From Enterovibrio sp. JCM 19048 (GTDB lineage Bacteria > Pseudomonadota > Gammaproteobacteria > Enterobacterales > Vibrionaceae), in contig BAXE01000001.1 in NCBI GenBank assembly GCA_001310415.1, positions 434,001 to 498,000 of the forward strand: a stretch of 64,000 bases of DNA. The letters are read 5' to 3'. The notes under the pieces were generated by a model that ran no database searches, was not told where the DNA came from, and saw nothing but the letters and a program-made list of their open reading frames with translations. Shown piece after piece: positions 1-64,000 of the stretch (position 1 is the first letter of the stretch; every line of letters starts with the position of its first letter). The position numbers were made by a program, and so were the translations under genes.

Positions 1-307
1 TAACAACAAACAGCATACCGTTTACGAAACCTTTGCCACGGAAGCGGTAGCGATACAGGGCTACCGCGGTCAGGCTACCGATGATCGCCGCTGCAGTTGC
101 AGAAAACACGGCAATCGTCAGGGAGTTACCCGCAGCTTGAACCAGGCTGTCGTTGTTTAGCAGCAGGGAATACCACTTGGTGGTAAAACCTTTCCACTCA
201 ATCCCGAATTTGCTTTCGTTAAATGAGTTAACGATAAGAATAACGATAGGGATGTAGAGGAACGCATAGACCAGCGACATAAAGCTGGTTTTGAAAAACT
301 TACTCAT
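1..307 (-). CDS. potC: Spermidine/putrescine ABC transporter permease PotC (partial, 3' end outside window)
   Basis: Inner-membrane permease of the PotABCD polyamine importer. The visible N-terminus begins [16 protein letters not shown], with a first membrane helix and the FNESKF segment typical of PotC after it. Only about the first 100 residues lie in the window; the gene runs off the left edge. Its ATG overlaps the potB stop as ATGA, so translation of the two is probably coupled. The neighbours potB and potA make the assignment firm. Confidence 0.88.
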   Translation of the reverse strand, partial: MSKFFKTSFMSLVYAFLYIPIVILIVNSFNESKFGIEWKGFTTKWYSLLLNNDSLVQAAGNSLTIAVFSATAAAIIGSLTAVALYRYRFRGKGFVNGMLFVV

Positions 308-1158
308 TCCAGCTCTACCTTCTTGTTCATCAGTTTACCGACGCGCCAGTACGCAAACAGCATCAGACCCATCAATACGGTGAGTGAAATACTCGCCGCC
401 GAACCAAATGGCCAGTCACGGACATTCAGGATCTGACTCTTGATAACGTTACCGATAAGCAAGTTCTTCGCACCGCCCAGAAGGTCAGAAACGTAGAACA
501 TACCCAGCGCAGGCAGCAGTACCAGAACACAGCCTGCGATAATACCAGGCATAGTCAGCGGCAAAATAACCTTGATGAATGCTTGCAGTTTGCTTGCACC
601 CAGGTCTTTTGCAGCTTCAAGGTAGCTGTTATCCAGCTTTTCAATGCTTGAATAGAGCGGCAGGATCATGAAAGGCAACAGGATATAAACCAGACCAATC
701 ATTACTGCATATTCGGTGTACATGATGCGCAGCGGCTTATCGATAAGCCCCAGCGTCAGCAGACCTTCGTTCAACAATCCGCGAGTACCCAGGAAAATTT
801 TCAGACCATAGGTACGGATCAGTGAGTTTGTCCAGAAAGGAACAATCACCATAAACAGCATGAACGGGCGCAGTTTGGCAGGCATACGTGCAATAAAGTA
901 TGCAAACGGGTAACCGATAGCCAAACAGAGCATGGTTGCAATGGCTGCCATGTAGAACGAATGCCAGACCACCTTCGCATAGAGAGGGTCCATCAGCTTG
1001 GCATAATTGCTCAAGGTGAAGGTCATCTCGATCAGGTTTGCGTCATCGCGTGTCAGGAAACTGGTGATAATGATCATCAGATTAGGGATGAACACAAACA
1101 GCAGTAACCAACCTACAATCACGCCAATGATGGCGTTCTGGAGATTAATCTTCTTCAT
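304..1158 (-). CDS. potB: Spermidine/putrescine ABC transporter permease PotB
   Basis: Second inner-membrane permease of the polyamine importer, about 284 residues with roughly six hydrophobic helices. The [14 protein letters not shown] segment is the EAA loop that contacts the ATPase PotA. The start is placed at MKKINLQNA (1158) rather than further upstream, because this matches the usual PotB N-terminus and gives a short overlap with the end of potA, normal for this operon. The order potA-potB-potC is on the minus strand. No frameshift is seen. Confidence 0.93.
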
Positions 1159-2260
1159 CAGGCAGTACCACTTCCCAGCTTTCAACCCAGGTAATCGCAA
1201 CTTTCTGGTCCAGAGAGTGGTCTACATCCGGATCATCTTCATTGAAGAATTCGCTGACCATGACAGACATACCAGATTCCAGCTCAAGCACGGAATCAAG
1301 GGTCATACCTTTATAGTTACGTTCACGAACATAACCGATAATGCCATTGCCAGAATCTGCCGCTTCGATTTCTTCGATGCGCAGATCTTCTGGGCGAAGC
1401 AGAACTTTCACTCGGTCGCCAGCATTAACGTCCAGTTTGCAGTAAACCTGACATTCACGGCCTTCAATGGTTGCAGTGATACGATCTTCATCGATGCGGG
1501 CAATAACGTCTGCATCGAATACGTTGATCTCACCGATAAAGCGGGCAACAAACAGGTTCGCGGGCTCTTCATAGATTTCGCGCGGCGTACCATCTTGCAC
1601 AACTTTGCCTGATTGCATAACGATGATGCGGTCAGACATGGACAGGGCTTCTTCCTGATCGTGCGTAACGAAGATGAACGTGATACCCAGCTTACGTTGA
1701 AGCTGTTTCAGTTCGATCTGCATTTGTTTACGCAGCTTGTAGTCCAGTGCTGACAGCGACTCATCCAGCAGCAGAACTTTAGGTTTGTTAACAACAGCAC
1801 GCGCAATAGCGACACGTTGCTGCTGACCACCGGAAAGCTGATGCGGTTTGCGAGGCGCGAATTGTTCAAGCTGAACCATGCGAAGGGCTTCCATCACACG
1901 CGGTTCGATTTCGCTTTCAGCCACTTTCTGCATACGCAGGCCAAAAGCAACGTTATCGAACACTGTCATGTGAGGGAACAGCGCATAGCTCTGGAAGACG
2001 GTATTAACATGACGATGTTCTGCGGGGATTGCAGTTACGTCCTGTTCGTCGATGATGATGTGGCCATCGTCTGCATCTTCAAGACCAGCAATCAAACGAA
2101 GTACTGTGGTCTTGCCACAACCTGACGGACCTAGAATTGTTAAAAACTCACCGTTGTTAATTTCGAGATCAAATTTAGAGATGATCTCTTTGCCATCAAA
2201 GCTCTTACAAAGTCCTTTCAGCTGGACAACGGGTTTTTTAATTGGTTGTGTTGCGTTCAA
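1145..2260 (-). CDS. potA: Spermidine/putrescine ABC transporter ATP-binding protein PotA
   Basis: ATPase of the PotABCD importer. Walker A is GPSGCGKTT, the signature is LSGGQQQR, Walker B is [12 protein letters not shown], and a C-terminal TOBE-like regulatory domain follows from about residue 240. The frame stays open to a GTG at 2272, but AAGGAG directly abuts that codon, so a TTG at 2260 (protein NATQPIKKP...) is the better-spaced start; this choice is uncertain. It is the first gene of the pot operon here. The upstream region to 2601 should hold its promoter. Confidence 0.93.
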
Positions 2261-2601
2261 TTCTACTCTCACTCCTTAACCGCGGGCGATTAGCTAAGTA
2301 AAAATTCCCCTAAAAATAGACGGCGCATGATAGACGTGCAAACCATGAAGTTAAAGCGTTTTTTTGTGATCTAACGGCAAAAAATCTGCCCGCAATTGAC
2401 AAAACTCAGTATTTCACCAAATTGCAACGCTACCGGTCAAACTGTGAACTGCATCATGAAAACATAAAACAAGTAGCTCAGCATTATAGCGCCTAAAGTG
2501 AGTGGCTAAAAATACACCAGATTGAGACGAGCTCTAAAATTTTCACCTATAACTTTATAAGAAGGAAGATTTCTTAGGCAGAAGACAAAAGTTACTTAGC
2601 T
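2261..2601. promoter_or_regulatory. Divergent intergenic region between potA and a membrane-protein gene
   Basis: About 340 bases without a convincing gene. It separates potA (minus) from the membrane-protein gene starting at 2602 (plus), so it should carry promoters for both. It is AT-rich, with A/T tracts around 2355-2400. I could not pick out unambiguous -35/-10 pairs or a named operator. Confidence 0.4.
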
Positions 2602-3408
2602 ATGAATAAACAAGAGTTGAGCAATGCACTTCATGTCGGCGGTTCTCTGGAAAATGCGTTGACCGGGAACTACAAATTAAGTGCTTCCAGCGTGGTGCAG
2701 GAAGCGATGAAACTGACACAGAAGAATTTTTGGCCATTTTTGCCCGCGACATTGATCCTGACCGGGGCAAATCTGGCGATATTCCTCGTGGTGTTAACGG
2801 TCTTGCAAGGCCACCCTGACGTGCTGTTTGACGCCGTCGTGGGGCGCGAAGAGATGACACCGGATATTTTGGCGTCAGCAGAATCGCTATCTTTCTATCT
2901 ACTGTGTTCAGCGCACCGCTTTATGCTGGGGCGAGCTTGATGGGGTTAAGTCACGCAATAGGATTCAGGACGAAGCCACGGCACATCATTAAAGCTGGCA
3001 TATGCAATAGCCGTAACGTTGGCGATGAGCTTTATTTCAGCGTTACAGAGCGTTGGCAGTCAGTTACTGCCGTTGTTGGGGATTTTTCTGGGTGTCGCGT
3101 TTTCAATGACGATTTTGCTTATCTGTGAAAAACGCCTGCGACCGGTTCAAGCGATGATTGTTTCTTTTAGGGCGATCACAAAAAAAATGATACCATTAAC
3201 ACTGGTTTACATCGTAATCGCTGTGTTGTTTGTATTTTCTTATGCGACAGCTGGCCTCGCTTTGGTGTGGGCGCTGCCGTTTATGTTTAACGTAAAAGGC
3301 GTCCTCTATCGCGAGATGTTCGGTGTAGGTATTGAAGTCACCGTCACTCAGGAAGGCGATGATGATTCATCTTCCGGCGATGGTAATAAAGAGGTTTTCA
3401 ACGCTTAA
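2602..3408 (+). CDS. Conserved inner-membrane protein of unknown function (two apparent frameshifts)
   Basis: Multi-pass membrane protein; I do not recognise a named family. Joining three frames gives a continuous protein of about 268 residues: a soluble N-terminus, hydrophobic segments near WPFLPATLILTGANLAIFLV, APLYAGASLMGLSHAIGF and LAMSFISALQSVGSQLLPLL, and a C-terminal acidic tail with EGDDDSSSGDGNKEV. Frame changes fall near 2912-2920 (CACCG) and 2994-3000 (GCTGGCATATG). The stop overlaps the next ATG (TAATG), suggesting co-expression with the bax-like gene. Its function cannot be told from the sequence. Confidence 0.6.
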
Positions 3409-4185
3409 TGAAGCTTTCTCGTGCTGTATTGGCTTCGGCTGCTCTATTTCTTTCTGCGTGTAGCGACGCTCCTAATGAATCACTGACTGTATCTAAACTC
3501 CAACCGGCTTCACCTCCGCCATCAATGGATGTGAAGCCTGATTTTCGTGAGTTCCAGTTGGTAGATGAAAAGAAAAAAGGCGTTCGTCAGTTTCATGAAA
3601 CCAGGTGTGGATTACATCAATGAGTTATTGGTGAGTGCGCACAACCGTCTTATCGCTTTGGAAAAGTCGGGCTCAATGAATGAAGACGACAAGCAGTTCC
3701 TATCCCGTGTTTCTGAACTTTTTAATCATCCTCTTCCAGAAAACGGTCCAGACAAAGCTTGGTATAAAGAAGCGCTGAAACGTGTTGATGTGATCCCGGC
3801 AGATTTGGTGCTTACCCAAGCAGCAAAAGAATCAGGGTGGGGCACATCACGCTTTGCCCGTGAAGGAAATAACTACTTCGGACAGTGGTGTTACACTGCG
3901 GGTTGCGGCCTGGTCCCCGGTGCCCGCACAGAAGGTATGACTCACGAAGTGGCCGTGTTCGATGATGCTTATCAGTCCATTCGCGCTTATTTCCTCAACG
4001 TAAACCGCAACCGTGCCTACGCAGGATTGCGTGATATTCGATCACAGCTGAGAAAGTCGAATCAACCTCTTTCCGGTGAAGCGTTGGCGAATGGTCTAAT
4101 TAGTTACTCTGAACGCGGTCAAGCTTATGTCGACGAAGTACAAGGCATGATTCGCTATAACGAGAACTATTGGAGCCAAGGATGA
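3408..4185 (+). CDS. bax: Bax-like glucosaminidase lipoprotein (one apparent frameshift)
   Basis: Putative periplasmic peptidoglycan hydrolase of the mannosyl-glycoprotein endo-beta-N-acetylglucosaminidase family. The N-terminus MKLSRAVLASAALFLSACSDA is a lipoprotein signal with an SAC lipobox. The catalytic domain contains LTQAAKESGWGTSRFAREGNNYFG, with the family's conserved Glu and the YFGQW motif. The frame changes at an A-run at 3570-3580, where one A appears to be extra: the lipoprotein part ends ...LVDEKKK and the enzyme continues AFVSFMKPG. The stop overlaps the next gene as ATGA. Confidence 0.82.
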
Positions 4186-4826
4186 TCAAAGGACTTACGG
4201 CTGCCATTGTGGCAGCTGTAATTTCATTTCCCTCTGCAGCAGCGCAGGTGGAATTCAGTTACAGCAAGCTGTTTACCCAACTAAAACACAACTACGGTGA
4301 AAATCACCCGGATGTAAAAGTTGGTTACTTCATGATTTCGCCCACATCCGGTGAAGTGTGCAAAATCACCAAAGCTTGGATGACCAAGAAAAAGAACTAC
4401 GAAGAGCTGGCAATTCCTGCATCACAGGAATTGCCACTGCCCATTGATAACCACTTACGCAAAGTCAATCCGGACGTTTTTATCGAGACGGCCGGCGATG
4501 ATGTATGTGATATCTCTTTCCAGGTGATGGCAAAAGCGCAGTTTGAGTCTGAAATCTCTCAATCGGAGATCGCAAACCTGCTCCCTCAAATGTCGGCAAT
4601 GATGCAGGACCTTGGCGGTATGTTTTCTTCTTGGTTTATGCCGGAAGTGCAGGGCGTGATGGTTCATTTCGATGAGCCACAATCCCTGCTGAAAACATCT
4701 GCCGGACGCAATATTTCTGTGGATGGTAAAGTCGCCGTTATTCGAGCCAGTGAACTGGAAAAAGGCGAGCAGATCTACTTCCCTGAAACGCCGTTGAAAG
4801 TGACACCCTGGATACCACAAAGCTGA
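4182..4826 (+). CDS. DUF2987-like secreted protein
   Basis: Putative periplasmic protein of about 214 residues. The N-terminus MIKGLTAAIVAAVISFPSAAAQ is a clear Sec signal peptide. The start is set at 4182 because it overlaps the preceding stop (ATGA) and begins directly with the signal peptide. The protein resembles the DUF2987 family I remember from Vibrio at this locus; its role is unknown. Two cysteines (GEVCKIT and DDVCDIS) could form a disulphide. A strong terminator follows. Confidence 0.65.
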   Translation: MIKGLTAAIVAAVISFPSAAAQVEFSYSKLFTQLKHNYGENHPDVKVGYFMISPTSGEVCKITKAWMTKKKNYEELAIPASQELPLPIDNHLRKVNPDVFIETAGDDVCDISFQVMAKAQFESEISQSEIANLLPQMSAMMQDLGGMFSSWFMPEVQGVMVHFDEPQSLLKTSAGRNISVDGKVAVIRASELEKGEQIYFPETPLKVTPWIPQS

Positions 4827-4843
4827 TCCATTTTGTGTTGCCC

Positions 4844-4888
4844 AACAAAGCCCGGCCTCGTCCGGGCTTTGTTATATTGGTTTTTTAG
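4844..4888 (+). terminator. Rho-independent terminator after the DUF2987-like gene
   Basis: A 12-bp inverted repeat, AACAAAGCCCGG (4844-4855) pairing with CCGGGCTTTGTT (4862-4873), is followed by a T-rich stretch ending in TTTTTT. It closes the membrane protein-bax-DUF2987 unit before ttcA. Confidence 0.85.
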
Positions 4889-5028
4889 TCGTTTAGATGA
4901 AACCCAATTGACGCTAATTTATGTGACAAACGTTCCAACCGCATCAAAAGATCCGTATAATCCACCGCCTGTTAAAATCCACCTACAAAATCTACCGTTG
5001 GCTGAGGCTGACAGTTTGAGAAGTCGTA

Positions 5029-5921
5029 ATGAATCAGAAAGATACGCGAAAAGAGACACTTGAATTCAACAAACTCCAGAAACGTCTCCGGAGAAATGTT
5101 GGCAGTGCAATTGCTGATACAACATGATTGAAGAGAACGATGTCGTCATGGCATGTATCAGCGGGGGCAAAGATTCATTTGCGATGCTCGATATCTTATT
5201 GAATCTTCAAAAAGCGGCACCGATTAAATTTGATGTTGTAGCGGTTAACCTGGATCAGAAACAGCCAGGCTTCCCAGAGCATATCCTGCCTGATTATTTT
5301 AAGAGCCTGGATATTCCATACTACATCGTGGATAAAGACACCTATTCGGTAGTAAAAGAGAAAGTGCCAGAGGGTAAAACTACCTGTGGTCTTTGCTCGC
5401 GCCTTCGTCGCGGTACTCTGTACTCTTTTGCTGAAAAGATTGGTGCAACCAAACTGGCATTGGGCCATCACATGGACGACATCGTTGAAACCATGTTCCT
5501 GAACATGTTCTACGGTTCACGCATGAAGGCGATGCCACCAAAGCTGCGTTCAGATGACGGCCGTAACGTGGTCATTCGCCCACTGACTTACTGCCGCGAG
5601 AAAGACCTGATCAAGTATGCGGAACACAGAGAATTCCCTATCATTCCGTGTAACCTGTGTGGTTCCCAAGAGAACCTTCAGCGTCAGGCTATTAAAGCGA
5701 TGTTGGTAGAATGGGACAAGAAAACTCCGGGTCGCGTTGAAAACATCTTCAAATCGATCCAGAACGTTAGCCCAAGCCAGCTTGCTGACCGCGAACTGTT
5801 CGATTTCGTGAACCTGCCTTTGGATCGTGAAGGTAACCGTGAAGAATACGAATTCAGTGAAGCCACAGTTTCATCAACCAACATTGATGAATCTATGTTT
5901 ATCGATGTTACTAACATCTGA
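5029..5921 (+). CDS. ttcA: tRNA 2-thiocytidine biosynthesis protein TtcA (one apparent frameshift)
   Basis: Thiolates cytidine 32 in tRNA, using ATP and an Fe-S cluster. The PP-loop SGGKDS and the two CxxC motifs CGLC and CNLC are intact. The true start is ATG 5029 ([17 protein letters not shown]), but the frame breaks near 5118 where GCTGATACAAC should read GCTGATTACAAC (residues ADYNMIEEN). A single missing T in such a conserved gene is most simply a sequencing error. The next gene, uspE, is convergent behind a shared terminator. Confidence 0.93.
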
Positions 5922-5940
5922 TTTTGAAAACTGAAAACTG

Positions 5941-5970
5941 AAAAGGGAGCATAGAATGCTCCCTTTTTTG
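5941..5970. terminator. Bidirectional terminator between ttcA and uspE
   Basis: Inverted repeat AAAAGGGAGCAT (5941-5952) and ATGCTCCCTTTTTT (5956-5969) with a T-run on the plus strand and an A-run on the other arm, so it can serve ttcA (plus) and uspE (minus). Confidence 0.85.
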
Positions 5971-6020
5971 ATTTTACTTTGCAGTATGACCTTAGCCTTC
6001 CTCAGGCTCCAGATTAGGCG

Positions 6021-6947
6021 CTAATGGCTGATATAGCCGTCTGGCTTGATAGCCAAAACATCACAGTTCAGCTGATCGATTGTATGCTCTGCCGTATTAC
6101 CGATAAAGATGGCGGAAAGACCCACACGTCCCGTGGTGCCAAGGATAACAAGTTCGGCATCCAATTCTTTGGCAACCGCAGGAATCACATCTTCTGGCAA
6201 ACCTTCCTGACAGAACGTTTGCTCTTCATCGATGCCGTGTTTTTGTCTCAGCGCTTTCATCTGCAGAAGATGATGACCACGTACAGCATCTGTGTAGGAA
6301 GCGGGGTCAAACTCAGGCAGTTCGATAGTGACGTTAACTGGTGTGGCAGGGTAGGCGTTAACCAGGTTCACCTGTGCAGACAATAGCTTGCTCATTGCCT
6401 GTGCTTCTTCGATCAGTTTATCGTTGAGCGGTATATGCGTTTCGTTTTCAGAAGAGACGTTAACCGCGGTGAGGATTTTGCCGTTTTCTGGCCAACCACG
6501 TTCTTTAACGAGCAGCACAGGGCAAGGACATTTGCGCAGTAGATGCCAGTCCGTTGGTGTGAAGATCACCGAGCCGAGCTTATCGTGCTGATGTGTCGCT
6601 TTGATCAGAAGATCATGGTTGCCGTCGAAGACTTTGGCAATCATGCACTCATAAGGACGGTTATGCCAAACCACGTGTTTAACCACTTCCACATGACTGG
6701 TGTCGTACTTGGCAATGACGGAATCTATCCAGTCTTCTCTTTGCTGCAAAACACCTGCTCTCATGGCCTGTCGCTCTTCAGAAGAAAGCATTGAGGTCAT
6801 TTCATAAGAGAAGTCATAAATAGCGAGGATGACGGTGATTTTGACAGGGGAAGACGATTTGGTTCCGATGTCTAACGCACGGGAGAAGGCGGGTTGTTCG
6901 TCGTGGTCAGGGTCGATAGCCACGAGCAAGTTTGTGTATCTGTTCAT
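6021..6947 (-). CDS. uspE: Universal stress protein UspE
   Basis: Cytoplasmic tandem universal-stress protein of 308 residues with two Usp folds. The second domain carries the nucleotide-binding loop LGTTGRVGLSAIFIGNTAE; the first has a weaker counterpart. The N-terminus NRYTNLLVAIDPDHDEQPA is typical of UspE. It lies just downstream of fnr in the same direction, as in other Vibrio and enterics, but a strong terminator separates the two genes. The frame is intact. Confidence 0.92.
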   Translation of the reverse strand: MNRYTNLLVAIDPDHDEQPAFSRALDIGTKSSSPVKITVILAIYDFSYEMTSMLSSEERQAMRAGVLQQREDWIDSVIAKYDTSHVEVVKHVVWHNRPYECMIAKVFDGNHDLLIKATHQHDKLGSVIFTPTDWHLLRKCPCPVLLVKERGWPENGKILTAVNVSSENETHIPLNDKLIEEAQAMSKLLSAQVNLVNAYPATPVNVTIELPEFDPASYTDAVRGHHLLQMKALRQKHGIDEEQTFCQEGLPEDVIPAVAKELDAELVILGTTGRVGLSAIFIGNTAEHTIDQLNCDVLAIKPDGYISH

Positions 6948-7029
6948 AACAACCTCCAGCTTTGTAATGCCGATACTTTAATGTAACGCATAGTGCGGGA
7001 GGTTTGCGATCAATTCAGTCAAATAAGTG

Positions 7030-7065
7030 ATAAAAAAAGAGAAATGGCGCATAAAGCGCCATTTC
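7030..7065 (-). terminator. Rho-independent terminator after fnr
   Basis: A perfect 10-bp stem (GAAATGGCGC at 7041-7050, GCGCCATTTC at 7056-7065) with a five-base loop is followed on the minus strand by a run of seven T. It ends fnr transcription before uspE. Confidence 0.88.
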
Positions 7066-7088
7066 GAAGGGGGTAGACCAGTGCAGTC

Positions 7089-7832
7089 TTACTTGCAGAT
7101 ACCTGCCAGTCGGCTCAGTTCATCATGATCAAGAATCGTGATGTATTTGCCTTTCACGCTCAGCATCCCGCTTTTCTGGAAACGACCCAGCAGACGACTG
7201 ATGGTTTCAACCGTTAAACCCAGATAGTTACCAATATCGCCGCGCGTCATTGTGAGACGGAATTCTTTTGGAGAGAAGCCGCGCTGCGAGAAACGGGTAG
7301 AGAGACTATGTAGGAAAGCAGCCAAGCGTTCTTCCGCATTTTTCTTGGAAAGTAACAGGATCATTTCTTGGTCGCCCTTAATTTCGCTGCTCATCAAACG
7401 CATGATTTGCTGGCGAAGCTTCGGCATTTTACCGGACAGGTCATCCAGAATTTCGAAAGGAATTTCACAAACCATCGATGTTTCCAGCGCCTGAGCAAAG
7501 CTCGGGTGCATCATATGGTTTATGGCGTCGAAACCGACTAAGTCACCGGCAAGGTGGAATGCTGTAATCTGCTCGTCACCTTGTTCGGTGATGGTGTAGC
7601 TTTTGATGGTACCTGAGCGAATGGCGTAGAGAGAGCGAAGTTGATCACCCGCCTGAAATAGCGGTTGTCCCTTTTGGATAGGTTTTTTACGCTCGATAAT
7701 TTGGTCAAGCTGATTAAGCTCACTATCGCTCAGTGTAAAAGGGATACAAAGCTGACTGATACTGCAGTCTTGACAATGGATAGCGCATCCGCCGGACTGG
7801 ACACGTTTAGTGGGTATTTTGTCTTGAATCAT
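7089..7832 (-). CDS. fnr: Oxygen-sensing transcription regulator FNR
   Basis: Global regulator of the oxic/anoxic switch, CRP family. The N-terminal cysteines (positions 16, 20, 23 and 29 in [16 protein letters not shown]) plus the internal Cys in SMVCEIPFE supply the [4Fe-4S] ligands. A cyclic-nucleotide-fold domain and a dimer helix follow, then a helix-turn-helix with [13 protein letters not shown], whose E-SR residues read TTGAT half-sites. The protein is almost identical in layout to E. coli FNR. The adjacent cbb3 oxidase genes are classic FNR targets, and a candidate FNR box lies just upstream. Confidence 0.96.
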
Positions 7833-7849
7833 GAGCCTGCTTAGCCAAA

Positions 7850-7863
7850 TTGATTTGAGTCAA
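7850..7863 (-). promoter_or_regulatory. Candidate FNR box upstream of fnr (autoregulation)
   Basis: The sequence TTGATTTGAGTCAA matches the FNR consensus TTGAT-N4-ATCAA with one mismatch and sits 18 bases upstream of the fnr start. FNR autoregulates in enterics through a site near its own promoter. The match and position are visible; binding is inferred. Confidence 0.6.
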
Positions 7864-7898
7864 TATTTTACCATTTCCAGACAAGAAATCGAGACTTC

Positions 7899-8567
7899 CT
7901 ACAACTGATTGTATACAGAATAAGCGGTAACTATTCCGTACATTAGCAGTATCAATGATGAGAATCTTCGAAATATCATATTGTTAAGTAACTTTTTGGC
8001 TGTTTCTGCTGCCGAGCCAACAAATAGCATTGCTGGCAGGGTTCCTAGCCCAAATGCGAGCATTATCAATAATCCGTGCAATGCATTTCCAGCGACAGCG
8101 GCCCAACTCAGGCAGAATAAACTAACCCGCATGGTAGCCATCCCCAAAGAAAGCCAAAAGGTAAAGCGGCAATCGGGGTTTGTAATGGTAAAAATTTCTT
8201 GGTGAGGGGGGATACGTGCTTCCAAATGACATGACCTGCATTTTCAATGTAGGTCAGGCCGTTCCAGAATCGTCCAATGTATAGTGCCAGTAATATCATC
8301 ATGATAGCGGCAGCAAGGCGAAGCCAAAGCAACTCTTGGGAAATCTGGGTAACTTCTATAACGCCAGAGACAATACCACCGGCAATGGCGCCAAACAGAC
8401 CATAGGATAGCAATCTGCCGAAATTATAGAGAGCAATATAAGGAAACTTGTTTTTCTGTTGTGGTGTACCAAAGGAAACTGCAGCCGCGATGCCGCCACA
8501 CATTCCAAGCAATGGCCTGCTCCCAGTAGCCAACGCCAAACGCAGCGATGAGATCAGATAGAGGCAT
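7899..8567 (-). CDS. TauE/SafE-like membrane protein of the cbb3 assembly cluster (about three apparent frameshifts)
   Basis: Multi-pass membrane protein of the COG2836 type that usually accompanies ccoS in gammaproteobacteria; a role in copper handling or oxidase maturation is assumed for the family, not shown. Joining frames gives MPLSDLIAAFGVG, then LLGAGHCLGMCGG, then ...FLWGWLPCGLVYSA, then LSWAAVAGNALHG... to YSVYNQL. Each break restores by adding one base: a C near 8530, a G near 8508 and a C near 8105. The conserved GxCGG and LPCG motifs are both present. The start at 8567 lies 5 bases after the ccoS stop. Confidence 0.78.
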
Positions 8568-8572
8568 TACTG

Positions 8573-8761
8573 CTATTTCGCCTCATCTTCACTGTTTTCT
8601 GTCTCTGGTGATTTGGGCTTTTTTTCGTCGTCGAGAAGAATACTCATTCCTTGGCGTTCCAAATCTTCAAACTGTTCTGACTTTACGGCCCAAATGAAGA
8701 CGGCCACAGCCACACAGACAAGCACAATCGCGATAGGGATGAGAATGTAGAGGCTTTCCAT
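8573..8761 (-). CDS. ccoS: cbb3-type oxidase maturation protein CcoS
   Basis: Small single-pass membrane protein (62 residues) needed for cofactor insertion into cbb3 oxidase. It begins MESLYILIPIAIVLVCVAV, a hydrophobic helix, followed by WAVKSEQFEDLERQG, the usual CcoS segment, and a charged tail. It starts one base after the ccoI stop codon, so it is translated as part of the ccoHIS unit. The frame is intact. Confidence 0.93.
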   Translation of the reverse strand: MESLYILIPIAIVLVCVAVAVFIWAVKSEQFEDLERQGMSILLDDEKKPKSPETENSEDEAK

Positions 8762-8762
8762 C

Positions 8763-11154
8763 TTATGCGGCCTTAATTTTGTCCAGAATGTCGCTCTTAA
8801 ACAGTCTCAATGAGTTTGTAACAACGATAACCGAACTGCCGGACATTCCAGCAACAGCGATATATGGCGCAACATAACCCATGACAGCAAGAGGCAAAAT
8901 CACGAGGTTGTATCCTAGTGCCCATGCAAGGTTCTGGCGAATGATTTTTTGGGTAAACGCAGCGAGCCTGCGAGCATCCATCAATTTTGTCAGATCGTCG
9001 CCCAAAAGCACCATGTCTGCAGACGCTTTCGCGACGTCTGTGCCGCCGCCCATCGCAACAGAAAGGTGAGAACCGGCCAGTACCGGGCGTCGTTCACACC
9101 GTCACCAATCATCATCGTTATTTGGTCTTTTGGAAGGCTGTTCAGATAAGCAAGTTTACCTTCCGGTGTGACACCGGCGACTAACTCGTCAATCCCAAGC
9201 TTGTCAGCGACAGCGCGTGCAGTTGCCGAGTTGTCGCCGGTAAGCATGGTGACCTTGAGCCCGGACTCGTGGAACTTGTCGATCAGTGCTTGGCTTGTGC
9301 TTCTGATTGGGTCGACAAGCTGGAACGATGCGACGGGTTCTCCGGCACAGGAAAGCCAAACCTGATGTGCGCTGTTTTCAGCGCTACCTGGGTCATTCAA
9401 AGCAAACTGCGGTTTGCCAATCTTCCAAAGCTTATCTTGATAATAACCCTGCAAACCCTGGCCAATGACGTTTTCCACTTTCGTGAACGTTACGCCCGTG
9501 GGGTAGTCTTTGAAGGCTTGAGCTATAGGGTGGTTCGCATAAGCTTCGAGTGCTGCTGCAACTGCCAATGCTTCATCTTTGCGGGTGTCACCAAAGCAAT
9601 GGATGTCGGCAATGGTGACGTTGCCTTCGGTCAGCGTGCCGGTTTTATCCACGACAAGGTGATTCACCTTTGTCAGCGTTTCAAATACGTGCCCGCTTCG
9701 AAGCAAGATGCCCAATTTGCCAAAGGTGGATGTTGAGCAGGTGAGTGCGGTTGGCGTAGCAAGCGAGAGTGCACAAGGGCAGGTAGCAACCAGTACTGAC
9801 AGCATGATCCAGAATGCGTCATCCGGCTTGTGGCTATGCCAGTACAACCATGTCAATGCGGAAATCAGCAGAATAGCGGCAACAAAGTAGCGTGCGACGA
9901 TATCGGCAATTTCAGCGACGCGGGGCTTGGCCAATTGCGCGGCATCTTGTAGCTGGACTATGTGGGCAATCAGAGAGTCTTTTTTCTCAGCCGTTACTTT
10001 AACATTGACGTTTCCGTCGATATTCATGGTGCCCGCATAGACAGCATCACCACATTGGCGAGTTTCTGGCAGTGATTCACCCGTCAGCATGGACTCGTCG
10101 ACCGTGGTGACGCCCTCAACAACGAGGCCATCAGCAGGGAACGGTTCACCGGGCAAAACCCTTACTACATTATCGAGCTTCAGAGATTTCGCTGGAATTT
10201 GCTCCCCGGACGCCAAGGTCGCCAGTCGTGGGATAAGTTTTAAAAGGTTAGCACTGGCCGCTGCTGCAGTGCGTCGTGCTCGCATTTCGAGAAAGCGACC
10301 AACCAGCAGAAAGAAGGTGAACATGGCGATGGATTCAAAGAACACCTCGCCTTTTTCAGTCACTGTTGCATACAGGCTGGCAAAATAGGCAAATAGCAGG
10401 GCAATGGATACGGGAACATCCATACCCAGCGTTCGTGCTTTCAGGTTTCGCCAGGCGTTGAGATAAAAAGCGTTGCCGAATAGAGGAGAACCGGCGTGGC
10501 GAAGATCAAGCTAACCCAACGGAAATAGTTACGGAAGGCTTCGTCCATGTCACCGAATACTTCGAAATACATGGCGACAGCAAGCATCATAACCTGCATG
10601 GTAGCAAGCCCTGCAATCCCCAGTTTATAAAGGTAGTGCTTCATCGCCTGATGGTATTGGGCTTCCTGATTGTCCGCCTCAAAAGGCGCAGCTTTGTATC
10701 CTAACGTATGGATTTTGTTCAGAAGGGTACTGAGTTTGGTTTTTTCTGGATCCCAGCGCAGGGTCGCACGGTTAGTGGTGGTATTCACGCTGATGCGGGA
10801 TACACCTTCCTGTTTACCCAGTTGCTTTTCAATCAGCCATGCGCAGGCTGCGCAGGAGACGCCATCCACTGAGAGTACGACTTCATCGGTGCCGTTTTCA
10901 TGGCGCACAAATTCTTGTTGAACATCTTCGTTGTCATAAAGACTAAGCGATTGAAGTTCATCAGGGACGAGATTGGCTTTTTCAGCCGGTGCAGTGCGGT
11001 ATTCGTAGTAGGAAGTGAGGCCGTTGGCTACGATGGTTGAGGCGACCGCTTGGCATCCCGGGCAGCACATAGTGCGGGTGTCACCCAAGATATCAACTTG
11101 GTAGGAGTCACCGGTAAGAACCGGTTCTCCACAGTGATAACATTCTTTTGTCAT
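8763..11154 (-). CDS. ccoI: Copper-exporting P1B-type ATPase CcoI for cbb3 oxidase assembly (two apparent frameshifts)
   Basis: Copper-transporting P-type ATPase that supplies Cu to CcoN. In order: an N-terminal cysteine region (ECYHCGEPV, MCCPGCQAV), an HMA domain with GVSCAACAW, membrane helices, the CPCALSLATPTA motif, the phosphorylation site DKTGTLTEG, and the hinge MIGDGVNDA. Frames break near 10465 (one C missing in ATPFYLNAWRN) and near 9068 (one C missing after GVNDA, which should read PVLAGSHLSVAMGGG). Apart from these it is full length, about 797 residues. The start overlaps the ccoH stop. Confidence 0.93.
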
Positions 11155-11642
11155 TCCTTGCTTTGACCATACAACTTAACTGGGACTGATGAAGGGAAGT
11201 TTGCGCGGGCATTCAGCGCCCATGCACCATCAAAAGAATTAACTTCGACATACCAAGGACCACTAAGAGGCTCGTTGAGGGTGAGACGATAACGACCGGT
11301 AGCATCCGCGTTGACCATCATTTCCATATCACGATCTGCCAGCGTTCGGTGCTGGAAAGTGACATTCAGAGTAGGGAATTGGTCAAGCTGACCTTTGTCC
11401 AACGTGAATATGGCAGATTCGTCATCGGCTGCCAGTTCCGCTGATATATCGAGCTCGTCGGCTTTGCGCAGGCGGGAAAGGTCAATATTGATGCCTTTAC
11501 CTTCTTTGTAGTAATCCTCTGCGACAAGCGAAACTTTGTTTTTAGTGAAAAGGGTAACAGTAAAAAGACTGGCTACGACCACACTCGCAGGTAGTGCTAT
11601 CAAAAACCAAGGCCAAAACTGCTTATACCATGGCTTGTTCAT
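11151..11642 (-). CDS. ccoH: cbb3 oxidase assembly protein CcoH (FixH family)
   Basis: Membrane-anchored FixH-like protein of 163 residues that helps cbb3 assembly. MNKPWYKQFWPWFLIALP leads into one helix, followed by VSLVAEDYYKEGKGINIDL, the conserved FixH segment, and a periplasmic beta-rich domain. The start at 11642 is preferred to one six codons upstream because AGGAAA is well placed for it. A terminator lies between ccoP and this gene, so ccoHIS may have its own promoter or depend on read-through. Confidence 0.9.
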   Translation of the reverse strand: MNKPWYKQFWPWFLIALPASVVVASLFTVTLFTKNKVSLVAEDYYKEGKGINIDLSRLRKADELDISAELAADDESAIFTLDKGQLDQFPTLNVTFQHRTLADRDMEMMVNADATGRYRLTLNEPLSGPWYVEVNSFDGAWALNARANFPSSVPVKLYGQSKE

Positions 11643-11672
11643 ATTGCTTTCCTGTAACAAGAAAATCTTGGG

Positions 11673-11700
11673 TAAAAAAGCCCCTGAAGTCAGGGGCTTG
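11673..11700 (-). terminator. Terminator between ccoP and ccoH
   Basis: Inverted repeat AGCCCCTGA (11679-11687) and TCAGGGGCT (11690-11698) followed on the minus strand by six T. It ends the ccoNOQP transcript and separates structural from assembly genes. Confidence 0.82.
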
Positions 11701-11714
11701 AACTTGACGTTTTA

Positions 11715-12686
11715 TTATTGGTTTTGAGCGTTGCTAAGTTGCCATACATAGGCAGACAGCAGCTGGATTTTGTCTTCATCCAGGATGTCTTTCCAAGCAG
11801 GCATTACGCCTTGGCGACCATAACGGATTGTGTCTTCAACCGCTTTACGTGAGCCACCAAACAGCCATACGTTGTCCGTCAGGTCAGGTGCACCAAATGC
11901 CGGGTTACCTTTACCATCCGTGCCGTGACATGCTGCACAGACAACAAAACGTGCTTTACCTGCAGCAGCCTCTTGTGCATCAACCTTGCGGCCTGACAGG
12001 CTAAGTGCATAGGCGGCAACTTCTTTCACGCCGTCTTCACCCAGCGCATCCAACCATGCTGGCATGTTGCCAACACGACCGTTTTGGATTGTTGCTTTGA
12101 TGGTCATTGGTTCACCACCGTACAGCCAATCGTTATCAGTCAGGTTAGGGAAGCCCGCTTGACCACGTGCATCAGATGCATGGCACTGAGCACAGTTTTG
12201 GATAAACAGACGCTGGCCTACTTTGATTGCTTCTGGATTCTTAGCAATCTCAGTAATTTCCAACAGTTCATCGCTACCTGGCTTATAGGCTAGCTGGCGG
12301 TATGTTTCACCAAACACAGCATTCGCACTATCCAGTTCACGGGCGTATTGGTCGATGCCGGTTGAGTTTTCCAGTGCCAAACGGGATTCATCCAGGTTTT
12401 TAACTGTTTGAGCAGAGCTGTTCCAGTTAAAGAAGCCTTGCCAGTTACCCAGACCAGGGTAAAGGGCGAGATAAACCAGTGAGAAAACAATGGTTGCCCA
12501 AAACATGTAGGACCACCACTTTGGCAGTGGGTTGTTGAGCTCGCGAATACCGTCATATTCGTGGCCCATATCTTCACCATCGGGAATTTCTTTGATGTCT
12601 TTACCACACCAGATAAGGAGCACTGCGCATCCGGCGATAGTCCCGAGGGTAATGACAGTGATAAATAGACTCCAAAATGTCGTCAT
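11715..12686 (-). CDS. ccoP: cbb3-type cytochrome c oxidase subunit CcoP (dihaem)
   Basis: Membrane-anchored dihaem cytochrome c subunit, 323 residues, which passes electrons to CcoO/CcoN. Two N-terminal helices are followed by two CxxCH haem sites, CAQCH and CAACH, each in a c-type domain with the NLTDNDWLYGG and DLTDNVWLFGG repeats. The ATG overlaps the reconstructed ccoQ stop (ATGA). The frame is intact and the length usual. Confidence 0.95.
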   Translation of the reverse strand: MTTFWSLFITVITLGTIAGCAVLLIWCGKDIKEIPDGEDMGHEYDGIRELNNPLPKWWSYMFWATIVFSLVYLALYPGLGNWQGFFNWNSSAQTVKNLDESRLALENSTGIDQYARELDSANAVFGETYRQLAYKPGSDELLEITEIAKNPEAIKVGQRLFIQNCAQCHASDARGQAGFPNLTDNDWLYGGEPMTIKATIQNGRVGNMPAWLDALGEDGVKEVAAYALSLSGRKVDAQEAAAGKARFVVCAACHGTDGKGNPAFGAPDLTDNVWLFGGSRKAVEDTIRYGRQGVMPAWKDILDEDKIQLLSAYVWQLSNAQNQ

Positions 12687-12858
12687 TTGTTATCGTCTCC
12701 TGTCTTTTTTGTGCGGCATTTTCCTCGTCAGCGAAGACCAGGTTTGCAGCTTCGTCGAATTCCTTTTTACGACGGCCGCTATATGCCCAAAGCACGATCA
12801 CAATGAAGCACACGAAAATCGCGAGTGTCCAGATACTATGGAACGAAACTATGTCCAT
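12683..12858 (-). CDS. ccoQ: cbb3-type oxidase subunit CcoQ (one apparent frameshift at its end)
   Basis: Small single-helix subunit that stabilises the cbb3 complex: MDIVSFHSIWTLAIFVCF, a helix, then YSGRRKKEFDEAANLVF. As written the frame runs on into ccoP. Adding one A to the six-A run at 12705-12710 gives an ending AAQKKTGDDNK and a stop that overlaps the ccoP start as ATGA, which is the normal arrangement. A clear homopolymer-length error. Confidence 0.9.
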
Positions 12859-12869
12859 AACTTACCCTC

Positions 12870-13480
12870 TTACTTCATTGCATGACCAAGTGATTGCAGG
12901 TAAGCAATCAGTGCGTCCATCTCTGTTTTGCCCTGTACATCTTGCTGTGCAGTCGCGATCTGCTCCTCGGTGTAAGGTACACCAAACATATCGCGGAACA
13001 CGGTCAGTTTTTGGGCTGTAAGGTCACCGGTTAGAACATTCTCGGCTAGCATGGGAAGCCAGGCATGTTCGATTCGGGTACCACTGCGCGGGGATTAATC
13101 AGGTGGACACGGTGCCATTCATCAGAATAACGACCACCTACACGCGCCAGATCAGGACCAGTACGTTTTGAACCCCACAGGAATGGGTGTTCCCAAACAC
13201 TTTCACCTGCAACAGAGTAATGACCATAACGCTCTGTTTCTGCGCGGAAAGGTCGAATCATTTGGCTGTGGCAAACGTTACATCCTTCACGGATATAGAT
13301 GTCTCGGCCTTCCATTTCCAATGCAGTGTAGGGACGAAGATTGTCCACAGGCTCAGTGGTTTGCTTCTGGAACAACAGAGGTGTGATTTCTACAAGCGCA
13401 CCAAAGCTGATTGCAATAACCGTAAGGATTGCAAAAAGTCCAACGTTCCTTTCTACAATTTCGTGACGACTAGAACTCAT
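12870..13480 (-). CDS. ccoO: cbb3-type oxidase subunit CcoO (monohaem, one apparent frameshift)
   Basis: Membrane-anchored monohaem cytochrome c subunit. It has one N-terminal helix ([20 protein letters not shown]), the haem site CNVCHS in [14 protein letters not shown], and the distal Met segment [16 protein letters not shown]. The frame breaks near 13053, where one G is missing in CCCATGGCTAGCC; joining both parts gives about 203 residues, as expected. It lies between ccoN and ccoQ in the operon. Confidence 0.94.
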
Positions 13481-13492
13481 TCGCTGGTCTCC

Positions 13493-14920
13493 TTATGCTG
13501 GTTGCTCAATCGCTTTCAGGCTTTCTTTTGGTGCGGAAATGGTCTTATACGCGTTATAAGCCATCAGCAGCATGCCTGTGAGGTAGATAGCACCACCAAC
13601 GAAACGAACGAAGTAGAATGGGTACGATGCTTCCAGAGATTCCACGAAGCTGTAAGTCAACGTACCGTCGGTGTTAACTGCACGCCACATCAGGCCTTGC
13701 ATTACACCGGAGATCCACATCGCAACGATGTAAAGAACAGTACCGACTGTCGCCAGCCAGAAGTGCACGTTGATCAGTTTGATTGAGTACATACGTTCTT
13801 GATCAAACAGCTTCGGAATCAGGTGATAAACCGCACCAATTGATACCATCGCAACCCAACCCAGGGCACCAGAGTGAACGTGACCAATAGTCCAGTCCGT
13901 GTAGTGCGAAAGGGCGTTGACCGTCTTGATAGCCATCATTGGGCCTTCAAACGTCGACATGCCGTAGAAAGAAAGGGAAACGATGAGGAATCGAAGGATA
14001 GGGTCATAACGCAGTTTGTGCCAAGCACCGGACAGCGTCATGATACCGTTGATCATACCACCCCAGGATGGAGCAAACAGAATGAGTGACATCACCATAC
14101 CGAGTGACTGCGTCCAGTCTGGCAGCGCAGTGTAGTGCAAGTGGTGAGGACCCGCCCAGATGTAGAGAGAAACCAGCGCCCAGAAGTGAACGATGGATAG
14201 ACGGTATGAGTAAACTGGACGACCCGCTTGCTTAGGTACGAAGTAATACATCATACCCAGGAAGCCTGCTGTTAGCAGAAAACCTACGGCGTTATGTCCG
14301 TACCACCATTGAACCATTGCATCGATAGCGCCGGAATAAATGGAGTAGGACTTCATAGGTGCTACCGGAACTGCCATGCTGTTTACAATGTGAAGAACGG
14401 CAACGGTAATGATGAATGCCCCGAAGAACCAGTTCGCAACATAAATGTGCGATGTTTTCCGTTTGATCATCGTACCGAAGAACACCACCGCGTACGCCAC
14501 CCACACAACGGCGATAGCGATATCGATTGGCCATTCCAGTTCAGCGTATTCTTTACTGGTGGTGTACCCCAGCGGCAACGTAATTGCTGCTGAGAGGATG
14601 ATTGCTTGCCATCCCCAGAAGGTAAACCCAGCCAGCCAACCTCCGAATAGTCTTGTCTGACAGGTGCGTTGCACAACGTAATAGGACGTCGCAAACAGTG
14701 CACTGGTACCAAATGCAAAAATCACTGCGTTAGTATGCAGTGGGCGCAAACGGCTGTATGTCAAATAAGGAATATCGAAGTTTAGCGCAGGCCATACCAG
14801 CTGAGCGGCGATTAGAACACCAACTGCCATGCCGACAATACCCCATAGGATGGTTACTACGGTGAATTGACGGACAACGCGGTAGTTGTATTCCAGTTCA
14901 AGCTGCTTTTCTTGGCTCAT
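13493..14920 (-). CDS. ccoN: cbb3-type cytochrome c oxidase catalytic subunit CcoN
   Basis: Haem-copper oxidase subunit I of the C family: reduces O2 with high affinity and pumps protons. The 475-residue protein has about 12 helices, with His ligands in [39 protein letters not shown] and [13 protein letters not shown]. The start is placed at [16 protein letters not shown] (14920), the usual N-terminus. The frame is intact. It is the first gene of ccoNOQP; its promoter must lie in 14921-15195, where I found no perfect FNR box. Confidence 0.96.
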
Positions 14921-15195
14921 ATTGCATGCTTCCACTTTTTGATTACTACACTCACGTATACCCAATGTGGCCAACCGGCCACAATGCCACCCAGAAGCAA
15001 TGCAATGCGAATAGTGTTCGAATTATGTCCACTTGGTGCATTCCATTGCTATTTCATTGTAAAAGTGGCATTTTCACTGAAGATAATACTCCAGTTAATC
15101 AGTTAAATATAGGACTCAATCCACAGTCGGTTTACCCTCAGGTAACATTTCTACTAAAACTTTGAGCTCTGTAACACGGGAATCGCATAGAACAC

Positions 15196-15605
15196 ATGGC
15201 TGCAGAAAAACTAACCACAGCACGTCTAGTTCAAATATTAGTCGTATTGACACTTTTAATCGCTGCATTTACTTGGCGTACTTTCAATTACTCCAATTCA
15301 CAAAATAAAGATCAATGCAGTTTGAATTCAGGGGCTTGCAGCGTCGATGTCTCTGGCGGTACGGTCGAAATAATGCTTTTTAATCAAGAGGATGGAGGTG
15401 TGGCGTTACGGGTTGATTCGCCAGAAAAACCCTCGTCTCTGACGTCCACTTTCCCTAAAACTAATATCGATTTGACCGCGAGAATAGATAACAAAAATGA
15501 CGGGATTAACGCTACGTTTATACGTTGCCAGACGATGTTGAGATTAGCCAAACGCAAAAACTATTGTTGGTCATTGATCAGGATCAAATTGAAATTAACT
15601 TTTAA
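15196..15605 (+). CDS. Membrane-anchored hypothetical protein divergent from ccoN (one apparent frameshift)
   Basis: Unknown protein of about 136 residues with one N-terminal helix (ARLVQILVVLTLLIAAF) and an extracytoplasmic domain with two cysteines (DQCSLNSGACSVDVSGG). The frame appears to shift near 15520: the continuation LPDDVEISQTQKLLLVIDQ ending in a stop at 15605 reads better than the basic tail of the uncorrected frame. It is divergent from ccoN, so it may share its control region. I do not recognise the family. Confidence 0.55.
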
Positions 15606-15685
15606 CCGCAAATTAATGTTTGTGCGATTTTAATTAACATTTCACCATTTGATATGCAAATGAAGGCTAATGGCCTGAATTTAAC

Positions 15686-15713
15686 AAAAAAGCAGCTGTA
15701 AGCTGCTTTTTTG
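15686..15713. terminator. Bidirectional terminator
   Basis: Inverted repeat AAAAAAGCAGCT (15686-15697) and AGCTGCTTTTTT (15701-15712) with a three-base loop, between two convergent genes. Confidence 0.85.
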
Positions 15714-15723
15714 TTGATTGCTA

Positions 15724-16374
15724 TCAGGCGTTATTTCCAAAATAGAAGGCCTGTTGGCTGACGGTTTTGAATGTGGTCGAGGTGAGGTAGTGGATCAAGT
15801 CCGTAGTATCCGCAGCAACATCAACGCAGCAACTTTCACCATCATAAGTTATTGACGACACCAATACATGGTTTACGTTAACGCAATCACTGTCTGTTTT
15901 TGGCTCATGTGCGAGCTGGCAGAGTTTAAGGTGAAGGGCACGCAAAGCTTCCCTTGATGTATCCGCTTCCTCGGAGACGATCACGTATGTCAGGTTTAGC
16001 GTGGCATTGTGCATACCAATCTGGGCAGCGGTGCGGCGAAAAAATTCCTCATTCAACGGCATATAGTTCGCGTTAAATTCCTTTTCAGAGGTAATCACCA
16101 CGACACCGCTGATAGTCGAAATACATTGAGAAACCCAAGCCATTTCCTCTTCGAGCATGGAGAGGTTTTTAGGGTTACAGCTTCGGTATCGAACCCGCGG
16201 CTCCTCGGCTGCAATCGCGTAACCTTCCTGTTCATTTTCCGTAAGGTAAACAACCGTGTTGCCTTTCTGAGCCAAACGTTTGCTGATGATTTGGCCAAGC
16301 GGCAGGTGAGGATTTATCACAATATATAACTGGCTATCCATGGCTTGCAGGTCATATGCGGAAATTTGCGCCAA
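15724..16374 (-). CDS. Hypothetical protein with Rossmann-like N-terminus
   Basis: Up to 216 residues. The segment MDSQLYIVINPHLPLGQIISKRLAQ followed by hydrophobic strands such as GVVVITSE resembles a degenerate nucleotide-binding (short-chain dehydrogenase-like) fold, but the glycine-rich loop and catalytic Tyr-x3-Lys are not evident. MDSQLY (16341) is an equally plausible start. It is convergent with the preceding small gene and divergent from the FIST gene. No function is assigned. Confidence 0.5.
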   Translation of the reverse strand: MAQISAYDLQAMDSQLYIVINPHLPLGQIISKRLAQKGNTVVYLTENEQEGYAIAAEEPRVRYRSCNPKNLSMLEEEMAWVSQCISTISGVVVITSEKEFNANYMPLNEEFFRRTAAQIGMHNATLNLTYVIVSEEADTSREALRALHLKLCQLAHEPKTDSDCVNVNHVLVSSITYDGESCCVDVAADTTDLIHYLTSTTFKTVSQQAFYFGNNA

Positions 16375-16461
16375 TATTAGCGTCTATCTACAGAGAATTC
16401 AGTGATTAAACAAAAAGAATCGATGTTAAAGCTGGAGTTTCCGGAAGGGTGAACGCTATTA

Positions 16462-17694
16462 TTGACAGAATTGCCGCTAAACAAGACCACAGCTAAGCCC
16501 ATGAGAATCGCGACGTCATCGTCAGTTCATCCCAATTCGCACGATGCAGTGTGTGAAATAAGCGAAGAAATCAAGCGAACGATTCAGTCGCCTTCCCTGA
16601 TCCTGGCCTACTACACAGAAACTCAGGATGAGAATGCACTGAACACTGCGCTCAAACAGCAGTTTCCCCGTTCATCGATAATCGGTTGTTCATCGTGCAA
16701 AGGCACCATGACTGAAAAGGGCTACATTGGTGGCCATGCGCTTTCAGTATGGGCTGTAGAAGATGAGCAGGGTGCCTATGGCGCTGCGATGTGCGAAGTG
16801 GAGCCGGGTTGCGATGTGCACACAAAAGCTAAACACGTTCTTCGACAGGCTATTGCCCAAAGTGGACGTCCTGGCGAGCTACCATCGCTTATCGCTTTGC
16901 ATGCAACCACCGGATATGAAGAAACCATTCTACGTGCTATCCGCAACGAGCTTGGCGTCAATATTCCCATTATTGGCGGCACAGCAGCGGATGAAGAGAT
17001 ATGTGGAAACTGGACATTACTGGACGGTACACGGGTAATTTCGCAAGGTATCGCCATGGCTGTGTTCTTCCCGACAGCCCGAGTCAGTTACTCATTCCAT
17101 AGCGGATATGCTGCGACCGGTGAAAGCGCTGTCGCTACCCGAGTGGAAGGGCGCACATTACTTGAGTTGGATGGCAAGCCTGCCGCGGATGTGTACAGTG
17201 ATTGGTACCGCGAAGCAACAGAGCGGATCATTGACAGCGAAGATCTGTTTGCGCAATCAACCCTCAACCCATTGGGGCGTCAAACCGGTGAAATACATGG
17301 CATGCCGTATTACACCTTGTCACACCCTGCAACCGTCTCTTCCGCGCGCGGCATTGAAATGTTCTGCAATATTCAGGAAGGGGAACGGGTCCATTTTATG
17401 TCCGGAACAACAGAGATGTTGGTATCCCGGGCGGGTCGTGTTGTCGACTCTGCCAATGAGCATGACCGGAATACTTACGACCCTATAGGTGGGATTGCGA
17501 TCTATTGTGCCGGTTGCATGCTTCACGTTAGGGAAGCTCTGCACGATGTGGCGGCAAACATGAGTGTTGCCATGCATCATGCACCATTTATCTGTCCTTT
17601 CACCTTTGGCGAACAGGGACAGTTCCTCGGCGGCGAAATTGCCCACGGCAATCTTATGATCTCCACAGTTTTGTTCCATAAGGACGAGCTATGA
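16462..17694 (+). CDS. FIST-domain signal transduction protein
   Basis: Cytoplasmic sensor protein of about 410 residues with FIST_N (roughly residues 40-230) and FIST_C (roughly 230-375) domains; the family is thought to bind small ligands and to work with kinases or chemotaxis proteins. Motifs seen: IIGCSSCKGTM near the N-terminus, PIIGGTAADEE, and GIAIYCAGCMLH near the C-terminus. The start is uncertain: TTG at 16462 or ATG at 16501. The stop overlaps the kinase start as ATGA, so the two are almost certainly one signalling unit. Confidence 0.85.
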   Translation: MTELPLNKTTAKPMRIATSSSVHPNSHDAVCEISEEIKRTIQSPSLILAYYTETQDENALNTALKQQFPRSSIIGCSSCKGTMTEKGYIGGHALSVWAVEDEQGAYGAAMCEVEPGCDVHTKAKHVLRQAIAQSGRPGELPSLIALHATTGYEETILRAIRNELGVNIPIIGGTAADEEICGNWTLLDGTRVISQGIAMAVFFPTARVSYSFHSGYAATGESAVATRVEGRTLLELDGKPAADVYSDWYREATERIIDSEDLFAQSTLNPLGRQTGEIHGMPYYTLSHPATVSSARGIEMFCNIQEGERVHFMSGTTEMLVSRAGRVVDSANEHDRNTYDPIGGIAIYCAGCMLHVREALHDVAANMSVAMHHAPFICPFTFGEQGQFLGGEIAHGNLMISTVLFHKDEL

Positions 17695-19772
17695 CCAGCG
17701 CAATTTCTGAAAAACTGCAGGAAACGCTGTTCGAACTGAACCGCGTTGAAGAGCGCGAGCAAAAATTTAAGGAAGAGAACCGTGCTATTCTCTCCGCGAT
17801 TTCTGCTATGTCTGGCGCAAGTAACAAGATAGAAGTATTCAACACACTATTGAAAGTGATTGAACGGTACGTCTCTTTTGATAATGCTTTGGTGCTTACG
17901 CGAAACAAGGAAACGGAAGACGTCTATTCCTGCTTAGTTTCTACCTCTGCACATGTCGAGAATTTCCAGTGGTGTGATGGCGACACATTCTCACGCTGCG
18001 TCAATGGACAAACCGTTATCCTTTATGCGCCGGAAAGGGTGCATGAATTCTCCCTGCTTTATCCAGAAGATTTCGACACCTGCCGCTCTGCCTTGATCAC
18101 CGGCGTGTCTGTAAATGCCAGCGAATCCATCCTCATCCTTTTTTCTTCTACGTTTGGTGGATTCGATGTCAAAGCTCAGCAGGTAATCCAACGTTTCAGA
18201 CCCTTGATTGAACGTACTATTATCGATATCGACTACCGCGAGCGATTGCAGTGTCTGGTGTCCGTTAAAACGCAAGAGCTGACGGCAAGTCGTCAACGTT
18301 TCCGAGATTTTGCGAAAACGGCAGGTGACTGGTTTTGGGAATTGAACAACCAACTTCAGTTTACTTACCTGTCAGCACCCTCGAACGAAACTTTGGCGGC
18401 TGATCCTCAGGCGATCATGAATCAGCTCAACCGCCAGCCAGAAGTGAGAAACAAATTGCTCGATTTGATTCAGGTTGAGCAACCGTTTTCTGATGTGGAA
18501 TGGAATGTCATCCTGAACGGAGAGGAAGAGTGGGTCAGCCTTTCCGGGCGGCCTTACTATGACAAACGCGGGAATTGCATGGGTTTTCGCGGAACGGCGA
18601 AAGACATTACCGCGCGCAAAAAGCGTTTGCAGGAACTGCAACAGGCGAGACAACAGGCAGAATCCGCTAACGCTGCCAAGTCACAGTTTCTGGCAATGAT
18701 GAGTCATGAGATCCGCACGCCATTGAATGCGGTGATGGGATTGCTCGACATGTTGCAACTTTCTTCACTGAATGAAGAGCAACAAACTTGGATATCGCAA
18801 ATGGATAAGTCAGCGCAATTGCTGCTTATCATCATCAATGATGTCCTTGATCTCTCGCGTATAGAGTCCGAGCGCTTCTCTTTGTCTCCGGATTTTATTA
18901 ATCCACGTGACAGTGTCACAATTGTACTAAACCAGCTTAAAGATGAAGCTGCACGGAAACAGCTCGATTTGGCAGTGAACATCGCCGATAACGTGCCAAC
19001 TTCAATCTATCAGGATGAAAACCGTTTTACCCAAATACTGCTTAACCTGGTTGGCAACGCCATCAAGTTTACAGAGCAGGGGCGTGTGCATGTCTCAATG
19101 AGTTGTGAAGACAACGTACTGAAAATCGCAGTGGAAGATACAGGCATAGGGATCAGCCAGGAAAACAGAAAAAATATCTTCCAGCCGTTTACCCAAGCGG
19201 ATGGCAGTATCACCCGTAAATATGGGGGAACCGGGCTCGGACTCTCCATTTGTAAAAGATTGGTATCGACAATGAACGGCAGTATCGACTTTGTCAGTCA
19301 ACCTGAAGAAGGCTCAACCTTTTTCATCAACATCCCGCTTGCGGAAGCGTCTGAAATAGAAAATGCAACGACAGAGAAATTAGACTTCGAAGATATCCGC
19401 CAACTGAATGTCTTGGTCGCCGAAGACAGCAAAGCAAACCAAATGGTGGTTAAGTTGATGCTGGAGAAAGCAGGGCATCATGTCGTTGTTGCAAACAATG
19501 GCCTTGAAGCTATCGATGCAGTGAAAACAACGACGACACCTTTCGACATCATCTTAATGGATATGTCGATGCCGGTACTTTGTGGTATCGAAGCGACAAA
19601 ACACCTTCGTCAACTCGGTTACACCTTGCCAATCATTGCGCTGACGGCAAATGCGATGAACGAAGATAAAGAAACGTGCCTGGCGTCGGGAATGGATGAC
19701 TTTGTGACTAAACCGATTCGTGCCGTAGTGTTGAAGAAAACGTTACATCGTCACTCAGGTGGGCAAGAGTAA
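17691..19772 (+). CDS. Hybrid sensor histidine kinase paired with FIST protein
   Basis: Cytoplasmic hybrid kinase of 693 residues without evident membrane helices. In order: an N-terminal coiled coil, a GAF-like region (about 40-180), a PAS domain (about 205-310), HisKA with FLAMMSHEIRTPLNAVMG, HATPase_c with a DTGIGI box and GGTGLGLSI, and a receiver domain with LMDMSMP as phosphoacceptor. It matches the hybrid kinase I remember as VC1445 beside the V. cholerae RTX/CTX locus. With no output domain here, it probably feeds an HPt protein elsewhere. Confidence 0.9.
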   Translation: MTSAISEKLQETLFELNRVEEREQKFKEENRAILSAISAMSGASNKIEVFNTLLKVIERYVSFDNALVLTRNKETEDVYSCLVSTSAHVENFQWCDGDTFSRCVNGQTVILYAPERVHEFSLLYPEDFDTCRSALITGVSVNASESILILFSSTFGGFDVKAQQVIQRFRPLIERTIIDIDYRERLQCLVSVKTQELTASRQRFRDFAKTAGDWFWELNNQLQFTYLSAPSNETLAADPQAIMNQLNRQPEVRNKLLDLIQVEQPFSDVEWNVILNGEEEWVSLSGRPYYDKRGNCMGFRGTAKDITARKKRLQELQQARQQAESANAAKSQFLAMMSHEIRTPLNAVMGLLDMLQLSSLNEEQQTWISQMDKSAQLLLIIINDVLDLSRIESERFSLSPDFINPRDSVTIVLNQLKDEAARKQLDLAVNIADNVPTSIYQDENRFTQILLNLVGNAIKFTEQGRVHVSMSCEDNVLKIAVEDTGIGISQENRKNIFQPFTQADGSITRKYGGTGLGLSICKRLVSTMNGSIDFVSQPEEGSTFFINIPLAEASEIENATTEKLDFEDIRQLNVLVAEDSKANQMVVKLMLEKAGHHVVVANNGLEAIDAVKTTTTPFDIILMDMSMPVLCGIEATKHLRQLGYTLPIIALTANAMNEDKETCLASGMDDFVTKPIRAVVLKKTLHRHSGGQE

Positions 19773-19806
19773 ACTTATACCCAATCACACCGACAATCAA
19801 AATGAT

Positions 19807-19838
19807 AAAGCCCGCTGAAATTTCCGCGGGCTTTTTTC
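19807..19838. terminator. Terminator shared by hybrid kinase and cbbR1
   Basis: AAAGCCCGC (19807-19815) pairs with GCGGGCTTT (19826-19834), followed by a T-run on the plus strand. It sits between the convergent kinase and cbbR1 genes and marks the left border of the autotrophy region. Confidence 0.85.
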
Positions 19839-19885
19839 TTGCTATATTAAGGCTATCACTCTGATTTATTGTCACTTTTAAAGTG

Positions 19886-20808
19886 TTACGCTGTAACGTA
19901 TTTGACGTTATTTTCAGCAGATTGGCCATAGTTGAGTAGATATTCCTGAAATGCCAATGCAATGGGAGATAGCCGCTTGTCATTTCGGTGAACTAAATAC
20001 CAATTGCGGATAATTGGCATATTTTCCACGTCCAATACGCACAATCTTTTTGCTTCAAGTTCCAACTCAATCGTGTGTTTGGAGACAATTCCCAGGCTTA
20101 ACCCGGCTGACACCGCTTGCTTAATGGCTTCGCTGGCGCTCATTTCGGCAGCGACATTCAGGGTCAGTTTATGGCTATCAAAGAAACGCTCGATAGCAAA
20201 ACGGGTTCCCGAGCCTTTTTCGCGAACAACCATGGGTTCTTTCGCTATGGCTTTGAGTGGGATCTTTTTCTGGCTGCAGAAGGGGTGGTTAATCGGGGCT
20301 ATCACCACAAGAGGGTTTTCCATAAACACGGTGGACGTTACGTCGAGTTCTGCTGGCGGTTTTCCCATGATCACTAAATCACAGTCATTGCATTTAAGGT
20401 CTTTTAAAAGCTGTTCCCGGTTGGTGACTTTCAAACTGATGCCGATATCCGGGTGTTCCCGTGAAAAGGCGGCAAGTAGGGTCGCCGCAAAATAGTTGGC
20501 CGTGCTGGCAACTGTAATTTTCAGTTTGCCAGTGGAAAGTGATTTCATGCTGGCGAAGGCATCTTCCGCTTCACGTATTTGTTGCGAAATCCGCTGGCAA
20601 TATCCCAGCAACTCCTCACCGGCATCAGTTAAAAACAGTGATTTCCCCAAGTGTTCGAAAAGTGGTAAGCCGACATTATCTTCTAACTGTTTGATTTGCA
20701 TGGAACTGCAGGTTGAGTGAGGTGCAATTCTTCTGCCGCCCGCGTAAAGCTGGCATGGTTTGCTACCGCCTGGAAAATGTTTAGCTGGCGTAAAGTCAGG
20801 TGCATCAT
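19886..20808 (-). CDS. cbbR: LysR-type RubisCO operon regulator CbbR (copy 1, one apparent frameshift)
   Basis: LysR-family activator of Calvin-cycle genes. The helix-turn-helix is MHLTLRQLNIFQAV...FTRAAEELHLTQPAV, then SMQIKQLEDNVGLPLF; the effector domain has VASTANYFAATLLA and NDCDLVIMGKPP, typical of CbbR. The frame breaks near 20705, where one T is missing in GCAGTTTCCATG. The start at 20808 (or 20805) restores the family N-terminus. It lies downstream of cbbO in the same direction, not divergent from cbbL as usual, and is closely similar to copy 2 at 57044-57954. Confidence 0.87.
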
Positions 20809-20853
20809 CACGTCCTCTGTGCTGTCTGAAATACACCTCTCTTGACGGAGGGC

Positions 20854-23198
20854 TTATGAAGCGTGGCGCGTGATCGACGCAAATAATGTGGGCAAAATAT
20901 CGGGCAGGCGTTTCGCGTCATCCAACACAGAAAAACGGCCAAAACCGAATATTTGCTCGATATAGTTGTCTGCATTCGGATCTATGGTCAGACAAAATGG
21001 TGTGATCCCTTGAAGCTGATTTCGTCAATCGCCTGCTTGGTATCGGCCTGAAGATAGACAGGGTCGCGCACATCAATATCGGATGCATGCCATCACTGAT
21101 CATTAACAGTAGTTTTTTGCGCGCAGGTTGTTGAGACAAAAATGTTTTGGCGTGGCGCAACGCAGCGCCCATGCGGGTTGATAGTCCAGCTTCATGCCCG
21201 CTAAGCGTGCTTTGGCTTTCTCATCAAAAGATTCATCGAAGTCTTTCACTTTTTGATATTGCACATCGCTGCGCCCGTCAGAAGAAAAGGCATGAATCGC
21301 AAAGGGATCACCAATGCCTTCAATGGCACTGGCAAGCATAACCGTCGCTTCTTTTTCTATATCCAGAATGGTTACATCAGAATCCGGGAGCGGTTCCGTA
21401 ACAGAATGTGATAGATCGACCAGCACCAATACGGCAAGATCACGCTCTTGTCGTTTGAGCCGGATGTCAATGTTCATGTCCGGCAGGGCGCCGCGGCGGA
21501 TTTCTTTCATTGCTTCAATCGCGGCATCCAAATCGAGATCGTCACCTTCGCGTTGTTTGCGCATGCGAAGCAACCCTTTAGGCTGCATTGCTTCAACCAG
21601 CCATTTTATTTTGCCCACCAGTTGTTTCCGTTCGCTAAGCAACTGATCGATGAAATTGGGGTCGCCTTTTACCGGTGAGTATTCTGTCAGCGTCACCCAA
21701 TCCGGACGCAAAGCGCGGGAGGTATAGTCCCATTCGGGATAAAGAAAGGGCTCAGACTTTTGTTGTTTGCCTTCCAGTTCGTTCAGGCTGACATTTTCAG
21801 GATCACCATCGCGATAAAACGGTGTTTCCAAATGCCAGATTTCCTGCGCATCATCGTCAGCCAGCTCGCAGTCGATCTCGTTTACCATTTCCATGACGTT
21901 TACCGTGCGGCTGATCTGCTCAGGTTCAATGAAAATGTAGGTTTCATCCTGTTCGCGCCAGAGGCATTGGTTGTCATCCCGATAGGGTAAAACCGCTTCT
22001 TTTAGCCAACGTTCTGCGTTGGATTCTTTTTCCAGTAGCCCGGCGAGCTCATGCCTAACACTGAGATTTTGTCGGCTTTTGCTTGTAAAGTACCGTTAAA
22101 ATTCACTATATCGCTGAACATTGTTGCCAGTTCGTTGAATGGTTCAGTGAGGGACGCGCCCTGGTTTAAGAAGAGGGCGTGAACCAAATCCAGTAGCGGA
22201 TTTTGGTGTTTATCCTGTCGATGGAACGGCTGCCAGATTGCACGAAGCAGCGGATGGTCTTCCATCGCCAGAGCTTCAACATAGGCATCTTCAAACAACC
22301 CAATGCACTGTTGTTGCAATAGGTTGTAGCGCTGCGCATTTCTTGCGCATCCATAGATCAGGTGCGCACCGCAATGTGTCGCCATCGCGCGGTATAGCGA
22401 TTTGGGCGCTATCGATTTGCCGTTGAAGTAAATCGTTTCCAACGCATCGGGAAGATGAATCACGCCTTGTTGAATGTTGGGCGGTATGAAAGTGGTGCGT
22501 GAATCATCTTCCAGCTCTGCGATTTGTGGGCGGAGAAAGAAGGTCTGCTCCCAGACTGCGCGGAGCAAAAATCCGAGTTGGCGCTGGATATCGATAAACA
22601 AACAACCGCGCCGTTGTTGTTGAAACACCGCCTGGCTATCCGCTGATTGAAGCGAAAAGTACGCCACCAGCGCTTCTTCATTATGGGTGTGGGATTTTGC
22701 GCCCACCATTGCCCAATGACGCAACCCGCTAATATTGACCTTGTTCAACATGGTGCTGGAAACAGAAAGAAAAGGCTGAATACAACGGGGAGACAAAGCC
22801 GCAAGATCTTCACTCAAAGACAGATAGCGTTGAAATGCACTGAGGCTTTGAAGCTTCTGAGCGGTTAAGGGTAGTACCTCAAGGAACTGTATAAGCCTCT
22901 GATTGGAAAGCCAACTTTTAAGATTAACCACGGCGTTGAACGTCTTTTTAGTGACGTTGTCACCTAAAACGCGATGCAGCTCCGGAATGATGCGGAGCAA
23001 GACAATATTTACATCAAACCGGCGGGTATCCTGAAATGCATTTTCCAACATTTCTAGGTAATCCGCTGCCTCGCTTTCGCCAAGATGGGGAACGGTCTCC
23101 CGCGTTAACGTCGACAATTCCCGAAACAGCGCGAGTTCCGGTTCTGAATGAAGTTGGGCTTCAATATCTCTCAACAGTGGTTCTAGTCTGGCAGTCAT
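20854..23198 (-). CDS. cbbO: RubisCO activation protein CbbO (vWA domain; about four apparent frameshifts)
   Basis: CbbO works with the AAA+ protein CbbQ as a RubisCO activase that removes inhibitory sugar phosphates. The reconstructed protein is about 780 residues: an all-helical N-terminal region starting MTARLEPLLRDIEAQL, a central part, and a C-terminal von Willebrand factor A domain with the MIDAS-like VLVDLSHSVTE and later KLLLMISDG. Frame changes fall near 22050, 21185, 21080 and 21015, each fixed by adding one base. The last residues before the stop at 20854 are ASITRHAS. It lies 16 bases after cbbQ. Confidence 0.86.
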
Positions 23199-23214
23199 CG
23201 CGGTTGTCCCTGTT

Positions 23215-24039
23215 TTAGAAGCACGCCTGAATGGTGGCATCCAGCGTTTCGCGGATGTCGGCGTCATCACTGATTGGTCTTACCAACGCCATTTGGCAGG
23301 CTGCAATGGGGGCGATTCCCTGAACGATAAGTTGCGCGGTGTAAACAAGAAGCCGGGTAGAGATACCTTCACTCAAACCGTGGCCGACTAAATTGCGGGC
23401 ATGGCGGGCGATTTGAATCAGGCGGCCTGCCATTTCGGCATCAATGCCAGACTCGTGACAGACAATCGCCGTTTCTGTTTCTTCATCGGGATAGCCGAAC
23501 TCCAGCGCCGCAAAACGTTGCTTGGTCGAGGTTTTCAGATCTTTCATCAAGGTCTGATAACCGGGGTTGTAAGAAATGACCAGTTGGAAATCGTCATGTG
23601 CCTGAAGCAGTTCGCCTTTCTTTTCCAGTGACAGAGTGCGGCGGTAATCGGTCAGGGAGTGGATAGCAACGGTTGTATCCTGTCTCGCTTCAACAACCTC
23701 ATCCAAATAACAGATCGCGCCAATTCTGGCGGCCAGTGTTAAAGGGCCATCCTGCCAGTACGTGCCATTGGCATCCAACAGATAGCGGCCGATGAGATCT
23801 GACGCTGTCATGTCTTCGTGGCAGGAAATGGTGATCAATGGTTTTTTCAGTCGCCAAGCCATGTGTTCGATAAAGCGGGTCTTACCGCAACCCGTTGGGC
23901 CTTTGAGCATCATGGGAATGCGCAGTTGATATGCCGCTTCATAAAGGCTGATTTCACTACCGGCTTCCTGATAGTAGGGCTCTTTATCAATGCAATATTG
24001 GTTTTCAATGGGTATTGCCGTTAGCGCTTTATCCATCAT
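23215..24039 (-). CDS. cbbQ: RubisCO activase AAA+ subunit CbbQ
   Basis: MoxR-family AAA+ ATPase that remodels RubisCO together with CbbO. Walker A is [14 protein letters not shown], Walker B is [10 protein letters not shown], and sensor 1 is VISYNPGYQ; a C-terminal CbbQ domain follows. The start is placed at the ATGATG of 24039/24036 behind GGAGGC; the frame is open upstream to 24111 but lacks a ribosome site there. The frame is intact. The order cbbL-cbbS-cbbQ-cbbO marks a form IA(q) RubisCO operon. Confidence 0.92.
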
Positions 24040-24141
24040 CGCCTCCGGATTCTCTTGCTGTGCGGGAAGAAGCGAATAGGGCATGCATTGTTTGTCATGC
24101 CCAATATTCACCCCAATATTCGATAAGTTGGCTAACTCAAA

Positions 24142-24500
24142 TCACTCAAATCCCGGTGCGCGGTAAATCACCATCGACGCGCCTTGGCTTTGCTTGAAGT
24201 TGTCATAACCGACCAAACGGACATGATGGTTTGGGTTCTGGTTGTGGCAAAGCTGCGCTTCGTTGAGGATCTGGTCGACGTTGGTTTCACCAAACATTGG
24301 CAGTTTCCACATATACCAGTAAGCGCCACCGGCTTCTTCCGGTTCGGAATGTTCAATCGCCGGATTCCACCCTTGCTGACGATATACTCCACCTGACGGC
24401 GGATCTGCTCGGCCGTCATACGGGGCAGGTAAGAAAAGGTTTCGAACTTGCGGCTGTGTGCGTCCGTCAGTCGCGAACCATAATCCATTACTTCACTCAT
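24142..24500 (-). CDS. cbbS: RubisCO small subunit, form IA (one apparent frameshift)
   Basis: Small subunit of RubisCO, about 118 residues: [18 protein letters not shown], then [44 protein letters not shown] and a C-terminus ending VIYRAPGFE. The frame breaks near 24366, where one T is missing (AAGGGTTGGAAT). The start at 24500 has GGAGAAA at good distance. It follows cbbL by 24 bases. Confidence 0.94.
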
Positions 24501-24524
24501 TATCATTTCTCCTCGCTGGCTGAC

Positions 24525-25939
<1,415 letters not shown>

Positions 25940-26052
25940 AGCCAAATTCCTTCTGTCGGTCAGAGCCCAAATCGTCAGCTCCGTGCTGGAACCTTCAAAT
26001 GAAGATTCATTCCATTGTTGGAAAGTGGCGGGAATAAGTGAAATTGCTTCTT

Positions 26053-26069
26053 CTTATGTTCAGGATAAG
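26053..26069 (-). promoter_or_regulatory. Candidate CbbR (LysR-type) operator upstream of cbbL
   Basis: The inverted repeat CTTAT-N7-ATAAG fits the LysR T-N11-A pattern and lies about 114 bases before the cbbL start. A related CTTAT-N7-ATATA element occurs at a similar distance before the aldolase gene of the second Calvin operon. Sequence and positions are seen; CbbR binding is inferred. Confidence 0.4.
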
Positions 26070-26172
26070 GAATTATTTGTACGCGCAGAAAGGCTGGCAA
26101 GTAACAGATTTGGCTGGATATATTTTGTTGGTAGGACAAATAAAAATCGCGGCAACTTGATTGCGCGATCAT

Positions 26173-26202
26173 TAAAAACGCAATAAAGCGGGATTATTGC
26201 GC
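26173..26202 (-). terminator. Terminator at the end of dctP
   Basis: On the minus strand CGCAATAA and TTATTGCG form an 8-bp stem followed by TTTTT. The 5' arm includes the dctP stop codon. It separates dctP from the cbbL promoter region. Confidence 0.75.
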
Positions 26203-27189
26203 GTTGATTTGTTCAAGCAAACCTTCCGGCCATTGCTTGGAATAGTCAGAATCCATGTAGGCAGCCTGAACGTGTTCCTGGAACGCTTTCAGATCAGGTT
26301 CGTAAACTTTCAAGCCCTGATCGCGGAAGAATTGCGCCAGACTCGCTTCCTGCGCCAGTTGCTTCTGGCGGGCAGATTCTGCTGCGTCATCCGAGGCTTT
26401 TTGCAATATCGCTTGTTGCTCAGGCGTAAAGCTGTCCCAAACCTCTTTGGAGATCGCAATGTAATTCAGATCCACCAAATGACCGGTAAGAATAATTTGC
26501 TTGGTCACTTCATGGAACTTGGCGTCTTTGGTCGTTGGCAGAGGGTTGTCCTGACCGTCAACGGCTCCGGTTTGCAACGCGGTATAGACTTCAGCAAACG
26601 CCATTGGAGTCGGGTTCGCACCCAGCGCTTTACCCAGGAACTGCCACGCGTCTGAGCCCGGCATGCGCAGTTTTACGCCTTTCAAATCTTCAGGCGTTTT
26701 CACTTCCTGATCGGTGCGTAAATTGACGTTCCGGCGGCCAAGGTACATCACGCTCAGCAATTTCACGCCCAACAAGTCTTCAGCTTCTTCCTTCAGCGGA
26801 TCCATAAAGTCTGCAGAGAAAACACGTTTCTGGTGTTCGGCATCGCGGTGGACATAACCTGCAGCAAAAATGGAAAACGCAGGAATGAACTCAGCAAGCT
26901 CCTGCGCAGAGGTGATGGTCATGTCCAGATTACCACGGGCAATGGCTTCCAGGTCCGTGCCTTGTTTGAACAAAGAACTGTTCCAGTGGCCTTCAAATTC
27001 CGCAAAGTCAGCAACCGCCGGTGCGAAAACTTCCGTCATGGCGATGGCACGTTCGTCTGTGGCTGACATAGGGCCCGATAGGCGAAGTTTTGTTTCTGCT
27101 GCGTTAACGAATGATGTCGCACCTACTGCAAAAACCAAGGCTGCAGCTTTAACAGCTTGCTTCAGAGTTGGTCGTGCTATTGATTTCAT
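26194..27189 (-). CDS. dctP: TRAP transporter substrate-binding protein, DctP family
   Basis: Periplasmic binding protein (331 residues) for an organic acid or similar carboxylate. Signal peptide AVKAAALVFAVGATSFVNA is followed by LRLSGPMSATDERA. The family's substrate-clamping Arg region is VKLRMPGSDAWQFLGKALGANPTPMAF, and FAEVYTALQTGAVDGQDNPL is the typical DctP signature. The matching permeases may be dctQM at 29781-31582, which lie on the opposite strand with two oxidoreductase genes between. The frame is intact. Confidence 0.9.
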   Translation of the reverse strand: MKSIARPTLKQAVKAAALVFAVGATSFVNAAETKLRLSGPMSATDERAIAMTEVFAPAVADFAEFEGHWNSSLFKQGTDLEAIARGNLDMTITSAQELAEFIPAFSIFAAGYVHRDAEHQKRVFSADFMDPLKEEAEDLLGVKLLSVMYLGRRNVNLRTDQEVKTPEDLKGVKLRMPGSDAWQFLGKALGANPTPMAFAEVYTALQTGAVDGQDNPLPTTKDAKFHEVTKQIILTGHLVDLNYIAISKEVWDSFTPEQQAILQKASDDAAESARQKQLAQEASLAQFFRDQGLKVYEPDLKAFQEHVQAAYMDSDYSKQWPEGLLEQINAQ

Positions 27190-27380
27190 GCGTGATACCC
27201 CTGCATAGTGTTGTTAGTTCATTCCTTTCTTCTGTTTCATCAAATCATGTTATTGAAATGTTAGTTTCATCATGAGTGAGACAAATCCGGTATTACGCAG
27301 GTGTTGGGTGGGAATGGAAGCGTGCATCACGCTAAAAATGTGGCAAAGCGGCAATACAATCAAAAACGAGAATAAACAAA

Positions 27381-28389
27381 ATGGAAAAGCGCAAAATAGG
27401 TTCACTGACCGTATCACCCATTGGATTGGGGTGTATGAGTATGTCCCACGGCTATGGGCCAAGTGACGAAACCACGTCTATCCGCCTACTGAATGAACCT
27501 TGGATCTCGCTACGACTTTCTGGATACTGCGACCATGTATGGCGCAGGCAAGAATGAAGAATTGATCGCCAAAGCCATTAAACACCGCCGCGACGAATAC
27601 GTACTTGCCAGTAAATGCGCCCTCTATTCCCATGATGGCAAACCAAGGATCGACGGCCGTCCAGAGACGATTAAGCGCCACTGTGATGCCAGCTTGCAGC
27701 GTTTACAAACGGATGTGATTGACCTTTATTACCTGCACAGACTCGATCCCAATGTGCCGATTGAAGAAAGCGTCGGCGCACTGGCCGATTTGGTGAAGGC
27801 AGGGAAGATTCGGGAAATCGGGCTGTCTGAGATTTCAAGCGAGACATTACGCCGCGCTCATGCTGTTCATCCTATTGCAGCGGTACAATCTGAGTATTCG
27901 CTGTGGACACGACTGCCAGAGCTGAAAATGCTTGCGACTTGTGAAGAGTTAGACGTGACCTTTGTGCCTTTCTCGCCGCTAGGCCGCCAGTTCCTGACTG
28001 GGAAAGCGCAAGATTCCTCGTTTTTGACCGAAGGGGATATCCGCACCGGTAACGCCAAACCCCGCTTTGAAGCGAAGGCGTTCATCCAAAACAGTCTGTT
28101 GCTGAAACCGCTTCAGGACGTTGCAAATGAACTGAACTGCTCACTGGCGCAACTCGCCTTGGCATGGCTTATCCATCAAACCAACGGGCAGGGTAATAAA
28201 ACGCTGATACCAATCCCCGGTACCAAACATATCGAATACATGCGTGAAAATATTGGTGCACTGGATGTCGCCATGACACCAGATGTGGTTTCACATCTCT
28301 CTTCCGTATTCCGGGAAGAGAATGTTACTGGCACCCGCTACGCGGAAGCAGTGATGAAGGTGATGGATTCGGAGAGGGATCGCCTTTAA
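27381..28389 (+). CDS. Aldo/keto reductase (apparent frameshift near the 5' end)
   Basis: NADPH-dependent aldo/keto reductase, about 336 residues. The start at 27381 (MEKRKIGSLTVSPIGLGCM) is followed by MSMSHGYGP. The frame breaks at 27494-27515, where two single G losses would give NEALDLGYDFLDTATMYG with the catalytic Asp and Tyr; the catalytic Lys is in YVLASKCAL. The NADP-binding C-terminal part has IPIPGTKHIEYMREN. It ends four bases inside the convergent oxidoreductase gene. The physiological substrate is unknown. Confidence 0.86.
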
Positions 28390-29454
28390 TACACGTCACG
28401 GTGACTGGGGTGAACTGTTTGCCCCGATTTCACTGCCTCAACCACTGCTTCTGTCACCCTTAGGTTTTGCAATCCATCCTTCACTGATACGAGCGGCTTT
28501 TCTTCTTTGCGGATCACCCGGCAGAAGTGGTTAAGCTGCTCGACCAAAGGATCTTTTCGATCAAGCGCCATCGCTTCACACTCGAACGCTTTCCACCATG
28601 AGCGGTCGTCATCGTTAGCATAGTATTTCAATTGCATCGATGGGACAGAGATTGAGCCTTTGGTGCCTGCAATGTGGTAGCACTCTTCATTGGGGTAACT
28701 GGCGTAAGATTTGTTTTCCTGTGACGTTTGCTCCCAACTGCGGGGGGACGCTGCCGTATCAGAGAGAATAAAGGTACCAATGCGCCGCTGGCAAAGCGCA
28801 AATTGATGGCCACGGTATCTTCGACTTCATATTGGCGCTGGTGGTTGGAAGCCATTGCCTGAACGTCCACAATCTCCCCACACAAATAACGCAGGTTGCC
28901 AATTTCATGGATCAGGTTGATCAGGATTGGACCACCGCCTGCCTGGGTTCGCCAAGGCGCGGCTTCGAAATAATCATCCGGCTTATAGAAAAGGGCGCTG
29001 CTTGAACCGCCACCAGATTGCCGAGCTTGCCAGAATCGATCAGCGCTTTGGTCTGTTTGATGATTGGGCTGTGCATCCGGTGATGGCCAACCAGAAGTGA
29101 ATCATCGATCAATGGATCAATCTGGGCGATTTCCAGCAGGGTGTTGCCTTCTTCCAGCGATTGGGCGACGGGCTTTTCTATCAGGGTTGGGATGCGGTGC
29201 TTGATACACATCAAGGCTTGCCGGACATGGAGGTTGTTAGGCGTGGCAAGGACAATACCGTCGGCAATGTTGGCATTCAACAGCGCTTCCAGTTCATCAA
29301 AATGGGGGACGCCGTGTTCGAGTGCAATGACTTGGCTCGCTTCGAATGGATCGACGACTGCCGCCAAATCACAATTCGGGTTTTCGGCTATTAACCGAAT
29401 GTGATTTTTTCCAATTAATCCTGCCCCAACCACGGCGATCTTTGGCTTGTCCAT
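28386..29454 (-). CDS. Gfo/Idh/MocA-family oxidoreductase (about three apparent frameshifts)
   Basis: NAD(P)-dependent sugar or polyol dehydrogenase-like protein, about 357 residues. The N-terminal Rossmann motif is [16 protein letters not shown], and [16 protein letters not shown] carries the EKP catalytic Lys motif. The middle part reads through two frames ([37 protein letters not shown]) and the C-terminus ends VHPSHRDVY. Breaks lie near 28990, 28910 and 28775. Together with the aldo/keto reductase and TRAP permease it suggests uptake and oxidation of a small organic substrate. Confidence 0.82.
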
Positions 29455-29460
29455 TTGCAC

Positions 29461-29780
29461 TTTGGTTCATCCCGAACAACTTTATCCATTAAGTGCCATA
29501 TTCTCAGCCTTTGCGGAACGGTTGCGTGTCTCTTTTTCCTGAATCTCTTATAAAACACCAGCCTTAACGGGGAAGGAATTCACGCTTGCTTTAACTTCTG
29601 AGACACATTTGGCCGAAATCCAGCAGCTAATTCGTCTAGGCTAAGCACAAAAGGCGTGCAGCGACGGCTCGTGCCCTGAAAACAATAAAAAAGACGTTTT
29701 ATCGAGAGTTAAGGAAAGCACTTTGGTAGTAAGCAAGGACAAGGAATGCCGTGCTGGGCAGCGTTTAGAGATCTCAGTGT
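29461..29780. promoter_or_regulatory. Divergent intergenic region between the Gfo/Idh gene and dctQ
   Basis: About 320 bases without a supported gene. It must hold promoters for the oxidoreductase (minus) and TRAP permease (plus) genes. An A-run with a nearby direct-repeat-like CTTT pattern is visible, but no operator or sigma54 site is convincing. A short frame at 29747 (17 codons) behind AAGGA could be a leader peptide or chance. Confidence 0.3.
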
Positions 29781-30295
29781 TTGGGGGATCTTAGCTTGAA
29801 GTGGGTTTTGCTTTGGCTGAAACGAATTGCCGATGGCGTCGCAGTCCTGATGCTGGCCGCGATGTTCCTCATTTTCTGCGCACAGATCTTCTCCCGTTAT
29901 GTATTGAATGAACCCATTGGCTGGTCAGCGGAATTATTGTTGACGCTTTGGCTGTGGGTGATTTTCTGGGTTGGGGCGTTTTGCTTCGTGAAAAAGACCA
30001 CATTCGCTTTGATCTCATATTCCACAGTGTTCCTGGCAAAGCGCAGCGTATTTTCCTCATCCTTTCAGCGCTGGCTTTAATCATTGGTTTCGGTGCCAGT
30101 TTTCTTCCCACTTGGGACTACATCACTTTCTACAAAATCAAAAAGAGCGCGATATTGAAATGGCGCTTGAACTACGTATTCAGCATTTATGGCATCTTCC
30201 TCGGGGCGATTATTATCCGTTACACAGTCACACTTATTCAGTATTTGAACCCAGGTTATAAGTTACCAAACGAAGATGGGCAGGTGGACGAATGA
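29781..30295 (+). CDS. dctQ: TRAP transporter small permease, DctQ family (one apparent frameshift)
   Basis: Four-helix small membrane subunit of a TRAP transporter, about 170 residues. It contains WLKRIADGVAVLMLAAMFLI, SRYVLNEPIGWSAELLLTLW (the DctQ signature), then after a frame break near 29985 LREKDHIRFDLIFHSVPGK and two further helices. The start codon is uncertain: TTG at 29781 or TTG at 29796 behind GGGGGA. The stop overlaps the dctM start as ATGA. Confidence 0.84.
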
Positions 30296-31582
30296 GCCTG
30301 GCATTAACGCTCTGTCTTGCAACGGTATTTTTACTGGCTGGTATTGGCACGCCAGTGTCGTTTTCCATGATTATTGGTGCCATTGTCTATCTGGCAGTCA
30401 GTGGTCAGGACTTGGCGTTAGCTGGCGAACAGATTATCCAGGGCTTCTATAACAGCTTTATCCTTTTGGCTGTGCCGCTGTTTATTGTGGCGGCCAACAT
30501 CATGAATGCGGGAAGTATTACTGACAGGCTTCTCAAATTCTGTGTTGCCATGGTCGGACATTTTCGCGGCGGGCTTGGGCATGTGAACATCGTTTCCAGC
30601 CTGATTTTTTCCGGCATGTCAGGCTCTGCTGTGGCTGATGCGGCAGGGGTTGGGCGTGTCATCATCAATATGATGACAAAAGATGGCCGGTATCCTCCCA
30701 ACTACGCGGCGGCCATTACTGCGGCCTCGGCGACCATCGGGCCTATCATTCCGCCCTCGATCCCCATGGTGATTTATGCGTTGGTATCAGATACCTCGGT
30801 TGGGTATCTCTTTATGGCCGGGCTTTTACCGGGGCTTTTAATGGGCGCGGTGCTGATGGCGTTTAATGCCTACATGGCGACCAAACTCAATATTCCCAAA
30901 GAGCCAAAAACACCCACCAAAGAGATACCCGGCATTACGCTGCGGCTTTGCCGACCTGATGATGCCGGGCATTTTACTCTTCGGGATTTATGGGGGGATC
31001 ACCACACCGACAGAAGCGGCAGCAGTAGCAGCGGCGTATGCGTTGATCCTTTCGGTAATTTATCGCTCCATCAGTTTTAAACAGCTCTATCACGCATTGA
31101 AAGAAAGTGCGTATTCCTCAGCGTCTGTGGGATTGGTGATTGGTTCGGCGCTTATCTTCAACTACATCATTGCCACAGAGAATGTGCCAACCGCTATCGC
31201 GCAGTGGATAGGGGCGTCAGATTTCTCCCCGCTGGCGTTTTTATTGATGGTGAACCTTATCTATCTGGGCTTGGGTTTTCTGCTGGACGCTACAACGGTC
31301 ATTTTGGTGATTGTCCCGCTGTTTATACCGGCTTGCCGCGAGCTGGGCATCGATCTGGTGCACTTCGGCGTGGTGACCGTGGTAAACCTGATGATTGGCC
31401 TTATCACGCCGCCTTACGGTGTGTTGCTGTTTGTCATTAACGGCACAACCAAAATCCCGCTGGCAGGCATTGTGAAACAGGTCGTCCCGTTCATTTTTGT
31501 GCTGCTTGCCGCGCTGCTTGTGATGATCCTTTCCCCTGATTTGGTACTGGCTATTCCCAGAATGATGGGATACCAAGGCTAG
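30292..31582 (+). CDS. dctM: TRAP transporter large permease, DctM family (one apparent frameshift)
   Basis: Large transport subunit with about 12 helices, some 430 residues. Typical segments: VPLFIVAANIMNAGSITDRL, SGMSGSAVADAAGVG, ASATIGPIIPPSIPMVIYA, GGITTPTEAAAVAAAYAL, and LITPPYGVLLFVINGTTK. The frame breaks near 30945 between KEIPGITL and FADLMMPGILLFG. With dctQ and the separate dctP it forms a complete tripartite carboxylate importer. Confidence 0.9.
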
Positions 31583-31587
31583 TTTTC

Positions 31588-31608
31588 TGCCCGTGCCAGT
31601 CACGGGCA
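31588..31608. repeat. Inverted repeat after dctM
   Basis: TGCCCGTG (31588-31595) and CACGGGCA (31601-31608) form an 8-bp stem with a five-base loop just after the dctM stop. There is no T-run on either side, so it is a weak terminator at best; it could protect the mRNA 3' end. Confidence 0.5.
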
Positions 31609-31713
31609 AAAGCCCACAAATCTCGCTGTCCGTACATTTCTACTTCCCGTAAAAAGTCCGTTTTACCCTTGGTGATAATGACTCAATAGGCTGATTTTAT
31701 TGGCCTGTTTTGC

Positions 31714-31730
31714 CTTATTTGGTGCATATA
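31714..31730 (+). promoter_or_regulatory. Candidate CbbR operator upstream of the aldolase-PRK-FBPase operon
   Basis: CTTAT-N7-ATATA, a T-N11-A element related to the one upstream of cbbL (CTTAT-N7-ATAAG). It lies 124 bases before the aldolase ATG, close to the 114-base spacing seen at cbbL. Two occurrences ahead of the two Calvin operons support a shared CbbR site, but this is inference. Confidence 0.35.
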
Positions 31731-31853
31731 AAAATAACTTATCCAAGCCAGTTTAATTCCTGATTGGTCTTGCTCTTTCTCTCCCGATAACGTGAAAGCC
31801 ATAAAGATTTCGCGGTTTTATGCATTACAACGAAAACGGACAAGGAGAGAGTT

Positions 31854-32917
31854 ATGGCATTAATCAGCCTGAGGCAATTGCTAGACCATGCGGCAGAGCA
31901 CGGTTACGGCGTGCCGGCGTTTAACGTGAATAACATGGAACAGGTTCAGGCCATCATGCGCGCGGCAGCGCACTGTGACAGCCCGGTTATCTTACAAACC
32001 TCAGCCGGTGCGCGTAGCTATGCAGGCGCGCCGTTTCTTCGTCACCTGATCCTCGCGTCTTTGGAAGAGTGGCCTCATATACCGTCTGCGTCCATCAAGA
32101 TCACGGTGCTTCTCCGGCGGTTTGCGTGCAGTCAATCCAACAGGGCTTTTCGTCAGTGATGATGGACGGTTCATTGCTGGAGGATATGAAAACGCCAGCG
32201 AGCTACGAATACAACTGCGACGTGACAGGCCGAGTCGTGAATATGGCTCATGCATGCGGAGTATCCGTTGAGGGGGAGTTGGGTTGCCTGGGCTCACTGG
32301 AAACAGGGGAAGCGGGTGAAGAAGACGGCTCCGGCGCAGAAGGCATATTGAGTCACGAGCAGTTGCTGACAGACCCGGAAGAAGCCGCCTTGTTTGTCCG
32401 TCAGACTGGCGTGGATGCACTCGCCATTGCCATCGGCACCAGCCACGGCGCCTACAAATTTACCCGTCCACCGACAGGCGACATTCTTGCTATTGACCGT
32501 ATAAAAGCCATTCATGAACGCATTCCCGATACCCACCTGGTGATGCACGGCTCGTCTTCTGTGCCGCAGGAATGGTTGAAGATCATCAATGAATACGGCG
32601 GCGACATGGGTGAAACCTATGGCGTGCCGGTAGAAGAGATCGTTGAAGGGATCCGCCACGGTGTGCGCAAGGTGAATATCGACACCGACCTTCGCATGGC
32701 AAGCACAGGAGCCGTGCGCAAATACCTGGCAGAGAACGGTTCGAACTTCGACCCCAGGAAATTCCTCAGTGCCGCGACCAAAGGGATGCAGAACATCTGT
32801 CAGGATCGCTATGAAGCGTTTGGCTGTGTCGGCATGGCTTCCAAAATCACGCCAATTAACCTCGAACAGATGGCATTGCGCTACGCCAGTGGCGAGTTGA
32901 ATCCGTCCGTCCATTAA
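31854..32917 (+). CDS. cbbA: Class II fructose-bisphosphate aldolase, Calvin type (one apparent frameshift)
   Basis: Zinc-dependent aldolase forming fructose- and probably sedoheptulose-bisphosphate, about 354 residues. It starts [20 protein letters not shown] behind GGAGAG. After a frame break near 32078 it continues [14 protein letters not shown] with a zinc-ligand His, then [27 protein letters not shown] and the phosphate loop [17 protein letters not shown]. It leads the cbbA-prk-fbp operon. Confidence 0.92.
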
Positions 32918-32954
32918 CGGCAGGCAGTTCATATCTTTAGCAAGGAGAAGAGTT

Positions 32955-33881
32955 ATGTCTGTAAAACACCCAATTTTGGCCGTAACGGGCTCATCCGGTG
33001 CAGGTACTTCGACCGTAAAAAACGCGATGGAGCAAATCTTCCGACGCAATCAATTCAACGCTGCCGTGGTAGAAGGCGACAGTTACCACATGTATGACCG
33101 CGCAGAGATGCGCGAGCGCTTGAAACGGGCGCAGGAGAAAGGCAAAAACCTTAGCCATTTTGGCCCGGAAGGGAACAATTTTGACGAGCTGGAAAACACC
33201 TTCCGCACCTATGCAGAAACGGGCTCAGCGATGCGCCGCTACTACATTCACAATGAAGAAGAGGCGCGGCTGCACAATCAAAAAGCGGGCGGCTTTACCG
33301 ATTGGCAACCCATTCCCGAAGGTTCAGACCTTCTGTTCTATGAAGGCTTGCATGGCGGTGTGGTAACGGCGAAAAACAATGTTGCCCAGTATGTCGACCT
33401 GTTGATTGGCGTGGTACCCATTGTGAATCTTGAGTGGATTCAAAAAATCCACCGCGATACCAATGTGCGGGGCTATAGTCGTGACGCTGTAACGGATACC
33501 ATATTGCGCCGTATGCATGACTACGTGCATTACATCACGCCGCAGTTTTCCCTTACCGACATCAATTTCCAGCGTGTGCCCATGGTCGATACCTCGAATC
33601 CGTTTATCGCCCGCGACATTCCAACCCTGGATGAAAGCATGGTGGTTATCCGCTTCCGCGACCCGAAAAAAACCGGTGTCGACTTCCAATATTTGTTGAA
33701 CATGGTGGATGGCTCGTTCATGTCACGTCGAAACAACATTGTGGTGCCCGGCGGGAAAATGGGGCTGGCGATGGAACTTGTCATGCAGCCATTGATTGAG
33801 GAGTTGGTATTCAGTGGATCCAACCGGGTGAGTGTTGCCACCACACACGATCGCTTTGCCAAGCGTGAAGTGAGCGTATAA
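32955..33881 (+). CDS. prk: Phosphoribulokinase
   Basis: Makes ribulose-1,5-bisphosphate from ribulose-5-phosphate and ATP; with RubisCO it defines the Calvin cycle. The proteobacterial-type enzyme has 308 residues, a P-loop [26 protein letters not shown], and a lid region with [15 protein letters not shown]. Start ATG 32955 with AAGGAGAAGAG before it. The frame is intact. It lies between the aldolase and fructose-bisphosphatase genes. Confidence 0.95.
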
Positions 33882-33892
33882 GGAGATTCATT

Positions 33893-34955
33893 ATGATGAG
33901 AAAAGGGACGACATTTACCCGCTTTATTATCGAAGAGCAGCGACGCATTCCCAACACGACCGGTGAGTTCACCTTGCTGCTCAGTGCCATCGTCACCGCC
34001 TGCAAAGAGATTTCCGATGGCGTAAACCGCGGCCAGCTGATCAATGTGCTTGGCAGCGCCGATACAGAAAACGTGCAGGGTGAAACCCAGAAGAAACTCG
34101 ACATTATTTCCAATGAAATCATGCTCAAAGCATTGGAATGGGGTGGACACCTGTCTGGTATGGCGTCTGAGGAAATGGAGGACGTTTATCCGATCCCGGC
34201 ACGCTTTCCAAAAGGGAAATATCTGGTGGTGTTTGACCCACTGGATGGTTCTTCCAACACAGAAATTAACGTTTCTATCGGCACCATTTTTTCCATTCTC
34301 CGCTGTCCTGAGGGCATCACCAATCCGACGGAAGCGGACTTTTTACAACCAGGCACGCGGCAGGTTTGCGCGGGATATGTGCTCTATGGCCCCGCGACAA
34401 ATCTGGTGCTGACCACAGGGCAAGGGGTAAACGGCTTCACGCTGGATCAGGATATCGGCGAGTTTATCCTTACCCATCCCAAGCTGAAAATTCCCACGAC
34501 GGCCAAAGAGTTCGCGATCAATATGTCGAACCAACGCTACTGGGAACCGGCGATTAAACGCTATATCGATGAGTTGATTGCAGGAGATGACGGCCCGCGT
34601 GAGAAAAACTTCAATACCCGCTGGATAGCATCCATGGTGGCGGAAGTGCACCGGATCCTGATGCGTGGCGGTATCTTTCTCTATCCGAAAGATGGGCGGG
34701 AGAATGTGCACAAAGCGTTTGCGCCTGCTTTATGAAGCCAATCCCATGAGCTTTATCATCGAGCAGGCCGGAGGTGCAGCGTCTACAGGACGAGGACGTA
34801 TCCTCTCTGTCGTACCGGACAGTTTGCACCAGCGTATCCCTGTGATCATCGGTGCGAAAGAAGAAGTCGAGCGGGTTGAGCAATATCACCGCGAAATGGA
34901 TGCAACATTGGGTGAGCAAGCCGTGCCTCACCGGCAAATGGAACCCACTACTTAA
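33893..34955 (+). CDS. fbp: Class I fructose-1,6-bisphosphatase (one apparent frameshift)
   Basis: Dephosphorylates fructose-1,6-bisphosphate, about 354 residues. Motifs: [14 protein letters not shown], the metal-binding [18 protein letters not shown], and [17 protein letters not shown]. The frame breaks near 34718 (two bases missing), after which [19 protein letters not shown] and [20 protein letters not shown] complete the enzyme. It follows prk by 11 bases behind AAGGAG, and a terminator follows directly. Confidence 0.92.
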
Positions 34956-34992
34956 GCCCACACCTTGCCCACTTAATGTGGGCTTTTTTATC
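34955..34992 (+). terminator. Terminator after fbp
   Basis: AGCCCACA (34955-34962) pairs with TGTGGGCT (34978-34985), followed by TTTTTT. It closes the aldolase-prk-fbp operon and isolates it from the sigma54 promoter downstream. Confidence 0.85.
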
Positions 34993-35114
34993 ACTGGAAG
35001 TTCCCTTACCACTTCATCCCAAAACTGGATAGTCACTGACAGGAAAACGCGAAGCCTTTGCCTTGCTCTGATTCTAATTTATTGAAATTTATCGAATTAA
35101 CATTGCATCAACAA

Positions 35115-35131
35115 TTGGCATTGTGTTTGCA
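35115..35131 (+). promoter_or_regulatory. Sigma54 (-24/-12) promoter upstream of the phosphatase/hox unit
   Basis: TTGGCATTGTGTTTGCA has the GG and GC dinucleotides exactly 12 bases apart and differs from TGGCAC-N5-TTGCW at one position. The predicted start is about 35142, at the GGAGG of the next gene, which gives a very short leader. A GAFTGA-type sigma54 activator is encoded at 43483-44940. Hydrogenase operons controlled by HoxA/HupR use such promoters. Confidence 0.75.
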
Positions 35132-35154
35132 CTTACTAATTGGAGGAAACAGCG

Positions 35155-36078
35155 ATGAAAGGAAAGTCATCCAATATGGTTTCAAAGTTGCAGTTGTTTA
35201 CGTTGCTGAATATGTCTGAACAAGCCGTGAGGGAGTGCTTGAGTGGCATCGTGCGTGAAGCCGCCCAACAGGCAGTCGTTCCCAGTTTTAAGCATTTGAA
35301 CGGTGATATTGATGTTTCCTTCAAAAGCAACAACGACATAGTGACTGAAGCGGATGTCGATATGCAGCAACGTATCAACGACGCCCTGAACGAAATCTGG
35401 CCCGATATTCCCGTGTTGGGTGAAGAGCAGGCAGCTGCAGTCCAACAAGCCATTTTGCAGACCGGGAGCGGCGCATTCTGGGTGTTGGATCCAATTGATG
35501 GCACCAGCAATTTCGCGTTTGGCATTCCTTATTTTTGTACATCGCTATCACTGGTTTACGAGCACCAGGTGCAGTTGGGGCTGGTTTACGACCCCATCCG
35601 AGACGAGTGCTTTTTTGCCACCCGACAAGGCGGCGCCAGCCTCAATGGCGAGATCCTGGACAGCACTGCGCTCAATGTTCCAGCCAAGCTGGAAAACGTC
35701 ATGGCCTTGGTGGATTTCAAACGGCTTTCACCGGTTTTGGCGACCGCACTGGCTTCCACGCCACCTTACCGTTCACAGCGCAGTTTTGGTGCCAGTGCTC
35801 TGGATTGGTGTTGGATTGCAGCTAATCGCTGTCAGTTGTACCTGCATGGCGGGCAGAAGCTGTGGGATTACTCAGCGGGGTGGCTGATCCTGAAAGAAGC
35901 GGGTGGCGAATCCTCTTCGTTTGATGGCACACCGGTTTTCAAGCCCGCCCTGGCATCACGCAACGTACTTGCCGCTTCACACCCTGTGCTGTTCAAACAA
36001 TGGCAGCAATGGTTATCGCCATTCGTCACTTCAAAAACCGGACAAAACAGCGGGGTACGTATCTTTGACCCTGGATAA
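35155..36078 (+). CDS. Inositol-monophosphatase-family phosphatase
   Basis: Mg2+-dependent sugar- or nucleotide-phosphate phosphatase of the IMPase/SuhB/CysQ superfamily, about 307 residues. Metal-site motifs are intact: VTEADVDMQQRI, PVLGEEQAA, WVLDPIDGTSNFAFGIPYF and LWDYSAGWLILKEAGG. Start at 35155 behind GGAGG; ATG 35212 (MSEQAVREC) is an alternative given the predicted transcript start. It is the first gene behind a sigma54 promoter and precedes hoxF by 187 bases, which links it to H2 metabolism. The substrate is unknown; some family members act on bisphosphates of Calvin intermediates or PAP. Confidence 0.85.
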   Translation: MKGKSSNMVSKLQLFTLLNMSEQAVRECLSGIVREAAQQAVVPSFKHLNGDIDVSFKSNNDIVTEADVDMQQRINDALNEIWPDIPVLGEEQAAAVQQAILQTGSGAFWVLDPIDGTSNFAFGIPYFCTSLSLVYEHQVQLGLVYDPIRDECFFATRQGGASLNGEILDSTALNVPAKLENVMALVDFKRLSPVLATALASTPPYRSQRSFGASALDWCWIAANRCQLYLHGGQKLWDYSAGWLILKEAGGESSSFDGTPVFKPALASRNVLAASHPVLFKQWQQWLSPFVTSKTGQNSGVRIFDPG

Positions 36079-36091
36079 TGACCCTGGATAA
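36066..36091. repeat. Tandem 13-bp duplication
   Basis: TGACCCTGGATAA occurs twice in a row, at 36066-36078 and 36079-36091. The first copy contains the stop codon of the phosphatase gene. It is probably a recent slippage duplication or an assembly artefact. Confidence 0.8.
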
Positions 36092-36265
36092 AGCCGACAA
36101 ATATTCAGGCGCTTGTCACCGCTAAGCGCCCAATAACAATAAGTCACTGACACTTTGGCCCAACTTACATCGCAAGAGGGTAAGCACCGTTTTGCCCAAA
36201 TTTCGCTGGCTCTGTCGTTGTAAGCAATACCGCAGCGGACAGGAAGTAGCACAAAGGAGTAAGCA

Positions 36266-38099
36266 ATGAGCAAAAACGTAGAAGCGATATTAACGCGCTA
36301 TCAACACCGCCGTGAGCGGTTGATTGATATGCTGCTCGCGATACAGGATGCTGATGGATATATCTCTGATTCCTCAGTTCATGTATTGGCAAACGGGCTG
36401 AATCTGTCGCCGTTGGACGTGAGAGAAACACTTTCTTTTTATCACTTCCTTCACGATGAACCTGCCGGAGAGCACAAAATCTATCTGGCCGATACCGTCA
36501 TAGCGCGAATGAACGGCTATGAAGGGGTCAGGGAAGCGCTGGAAAAGGCCACCGGATGTGAGTTTGGTTCGGTGTCCGCCAACGGCCGCTTTGGGCTCTA
36601 TGACACTCACTGTATCGGCTTGTCTGATCAGGAACCCGCGATGTTGGTGGACGGCATCCCGTTTACGCACCTTACGCCGGACAAAGCCCGCACCCTGATT
36701 GCCGCCCTGAATGCCGGGGTATCGCCTGCGTCGCTGGCAAACCCCAAAGGTTTGGCTGCGGATAGCCTTGCGTATATTGAGGAACTCGTTGAATCCAATA
36801 TACGCCAGTCTGGCCCTGTGTTTTTCTCTGATGCGATTGATGTGGACACCGTCATCCGTGACGTTGTCACTCAATTGCCTGCTGAAATCATTGATGCAAC
36901 CAGCACATCCAAACTGCGTGGCCGCGGTGGTGCGGGTTTTTCTGCCGGATTGAAATGGCGTTTGTGTTATGACGCAGTCGGCAGTGAAAAATACGTCATC
37001 TGTAATGCCGATGAAGGGGAGCCAGGCACCTTTAAAGACAGGGTGATCCTGACTCATGCACCAGAGCAGGTCTTTGCCGGTATGATCATTGGCGCTACGC
37101 CACCGGCGCAAAAGAAGGGATCATTTACCTTCGTTACGAATACCGCTTTTTGGTTGAGTACCTCGAAAAACACTGCAGTCACTGCGCGAACGCAATCTGC
37201 TGGGTAAAGCGATTGGCGGGAACACTGGCTTTGACTTCGATATCCGCATTCAGCTGGGCGCGGGAGCCTACATTTGTGGGGATGAATCAGCACTGATTGA
37301 GTCCTGCGAAGGCAAGCGCGGCACGCCGCGTGTCAAGCCGCCGTTCCCTGTTCATCAGGGGTATCTGGGTTGCCCAACGGCAGTCAATAACGTCGAAACC
37401 CTGGCAAACGTCACCCGCATCTTTGAAAAAGGTGCGCGCTGGTATGAAGCTATGGGCACCTCTGAATCGGCCGGTACGCGCTTAATCAGTGTGTCTGGTG
37501 ACGTAGAGAAAGCCGGTATCTACGAAATTGAGTGGGGTATTTCCCTTAAGGATGTACTGGAAACCGTCGGCGCACGAAATCCAAGGGTCGTGCAGGTCAG
37601 TGGTCCATCTGGTGAGTGCGTCTCTGCCGCCAAAGACGGTAACCGTGTCTTCTCATACAAAGACCTCTCCTGTAACGGTTCGTTGATGGTGTTCAGTTAT
37701 GAGCGAAACCTGCTGGATATCATCAGGCAGTTTATCCATTTCTTTATGGAAGAATCCTGCGGGATTTGTGTGCCATGCCGCGCCGGTAATGTGGAGCTTC
37801 ACAACAAGATCTCCCTGATCATCGAAGGGCGTGCGGTTGAGCAGGATCTCGATGAAATCATCGCCTGGAGCAAGATCATCCGTGGTGCAAGCCGATGTGG
37901 CTTGGGCACTACGTCCCCCAAACCTATCCTGACGTCGCTCAGTGCGTTCCCCGAGGAATACCACAAAAAGCTAATCACCCAGAGCGGGCCATTGCTGGCG
38001 TCGTTTGATCTCAACGAGGCGCTGGAAGGTTATGCAATAGCCACCGAAGCCCTGATGGATGATACAGGGGCAGACCAAGCAACGGAGGTGTCGAAATGA
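36266..38099 (+). CDS. hoxF: NAD-reducing hydrogenase, diaphorase subunit HoxF (two apparent frameshifts)
   Basis: Flavoprotein subunit that reduces NAD+ with electrons from H2, about 611 residues, close to Ralstonia HoxF. It has an N-terminal NuoE-like part (DGYISDSSVHVLANGLNLSP), then the NuoF-like core with KLRGRGGAGFSAGLKW (FMN/NAD site), ICNADEGEPGTFKDR, GAGAYICGDESALIES, and the C-terminal 4Fe-4S motif ESCGICVPCRAG. Frame breaks lie near 37112 and 37163 (one A missing in GAAAAAACAC). Start behind AAAGGAG. Its stop overlaps the hoxU start. Confidence 0.94.
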
Positions 38100-38797
38100 G
38101 CATCAAATTAACCATCGACGGCAAGGAAGTGACCGCAGACGAAAACCAGATGCTGGTGGATGTCGCACTCGATAACGGTGTGTATATCCCAACGCTCTGC
38201 TACCAGCGCGGGAAGCCGTGCCTGGCACCTGCCGGGTTTGTACCTGCAAAGTCAATGGCAGCAATGTGGCGTCCTGCACCATGCCGGTTTCAGAAGGCAT
38301 GGTGGTGGAAGTGAACGAGCCGGAAACCACAGACATCCGCAAGGCATTGATAGAAATGCTGTTTGTCGAAGGTAAGCACAATTGCCCAAGCTGCGAAAAG
38401 AGCGGTCGATGTGACTTACAGGCGGTGGGTTATGAAACCGGCATGATGGTTTCGCGTTTTCCTTACCGTTTCCCGGTTACCGAGAACGACTTCCGATCAG
38501 AAAAGATCTGGTTGGAGCGTGATCGCTGCATTTTTGCCAGCGTTGCGTGGAGTTCGTGAAAGATCGCGAGTCCGGCAGGAAGATCTTCAACATCAGCGGC
38601 CGTGGAGCAAACGCCCGTATCGAAATCGATGTCGCGTTGGCTGACAAAATGAGTGACCAGCAGGTGACTGAAGCCATGGAACTGTGTCCTGTCGCTGCAT
38701 CCTGAAAAAAGCCGTAGGCTTTGATGCGCCAATCGGTAAACGCAAGTTTGATATTGAATCTGTGCGCGAGCGTGCGATTGGGAGGGAAAGCAAATGA
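38096..38797 (+). CDS. hoxU: NAD-reducing hydrogenase, diaphorase subunit HoxU (three apparent frameshifts)
   Basis: Iron-sulfur electron relay between HoxF and HoxYH, about 234 residues, related to the N-terminus of NuoG. The [2Fe-2S] ligands are in PTLCYQRGKPC then GTCRVCTCKV; the next cluster motif is HNCPSCEKSGRCDLQ; then RCIFCQRCVEF and ELCPVGCILKK. Breaks near 38228 (one G), 38532 (one T in a T-run) and 38698 (one G) restore the family sequence. Start and stop overlap hoxF and hoxY as ATGA. Confidence 0.93.
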
Positions 38798-39425
38798 GTA
38801 ACCATTCTCACAACAGTAACGTGATTTTTCCCACGACTTACCACGCACGCCACTGGATGAAGAAACCCAAGCGCTGCGCGATGGCAAGATAAAAGTCGCC
38901 ATGATTGGCCTTTGTGGCTGCTGGGGCTGCACCTTGTCTTTTCTGGATATGGACAGCCGCCTGGTGGACTTGCTGGGTAAAGTCACCATCACACGTTCTT
39001 CGATTACCGACATCAAACGTATCCCGGAGCGCTGCACCATCGGATTTGTCGAGGGGGGCATTGCCAACGAGGAGAACATCGAAACCCTCGAACACTTCCG
39101 GGAGAACTGCGACATCCTGATTTCTGTCGGTGCCTGTGCAGTATGGGGCGGCGTTCCGGCCATGCGCAATCAGGTATCGCTGACTGAATGTCTGGATGAA
39201 GCCTATATCTCATCAACAACCCGTCCGCCTGGCACAGAAAACGTGATTCCCCATATTGATGTTCCGCGCATCACCACCAAGGTCTATCCCGCCCATGAAG
39301 TGGTGAAAATGGATTATTTCATCCCGGGTTGCCCACCGGATGGCGATGCCATCTTCAAGGTGCTCGATGATCTGGTGAATGGCAGGGAAGTGGATTTGCC
39401 GACGTCTGTTAACCGTTACGACTGA
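38794..39425 (+). CDS. hoxY: NAD-reducing hydrogenase small subunit HoxY (one apparent frameshift)
   Basis: Small subunit of the cytoplasmic NiFe hydrogenase, about 210 residues. The proximal 4Fe-4S ligands are in IGLCGCWGCTLSFLDMD, SVGACAVWGGVPAMRN and FIPGCPPDGDAIFKVLDD. The frame breaks near 38835 in the N-terminal part (LPRTPLDEETQALRDGKI). There is no Tat signal, as expected for a soluble group 3d enzyme. hoxH follows 13 bases later. Confidence 0.92.
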
Positions 39426-39438
39426 AGGGAGAAGGATT

Positions 39439-40903
39439 ATGAGTAAAACACTCGTCATTGATCCGGTAACGCGGATTGAAGGGCACGGAAAAGTCACCCT
39501 CCAGTTGGATGACAACAACAAGGTGGTGGATGCACGGCTCCAGGTGGTCGAATTCCGTGGTTTTGAACGCTTCATTCAAGGGCACCCATATTGGGAAGCG
39601 CCGATGTTGCTGCAACGCATTTGTGGTATCTGCTTTGTTAGTCATCACCTTTGTGGCGCGAAAGCGCTGGATGACATGGTTGGTGTCGGCCTGAAAGACG
39701 GCATTAAGATGCTGCCGACGCCAGAAAAAATGCGTCGTTTAGGCCATTACGCCCAACAGTTACAGTCTCATGTAACGGCCTATTTCTACCTGATTGCGCC
39801 GGAAATGGTGTTCGGTATTGAATCCGCGCCGGAAAAACGCAACGTGCTCGGTCTGGCGGAAGCAATCCGGAACTGGTGAAACGGGTGATTGAGCTTCGCC
39901 GATGGGGTCAGGAGCTGATTGTGGCTGTGCTGGGTAAGCGCATGCACGGTATCAGCTCGATCCCGGGTGGGGTGAACAACAACCTCAGCATTGAAGTGCG
40001 GGATAAGTTCCTCAAAGGCACCGACGATCTGCTTTCTATCGACGAGGTGATTGATTACGCGCAGGACGCCCTCAACCTGTTTTACAGCTACCACGAAGCG
40101 CACCGCGAAGAAATTGACAATTTCGGCATCACCAAGGCGCTGGATATGTGTCTGGTCGATGAAAACGGCGACGTGGATTACTACCACGGCGACATGAAAG
40201 TGATCGACGAAAACAAAAACGTGGTGCTGGAAACCAACTATCACGACTACCTCGACCATTTCTCCGAGGCGACAGAAGCCTGGAGTTACATGAAATTCCC
40301 GTATCTGAAAGCATGGGTCGGGAAGCAGGCTCTGTCCGGGTTGGACCGCTGGCGCGCCTCAATGTAACCCGCCGCTATAACACGCCGTTGGCGCAGGAAG
40401 CACTGGAACGTTTCCATGACTACACCAAAGGCAAAGCCAACAATATGACCCTGCATACCAACTGGGCGCGGGCAATCGAAATCCTGCATTCTGCAGAGCT
40501 GATCAAAGATTTGCTCAATGACCCGGACTTACAAGGGGAAAATTTACTGCTGAATACCACGCCGGAGTTGTGGACAGGTGAAGGCGTCGGCGTTGTAGAA
40601 GCGCCCCGTGGAACCTTGCTTCACCACTACCGCGCAGATCAGGCAGGGAATATGACCTTTGCCAACCTGATTGTTTCCACCACCCAGAACAACACGGCCA
40701 TGAACCGCACTGTACAGGCGGTGGCGCAGGAGTGGATTTCAGGCAAAGCAGAGATCACCGAAGGCATGATGAATGCCATAGAAGTCGGGATTCGTGCTTA
40801 TGACCCATGCCTGAGTTGTGCCACCCACGCCATGGGACAGATGCCACTTCAGATCACCATGCTGGACGCGAAAGGAAGGTTGATTGATGAAAAATTCCGA
40901 TAA
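39439..40903 (+). CDS. hoxH: NAD-reducing hydrogenase large subunit HoxH (two apparent frameshifts)
   Basis: Catalytic NiFe subunit, 488 residues after repair, the length of Ralstonia HoxH. NiFe ligands are RICGIC near the N-terminus and DPCLSCATH near the C-terminus; a 24-residue tail after that His is the extension removed by HoxW. Breaks near 39867 and 40313 each lack one C and restore LAEANPELVKR and YLKAMGREAGSVRVGPLARLN. The end overlaps the hoxW start. Confidence 0.94.
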
Positions 40904-41437
40904 ATCGCTGCCACTCGATGCCTTCGACCTTATCTATGGCATCGGCAATGTAGGGCGTGAGGATGATGGGCTGGGCTGGGCGTTTATTGATGCCATTGAG
41001 GCGGAAAAGCTCTCCGATGCCCAGTTGGTTCGTCACTATCAACTCTTCTTTGAAGATGTGGATTTAATCCGCCGTCACCAACGGGTGTTGTTTGTGGATG
41101 CCACCAAAGCAGATACCTCAAGACGGTTTGCGATGGAGCGCGTAGCGCCGAGGCTGGATGATAGTTTCACCTCCCACGCCATCTCAGTGCAAAGCATCGT
41201 CGCCATGTGTCACCAGTGTTATGGCGTTTATCCCGATATTTGGCTGCTCACCATAAAAGGTTACTCGTGGGAGCTGTCAGAAGGCTGACGAAAAAAGCAC
41301 AGGCCAACCTGTATGCGGCACTTAACGCTGTGCAGTTTACCGGTGTGGAGGAAACAGATACGCGCCCGGCGCTAGAGCGTGTGAACAGCGCTCTGGCTGA
41401 AAACGGACAACAGACACTAACAAGGATATCAAGATGA
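40887..41437 (+). CDS. hoxW: Hydrogenase maturation protease HoxW (one apparent frameshift)
   Basis: Nickel-dependent endopeptidase that trims the HoxH C-terminus, about 184 residues. LIYGIGNVGREDDGLGWAFI contains the GxGNxxxxDDG motif, with Glu/Asp nickel ligands; VLFVDATKAD is the second conserved region, and SFTSHAISVQSIVAMC holds the conserved His. The frame breaks near 41288, where GGCCTGACG would restore EGLTKKAQANLYAAL. The stop overlaps the hoxI start as ATGA. Confidence 0.87.
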
Positions 41438-41964
41438 ACAAACCCAATGCAGAAAACGTGGCCCGCCTGATCCTTGAAGCGCCGATTGGGCAGTATATAG
41501 GTGAAGAAGGTGCAGCCGTTTTGGCGCAGCAAGCCGCAAGGGAAATGACGCTGGAAGATGGCGAATTTCTTTACCGCGCCGGGGACATAGCGAACAGCTT
41601 TTACATTGTGACAGAAGGCAGACTGGCCTTTTGCCGGGAAAACAAAAGCTCAGGAAAAATAAACCTGCTGCACACCCTGCATCAGGGGGATTTGATTGGC
41701 GAGCTTAGTTTTATCGATGGCGAACCTAGATCCATTTCCGTTCAGTCTATCGGTTCAGCGCGGTTGCTTTGTTTCGACCGTGACAGCATTGACCCGCTGA
41801 TAACCTCCCATCCCAAGCTGGTGTTTGATTTCATGCGTGCGGTAGTGAAAAGGGTTCACCACACCGTTGCAGCAATCGGTCAGCAGCAGGCTGAATTGGC
41901 CGACTACATCGCCACAGGGGGAAAGGGCGTTACTAAGCGTGATCTTCCCGACATGAAACATTGA
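41434..41964 (+). CDS. hoxI: Cyclic-nucleotide-binding-fold protein HoxI
   Basis: Small protein of 176 residues with a cNMP-binding beta-roll (about 30-140): YRAGDIANSFYIVTEGRLAF and LHQGDLIGELSFIDGEPRSIS. It lacks a DNA-binding helix-turn-helix. In Ralstonia the last gene of the soluble hydrogenase operon, hoxI, encodes such a protein, which lets NADPH reactivate the enzyme; the same position after hoxW supports the name. The frame is intact and a terminator follows. Confidence 0.85.
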   Translation: MNKPNAENVARLILEAPIGQYIGEEGAAVLAQQAAREMTLEDGEFLYRAGDIANSFYIVTEGRLAFCRENKSSGKINLLHTLHQGDLIGELSFIDGEPRSISVQSIGSARLLCFDRDSIDPLITSHPKLVFDFMRAVVKRVHHTVAAIGQQQAELADYIATGGKGVTKRDLPDMKH

Positions 41965-41975
41965 TTCCTTTCGTT

Positions 41976-42010
41976 CCCCCGTTGCACTTCCGACAGCGGG
42001 GGCTTTTTCT
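41976..42010 (+). terminator. Terminator after hoxFUYHWI
   Basis: CCCCCG (41976-41981) pairs with CGGGGG (41997-42002), followed by CTTTTTCT. It closes the hox operon. Confidence 0.8.
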
Positions 42011-42217
42011 ATTCGCTGTTCTGTTTCTGCCAGACCAAAACCTCTTCAAACCGCCTCAATATGGAAAGCAAGTGTCCAGTTTTGTCCTTGTCTGGAAAGT
42101 GAGCTTTCGCATTTCAGCCTGCGCGTAAATACTTTGTAGATGAATTGTATTCATTTGGTGCGTGCCATCGCCCGCTCCAGGTGGGTTTGTGATGTGCTGA
42201 GCGGGCAAACGGGAAGG

Positions 42218-42234
42218 TTGGCACACTACGTGCT
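42218..42234 (+). promoter_or_regulatory. Sigma54 (-24/-12) promoter upstream of the hyp operon
   Basis: TTGGCACACTACGTGCT matches TGGCAC-N5-TTGCW with a single mismatch (GTGC for TTGC) and correct GG-GC spacing. The predicted transcript start is near 42245, about 70 bases before hypA. The region from the hox terminator to hypA otherwise contains no supported gene. Regulation by the HoxA-like activator encoded downstream is inferred. Confidence 0.8.
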
Positions 42235-42313
42235 GTATCACTTACTCAGGTGCTGGAAACAGCGATGTCACGAGCACATCCTCGGTAACACAAAGGAACT
42301 GTGGTTAAAGCCT

Positions 42314-42654
42314 ATGCATGAGTTATCAATCTGCGAAAGCATCGTCCAGACATTGGCCTCTCAAGCCAAGGTTCATGAGTTCAGCCGGGTTTCAGTATTA
42401 AGGCTGGAGATAGGACAGTTTGCGGGGGTGGAACTGGAAGCGCTCAAATTTTGTTTTCCAGTCGTCGCGATGGGCACGTTGGCTGAGGATGCCAGGCTGG
42501 AAATAACGACCATTAATGGCACGGCTGGTGTGAGCAATGCCAATGCTCGGTAAACATGGAAGAGCGCTTTTCGCCATGCCCGGATTGCGGTGTTACCGGT
42601 TTGCCGCTGTCCCAGGGGGATGAAATGCGAATTGCCAATGTGGAGGTAGAGTAA
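42314..42654 (+). CDS. hypA: Hydrogenase nickel-insertion protein HypA (one apparent frameshift)
   Basis: Nickel chaperone of about 113 residues: [18 protein letters not shown] with the N-terminal MHE nickel site, then two zinc CxxC pairs, WCEQCQC and SPCPDC, once the frame is repaired near 42525 (one T missing before GGTGTGAG). The C-terminus [12 protein letters not shown] is typical. The stop and the hypB start overlap (TAATG). Confidence 0.92.
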
Positions 42655-43469
42655 TGTGTACAGTCTGTGGCTGCGGCGAGAGCAGCATTGAAAACCACCA
42701 TTCACATGATCACGAACATCATCATGATGGTCATCACCACCACTACGGTCATGGGCCTGCTGGGGCACACGCGCCGGGTTTAAGTCAGGCACGGATGATC
42801 AGCATTGAACAAAACATACTGGCGCAAAATGATACTTATGCCGGACACAACCGTCAGGCGTTTGCTGAAAAAGCGCAGCTCGCATTAAACCTGGTTTCCA
42901 GCCCCGGCTCCGGTAAAACGACGTTGCTGGTGAATACCCTTAAACACCTGTCCGGCAAATGGCCGCTGGCAGTGATTGAAGGCGATCAGCAAACCACCAA
43001 TGACGCCGACCGTATCCGCGAAACCGGCGTAAATGCCATTCAGGTTAATACCGGGAAAGGCTGTCATCTCGATGCGCACATGGTGGGTCATGCCGCTGAG
43101 GCGCTGAATTTGGAACAACAAGGCGTTTTGTTTATTGAAAACGTCGGCAATCTGGTTTGCCCGGCGGCATTCGATTTGGGTGAGCACTGTAAAGTTGCGA
43201 TCCTCTCTGTGACCGAAGGCGAAGATAAACCTATCAAGTACCCAGACATGTTTGCTGCGGCGAAGCTGGTGATCCTCAATAAGGCGGACTTGCTGCCGTA
43301 TCTTTCCTTCGACCTTGATGCCTGCGTGGCGCATATCCGCCAGGTGAATCCTGAAGCGACCATTCTTACTTTGTCTGCTACCACAGGTGAAGGCATGGAA
43401 AGCTGGTATGAATGGCTGGCTGCCCAGCGCGAGGTTATCGCGGGCAATGCAGTTGTCCAGGCGGGTTGA
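42654..43469 (+). CDS. hypB: Hydrogenase accessory GTPase HypB (His-rich)
   Basis: GTPase that delivers nickel to hydrogenase large subunits, 271 residues. It begins MCTVCGCGE (high-affinity Ni motif), followed by a His-rich stretch of about 14 histidines in residues 15-35, a P-loop [24 protein letters not shown], the metal-dependent dimer motif [10 protein letters not shown], and the guanine-specificity NKAD. The frame is intact. The His-rich part probably stores nickel. Confidence 0.95.
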
Positions 43470-43482
43470 AGAGGTAACCGCC

Positions 43483-44940
43483 ATGCAGCAAACACGGCTT
43501 CCCATCATTTTGGTTGTTGACGACGAGCCGCTTTCCCTACAGGCGCTAAGACGGACACTGGAAGAGGATTTCACCGTCCTGACAGCGGATAACGTGACAG
43601 ACGCGGAAAAGGTGCTGTCCGAAATTCCGGTTCAGGTGGTGCTTTCTGACCAACGTATGCCGGACATGACGGGCATGGACTTTCTTACCCGTGTCCGCAG
43701 GCAATGGCCGGAAGTGATCCGGATTATCATTTCCGCCTATACCGAACCGGCCGATCTTATCAAAGGCATTAACGACGCTGGCATCTATAACTTCGTCCCT
43801 AAGCCCTGGCAGCCCGAACAATTGCTGCTGACGCTGACCAACGCCGCCCAACTGTTTCGCCTGCAAAAAGAAAACAGTGCCCTGAACCTGGAATTGAAAC
43901 GCACGGTTCCGCAAGTCGATGAGCAGCTTAAACAGAAACGGGAGCAGCTAAAGGCACGTCACCGTTTCGATAATATTGTCTGCGCACCGGACAGCCCGAT
44001 GAAAGATATCTGCGACACCGTGGCGCGAATTGCCCCTTATGACATTCCAGTGTTGGTGACGGGCGAATCCGGTACCGGTAAAGAGTTGATCACCCGGGCG
44101 CTGCATTACAGTAGTCACCGGGCGGACAAACCCTTTGTGACCGAAAACTGCGGCGCAATGCCGGTTCAGCTTTAGAGAGTGAGCTGTTTGGTCATGCCCG
44201 TGGGGCGTTTACTGGCGCAACAACCGAGCGGATTGGTCTGCTGGAACAGGCAGACGGTGGCACCGTGTTTCTCGATGAAATCGGCGATACCTCGCTGGAA
44301 TTTCAGGTGAAGCTGCTGCGCTTTTTACAAGAAGGCGAAATGCGGCCGCTGGGGAGTAACCGAAGCCGTAAAGTGGATGTTCGGATTATCTCGGCGACAA
44401 ACCGCAATCTGGAAGAAGAAGTGCGTGCCGGACGATTCCGGGAAGATCTTTTCTACCGTCTCTCGCCATGCCAATTCATCTTCCGCGCTGCGTGACAGGG
44501 ATATGGATATTCCTTTTATCGCCAACCGGATTTTGCAAAACACCATGCAGGCTTATGACAAGGCGGTGGACGGATTTTCCGAAGAAGCCCTGGTCTGTAT
44601 GCAGAGCTATCACTGGCCGGGCAATGTGCGGGAGTTGGAAAACGAAATCCGGCGCATGCTGGTCATGGCAGACACGCCGCAACTCGGCGCAGATTTGCTC
44701 TCACCCAAGGTGCTGAGAGGCGCCTGCGGCGAGTCGGAAGAAGATGTGTTGATGGAGCTAGAGGAAGGCAATCTGAAAGATCGCGTCGAAGTACTGGAAG
44801 CGCGGATCCTCAAGGAAACCTTGATTCGTAACCGCTGGAACAAGAGTAAAGCGGCACTGGAACTGGGACTGTCCCGTGTTGGCCTGCGAGCCAAACTGGA
44901 ACGCTATGGTCTTGAACAAGACAAGCTGGGAAACGAGTAA
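43483..44940 (+). CDS. hoxA: Sigma54-dependent hydrogenase regulator, HoxA/HupR type (about three apparent frameshifts)
   Basis: NtrC-family response regulator of about 486 residues. In order: receiver domain ([16 protein letters not shown]; phosphoacceptor in [12 protein letters not shown]), a linker coiled coil, AAA+ domain with Walker [10 protein letters not shown] and the sigma54-contact loop [21 protein letters not shown], and a C-terminal Fis-like helix-turn-helix ([19 protein letters not shown]). Breaks near 44173, 44467 and 44487 restore continuity. Its place between hypB and hypC copies the hyp/hoxA layout of knallgas bacteria. The likely targets are the two sigma54 promoters in this window. 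Confidence 0.92.
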
Positions 44941-44973
44941 CTTGCCTGTTTCCGGCTGCAAAGGAGAAAGAAT

Positions 44974-45288
44974 ATGTGCCTAGGGATCCCCGGACAGATT
45001 ACGGCGATTGAAGACGAAGCCAATGGCATTGCCATTGTGGAAATCTCCGGCGTCCGTCGGCCTGTGAACATTGCCTGTGTAATGGATGGACGAACGGCGG
45101 CGGAGTGTATTGACGATTGGGTGTTGGTGCATGTCGGATTTGCTATGAGCCGTATCGATGCCGAAGAAGCGGCAAAGACGTTGGCGCTATTGGCGGAAAT
45201 TGGCGAATTGCAGGAAGAGCTTCATGCCATTGAACGTTCTGCCAACGCAGACAATTTGGGAGAGGATGCACATGAAGTACGTCGATGA
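44974..45288 (+). CDS. hypC: Hydrogenase assembly chaperone HypC
   Basis: Small chaperone (104 residues) that carries the Fe(CN)2CO unit with HypD. It begins MCLGIPGQI, with the essential Cys2, and has VHVGFAMSRIDAEEA. The acidic tail is longer than usual (family about 75-95). The end overlaps the hypD start by 17 bases. The frame is intact. Confidence 0.93.
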   Translation: MCLGIPGQITAIEDEANGIAIVEISGVRRPVNIACVMDGRTAAECIDDWVLVHVGFAMSRIDAEEAAKTLALLAEIGELQEELHAIERSANADNLGEDAHEVRR

Positions 45289-46496
45289 ATTCAGGAATCC
45301 TGCCATTGTGAACGGCATGCTGGATGCCATACGTGTCCAGCTGAAAAAGATTGAAGCAAAGCGCCAGCCGAAAGGCAAAAAAGGCCAGAAAATGCGGCCA
45401 CTCCAACTGATGGAGTTTTGCGGCGGGCATACCCATACCTTGTTTAAATACGGGATTGAGAACCTGCTGCCTGACAGTATCGAAATGGTGCATGGCCCCG
45501 GTTGTCCGGTCTGTGTACTGCCAATGGGGCGCGTTGACGAATGTATTCAGATTGCAGAAAGACTGGAGGTGATTTTTACCACCTTTGGCGATGCGATGCG
45601 TGTTCCCGGGACAAAAGGCAGTCTGCTGGACGCAAGGCGCGGGGCAGCGATATCCGAATGGTTTATTCGCCGCTGGATGCTCTGGCGCTGGCAAAGAAAC
45701 ATCCGGACAGAGAGGTGGTTTTCTTTGCCCTGGGATTTGAGACGACCATGCCGAGTACGGCACTGACGGTGCTGCAGGCCGCCAAAGAGGGCATTTCTAA
45801 TTTCTCGCTTTTCTGTAATCACATTACGACCGCGCCGACGATTGAAGCGATTCTGAACGAGCCGGATCTCAAGCTCGACGGCTTTCTTGCGCCGGGACAT
45901 GTCAGCATGGTGATTGGCATGGAGCCTTTCCAGTTTATTGCCCGCGACTATCAAAAACCTATCGTGATCACCGGATTCGAACCGCTCGATATCCTGCAAT
46001 CAATCCTGATGCTGGTTACCCAGATTGCCGAAGAACGTTGCGAAGTCGAAAACCAATATCGTCGTGTCGTCGAAGAAAAGGGGAACGATCCTGGGCTTTC
46101 TGCAATGGAAGAGGTTTATGAAACCTATCCGGTGACGGAACTGCGTGGATTTGGGGATATTGGCGATGCGGGTGTCAGGCTTCGTCCTGATTTCGCCCAA
46201 TGGGACGCCGAGCGTAAATTTGCCGTTTCACGTATCGAAACGCGCGACCCGATGCCTGTCAGTGCGGCGAAGTGCTCAAAGGGCTTATTCGTCCTTGGCA
46301 ATGCGCAATGTATGGAAAACGCTGTACGCCACAACAACCTCTCGGCGCGTTAATGGTTTCTTCTGAAGGCGCGTGTGCGGCTTATTACAACCATGGTTTC
46401 CGTGTGCCTGAGAAGGGAAAAGGACGAATTGCTGTGCTGGATACGACCCACGAAAGCCACGACGAACAACCGGTAATACTCGCGCAAAGGAAATAG
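45272..46496 (+). CDS. hypD: Hydrogenase Fe-cofactor assembly protein HypD (two apparent frameshifts)
   Basis: Scaffold for assembly of the Fe(CN)2CO group with HypC and HypE. MEFCGGHTHTLFKYG, HGPGCPVCVLPMGRVDE and FTTFGDAMRVPGTKGSL are the invariant Cys/Gly motifs; later LGFETTMPSTA, LAPGHVSMVIG and EGACAAYYNHGF. Breaks near 45640 (one G) and 46265 restore DARARGSDIRMVYSPL and GEVLKGLIRPWQC. Full length about 408 residues. Confidence 0.94.
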
Positions 46497-46499
46497 CCG

Positions 46500-47566
46500 A
46501 TGATGCATAAGAAATTGGAACTACCGGAAGAAACCGACGAAGTGAGGATCACGCTGGCGCATGGGAGCGGCGGGAAAGCGATGCGCGATTTGGTGGAAAA
46601 CGAGATCTTGCCGTATTTCACCAATCCACTGCTTTCGCCGCTGGAAGATCAGGCGCGAATTCCGCTTCATTCGTTTGGGCCTTTAGGCGATCGAATGGCA
46701 ATGACGACGGATTCCTTCGTTGTCGATCCACTCTTTTTTCCCGGCGGAGATATTGGTTCGCTCGCGATTAATGGCACGGTCAATGACCTTGTGATGTGCG
46801 GCGCCATGCCACTTTATATGACTTGCGGCTGATCATTGAAGAAGGGCTGCCACTTTCAACGCTGAGAGCCGTGCTGGCGAGTATGCAGAAAGCGGCGGAC
46901 GATGCCGGTGTGTTTATTGTCTCCGGTGATACGAAGGTGGTGCATAAAGGGGCGGCGGACAAGCTGTTCATTAATACCGCCGGGATTGGTGTTGTCCCTA
47001 AGTTTGTTGATATCCGTGCGGATGCAGCGCGTGCGGGCGATGTGGTGATTGTCAATGGCTCGGTAGGTGACCATGGTGCCACTGTTATGGCAGCCAGAGG
47101 CGATTTGGCGTTGGATGCTGACCTGCGTTCAGATTGCCGATCGCTCCATCAGGAAGTGAATACCTTGCTGGCAAGTGCCCAGGTTCGTTGCCTGCGCGAT
47201 GCTACCCGTGGCGGTATTGCCACTGTGCTGAATGAGTTTGCCGAAAGCAGCGGTGTGCGGATCGTACTGGATCAACATGCTGTTCCTGTGCGGGATGAAG
47301 TGCGTGGTGTGTGTGAACTGCTTGGCCTGGATCCGCTTTACCTTGCCAATGAAGGCAAGTTTGTTGCCATTGTGCCTGCGGATCAGGCGGAAGAAGCGGT
47401 GAAAGCCCTGCGTAAACACCCGGGAGCAGAGCAGGCCGCCATTATTGGCCGCGTCGAAACGGTCTCAGAATCCCGCCCTTATGCAGGGGTGTCGATGCAA
47501 ACCACGTTTGGTAGCGAACGGATGATAGACATGCTGGCAGGGGACCAACTGCCACGTATCTGCTGA
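46500..47566 (+). CDS. hypE: Hydrogenase cyanide-ligand synthesis protein HypE (one apparent frameshift)
   Basis: Dehydrates the carbamoylated C-terminal Cys to thiocyanate for the Fe site. Begins with an [13 protein letters not shown] segment, has [19 protein letters not shown] and a C-terminus ending PRIC, the invariant terminal Cys. The frame breaks near 46831, where one C is missing (TGCGGCCTGATC gives [12 protein letters not shown]). About 355 residues. Confidence 0.94.
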
Positions 47567-47620
47567 AAATTTTTGTTGAACAAACACAGCCCAGTGCTGG
47601 TTGAAATAGGAAGGTTCAAA

Positions 47621-48216
47621 ATGAAGCGTAATGGAATTCAACTTGCAGCGTTTTCAGTTGCCACTCTGCCGCTTGCCGCGGTAGCTCATTCCGGTGATCC
47701 ACTGCACAGTGGGTTTTGGTCCGGTTTTAGTCATCCTTTTACCGGAGCCGACCACATCATGCCATGTTGGCCGTTGGTATGTGGGCAGTGTTACTCAAAA
47801 ATTCAGGGGTGAAAAATGCCACCCGCTTTGTGCCCATTTCATTTCTGGCTGCGATGCTGGTGGGTGCAATCCTGACCGTTTCAGGTGTTGTTGTGCCGCT
47901 GGTGGAAACGGGCATCGCGCTGTCCGTCATGTTGTTCGGTTTGTTGCTGGTGGGTGGAATACGCTTACCGCTTAACGTGACATTGTCACTTGTTGCGTTC
48001 TTTGCTTTGTTCCACGGTATGGCGCACGGCGCTGAAATGCCAACGACAGCGGCAACAATCAGCTATTTTGCAGGCTTTATCGCTGCCAGTGCTGCGCTTC
48101 TAGCACTGGGCTCTGCGGCGGCCAAACTGGCAACACAAACCGCATTTTCACGCTATGCCATGTCACTTTCCGGCGGTGTATTCGCTTTGGGTGGCATCTA
48201 CCAACTGGTGATGTAG
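47621..48216 (+). CDS. hupE: HupE/UreJ-family nickel permease (one apparent frameshift)
   Basis: Secondary nickel transporter, about 198 residues and 6 helices. An N-terminal signal-like segment ending AVAHSG is followed by FSHPFTGADHIMAMLAVGMW, with the HPxxGxDH nickel motif, and FHGMAHGAEMP. The frame breaks near 47762, where one G is missing in ATCATGGCCATG. Start ATG 47621 behind AGGAAGG. It fits its place among nickel-enzyme genes. Confidence 0.9.
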
Positions 48217-48226
48217 GGCGGCTGCC

Positions 48227-50586
48227 ATGCAGGTTCAGCGGTTACGTATCCGTGGCGTAGTTCAGGGGGTGGGTTTCAGACCCGCCGTCTGGCATATCGC
48301 CCAGTCACTGTCACTGAAAGGCAGTGTGCTGAATGATGGTGAAGGCGTAGTGGTCGATCTCTGGTGCTCGCAGCAAGAAGCCAGTGACTTAATCGAACGG
48401 TTGATCGCCGAATGCCCGCCATTGGCGTCGATTGAATCGGTGGAAAGTGCGCAATGGAAGACCAGCGAATCCGTGCTGCCACCGGACGGTTTCACCATTG
48501 CTGAAAGCCATGAGTCCTCGCAGATCAACGCAGGGATTCCGGTGGATGCCTGCATTTGTAAAGCGTGCGCCGATGAAACGCTGGATCCGCAAAGCCGTCG
48601 TTACCGCTATCCGTTTACCAACTGCACCCATTGTGGGCCAAGGCTTTCCATCATCAAGGCATTGCCTTATGACAGGCCGAAAACCAGCATGGCGGCATTT
48701 CCTTTGTGTGCCGCATGCGAAAGTGAATACCGTAATCCGGCAGATCGCCGCTTTCACGCGCAACCCGTCGCTTGTCCTGAATGTGGCCCTTCGGTCTGGC
48801 TGACCGACGCATCCGGTAAACGGCTTGAGATTGACTCAGTTGATGCCATTGATGCCGCTTCTACGTTGATTGTTGAGGGAAAGATTTTGGCGGTAAAGGG
48901 GCTGGGCGGCTTTCATTTGGTGTGTGATGCCACCAATGAAGAGGCTGTAACCCAGCTTCGCCTGCGTAAAAGAAGACCCGCAAAACCTTTCGCTGTCATG
49001 ATGCCGGATTTGGAAATGGCGGAACTTTACTGTGCCTTGAATGATGCAGGCAGGGAAGTCATTCAAAGTGCAGCGTCGCCGGTTTTGATTGCCCCTCAAA
49101 ACAAGGTGACAACGTCACATAAAAGCATCGCAAACAGCATTGCCCCCGGGCTGGATGAACTCGGCATCATGCTACCAGCCACGCCGCTGCATTTGTTGCT
49201 GTGCCGTGATGCCGGCATTCCCTTAGTCATGACCTCCGCCAATCTCAGTGGCAACCCTCAATGCATCGACAACGATGAAGCCTTGGCTGATCTGGCCGAT
49301 ATTGCCGATTTTTTCCTGCTGCATGATCGCGATATTGTGGTGCGTGTTGACGATTCTGTAATGCGGCAAACCGCATCAGGGATGCAGACTATTCGCAGGG
49401 CGAGGGGCTTTGCCCCCAGTCCTCTGAGACTTCCTGCTGGCTTTGGGGAGTCAGAAAAAGTGCTGGCACTCGGCGGCGAAGTCAAAAACGCCTTTTGTTT
49501 GCTTTCCTCCCGTGGAGCGGTGCTGGGGCAATATGTCGGTGACCTTGAATCTGCCCGGGTTTGGGACGACTTCAACCGCCTCCTGTCTCATTATCAAAGG
49601 CTTTACCGCTTCGAACCGCAAAAGGTGGCTGTAGACGCGCACCCTGAATACATCGCGTCGAAATATGGTCGCGCCGCGTTTTTGCCTGAACAACGGGTTG
49701 AAGTCCAACATCACCATGCTCACGTTGCTGCCTGCATGGGCGACAACGGACAGGCGTTGGATTCCGTGCCCGTCATCGGCGTGGTATTTGATGGGCTTGG
49801 ATTCGGCGAAGACGGCACACTATGGGCGGTGAATTTTTGCTGGTCGACTACCGCCACTTTTCCCGTATCGCCCATTTGAAACCCGCCGCGTTACCCGGTG
49901 GTGCAACCGCCATTAAACAGCCCTGGCGTAACCTTGTCGCAAGGTTTGGCGAGTCAGGCTCAAGGGAAGCGTTTCTCACAGAAAGACTTCAGGCGCAGGG
50001 CATCGAATTGTCTGCCATCAACACAGTGAAACAGATGGTAGAAAAGGGGTTTAATGCGCCCATTTCGTCTTCCGCCGGTCGTCTGTTTGATTCGGTTTCG
50101 GCTGCGCTTGATGTCTGTACCAATACTCAAACTTACGAAGGCCAGGCGGCAATCGAACTGGAAGCACTGGCACATCAAAGTCAGGGCGCTTTTGCCTATC
50201 CGTTTGGGATTCTTGACGGCAATCTGCCCGTCCTTGACCCAACGCCAATGTGGCAAGCGCTATGCGAAGACTTGGAAAGCGGCCTTGAAGCACCAGTCAT
50301 ATCACGCCGTTTTCACCTGGGATTGGCGCAAGCGGTGGTGGACATGGTTCAACACTTGAGCCTGTCACTTGGCACCACCCATAAAATTGCATTGAGCGGC
50401 GGTGTTTTCCAGAACAAGCTGTTACTTGAACAAACTGTCGAGCGCCTGCAAAAGCGGGGTTTCGAGGTGCTTCTCCATCGTCAGGTACCTGCCAACGATG
50501 GCGGTCTCGCATTCGGGCAAGCCCTGATAGCTGCTGCACTTTCTTTGCATCAACACACCCAGTCGTTGGGCTTGAGCCATAATTAA
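48227..50586 (+). CDS. hypF: Carbamoyltransferase HypF (one apparent frameshift)
   Basis: Makes the carbamoyl group for HypE from carbamoyl phosphate, about 786 residues. N-terminal acylphosphatase domain (RIRGVVQGVGFRPAVW), two zinc-finger-like sets (CICKACADE, TNCTHCGPRLS, FPLCAACESEYR, VACPECGPS), a YrdC domain (about 205-390), and a C-terminal Kae1-like domain with VQHHHAHVAACM and ALSGGVFQNKLL. One G is missing near 49825 (TLWGGEFLLVDY). Confidence 0.94.
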
Positions 50587-50614
50587 TCAAGACTTTTTAA
50601 CCGGGAAGGCTGTG

Positions 50615-51566
50615 ATGGCGACAGAAAGGATGACCTTACTTTGGTTTCAAACCGGCAGCTGTGGTGGCGATACCATGTCGATCCTGAGTGCTGACCGTCC
50701 ATCATTTACCGACCTCTTCAATGACTATCCGCTGGAGTTGCTCTGGCAGCCTTCGTTATCCATTGAAAGCGTCACCAGTCTGAATGACATCATGGACAGG
50801 ATCCTTAATGGCTCCCAGCGCCTCGACATTTTGTGCATTGAGGGCAGCATTATCACCGGCCCCAATGGCACAGGTATGTACGATGCTTTTCGCAAAACAG
50901 CCAAGAAAGAGTGGGTAGAGCGACTGGCGCAGAAGGCGCGTTATGTAGTGGCAATGGGCACCTGCGCGGCATTTGGTGGCGTACATGCTGCGCCACCAAA
51001 CCCGACTGACTGTATCGGCCTGCAAATGGACAAAGATACGCCCGGTGGCTTGTTTGCGCCGGATTGGCGAAGCGGTGCAGGGTATCCGGTCATCAATATC
51101 GCGGGTGTCCTGTGCACCCCAATACCATGACCAAAACGCTGGCAATGATCGCCAGTGGCATCATTTTGCAGTTGGATGAGCTGAACCGGCCACGCGAATT
51201 CTTCAGCACCCTGGTGCATCAGGGTTGCACCCGCAATGAATATCACGAATACGACGTTGAAGAGTCCGAGTTTGGCACCAACGGTTGCATGTTCTTTAAC
51301 CTTGGCTGCAAAGGCCCTATACGCAGGCGACCTGCAATACCGATTTGTGGAACGGACGCAGCAGCAAGACCCGCGCCGGTGTGCCTTGTTTTGGCTGTAC
51401 TTCGCCGCAGTTTCCCGAAGATGAAGGGCTTTTCAGAACAGAAAAGCTGGGGCCGATCCCCTCGAAATTGCCCGTAGGTGTCGAACGTGCCAATTACATT
51501 GCCTACAAAAACCTCGCTAAAGCCGCTGCTCCGGATCGGGTCAAGAAACGCAAAATGGAGCCTTAA
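50615..51566 (+). CDS. hoxB: Cytoplasmic (sensor-like) NiFe hydrogenase small subunit, HoxB/HupU type (two apparent frameshifts)
   Basis: Small subunit of a second NiFe hydrogenase, about 318 residues, without a Tat signal or C-terminal membrane anchor, as in H2-sensing group 2 enzymes. Cluster motifs: LLWFQTGSCGGDTMSIL, MGTCAAFGG, AGCPVHPNTM, then a medial/distal set with HQGCTRNEYHEYD, NLGCKGP, TCNTDLWN and VPCFGCTSPQFP. In the first motif the usual second Cys is Asp (CGGD). Breaks lie near 51106 (one T) and 51314. Start 50615 behind GGGAAGG. Confidence 0.86.
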
Positions 51567-53084
51567 TGGTTAAGAAAACGCTGAATATTGACCTGAACCG
51601 AGTTGAAGGCGATTTGGAATTCGAGCTGGATATTGAAGACGGCATTGTGGTGGATGCCCGCTGTATCGGCGTGATGTACCGGGGTTTTGAGCAAATCATG
51701 ATTGGCCGGATGCCAAGGGATGCGGCAGTGATAACGCCCCGTGTTTGCGGCATTTGTGGCACGGCGCATCTTTATGCCGCCACACTGGCTTTGGAACAAA
51801 TCTGGGGGATCACGCCACCACCAAACGCGACTTACATCCGTAATCTCTGCTTGCTGACGGAAAGTATTCAGAACGATATTCGCCAGAGCTTCTTGATGTT
51901 TCTGGTCGACTTTTGCCACCAGGCGTATCGCGAACATCCTCTGTACAACCGCATCATGGCGGGATTCGAACCCTTCAAAGGGCGACACCATTTGGGGGCG
52001 CTGGAACAGTCCCGTGATGCTGTGGGGATCATCGCCTTATTCGGCGGGCAATGGCCGCATTCTTCCTACATGTTGCCCGGCGGTGTCGTCAGCAAACCCA
52101 CACACAGGAAGCTGATTGAAGCGACCAACATTATTACGGGGTTAACCCGCTGGTATGAAAACGCGGTGATTGGGGATTCGCTGGAAAACTGGCTCGATCT
52201 CAATAGCCGCGATGTCTTTTTTGACTGGCTGGAGAAAGACCAGAAGCGGGCAGACAGCGCGCTGGGCATTTTCACCCGTTTCTCCCGCGATATCGGACTC
52301 CACAACATTGGCTTTGGCAGTGAAAACTTGATCAGCTATGGCGTAATGCCAGACCCGCTACACGGCGGCCAATATGCCATGCCACCCGGCGTTTATGATG
52401 CTGACAACAAGACAATCAGCCACTGGATCAGTCCCTGATCACTGAACACGTCCGCTATTCCTGGTTCCGCCAATATCCTGGTGGAAGGCACCCATTCAAA
52501 GGTGAAACCATTCCTGATTATCAGACTGAGTCTGACCGTTATACCTGGGCCAAAGCGCAAGGTATGACGGAAAAGTGATGCAAACCGGGCCATTGGCAGA
52601 GCTGGTGATTGGTGCTGATCCGCTAATCACAGACTTTCACCAACGCGAAGGGGCATCAACCTGGTTAAGGCAGTTTTCACGGTTACGCCGGATCGGACAC
52701 AGCCTTGTTCAAATGAAGCAACTGGTCAAAACGCTGTCAGCAGATATCGACGGCGAGTTCTTCCTGCCACCCAAACCGGAGGATGAAGTCGATGGTAAAG
52801 GTTTCGGCATGATTCAGGCGGCGCGTGGCGGGCTGGGACATTGGGTGAGTGTGAAAGATGGGGTAGTTGAGAGCTACCAGATCATTACTCCCACAGCCTG
52901 GAATGCATCGCCGCGGGACGCAGACGGAAATCATGGTCACTGGGAGCAAAGTGTCATTGGCCTTAAAGTGGACGACTTGGAAAACCCGTTGACCATCAGC
53001 CATGTGATCCGCTCCCACGACCCTTGTCTGGTATGTACCGTTCATATGTTGCCGACCGGAAAATCAGTGCGGTTCGGGCTTTAG
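51566..53084 (+). CDS. hoxC: Cytoplasmic (sensor-like) NiFe hydrogenase large subunit, HoxC/HupV type (two apparent frameshifts)
   Basis: NiFe subunit partnered with the preceding gene, about 506 residues. Active-site Cys are in PRVCGICGTAHLYAAT and in SHDPCLVCTVH. After the last His there are 12 more residues (MLPTGKSVRFGL), a possible processed extension. Frame breaks near 52413 and 52563 restore NQPLDQSLITEHVRYSWF and KAQRYDGKVMQTGPLAELV. The start overlaps the hoxB stop (TAATG). Whether it is a sensor or a catalytic group 2 enzyme is not decided by sequence alone; the kinase neighbours favour sensing. Confidence 0.87.
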
Positions 53085-53096
53085 CGGGAAAGGGAT

Positions 53097-53597
53097 ATGG
53101 TGAAACTCAACATCCTCTGTTTCGGCAATATTCTTCATGGTGATGATGGTATCGGCGCTGAAATTGCCCGCCGTCTGCTGGATTGCGAATTGCCCGAAAA
53201 TGTCGAAGTGTTTGACGTGGGTACGCAAGGGCTTAACGCGTTGCCGCTTTTCAGCCAGTGTTCCCATTTGCTGATTGTTGATGCGGCAGAACTTGGGTTA
53301 TCACCCGGAGAATGGCAGTTTATCGAGCCAAGCCAGATGCTTTCAGAGAGCAATGCTGACCATGCTGGCGGGGTCGGATACTTACTGAAAGCCGCGCAGG
53401 CAGTCACGCACCCAATGCCGATTTTGACTGTTTTAGGCGTACAAAAGGGGAATATAGCGGCATTTTCGCCACATTTATCCAACTCTGTGATGGCCAAGCT
53501 GCACGAGTGCATTGAACAAATAGTGACGTTGTCACGCGATTTAACAGGCAACACGCACCACTCCACCGCGCAAATTTGGGGCAGGGGGAAAGCATGA
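53097..53597 (+). CDS. Hydrogenase maturation protease (HupD/HyaD-like)
   Basis: Second NiFe maturation peptidase of the window, 166 residues. LCFGNILHGDDGIGAEIARR carries GN and the Asp/Glu nickel ligands; VFDVGTQGLNALPLF and LLIVDAAELGLSPGEW follow, and the conserved His is in NADHAGGVGYLL. It lies 12 bases after the large-subunit gene and overlaps the kinase gene (ATGA), so it is probably dedicated to that enzyme. Canonical H2 sensors are not processed, which makes this gene noteworthy. Confidence 0.86.
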   Translation: MVKLNILCFGNILHGDDGIGAEIARRLLDCELPENVEVFDVGTQGLNALPLFSQCSHLLIVDAAELGLSPGEWQFIEPSQMLSESNADHAGGVGYLLKAAQAVTHPMPILTVLGVQKGNIAAFSPHLSNSVMAKLHECIEQIVTLSRDLTGNTHHSTAQIWGRGKA

Positions 53598-55777
53598 CCA
53601 CGCCCAAGCTGAAAAAGAGTGACATTGAGATCCTGCTTGAGGAGAACCAGCGCCTACGGCAGGAAATTGATGCGCTTTACGCGGCGGCAGATGCCAGAGA
53701 GCAGCAGTTGTTGGCCGCGACACACGCCATGGATGACATCCTTCTGGAGATGGAATCCCAGCGGAATACGCTCAAACGCAAAAACAAGCAGTTGCTGGAA
53801 CTGAACGCCTATATCCGCAGCATCAATGACGCGATGAACAGCATTCTGGTGGTGGTTGATATCAGTGGTCAGGTAACCCAAACCAACCGCGTTTTTTCAG
53901 AAGACCTTGGCTGGACGGAGGAAGAACTTCCTCAGATCCATGTTGATATGCTGTTTCCTGCAGATGTGCTGGCGCGGCTGGCTAAAGATTCCGGTTTATC
54001 CTCCGGATCGCTGGTTGTTTCTTTTATTACCCATCGTGGTCAGCTTGAATTTGAAATGCCACTTCTCAAAATCGACAGCACGATTACTGACGCTGTGTAT
54101 TTGGTAAAAGGCGAGCAGTTCTACAGCCATCAGGGCAAACTGCAGGGGATATTGCTCACAGCCACTGACATTTCCGAGCTTCGCCAACGCGAACTGGCGC
54201 TGCTACAAAGTGAGGAAGCCCTGCAAATCGCGAAAGCGGAAGCCGATGCCGCCAATCAGGCAAAAGGGGATTTTCTGGCAAACATGAGCCATGAAATCCG
54301 CACGCCGCTCAACGCAATCATTGGTTTCACCAAGCTATGCCTGCACTCGTCACTCACTGAGAAGCAACGCGACCATCTGAACAAAGTCGATGTCGCCTCC
54401 CATTCGCTTTCGCATCTCATCAATGACGTGCTGGATTTGTCGAAGATTGAAGCGGGAAAACTGGAGATGGAGTGTGTCTCTTTCAATCTTCATCAGGTGC
54501 TCAGCAATGTCCGTCATGTGATGTGGTTTGAAATCGCCCGGCGCGGTTTAACGTTTAGCATGCACCTTGACCCCGATGTTCCTTCCCATCTGAAAGGTGA
54601 CCCGCTGCGGCTGCAACAGGTGTTGGTTAACCTGATTGGCAATGCGGTGAAGTTTACTGACAACGGCGAAGTGAGCGTGGCTGTCTCCCGCAAGAAAAAT
54701 CGGGCGAAGAAGAGTGCGACGCTGATATTCCGGGTCAAGGACACCGGTATCGGCATGACGGAAAAGCAGCTGTCGAGACTGTTCAGCAAGTACCACCAGG
54801 CTGATCCTTCCACAACGCGGCGCTTTGGCGGTACCGGGCTTGGGCTGACGATTAGCCGCAAACTGATTGGTTTGATGAACGGTGATATCAGCATTCAAAG
54901 CGTTTACGGCGAGGGCACCCAATGCGAGTTCTCTGCGAAATTCGCATTGGCCAGTGACACCGAACAGCCGCACGTTGGAATACCAGAGCCCAATGAAACA
55001 CCGGCTTTGCCACAAATCAGCACACTGGAAGGGGCGCATGTTCTGGTGGTGGATGACAACTCCATCAACCGGGAAATGATCCGTGAACTGCTGGGTTCAC
55101 TCGGAATGATTGTTGATCAGGTCAGCTCCGGTGAGTTGGCTATTGACGCCATAAACCGACAAGTTTACTCCTTGATTTTGATGGATTTACGCATGGCAGG
55201 TATGGATGGCATTGAGACAACCAAAGCACTGCGGAAACTCCCGAATGGAAAACAAACCCCGGTGATTGCCCTGACCGCAAATACTACTGGAAACATGGCG
55301 GAAACCTGCTTGCGTGCGGGTATGGATGACTATCTGCCAAAGCCAGTTGATTTCAGGCGGCTGATTCAGGTAATTGCCAGTCATTTACAGCACTCTGTGC
55401 CTCTCAACCAACAAGCGGAGCCAGATTCTCCTGCGGTTTACGAACCTTCCCAGGCGTTACTCCGCGTCGGCTCAAACCTGAAGGTTTACCTGAAAATGGT
55501 GCAGCGTTTTCTCGACCAATACGACGACCATGTGCAAGCGCTTGAGCTCGCTATCCAGAACAATGATTTCGCCAATTTGAAGCACAAACTCCATGAATTA
55601 AAAGGTGTTGCGGCCACATTGGGCGCAGAGAAACTAAGATTAGTGTGTGCAGAAAAGGAAGCCCTGGTGCTTGAAAAAGCAAATGGAGAGCAGGGGGCTT
55701 ACACCGACGTGTTGGACGAACTCGCCGTATTGGAACCGCAGTTACGCCAATACCTTGCTAAACATCCATTGAAATAG
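53594..55777 (+). CDS. PAS-containing hybrid histidine kinase with C-terminal HPt, H2-signalling candidate
   Basis: Cytoplasmic 727-residue kinase, no membrane helices. N-terminal coiled coil (about 5-75), PAS (about 85-210), HisKA with FLANMSHEIRTPLNAIIG, HATPase_c with DTGIGM and FGGTGLGLTIS, receiver domain with LILMDLRMAGMDG, and an HPt domain with LHELKGVAATLGAEK. Translationally coupled to the protease behind hoxBC. PAS kinases (HoxJ/HupT) receive the H2 signal from the sensor hydrogenase in Ralstonia and Rhodobacter; this one has an additional full phosphorelay. Function inferred from context. Confidence 0.87.
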   Translation: MTTPKLKKSDIEILLEENQRLRQEIDALYAAADAREQQLLAATHAMDDILLEMESQRNTLKRKNKQLLELNAYIRSINDAMNSILVVVDISGQVTQTNRVFSEDLGWTEEELPQIHVDMLFPADVLARLAKDSGLSSGSLVVSFITHRGQLEFEMPLLKIDSTITDAVYLVKGEQFYSHQGKLQGILLTATDISELRQRELALLQSEEALQIAKAEADAANQAKGDFLANMSHEIRTPLNAIIGFTKLCLHSSLTEKQRDHLNKVDVASHSLSHLINDVLDLSKIEAGKLEMECVSFNLHQVLSNVRHVMWFEIARRGLTFSMHLDPDVPSHLKGDPLRLQQVLVNLIGNAVKFTDNGEVSVAVSRKKNRAKKSATLIFRVKDTGIGMTEKQLSRLFSKYHQADPSTTRRFGGTGLGLTISRKLIGLMNGDISIQSVYGEGTQCEFSAKFALASDTEQPHVGIPEPNETPALPQISTLEGAHVLVVDDNSINREMIRELLGSLGMIVDQVSSGELAIDAINRQVYSLILMDLRMAGMDGIETTKALRKLPNGKQTPVIALTANTTGNMAETCLRAGMDDYLPKPVDFRRLIQVIASHLQHSVPLNQQAEPDSPAVYEPSQALLRVGSNLKVYLKMVQRFLDQYDDHVQALELAIQNNDFANLKHKLHELKGVAATLGAEKLRLVCAEKEALVLEKANGEQGAYTDVLDELAVLEPQLRQYLAKHPLK

Positions 55778-55804
55778 CGCACAGCCTCAAAGGAGTGATC
55801 ACCA

Positions 55805-57047
55805 ATGCGAGAAACAAAGCCACTGGATAAGGTCGCGACCATCGCCGTAATAGACGATTCTGTTCCTTTGTGCGAAATGCTTTGTGATTTGCTCAATGAA
55901 GAAGGCTATCTGACGCAAGGTTACTTTTCAGGACAAACTGCCTTGGAGGGCATGGCCGACACGCCGCCGGATCTGATCTTGCTCGATATCGATATGCCGT
56001 ATATGGATGGTTTCGAGGTCTGTGAGCGCATTCAGTCTTCTTCACTTCTTAAACAGATCCCGGTGCTTTTCATCAGTAGTTACAGTGATTTAGATGACAA
56101 GCTTAAAGCGTTTAGCTGCGGTGCCCGGGATTATGTCACCAAGCCCATCCAACTGGCTGAAGTGAAAGCGAGGATTGAAACCCATTTATCACTTCGCGCG
56201 TACCAGCAAGCACTGGAAGCCAAGAACGAAACTTTGGCAAAAACGCTGGCAGAATTGAAAGCAACACAACAACAATTGGTGCAGACAGAAAAGTTGGCGG
56301 CGCTCGGTCAGGTCGTGGCGGGCGTGGCGCATGAAATCAATAATCCTGTGAGCTTTATCATCGGCAATGGTCATGTATTGAAGCGCAATGCGGAGCGCAT
56401 CGAAACCTACCTCACTGCTGTTCACCAACAATCTTTACCTTCTTCAATTTTGGCGCGTCGTGAATCGCTGCGAATCGACAATGTAGTCAGTGATATTTCT
56501 CCCTTGGTCAGTGATGTGCTTGAAGCAGCCAGCCGGGTAAGCGCCATTGTCGACGATCTTGGTTTATTCTGTTCCCAGCAACACGCTGATAAATCAACGC
56601 TTAAGCTCAGTGAACTTGTCGCTGATGCCATCAAATGGGTGACTGCCAACCGCGGTTTTGAATACGCAATCTCACCCGAACTTGATGATTCAATTGAGGT
56701 TATTGGGAATAAACGGCAACTGGTTCAGGTCATTATTAACCTGCTGAACAACGGGCTTGATGCCTGTAAGGCCAAAAGTTTTCGCCGCAAATTGTGCTAA
56801 CAAGCGGTATCGACAGCACCCAAAATCAGGCCCGGCTGAGTATCAGCGACAACGGCCCGGGGATTTCAGACGGCCATGTTCAGAAGATCTTCGACCCTTT
56901 CTTTACTACCAAAAAGTGGGCGAGGGCATGGGACTCGGTCTGGCAATTTGCCACCGTTTAATCGCCGAACATGGCGGTGATCTTACCGTGCAGAACCTGC
57001 CTGAAGGCGGCGCCAAGTTTACGGTTTCACTACCAATCGCCGTTTAA
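55805..57047 (+). CDS. Receiver-histidine kinase fusion, second component of the H2 phosphorelay candidate (two apparent frameshifts)
   Basis: About 414 residues. N-terminal receiver ([16 protein letters not shown]; phosphoacceptor in [15 protein letters not shown]), a coiled-coil linker, a HisKA-like domain with [15 protein letters not shown], and HATPase_c with [26 protein letters not shown]. Breaks near 56785 and 56920 (one A) restore [10 protein letters not shown] and the F box. It starts 27 bases after the hybrid kinase, so it could receive phosphate from the HPt domain. The gene ends four bases inside convergent cbbR2. Confidence 0.84.
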
Positions 57048-57954
57048 TCGACGCTCTTAAAGCGGTTGGTATCAGTGCCTTCCAACAGAAACTCGCAGAA
57101 AGCCTGCGCAATGGGTGTCAGGCGCTTCTCGGTACGGTGTACCAAATACCAATGCCGTAGGATCGGCATTTCCTCTACATCCAAAACGACCAAACGACCG
57201 GTTTCCAGCTCCTGTTCAATGGAATGCAGTGAGACAATTCCGAGGTAAAGTCCGGCGGAAACCGCTTGTTTGATTGCTTCGGTGGCACTCATTTCTGCGC
57301 CGACATTCAGCGTTAAATCATGGGCATGGAAGAATCGCTCGATAGCAAAACGTGTACCTGAGCCCAACTCCCGTACTACCATGGATTCCTCAGCTATACG
57401 TGCTAGGGATATCCGCTTTTCATCACGCAATGGATGATTAGCCGGCGCGATAACCACCAACGGGTTCTCCATAAAAGCTGTAGCTTTCACGTCGATGTCC
57501 GAGGGTGGCTTGCCCATGATTAGCAGGTCACAGTCATTGTTTTTCAGTGCTTTAAGTAAGGTTTCTCGGTTGGTGACATCAAGCGAAACCTGAATATCCG
57601 GATATACTTTTATAAAGGACGCCAATAACGTTGCCGAGAAGTAGTTGGCCGTGCTGGCCACCGTGACTTTAAGTTTTCCGTGCTTGTGCGTTTTAAGCTT
57701 CTCAAGCGCCAGCTCAGTGGCTTTGAAATCCTGCAGGATTTGGTTGCAGTGGAGCAACAGCTCGTCGCCAGCCGAGGTTAAGTTGAGGGATTTGCCGATC
57801 ATTTCAAAAAGAGGCAGCCCGACATTGTCTTCCAGTTGGCGTATTTGCATGGAAACGGCAGGCTGCGTCAGAAACAACGCCTCAGCAGCTTTGGTGTAGC
57901 TGAGATGACTTGCAACGCCGTGAAGATTTTCAACTGCCTGAGAGTAATGTGCAT
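57044..57954 (-). CDS. cbbR: LysR-type regulator CbbR (copy 2, one apparent frameshift)
   Basis: Second CbbR-like regulator. Begins MHITLRQLKIFTAVASHLSY, then TKAAEALFLTQPAVSMQIRQ; the effector domain has VASTANYFSATLLASF and NDCDLLIMGKPP. One G is missing near 57915 (ACGGCGGTTGCA). Long blocks are identical or nearly so with copy 1, for example SGTRFAIERFF and MSA-EAIKQAVSAGL. It stands at the right end of the autotrophy region on the minus strand. Confidence 0.86.
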
Positions 57955-58125
57955 GGAGAGCCTCAATAACTGCCAAAGGTAGTAGAACCTAAGCACAGAG
58001 CTTGCCAGAACACACCAGATGACAAACACCAGGAACGACGCGGCATGCAGCGACGGGTTTGTGCCGAGATACACGATGTCGCCACGCGAAATGGAAACCA
58101 GGCTTCCGGTTTGGAAAGCCGGCAT
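57955..58125 (-). CDS. Possible small membrane protein upstream of cbbR2
   Basis: An open frame from ATG 58125 encodes MPAFQTGSLVSISRGDIVYL, then GTNPSLHAASF and a convincing helix LVFVIWCVLASSVLRFYYLW. As written the frame runs without a stop into cbbR2. A single-base change near 57967 would give a stop (TATTGA) just before cbbR2. Could be the tail of a degraded gene. No family recognised. Confidence 0.3.
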
Positions 58126-58240
58126 CCACAAGCCTCAAACCAAGCTTGAGCGCCAGCCAAGCGTTAATCAGATAATTCACCAAAGGTTGAAGAACCCAAT
58201 TGGAACAGAATGATCCAATACAGGGTTCTTAGAGAATTGG

Positions 58241-58272
58241 TAATTATCTATTTTATGGTAAATAGATAATTA
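58241..58272. repeat. Perfect 13-bp inverted repeat near dif
   Basis: TAATTATCTATTT (58241-58253) and AAATAGATAATTA (58260-58272) are perfect inverted copies around a six-base spacer TATGGT. No T-run follows, so it is not a standard terminator. It lies 80 bases from dif in the 680-base stretch between cbbR2 and the first phage gene. It may be an operator or a recombination-protein site. Confidence 0.75.
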
Positions 58273-58352
58273 CGTTTAATAGACTGAAATCGTTGAAGAA
58301 AGAGGGTCATTGCAGATATGATGGAACCACATTTCGCGTAGCTGCATATCTT

Positions 58353-58380
58353 ATTTAACATAATATACATAATACGCACT
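58353..58380 (-). other. dif: Chromosome dimer resolution site dif (XerCD)
   Basis: On the minus strand the XerC arm AGTGCGTATTA, spacer TGTATA and XerD arm TTATGTTAAAT form a 28-bp site. The XerD arm equals the E. coli/Vibrio consensus, and the XerC arm differs from V. cholerae dif1 (AGTGCGCATTA) at one base. Synteny of the left part of the window with the V. cholerae dif1 neighbourhood agrees. Phage-like genes begin at once to the right, so it is probably also the attachment site of an integrated element. Confidence 0.92.
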
Positions 58381-58390
58381 AGGAGGTTAA

Positions 58391-58645
58391 GTGTTAACAA
58401 AGCTGACAGCACACCGAATTTTGCGAAATGCTTGCCTCCAAGTATATGAATTCTATGTGCAAATTTTGGTAACGTCTAATTTCCTCTTATTGAGGCTTTG
58501 CCTCGATTACTGCACACTTGCGCCGATATTTTTTCGAGCATCCGGCCTTTGGGTCGTTTTGATAGAAAGTATCAATGGTGCGCGCCATTACCTATCGAAA
58601 ATAACAATCAATAAGGAAGTAAAAATGCGAGGTAACGCATGTTAA
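58391..58645 (+). CDS. Small hypothetical protein at the start of the integrated element
   Basis: GTG start at 58391 behind AGGAGG gives an 84-residue protein with a hydrophobic middle (LVTSNFLLLRLCLDYC) and a basic C-terminus ending KEVKMRGNAC. It begins 11 bases after dif and overlaps the next gene. The ribosome site is strong, but codon use and family give no support. Could be a short leader. Confidence 0.35.
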   Translation: MLTKLTAHRILRNACLQVYEFYVQILVTSNFLLLRLCLDYCTLAPIFFRASGLWVVLIESINGARHYLSKITINKEVKMRGNAC

Positions 58646-59069
58646 TTGATGCCTTTCGAACGCTCTTTTGGCGCGAATTCCCAACCATTCAGGACGGCGC
58701 AGCTATTTTCATGTTAAGCCCATCACAGTCAGACGTTGGCTCGACGGCTCCGTCCCGGTCAATCCCATGGCAGAAAAGCTGCTTATCATCAAATCGCGTG
58801 GCTACCTGCCAAACGATACCAACTGGCACGGTTTTAGGGTCAACGAGGAACGCGCGGTGATCATCACACCGGACGGCCGCGAGTTTGCGCCCCGCGAACT
58901 GGAAGGCTTTCCGCTGTGGCGTGACCAGTACCATGCATTAAAAGACCGTTACGGCCTGATTGAGCGCCCGCCTGTGCGACCGCCCTTGGAGCCGGTACAG
59001 GTTTACCGTGGCGGGAAACGTCGCCAACCAGCGCCCTGGGTGCCGACACGGGACAAAATAATGAAGTGA
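58639..59069 (+). CDS. Phage HTH protein, DUF3653-like (one apparent frameshift)
   Basis: About 144 residues. MLIDAFRTLFWREFPTIQ continues, after a frame change near 58708, as HVKPITVRRWLDGSVPVNP, a helix-turn-helix-like pattern followed by AEKLLIIKSRGYLPND and a Pro/Arg-rich C-terminus (RPPVRPPLEPVQVYRGG). It resembles the phage family DUF3653 as I remember it. It is transcribed away from dif, opposite to the structural-like genes, so it may be the element's regulator. Confidence 0.6.
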
Positions 59070-59070
59070 C

Positions 59071-59100
59071 AAAAAAGCCCGCTATTTGCGGGCTTTGTAA
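59071..59100 (-). terminator. Terminator between the HTH gene and a minus-strand gene
   Basis: AAAGCCCGC (59074-59082) pairs with GCGGGCTTT (59088-59096). On the minus strand it is followed by TTTTTT, so it mainly ends the gene at 59135-59899. Confidence 0.8.
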
Positions 59101-59134
59101 ATTAGTCGGTTGGTTTAGCCGTAATGCTTTTTTT

Positions 59135-59899
59135 CTAAGTGCCTTGGTGATTTAAAAAATAAGTATGTTTATACTCTCGCCCCTGCAATCTGTGGCATTC
59201 TTTAGTCCACTTATCAAGGCTAACGCAAACTCCATATCCAAGAGTACTCGATGCACTACCCATCAAATTTATAGCGCTGTTTTTCCATTGATACGTTGCT
59301 TTATTATGACTTGCTCCCTCGTAAAGACCTACGAGTGCTGAATTGAAGCCCATCCATTTCGCAAGGGGCTTCAAAGAAATATTAACGAGTAATTGTTTGA
59401 AAAATAGGTAATTTTCGTCAGATTCAGATTCACTGCTGTTCACTATTTTTAAAAGCAAATTTTCATAAGTCATCTCACCAATTTCTTTAGACGAAATTGT
59501 CACCTTCGCGCTGTCGAATGCTTCATCATCATTTTTACCTAACGAGATTAAAGTCAATTTTATTGCTTCGTCTGTTACAACCTCAGATAGCGTTCTTTGC
59601 ATATCGACTGATAGTGTATTTACGTTTTCTTTCCCTTGCTCAGTTAGGTTGGCAATGGTGGACATGCAAATAGCAAAATTTCGCTCTCGGTTGGATTGAA
59701 ATAATTGAATAATAAGGACAATTAAAGTTAGCAAAGACAAAATAGGGGTGTATAACCCGCTAAGTGCACTCCCCATTTGTGCCCATTCTTCATGAGTTTG
59801 CCATAATCCCCAGCCGAATACCTGTTGATAGAAAAAGATGGGGCTAATCATTGTCACAATCAACACGATGGCGCAGATAATGAACCAGTTTTTATTCAC
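59135..59899 (-). CDS. Two-helix membrane protein resembling putative abortive-infection proteins
   Basis: 254 residues. Helix 1 is WFIICAIVLIVTMISPIFFY, then WGLWQTHEEWAQMGSALSGL, helix 2 PILSLLTLIVLIIQLF, then a cytoplasmic helical domain. The layout and the G-L-Y-x-P-I-L-x-L-L-T-L motif recall the N-terminus of putative phage abortive-infection (putAbiC-like) proteins. The gene is flanked by terminators on both sides and is clearly more AT-rich than its neighbours, as expected for a moron carried by a prophage. A defence role is a hypothesis only. Confidence 0.55.
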   Translation of the reverse strand: MNKNWFIICAIVLIVTMISPIFFYQQVFGWGLWQTHEEWAQMGSALSGLYTPILSLLTLIVLIIQLFQSNRERNFAICMSTIANLTEQGKENVNTLSVDMQRTLSEVVTDEAIKLTLISLGKNDDEAFDSAKVTISSKEIGEMTYENLLLKIVNSSESESDENYLFFKQLLVNISLKPLAKWMGFNSALVGLYEGASHNKATYQWKNSAINLMGSASSTLGYGVCVSLDKWTKECHRLQGREYKHTYFLNHQGT

Positions 59900-60010
59900 A
59901 GACTTCCTCTTTTTTTCACGTTGTTATGACTGAAATAACGGCACCAACCATCTTAACTTTTTGTTGAGTGTGAAGTAAATCTTGTACAACTAAGCATTGG
60001 TCACTACATA

Positions 60011-60038
60011 GAAAAGCCCGCAGTTGCGGGCTTTTTTG
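60011..60038. terminator. Terminator at the end of the phage late-like operon
   Basis: AAAAGCCCGC (60012-60021) and GCGGGCTTTT (60025-60034) form a strong stem with T-rich flanks in both directions. It ends the minus-strand gene set at 60055-64000. Confidence 0.85.
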
Positions 60039-60054
60039 TTTAACCAGGATCTAA

Positions 60055-60219
60055 CTAAATCAGCTTGCGTTGTTTTCGAGCTTTGACACCTTTCTTACCT
60101 GCAGCACTCAATTTCTTACGCATGGTCGCGGCGAACTTGCGATCATTTTTCCACTTGCGGGCGGTAGCTTGGCCGCCCATTTTACCGGCTTGTTTCACCG
60201 TGGGTGATTTCGTTGGCAT
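60055..60219 (-). CDS. Small highly basic phage protein
   Basis: 54 residues, about one third Lys/Arg: MPTKSPTVKQAGKMGG, RKWKNDRKFAATMRKKLSAA, GKKGVKARKQRK. Start 60219 behind AAGGTG. Such proteins condense or bind DNA in small virions; this is inference. It is the last gene of the minus-strand cluster. Confidence 0.6.
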   Translation of the reverse strand: MPTKSPTVKQAGKMGGQATARKWKNDRKFAATMRKKLSAAGKKGVKARKQRKLI

Positions 60220-60373
60220 CAGTTCACCTTGCTTTCTAACTGGCGAATTCGGGTTTCGTGGTCGCTGAGTTTGTCTTTCATCCAGCGAACATCGACTTAA
60301 GCGCGACAACGGTCAGCACCGACGACAACAAGGCCGTGGCAGCCGAGGTGCCGAGAATCGGGAGTAAATCCAT
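60219..60373 (-). CDS. Small membrane/coiled-coil phage protein (one apparent frameshift)
   Basis: MDLLPILGTSAATALLSSVL continues as a helix (TVVALKSMF), and after adding one base near 60288 as WMKDKLSDHETRIRQLESKVN, a short heptad segment. About 51 residues. The stop overlaps the next ATG (TGATG). Uncorrected it would be two very short genes. One helix plus coiled coil suits a virion membrane or lysis protein. Confidence 0.45.
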
Positions 60374-60374
60374 A

Positions 60375-60569
60375 TCAGCGCCCTTTCTGCTCATTGCGGA
60401 ACGTTTCCCACAGGCCAAGCCCCAACATGCCGAGCGTGGCCAGTGAGCCGCCGAACTGTGGGTCGCCGGTGTTCGGGATTTCAACGGTCAGTAGCTCATT
60501 GACGCCCCCTGCAGTCAGGGCGGAGCCAGCCAGCAGTGCCAAGCCCTTGAAGGTGCTTGGCTGTTTCAT
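60375..60569 (-). CDS. Small membrane protein, holin-like candidate
   Basis: 64 residues: MKQPSTFKGLALLAGSALTA, then GGVNELL and a second hydrophobic stretch GGSLATLGMLGLGLWETF, ending with charged EQKGR. Two helices and a charged tail next to a lysozyme-like gene fit a holin. No family is recognised. Confidence 0.5.
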   Translation of the reverse strand: MKQPSTFKGLALLAGSALTAGGVNELLTVEIPNTGDPQFGGSLATLGMLGLGLWETFRNEQKGR

Positions 60570-60588
60570 CAGGTTTTTACATACTTTT

Positions 60589-60690
60589 TCATAGCAGATT
60601 CCCTTGCTTCAAAAACTTCACGGCATACGCGCCGAGCACCACGCCTGCCACGGACAGGCTCAACTTGATCGCAATGTCTTTCTTGGTCAT
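60589..60690 (-). CDS. 33-residue membrane protein overlapping the lysozyme-like gene
   Basis: MTKKDIAIKLSLSVAGVVLG then AYAVKFLKQGNLL: one helix with basic ends. The ATG overlaps the upstream stop as ATGA with GGAG at good distance, which supports translation. Similar tiny membrane proteins are typical of membrane-containing phages. Confidence 0.5.
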   Translation of the reverse strand: MTKKDIAIKLSLSVAGVVLGAYAVKFLKQGNLL

Positions 60691-61166
60691 GCCATTTCGA
60701 CTCCCGTCATCACGGTAGAAAGCGGATACACGCGCCCTACTTCCATGCGCGCCATGGCCTGCAACAACTTGGCCAGCACATGCGGGTTGTCCACGTCCAC
60801 CGGTGTGTTCACGTCAAAGCCCGTCCACTTGGCGACCATGTTGGTGTAATGGCTCGGGTCGTTGTTATCTTCCTTCGGCGCAAAGGTGCGGATAATCGCC
60901 GGAATGGTGTTAATCCCGCGCCGGTTGTAGCTCTTGAGGATTTTTGCCCCTGCTCGGAAGCCATATTCCGGCGAGATAAACGCCTCATAGTTGCGGTTAT
61001 GGTCTGGCGCGGTTTCCCCTTGCCAGTCGTTCCCTTTGCGGATATTCAGCGGGTTGTTATTGCGCACACCCATTGGCGCAGCGAGTCCGGTCATTTCAGC
61101 CACCTTGTCCCGTTTCCAGAAAATCAGGGCGGCGAGAACCGCCCCTGTGATAAGTGCCGCTTTCAT
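60687..61166 (-). CDS. Membrane-anchored lysozyme-like virion protein
   Basis: 159 residues. An N-terminal helix (ALITGAVLAALIFW) is followed by GVRNNNPLNIRKGNDWQGE, then FISPEYGFRAGAKILKSYNRRGI, and IIRTFAPKEDNNDPSHYTN, motifs of the phage/prophage muramidase-like structural protein family. It would open peptidoglycan during entry or release. It follows the large structural-like gene by three bases. Confidence 0.75.
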   Translation of the reverse strand: MKAALITGAVLAALIFWKRDKVAEMTGLAAPMGVRNNNPLNIRKGNDWQGETAPDHNRNYEAFISPEYGFRAGAKILKSYNRRGINTIPAIIRTFAPKEDNNDPSHYTNMVAKWTGFDVNTPVDVDNPHVLAKLLQAMARMEVGRVYPLSTVMTGVEMA

Positions 61167-61169
61167 GGC

Positions 61170-62404
61170 TTAACGGCTGATAGCGTTGCTGAGCAGCAGC
61201 GGTTCTTCGGAATACAGCGCTTTGACCGACACAAAATCAAACGCGCTCATGTTGGCCAAATCCAGCGCCGCTTCTTCTGTGTATTCGTCTGTATCGTCGA
61301 TAAACACGCTGATACGCGCATTTTTCATATCAATCACGAGGTTTTCGCCGTCCATACGGACGACATTCACCTTGATGATTTCAGCGCGGTATTTGAGTGT
61401 TTCTGGGAACGCTGGGTCGGCAAAGTACGCATGCAGTGAATCAAGGATAAAGTGCTGTTTGGCGTGCCAGTCCGTCGGCAGGACGCGCCCCATGTTCAGC
61501 GACAGTTCTTTGTGTGTGGCGTCCCACTTGCCATGGCCGATACCTTCGGCGCTGGCGGGGTTCATCACCCCAGACACGGTGCGAAGTGTTGAACCTGGGC
61601 GCTCGCTGTAAAGGGTCAATCCCTCAATGTTACCGGCGCGGAAGTCGGCCAGCTCTTGGTCAGTCAGCTGGGTTTTATCAATCACCGCGACTTCGAGAAT
61701 TTCCCATTTCTGGTTGCCGGAATGGTTCCATTGCTCACCGAGGTGAAATTGCAGGTACGCCGGTTTGGACGTGTCCAAGGTGGCGAAATCATCCCTGTAC
61801 AAGACATGCACGTCGCCGCCGCTATTGGTGTACGCAACAGGGGCTTGGCTGACAATCAGAACGGTGTCACTGTTCCCGCCTTCATCACCGGAGGTGCCAA
61901 AGTTGTTTGAGCCGGTGTCTGTCAGGTTGCCAAATTCCGAGGTGATCATGCCGTTGGTCATGTTGCAGCGGAACAAGATGCGAAACGCCAAATCCTGCCC
62001 GTGCACGTTGGACGGTAAGGAAAAATCCGCTTGAGCGTCAACGTGTTCTTTTCCCCCGTGATTTCGAGCCGTTTCTCGCCATAGTTCGTGCTGATGTATC
62101 GCATGTTGCACTCGCGTTCGCGGTTCATCATGCGATACAGCCAGCCATTGCCTAACAGGCGGGTTGTGCCGTCTTCAAGGTGCCAGAATGCGCCCCCGAT
62201 TTGTCCCTGCCACCCTGAATAATCAATGTGCGTCGGGTCAACAAAGTGGCTGAATACTTTTTGCAGCAGGCCGTTGGGTAACAGGTTGGGAATGACTTTC
62301 TGCGCCTTGGGCGCGTTGTTCACCTTGTTGAACAGTTCACCAACAAGACCAAAAAGAAATTCGATTTTATTGCGGGCGCTGCCCTGTGGCAGTGTCAGGC
62401 TCAT
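61170..62404 (-). CDS. Phage structural protein, major capsid candidate (one apparent frameshift)
   Basis: About 411 residues when the frame is repaired near 62029 (one G missing, giving NTLTLKADFSLP). The N-terminus is MSLTLPQGSARNKIEFLFGL; the rest is beta-rich, with HGQDLAFRILFRCNMTNGMI and KYRAEIIKVNVVRMDGENLV. It is the largest gene of the cluster. Length and composition would suit a double-jelly-roll capsid protein, but I cannot recognise the family, and a baseplate or tail protein is not excluded. Confidence 0.5.
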
Positions 62405-63141
62405 CGTAAATACTCCGTGTAAATAACGGTGTCAGCGGCTGCGCCAGTCAGGTGCAGTTCGCCGTAAACGTCCAGTGAAAGTGAGAAGCCCGCGCCAAGC
62501 GTCAGGCCGTTGGTAGATTGGGCGGCATCGTCCGCACTCGGATAAATCACGACGTCAGCCGTGTTCGCGGCCGGTGCGGCCAGTTCGATGCGGCTGCGCG
62601 CTGGGTTGGCGGCAACCACCTTGGCCACGTCGGCCAGCGTGGCGGTTTGCTGGGTGAACGTGCGGTTGGCACGTTGGTAAACCCAAAGTGCCTGGTTGCC
62701 ACTGTGCACCTCGACCGTCTGTCCCGTTTTCAGCGCAACAGGTGGCAAGGCGTCCAGCGTGACGGGTTGTGCACCGTCAAAAGCGACCGGTTGCGCGCCG
62801 TCAAAACGCACACGCGGCAGCGCATCCAACGTCACCGGCTGCGCCCCGTCAAAGGCCACGGCAGGCAGGCTGGAAACGTCCACTTTCTGCCCGTCAGCCG
62901 GTGGCACGTAGCGGCCATAACCGGAAATCACCCGCACCAAGCCTGCTTGGTCGCCGGTCAGTTCGAGATAGACGTCGCCGCCGTCAGCGCTGGCGTCAAT
63001 CACCTGCGCCCCCTGCGCCAGTTCATAACTGCCACGCTTGGTGGTCACGCGCACTGTTGCCGGTGCGGTGTCGATGTAGATAAATTCCCCGACAAGGAAA
63101 AACTGGGCGCGCTCATACGGGTTAAGGGTTTGCTGGAACAC
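62401..63141 (-). CDS. Phage structural protein with FDGAQPV repeats
   Basis: 246 residues, GTG start behind AAGGGG. The N-terminus MFQQTLNPYERAQFFLVGEF is followed by a beta-rich domain, then short repeats AFDGAQPVTLDALP, RFDGAQPV and AFDGAQPVTLDALP (about residues 93-135), and a C-terminal beta domain (LGAGFSLSLDVYGELHL). The repeats suggest an elongated spike or fibre. It overlaps the capsid-candidate gene start by four bases. Confidence 0.5.
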   Translation of the reverse strand: MFQQTLNPYERAQFFLVGEFIYIDTAPATVRVTTKRGSYELAQGAQVIDASADGGDVYLELTGDQAGLVRVISGYGRYVPPADGQKVDVSSLPAVAFDGAQPVTLDALPRVRFDGAQPVAFDGAQPVTLDALPPVALKTGQTVEVHSGNQALWVYQRANRTFTQQTATLADVAKVVAANPARSRIELAAPAANTADVVIYPSADDAAQSTNGLTLGAGFSLSLDVYGELHLTGAAADTVIYTEYLR

Positions 63142-63144
63142 GGT

Positions 63145-63270
63145 TTATTTCCCCTTGAGTAAGTACATCAACACGGCCACCGACACAAAGCCGATGCCCG
63201 CAATCCAAAGGACGCGCTTGTCGGCCAGCGATGCCCCGCCGTCGGCTTTCATCTTGGCGAGTTCCATCAT
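63145..63270 (-). CDS. 41-residue single-helix phage protein
   Basis: MMELAKMKADGGASLADKRV then LWIAGIGFVSVAVLMYLLKGK: a short soluble part and one C-terminal helix with basic end. It begins inside the stop region of the preceding gene (TGATG-type overlap) and provides the ribosome site for the next gene. Likely a virion membrane protein. Confidence 0.5.
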   Translation of the reverse strand: MMELAKMKADGGASLADKRVLWIAGIGFVSVAVLMYLLKGK

Positions 63271-63677
63271 GGCTTGATGTTCTGGCTGTTCTGTTCACCC
63301 TGACTGCCGGACAAGCCCGCCAACATCTGCAAGTTTTCACTGTGCTTGTCGCCAAGCTGGTCGATGCTGCTCCCAGCGATGGACACGACCACACCCAGCG
63401 AGTCTTTGCCAAAGCCAAACGCCTTATCGACGGCACCGTCCACGCTGTCCAGCGCACGGCCGGTGACCTCGGCATTGGATGTCATGGCGAACTCGGCCGC
63501 CGACTCGGCAAAATCGAGCGACTTATCGACCGCGCCGTGGTCAGTGGCGGTAATGGTCATCGTTGAATTGTTGACGCCAGCGACCGACACACCGAGGTTG
63601 TCCCCGTGAATGGCATTTGTGCCGCCGACGTTGGTTGTCGTGGTGGTATTTTTACTTTCGCTTTTCTTACCGCCCAT
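63267..63677 (-). CDS. Hypothetical phage protein, Ser/Thr/Asn-rich N-terminus
   Basis: 136 residues: MGGKKSESKNTTTTTNVGG, then VSVAGVNNSTMTITATDHGA, an amphipathic middle (VDKSLDFAESAAEFAMT, VDGAVDKAFGFGKDSLGVV), and a Gln/Ser-rich end. No recognised family. It overlaps both neighbours by a few bases, as the whole cluster does. Confidence 0.5.
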   Translation of the reverse strand: MGGKKSESKNTTTTTNVGGTNAIHGDNLGVSVAGVNNSTMTITATDHGAVDKSLDFAESAAEFAMTSNAEVTGRALDSVDGAVDKAFGFGKDSLGVVVSIAGSSIDQLGDKHSENLQMLAGLSGSQGEQNSQNIKP

Positions 63678-64000
63678 TATTCCCCCGCAGGTCTAAAACT
63701 AATTGGCGAATACCGCCCTCATCCTCGACCACGCGAAAGCCTGCCCGCACATAAATCCGGTCAAGACCGGTGCGGGTCACTTGGCCACAGATACGCGCAT
63801 ACCCCTGACTTTTTACGGCGTCGATAAACACCGGCAGCCCTGCCCGCAGGTTGCGGCCAGCCAGCGCCATGACGAAATAATCGCTGTCGTTATCAACCAG
63901 CCCGACAAAGCGCAGGGACACGCCCTCGCCGGTCAGGTGGTAGAAACTGGCGCGCTTGTCCCGCACCAGTTTTTCGCAATAGGCGAACTGCTCGCTGGCG
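63667..64000 (-). CDS. GNAT-like protein (partial, 5' end outside window)
   Basis: The frame is open to the right edge. The visible C-terminal 110 residues contain FYHLTGEGVSLRFVGLVDN, then YFVMALAGRNLRAG and DRIYVRAGFRVVEDEGG, the last resembling the end of a GNAT acetyltransferase fold (Y-x-R-x-GF-x-V). A GTG at 63966 could start a shorter protein, but the open frame upstream (AYCEKLVRDKRAS) reads as coding. Confidence 0.4.
   Translation of the reverse strand, partial: ASEQFAYCEKLVRDKRASFYHLTGEGVSLRFVGLVDNDSDYFVMALAGRNLRAGLPVFIDAVKSQGYARICGQVTRTGLDRIYVRAGFRVVEDEGGIRQLVLDLRGNNGR

Follow-up and report, generated by a model that had tools for sequence, protein, structure and literature searches.

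The window analysed here, a stretch of 64,000 bp from Enterovibrio sp. JCM 19048, has a dif site whose XerC side carries a block of minus-strand phage genes that runs to the window end (Table 1), so that a phage-like element does start at dif, as a preliminary description of this DNA had proposed. The same description had called the site nearly identical to Vibrio dif1, which it is: this near junction reads AGTGCGTATTA TGTATA TTATGTTAAAT, matches the dif1 pattern exactly and, compared with the V. cholerae dif1 given in PMC3089051 (Table I), differs by one base, while the pattern with up to three mismatches had no match in 100 shuffles. Two dif sites were found in the genome, the second (dif2) on contig C3 with the centre CTATCT. 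Among 18 genomes of the genus, 13 have two dif-type sites and two have one, and in three the pattern was unmatched at the mismatch limit used. A 213-bp block common to C3 was considered as an end of the element and rejected; it is host DNA flanking dif and has matches in 15 of the 18 genomes, in some of them over 35-60 bp only. Searches of the literature with strings of the inverted motif in this flank gave matches of which none listed concerns dif.

Table 1 Features at the dif1 site and in the adjoining part of the element.
Feature	Position	Strand	Remarks
Host chromosomal flank, XerD side of dif	58171..58352	.	95% identity with the DNA flanking the C3 site
Conserved inverted XerD-arm-like motif TTATGGTAAAT	58236..58263	+	In the host flank
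dif1-type XerCD site	58353..58380	-	Host on XerD side, element on XerC side
DUF3653 phage gene, first recognisable after dif	58668..59069	+	Pfam PF12375, 2.6e-14; PHROG 8213, 1.1e-47
Accessory gene, 254 aa	59135..59899	-	Weak PHROG matches only, best 2.5e-4
Small ORF, 84 aa	60055..60309	-	No PHROG match
Small ORF, 64 aa	60375..60569	-	43% (2e-4) to L085 gene
Transglycosylase/lysozyme-like gene	60687..61166	-	PHROG 873 (described as endolysin), E 1.3e-40; 51% to L083 counterpart
Variable virion-gene position	61170..62404	-	Two overlapping frames: 61170-62111 (313 aa), 61958-62404 (148 aa)
Phage gene, 246 aa, structural block	62401..63141	-	PHROG 12829, 7.4e-16; 36% to L083 counterpart
Phage gene, 136 aa, structural block	63267..63677	-	PHROG 12546, 8.5e-30
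Phage gene, 139 aa, extends past window end	63667..64000	-	PHROG 10333, 4.9e-26

Genes of the element

A small HTH gene and a structural-like cluster had both been placed within 11 bases of dif. No recognisable HTH is found there, the first ORF (58391-58645) having no Pfam match at E 0.01, and at least about 1.7 kb separates dif from the structural block. The DUF3653 gene starts 288 bp from dif and is 62% identical to its counterpart beside dif in a relative (G015). The L085 homologue of the 64-aa ORF also matches a gene of a V. cyclitrophicus tailless phage. The lysozyme-like gene of the preliminary description is present, and its capsid candidate of about 410 residues had to be rejected, as it corresponds to the two frames of the variable virion-gene position, neither with a family match. 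These pieces were searched separately; the longer matched neither PHROGs nor Pfam and the shorter had no match in PHROGs, the one collection searched with it. By its position, the gene is a candidate spike or receptor-binding gene. The true capsid gene lies past the window, where small genes on contig C1 are followed by a P2-type major capsid gene of 280 aa (C1:498734-499576, L005:7235-8077; Pfam P2_N 4.4e-43, P2_C 9.6e-39) and, adjoining it, a packaging ATPase in two frames (L005:8342-8990). Both ATPase pieces (L005:8342-8845 and 8595-8990) match PHROG 2666 (1.5e-15 and 7e-9) and the ATPase of relatives; the reading frame is broken. Rep, methyltransferase-like and repressor genes lie on contig C41 together with the far junction. 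Among 20 element protein entries, several of which had no match of any kind, no PHROG match was described as a filamentous-phage gene. By its genes, the element is a PM2-like (Vinavirales) tailless prophage.

Could the element be a dead remnant, which entered once by Xer and now just marks dif? We consider this rather unlikely. As in a remnant, the reading frames of the ATPase and the variable virion gene, and perhaps that of Rep, are fragmented, yet host XerD also lies in two frames (host XerC is intact) and, by eye, a split is apparent in a histidine-kinase-like gene near 56.8 kb as well, which points to sequence errors. In addition, none of the main core genes is missing, with Rep, ATPase, capsid, transglycosylase and repressor all present. 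This copy may be defective.

The far junction and the search for an integrase

A second dif-like site in the same orientation, which the preliminary description had suggested looking for, was found on C41 of the same genome. This far junction (C41:4603-4630) reads AGTGCGCATTA.TGTATA.GGGAGTTAAAT; it keeps the XerC arm and the 6-bp centre, its XerD arm GGGAGTTAAAT is degenerate, and it adjoins the host XerC flank. In seven relatives, the host gene behind it has its counterpart (58-70% identity) beside dif1, on the XerC side. The element thus bounded measures about 13.2 kb and is spread over C1 and C41, the join between them being unsequenced in an assembly of 87.5% completeness. The piece at the end of C1 aligns to a homologue from residue ~44 on (its own residue 16) and the piece on C41 is a 22-residue start without significant match, so that the two appear to belong to a single gene of about 160 codons, for which a family match was sought and none found. 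Besides both junctions and dif2, a genome scan with a 17-mer gave one more location, on C16 (C16:22326), which was rejected as a further site as it has no XerD-like arm. A prophage that came to lie beside dif by chance, with its true ends elsewhere, is hardly credible: nothing besides the incomplete contig speaks for it, and the far junction, which shares orientation, arm and centre with the near one, sits on the contig that holds the host neighbour of dif1, a both-ended layout that recurs in 19 other elements.

No integrase was found in the sequenced part of the ~13.2 kb element, an absence that the preliminary description had named as a check; the short contig gap is unsequenced. None of the three PF00589 matches listed for the genome lies on C1 or C41, a fourth being outside the matches listed, and an integrase profile run against six-frame pieces of both element loci gave nothing. 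In one element protein of 158 aa, residues 20-67 weakly match residues 363-410 (of 651) of a PHROG named integrase (E 0.005); the protein has no Pfam match at 0.01.

Relatives with and without the element

As had likewise been proposed, the locus was compared with strains lacking the element, and relatives do show dif1 without it. In one (G011), a span of about 3.3 kb holds dif1 between the same two host neighbours, and the capsid search gave no match; for the XerC side alone, G013 adds another case. Two further candidates for an empty site were rejected, G016 with a DUF3653-like gene and G010 with a weak phage-like match beside dif. The complete layout is seen in G015, with 11,962 bp between the junctions. 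The G036 element has the near junction and no far junction even after extension, the near end of the G188 element was not found in its extension (L222), and in L109 the expected place of the near end is taken by a VGJ-type site. In Vibrio gazogenes ATCC 43942, a chromosomal copy and a circular 'plasmid' of 11,916 bp carry the same element without an integrase, the plasmid being the circular form of a prophage of the mirror type described below. This strain offers a test system for the integrated versus the circular form.

Integrase or Xer-type site in Vibrionaceae

We surveyed P2-capsid loci of the Vibrionaceae for an integrase and for a Xer-type site. After two loci without a capsid match by profile (L096, L220) had been dropped and capsid pieces below 120 aa (in L094 and L218) skipped, 124 loci in 125 rows were left. 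Twenty rows with less than 6 kb on a side were non-assessable: eight with neither feature (short contigs), six with an integrase only, five with a Xer-type site only, and L128, whose one-ended Xer match falls within the capsid gene and, in the tree, was manually recoded as 'none'. Of the neither-feature rows, one (L165) is the circle, and another (L144) carries a TLC-like site, missed by the survey rule and listed by another scan. The 105 assessable loci comprise 59 with an integrase and no Xer-type site, 44 with the reverse, two with both and none with neither. In the two rows with both, the integrase lies outside the dif-bounded element, and hence no integrase was found inside any of the 46 assessable Xer-type elements, 14 of which show one end only.

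The capsid tree of 111 rows omits capsids below 220 aa, neither-feature rows and the second L085 capsid (the same element as L196); it was built by a 'quick' method, with long branches flagged by the program. When integrase and Xer-type site were each coded directly for 102 assessable rows (three assessable rows are not in the tree), 13 of 15 independent tree pairs were reciprocal, two tied and none was opposite (p = 0.00024). This reciprocity between integrase and Xer-type site in P2-capsid loci is new to us.

Xer-type sites fall into three layouts, namely TLCphi-like, VGJphi-like and a mirror image with a degenerate XerC arm, an identical centre, a perfect XerD arm and the element on the XerD side. 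No precedent for the reaction at a mirror-type site was found. The TLCphi-like layout is both-ended in 19 further elements; nine others carry a VGJphi-type version with a 7-8 bp centre. In 19 elements with eight different centres, the far-site centre equals the local dif centre (shuffled mean 4.5), an identity that was itself part of the rule defining the TLC-like class, although a centre-blind scan still shows two clear classes.

An integrase of the element's own that merely targets dif could be hidden on a missing contig or between the unjoined C1 and C41, and according to PMC11630473 the tailless prophages found at dif 'regularly carried integrase genes'. We regard this as very unlikely in view of the apparent single gene across the contig ends, the lack of an integrase inside all 46 Xer-type elements and the V. 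cyclitrophicus tailless prophages themselves: in nine records (of 41 with a capsid match), two have an integrase and no Xer-type site, and seven have no integrase, three of these with Xer-type sites. Two of the tailless records have an IS629-type transposase annotated at their end, which may or may not account for the integrases counted at dif.

Proposed integration mechanism

We propose, with a probability of about 0.9, that a PM2-like prophage of ~13.2 kb lies on the XerC side of the dimer-resolution site dif1 and was integrated by host XerC and XerD. The element very probably borrows these enzymes because no integration enzyme of its own is seen. The circular phage genome would have carried an attP composed of the XerC arm, TGTATA and GGGAGTTAAAT, and the host recombinases would have recombined it with dif1 by exchanging XerC arms across the identical 6-bp centre. 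The near junction would then consist of the phage-derived XerC arm AGTGCGTATTA, TGTATA and the host XerD arm; as dif2 also carries the AGTGCGTATTA arm, the difference between the arms of the two junctions at most suggests such an exchange. By analogy with the TLCphi attP of the same layout, XerD may act first and FtsK may be dispensable. A VGJphi mode, in which XerC-first strand exchange is completed by replication, is unlikely: good XerC arms at both ends and the VGJ-like sites of capsid relatives would suit it, whereas the element's centre is 6 bp long and identical to that of dif, compared with the divergent 7-bp centre of VGJphi attP (PMC3089051, Table III).

Why should a host tolerate prophages at a site of chromosome segregation? 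In the proposed TLCphi-like integration, the host keeps an intact dif at its XerD flank, so that dimer resolution should survive, and the arm and centre common to both junctions should make integration reversible. The intact-looking dif left to the host could explain the tolerance. That a non-filamentous phage integrates by Xer at dif, as the preliminary description had surmised, is well supported on sequence grounds by the second site, the lack of an integrase and the empty dif1 of relatives.

The relatives suggest repeated swaps between borrowed host enzymes and an own integrase. Somewhat more tentatively than for the integration itself, we think it probable that tailless double-jelly-roll phages reached the TLCphi-like and VGJphi-like Xer solutions of filamentous phages as well as a mirror one, with at least a dozen switches between integrase and integrase-free Xer use and never both in one element. 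If true, XerCD hijacking is a swappable module and not a filamentous-phage trait.

Comparison with known systems

The element shares the P2 major capsid family with PM2 (Corticoviridae), since the solved PM2 P2 capsid (2vvf) is matched at E 2.5e-8 by a profile built from the element's capsid and four relatives. PM2 is described as lytic, unlike the prophage studied here. The presumptive PM2 dif quoted in PMC9966536 has, in our reading, the mirror layout, with a perfect XerD arm and a poor XerC arm.

With regard to attachment sites, the closest counterpart is TLCphi, whose attP combines a XerC arm and centre like those of dif1 with a degenerate XerD arm (PMC4246890, section 9). TLCphi and the element have this layout and the lack of an integrase in common (for the element, outside its unsequenced contig gap); in contrast to the element, TLCphi is a satellite of filamentous phages and lacks structural genes (PMC4246890), and no gene kinship was seen. 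A VGJphi-type 29-bp attP with a divergent 7-bp centre was not found, and neither was a CTXphi-type attP1 (12-bp centre) with an inverted attP2 in the element loci; a scan of L005 and L108 for a XerC arm followed by 4-14 nt and TTATG returned the 6-bp dif site only.

Xer use by tailless phages is already in print for NO16 and Jorvik, and the element belongs among them. The novelty implied in the preliminary description does not hold, given that NO16 (PMC9966536), Jorvik (PMC10589892) and V. cyclitrophicus tailless prophages (PMC11630473) have been placed at dif or dif-like sites. NO16 and its relatives (proposed Asemoviridae) are tailless PM2-like temperate Vibrio phages at dif-like sites, for which XerCD use was proposed; we liken the element to them by description, and the passages of PMC9966536 considered contain no sorting of attP layouts and report no integrase content. 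Jorvik, a Vinavirales phage of Rhodobacter, has no predicted integrase and attP/attB sites resembling dif motifs, and differs from the element by integrating in the RuBisCO operon of an alphaproteobacterium (PMC10589892). The V. cyclitrophicus tailless prophages (PQ189334, PQ189348 and others) resemble the element in gene order and in capsids up to about 60% identical, while the two integrase-bearing records end, unlike the element, in a direct repeat that does not resemble dif. According to PMC11630473, a few of these prophages lie at dif, most have their own integrase and one hotspot is dusA, and the question whether those at dif use host recombinases or own integrases is left open. Our survey gives a sequence-level answer, repeated across the capsid tree: these elements have either an integrase or a Xer-type site, and none was seen with both inside.

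Results and discussion

The minus-strand 28-mer proposed in the preliminary description as a dif site is present exactly as written and is absent from 100 shuffled sequences. In the draft host genome (5.27 Mb, 70 contigs, 87.5% complete) we found two dif sites, this one and dif2 on contig C3 with the centre CTATCT; among 18 genus genomes, 13 hold two dif-type sites, two hold one and three none at the mismatch limit used, and in genome G013 both lie on a single contig. The DNA flanking the XerD arm was matched over up to 213 bp, in few cases only over 35-60 bp. Since it recurs in 15 of the 18 genomes, mostly in two copies each, the XerD side is chromosomal and the phage lies on the XerC side.

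Features of the element and its surroundings
Feature	Position	Strand	Detail
dif1-type site, near junction	window 58353-58380	(-)	exact 28-mer
Genes inward from dif			DUF3653 gene, accessory gene, small ORFs, transglycosylase, variable gene in two frames
Continued			several genes matching PHROGs common to tailless phages, P2-type capsid, packaging ATPase in two frames
Rep-like gene	C41		540 aa; PHROG 38601, 2e-74
Following genes	C41		methyltransferase-like gene and CI-like repressor, then far junction, then host genes
Far junction	C41:4603-4630	(-)	AGTGCGCATTA.TGTATA.GGGAGTTAAAT
Acetyltransferase-like gene	C41:8187-8648		named by eye
Inverted TTATGGTAAAT	window 58236-58270		exact
Host XerD gene	G000:C18:78876-79744		split between frames
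Histidine-kinase-like gene	window 56757-57047		by eye; split between frames
Hydrogenase-like genes	window 49822-53597		by eye, translations only; upstream of regulator genes

The same flank carries an inverted motif that differs from the XerD arm at one base, found exactly in 47 other dif flanks of the fetched loci as well. It lies on the XerD side of dif in 48 of 60 distinct flanks, at 79-165 nt (90 nt in 17), never in forward orientation and never on the XerC side within 250 nt; the integrase-bearing loci, 1.25 Mb in all, contain four copies. Present at dif1 and dif2, also in prophage-free genomes, and often forming a hairpin as judged by eye, it is possibly an accessory Xer site.

The far end was sought by scanning the whole genome for the XerC arm plus centre with at most two mismatches, which returned four places: the window site, C41:4614-4630, one on contig C16 and dif2. 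In seven relatives the counterpart of the acetyltransferase-like gene (58-70% identity) sits next to dif1 on its XerC side; the window's LysR-like gene is found on the XerD side in two, and in genome G011 LysR, dif1 and acetyltransferase all fall within ~3.3 kb, with no capsid hit. The XerC arm carries C at the far junction, as is common in the genus, and T at the near one; this fits arm exchange and is only suggestive, because dif2 of the same genome also carries T.

The element measures 8,561 + 4,630 bp, to which an unsequenced gap must be added that probably lies within a single gene. Its first 5.6 kb lie in the window and a further 2.9 kb on contig C1, which terminates within a small gene adjoining the ATPase; on C41, a 146-aa frame preceding the Rep-like gene gave no match. 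The major capsid protein (280 aa) is P2-type, and a profile made from this protein plus four relatives hits the solved structure of the PM2 capsid, 2vvf. The split frames of the host XerD and histidine-kinase-like genes suggest frequent small errors in the host assembly.

An integrase profile built from 72 sequences found no match when run against six-frame pieces of the two element loci, and one weak element match to a PHROG family named integrase (E 0.005) is without Pfam support. The host genome has four PF00589 matches, three of them on contigs C22, C18 and C2; XerC is intact on C22, and the second frame of XerD on C18 is probably the fourth match.

Relatives of the element show three attachment layouts, named from attP descriptions in PMC4246890 and PMC3089051. 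With both ends seen, 19 are TLC-like, with a XerC arm, an identical 6-bp centre and a degenerate XerD arm (GGTAA is often present), nine VGJ-like (good XerC arm, different 7-8 bp centre, TTATGT-type arm) and five mirror-type, in which the element lies on the XerD side, with a degenerate XerC arm, the same centre and a perfect XerD arm. Counting the window element brings the TLC-like cases to twenty. The 69 far-side XerC-arm hits collected blind to the centre form two classes, 19 having an identical centre and 50 a centre that differs by 3-6 mismatches. Near some dif sites (L113, L178, L219) TTATG follows the XerC arm after a centre of 11-12 nt, resembling CTXphi attP1 in Table II of PMC3089051; these are perhaps neighbouring filamentous prophages. 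Four tailless elements (L109, L112, L115, L143) have a 7-8 nt centre at the expected near junction, which suggests tandem arrays with VGJ-type prophages.

The mirror-type element L164 of genome G208 has junctions 11,916 bp apart, and the same genome contains an 11,916-bp contig whose junction, AGACGTGACTG.TATATA.TTATGTTAAAT, is the product that recombination between the ends of L164 would be expected to yield. One 6.5-kb aligned piece of the two copies shows 2 mismatches and 2 gaps. Across 11,034 compared bases the sequence is identical to NZ_CP018837.1, the circular 11,916-bp 'plasmid unnamed1' of Vibrio gazogenes ATCC 43942, because of which we infer that G208 is this strain; the chromosome holding the integrated copy appears to belong to the same genome as the circle. 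The record filed as a plasmid is a tailless prophage in circular form (loci concerned: L276 = NZ_CP018837.1, L164, L165, L223). None of the 22 genes listed in its incomplete gene table is named integrase, and the integrase profile found no match in the circle L165.

Capsid profile matches occurred in 96 of 329 family genomes. From 126 loci fetched around capsid places, giving 125 rows, 105 were assessable, having 6 kb or more on each side. An integrase without a Xer-type site occurs in 59 of these, a Xer-type site without an integrase in 44 and both in two, and no row lacks both (Fisher p 1e-27, ignoring kinship). Where both occur (L197, L200), the integrase sits beyond the interval bounded by dif and PF00589 is below cut-off; among the 46 Xer-type rows, 14 show a single end. 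Built from 111 rows, the capsid tree implies 19 state changes, of which 14 or more fall on starred branches. When each trait was coded directly in 102 assessable rows and pairs were taken on starred branches, 15 independent pairs differ in integrase, and the Xer site runs opposite in 13, ties in two and never follows the same direction (sign test p 0.00024). For five close pairs, the stretches that align (at most 89% identical) include neither the integrase nor a junction.

Microvirus prophages using Xer are known. Tailless phages have already been placed at dif or dif-like sites in the reports on NO16 (PMC9966536), Jorvik (PMC10589892) and V. cyclitrophicus tailless prophages (PMC11630473), the last of which describes integrases as regularly carried by dif-site tailless prophages and calls the mechanism inconclusive. 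We scanned nine of the 41 matching records from that study: two have an integrase without a Xer-type site and seven no integrase. Among the seven, three carry Xer-type sites, and the other four, which lack them, end at or in genes. An IS629-type transposase is annotated near Xer-type sites at the end of L261 and L264 (PQ189321, PQ189338) and of the filamentous L224 (PQ189324). Neither the mirror type nor the reciprocal integrase/Xer pattern turned up in the literature searched, which does not prove their absence from it. This wider pattern in relatives is more interesting than the window element itself, which genuinely belongs to a kind described only recently. The sequence evidence that Xer integrated it is strong, the reaction itself being what we infer, and the element's attachment layout is that of TLCphi.
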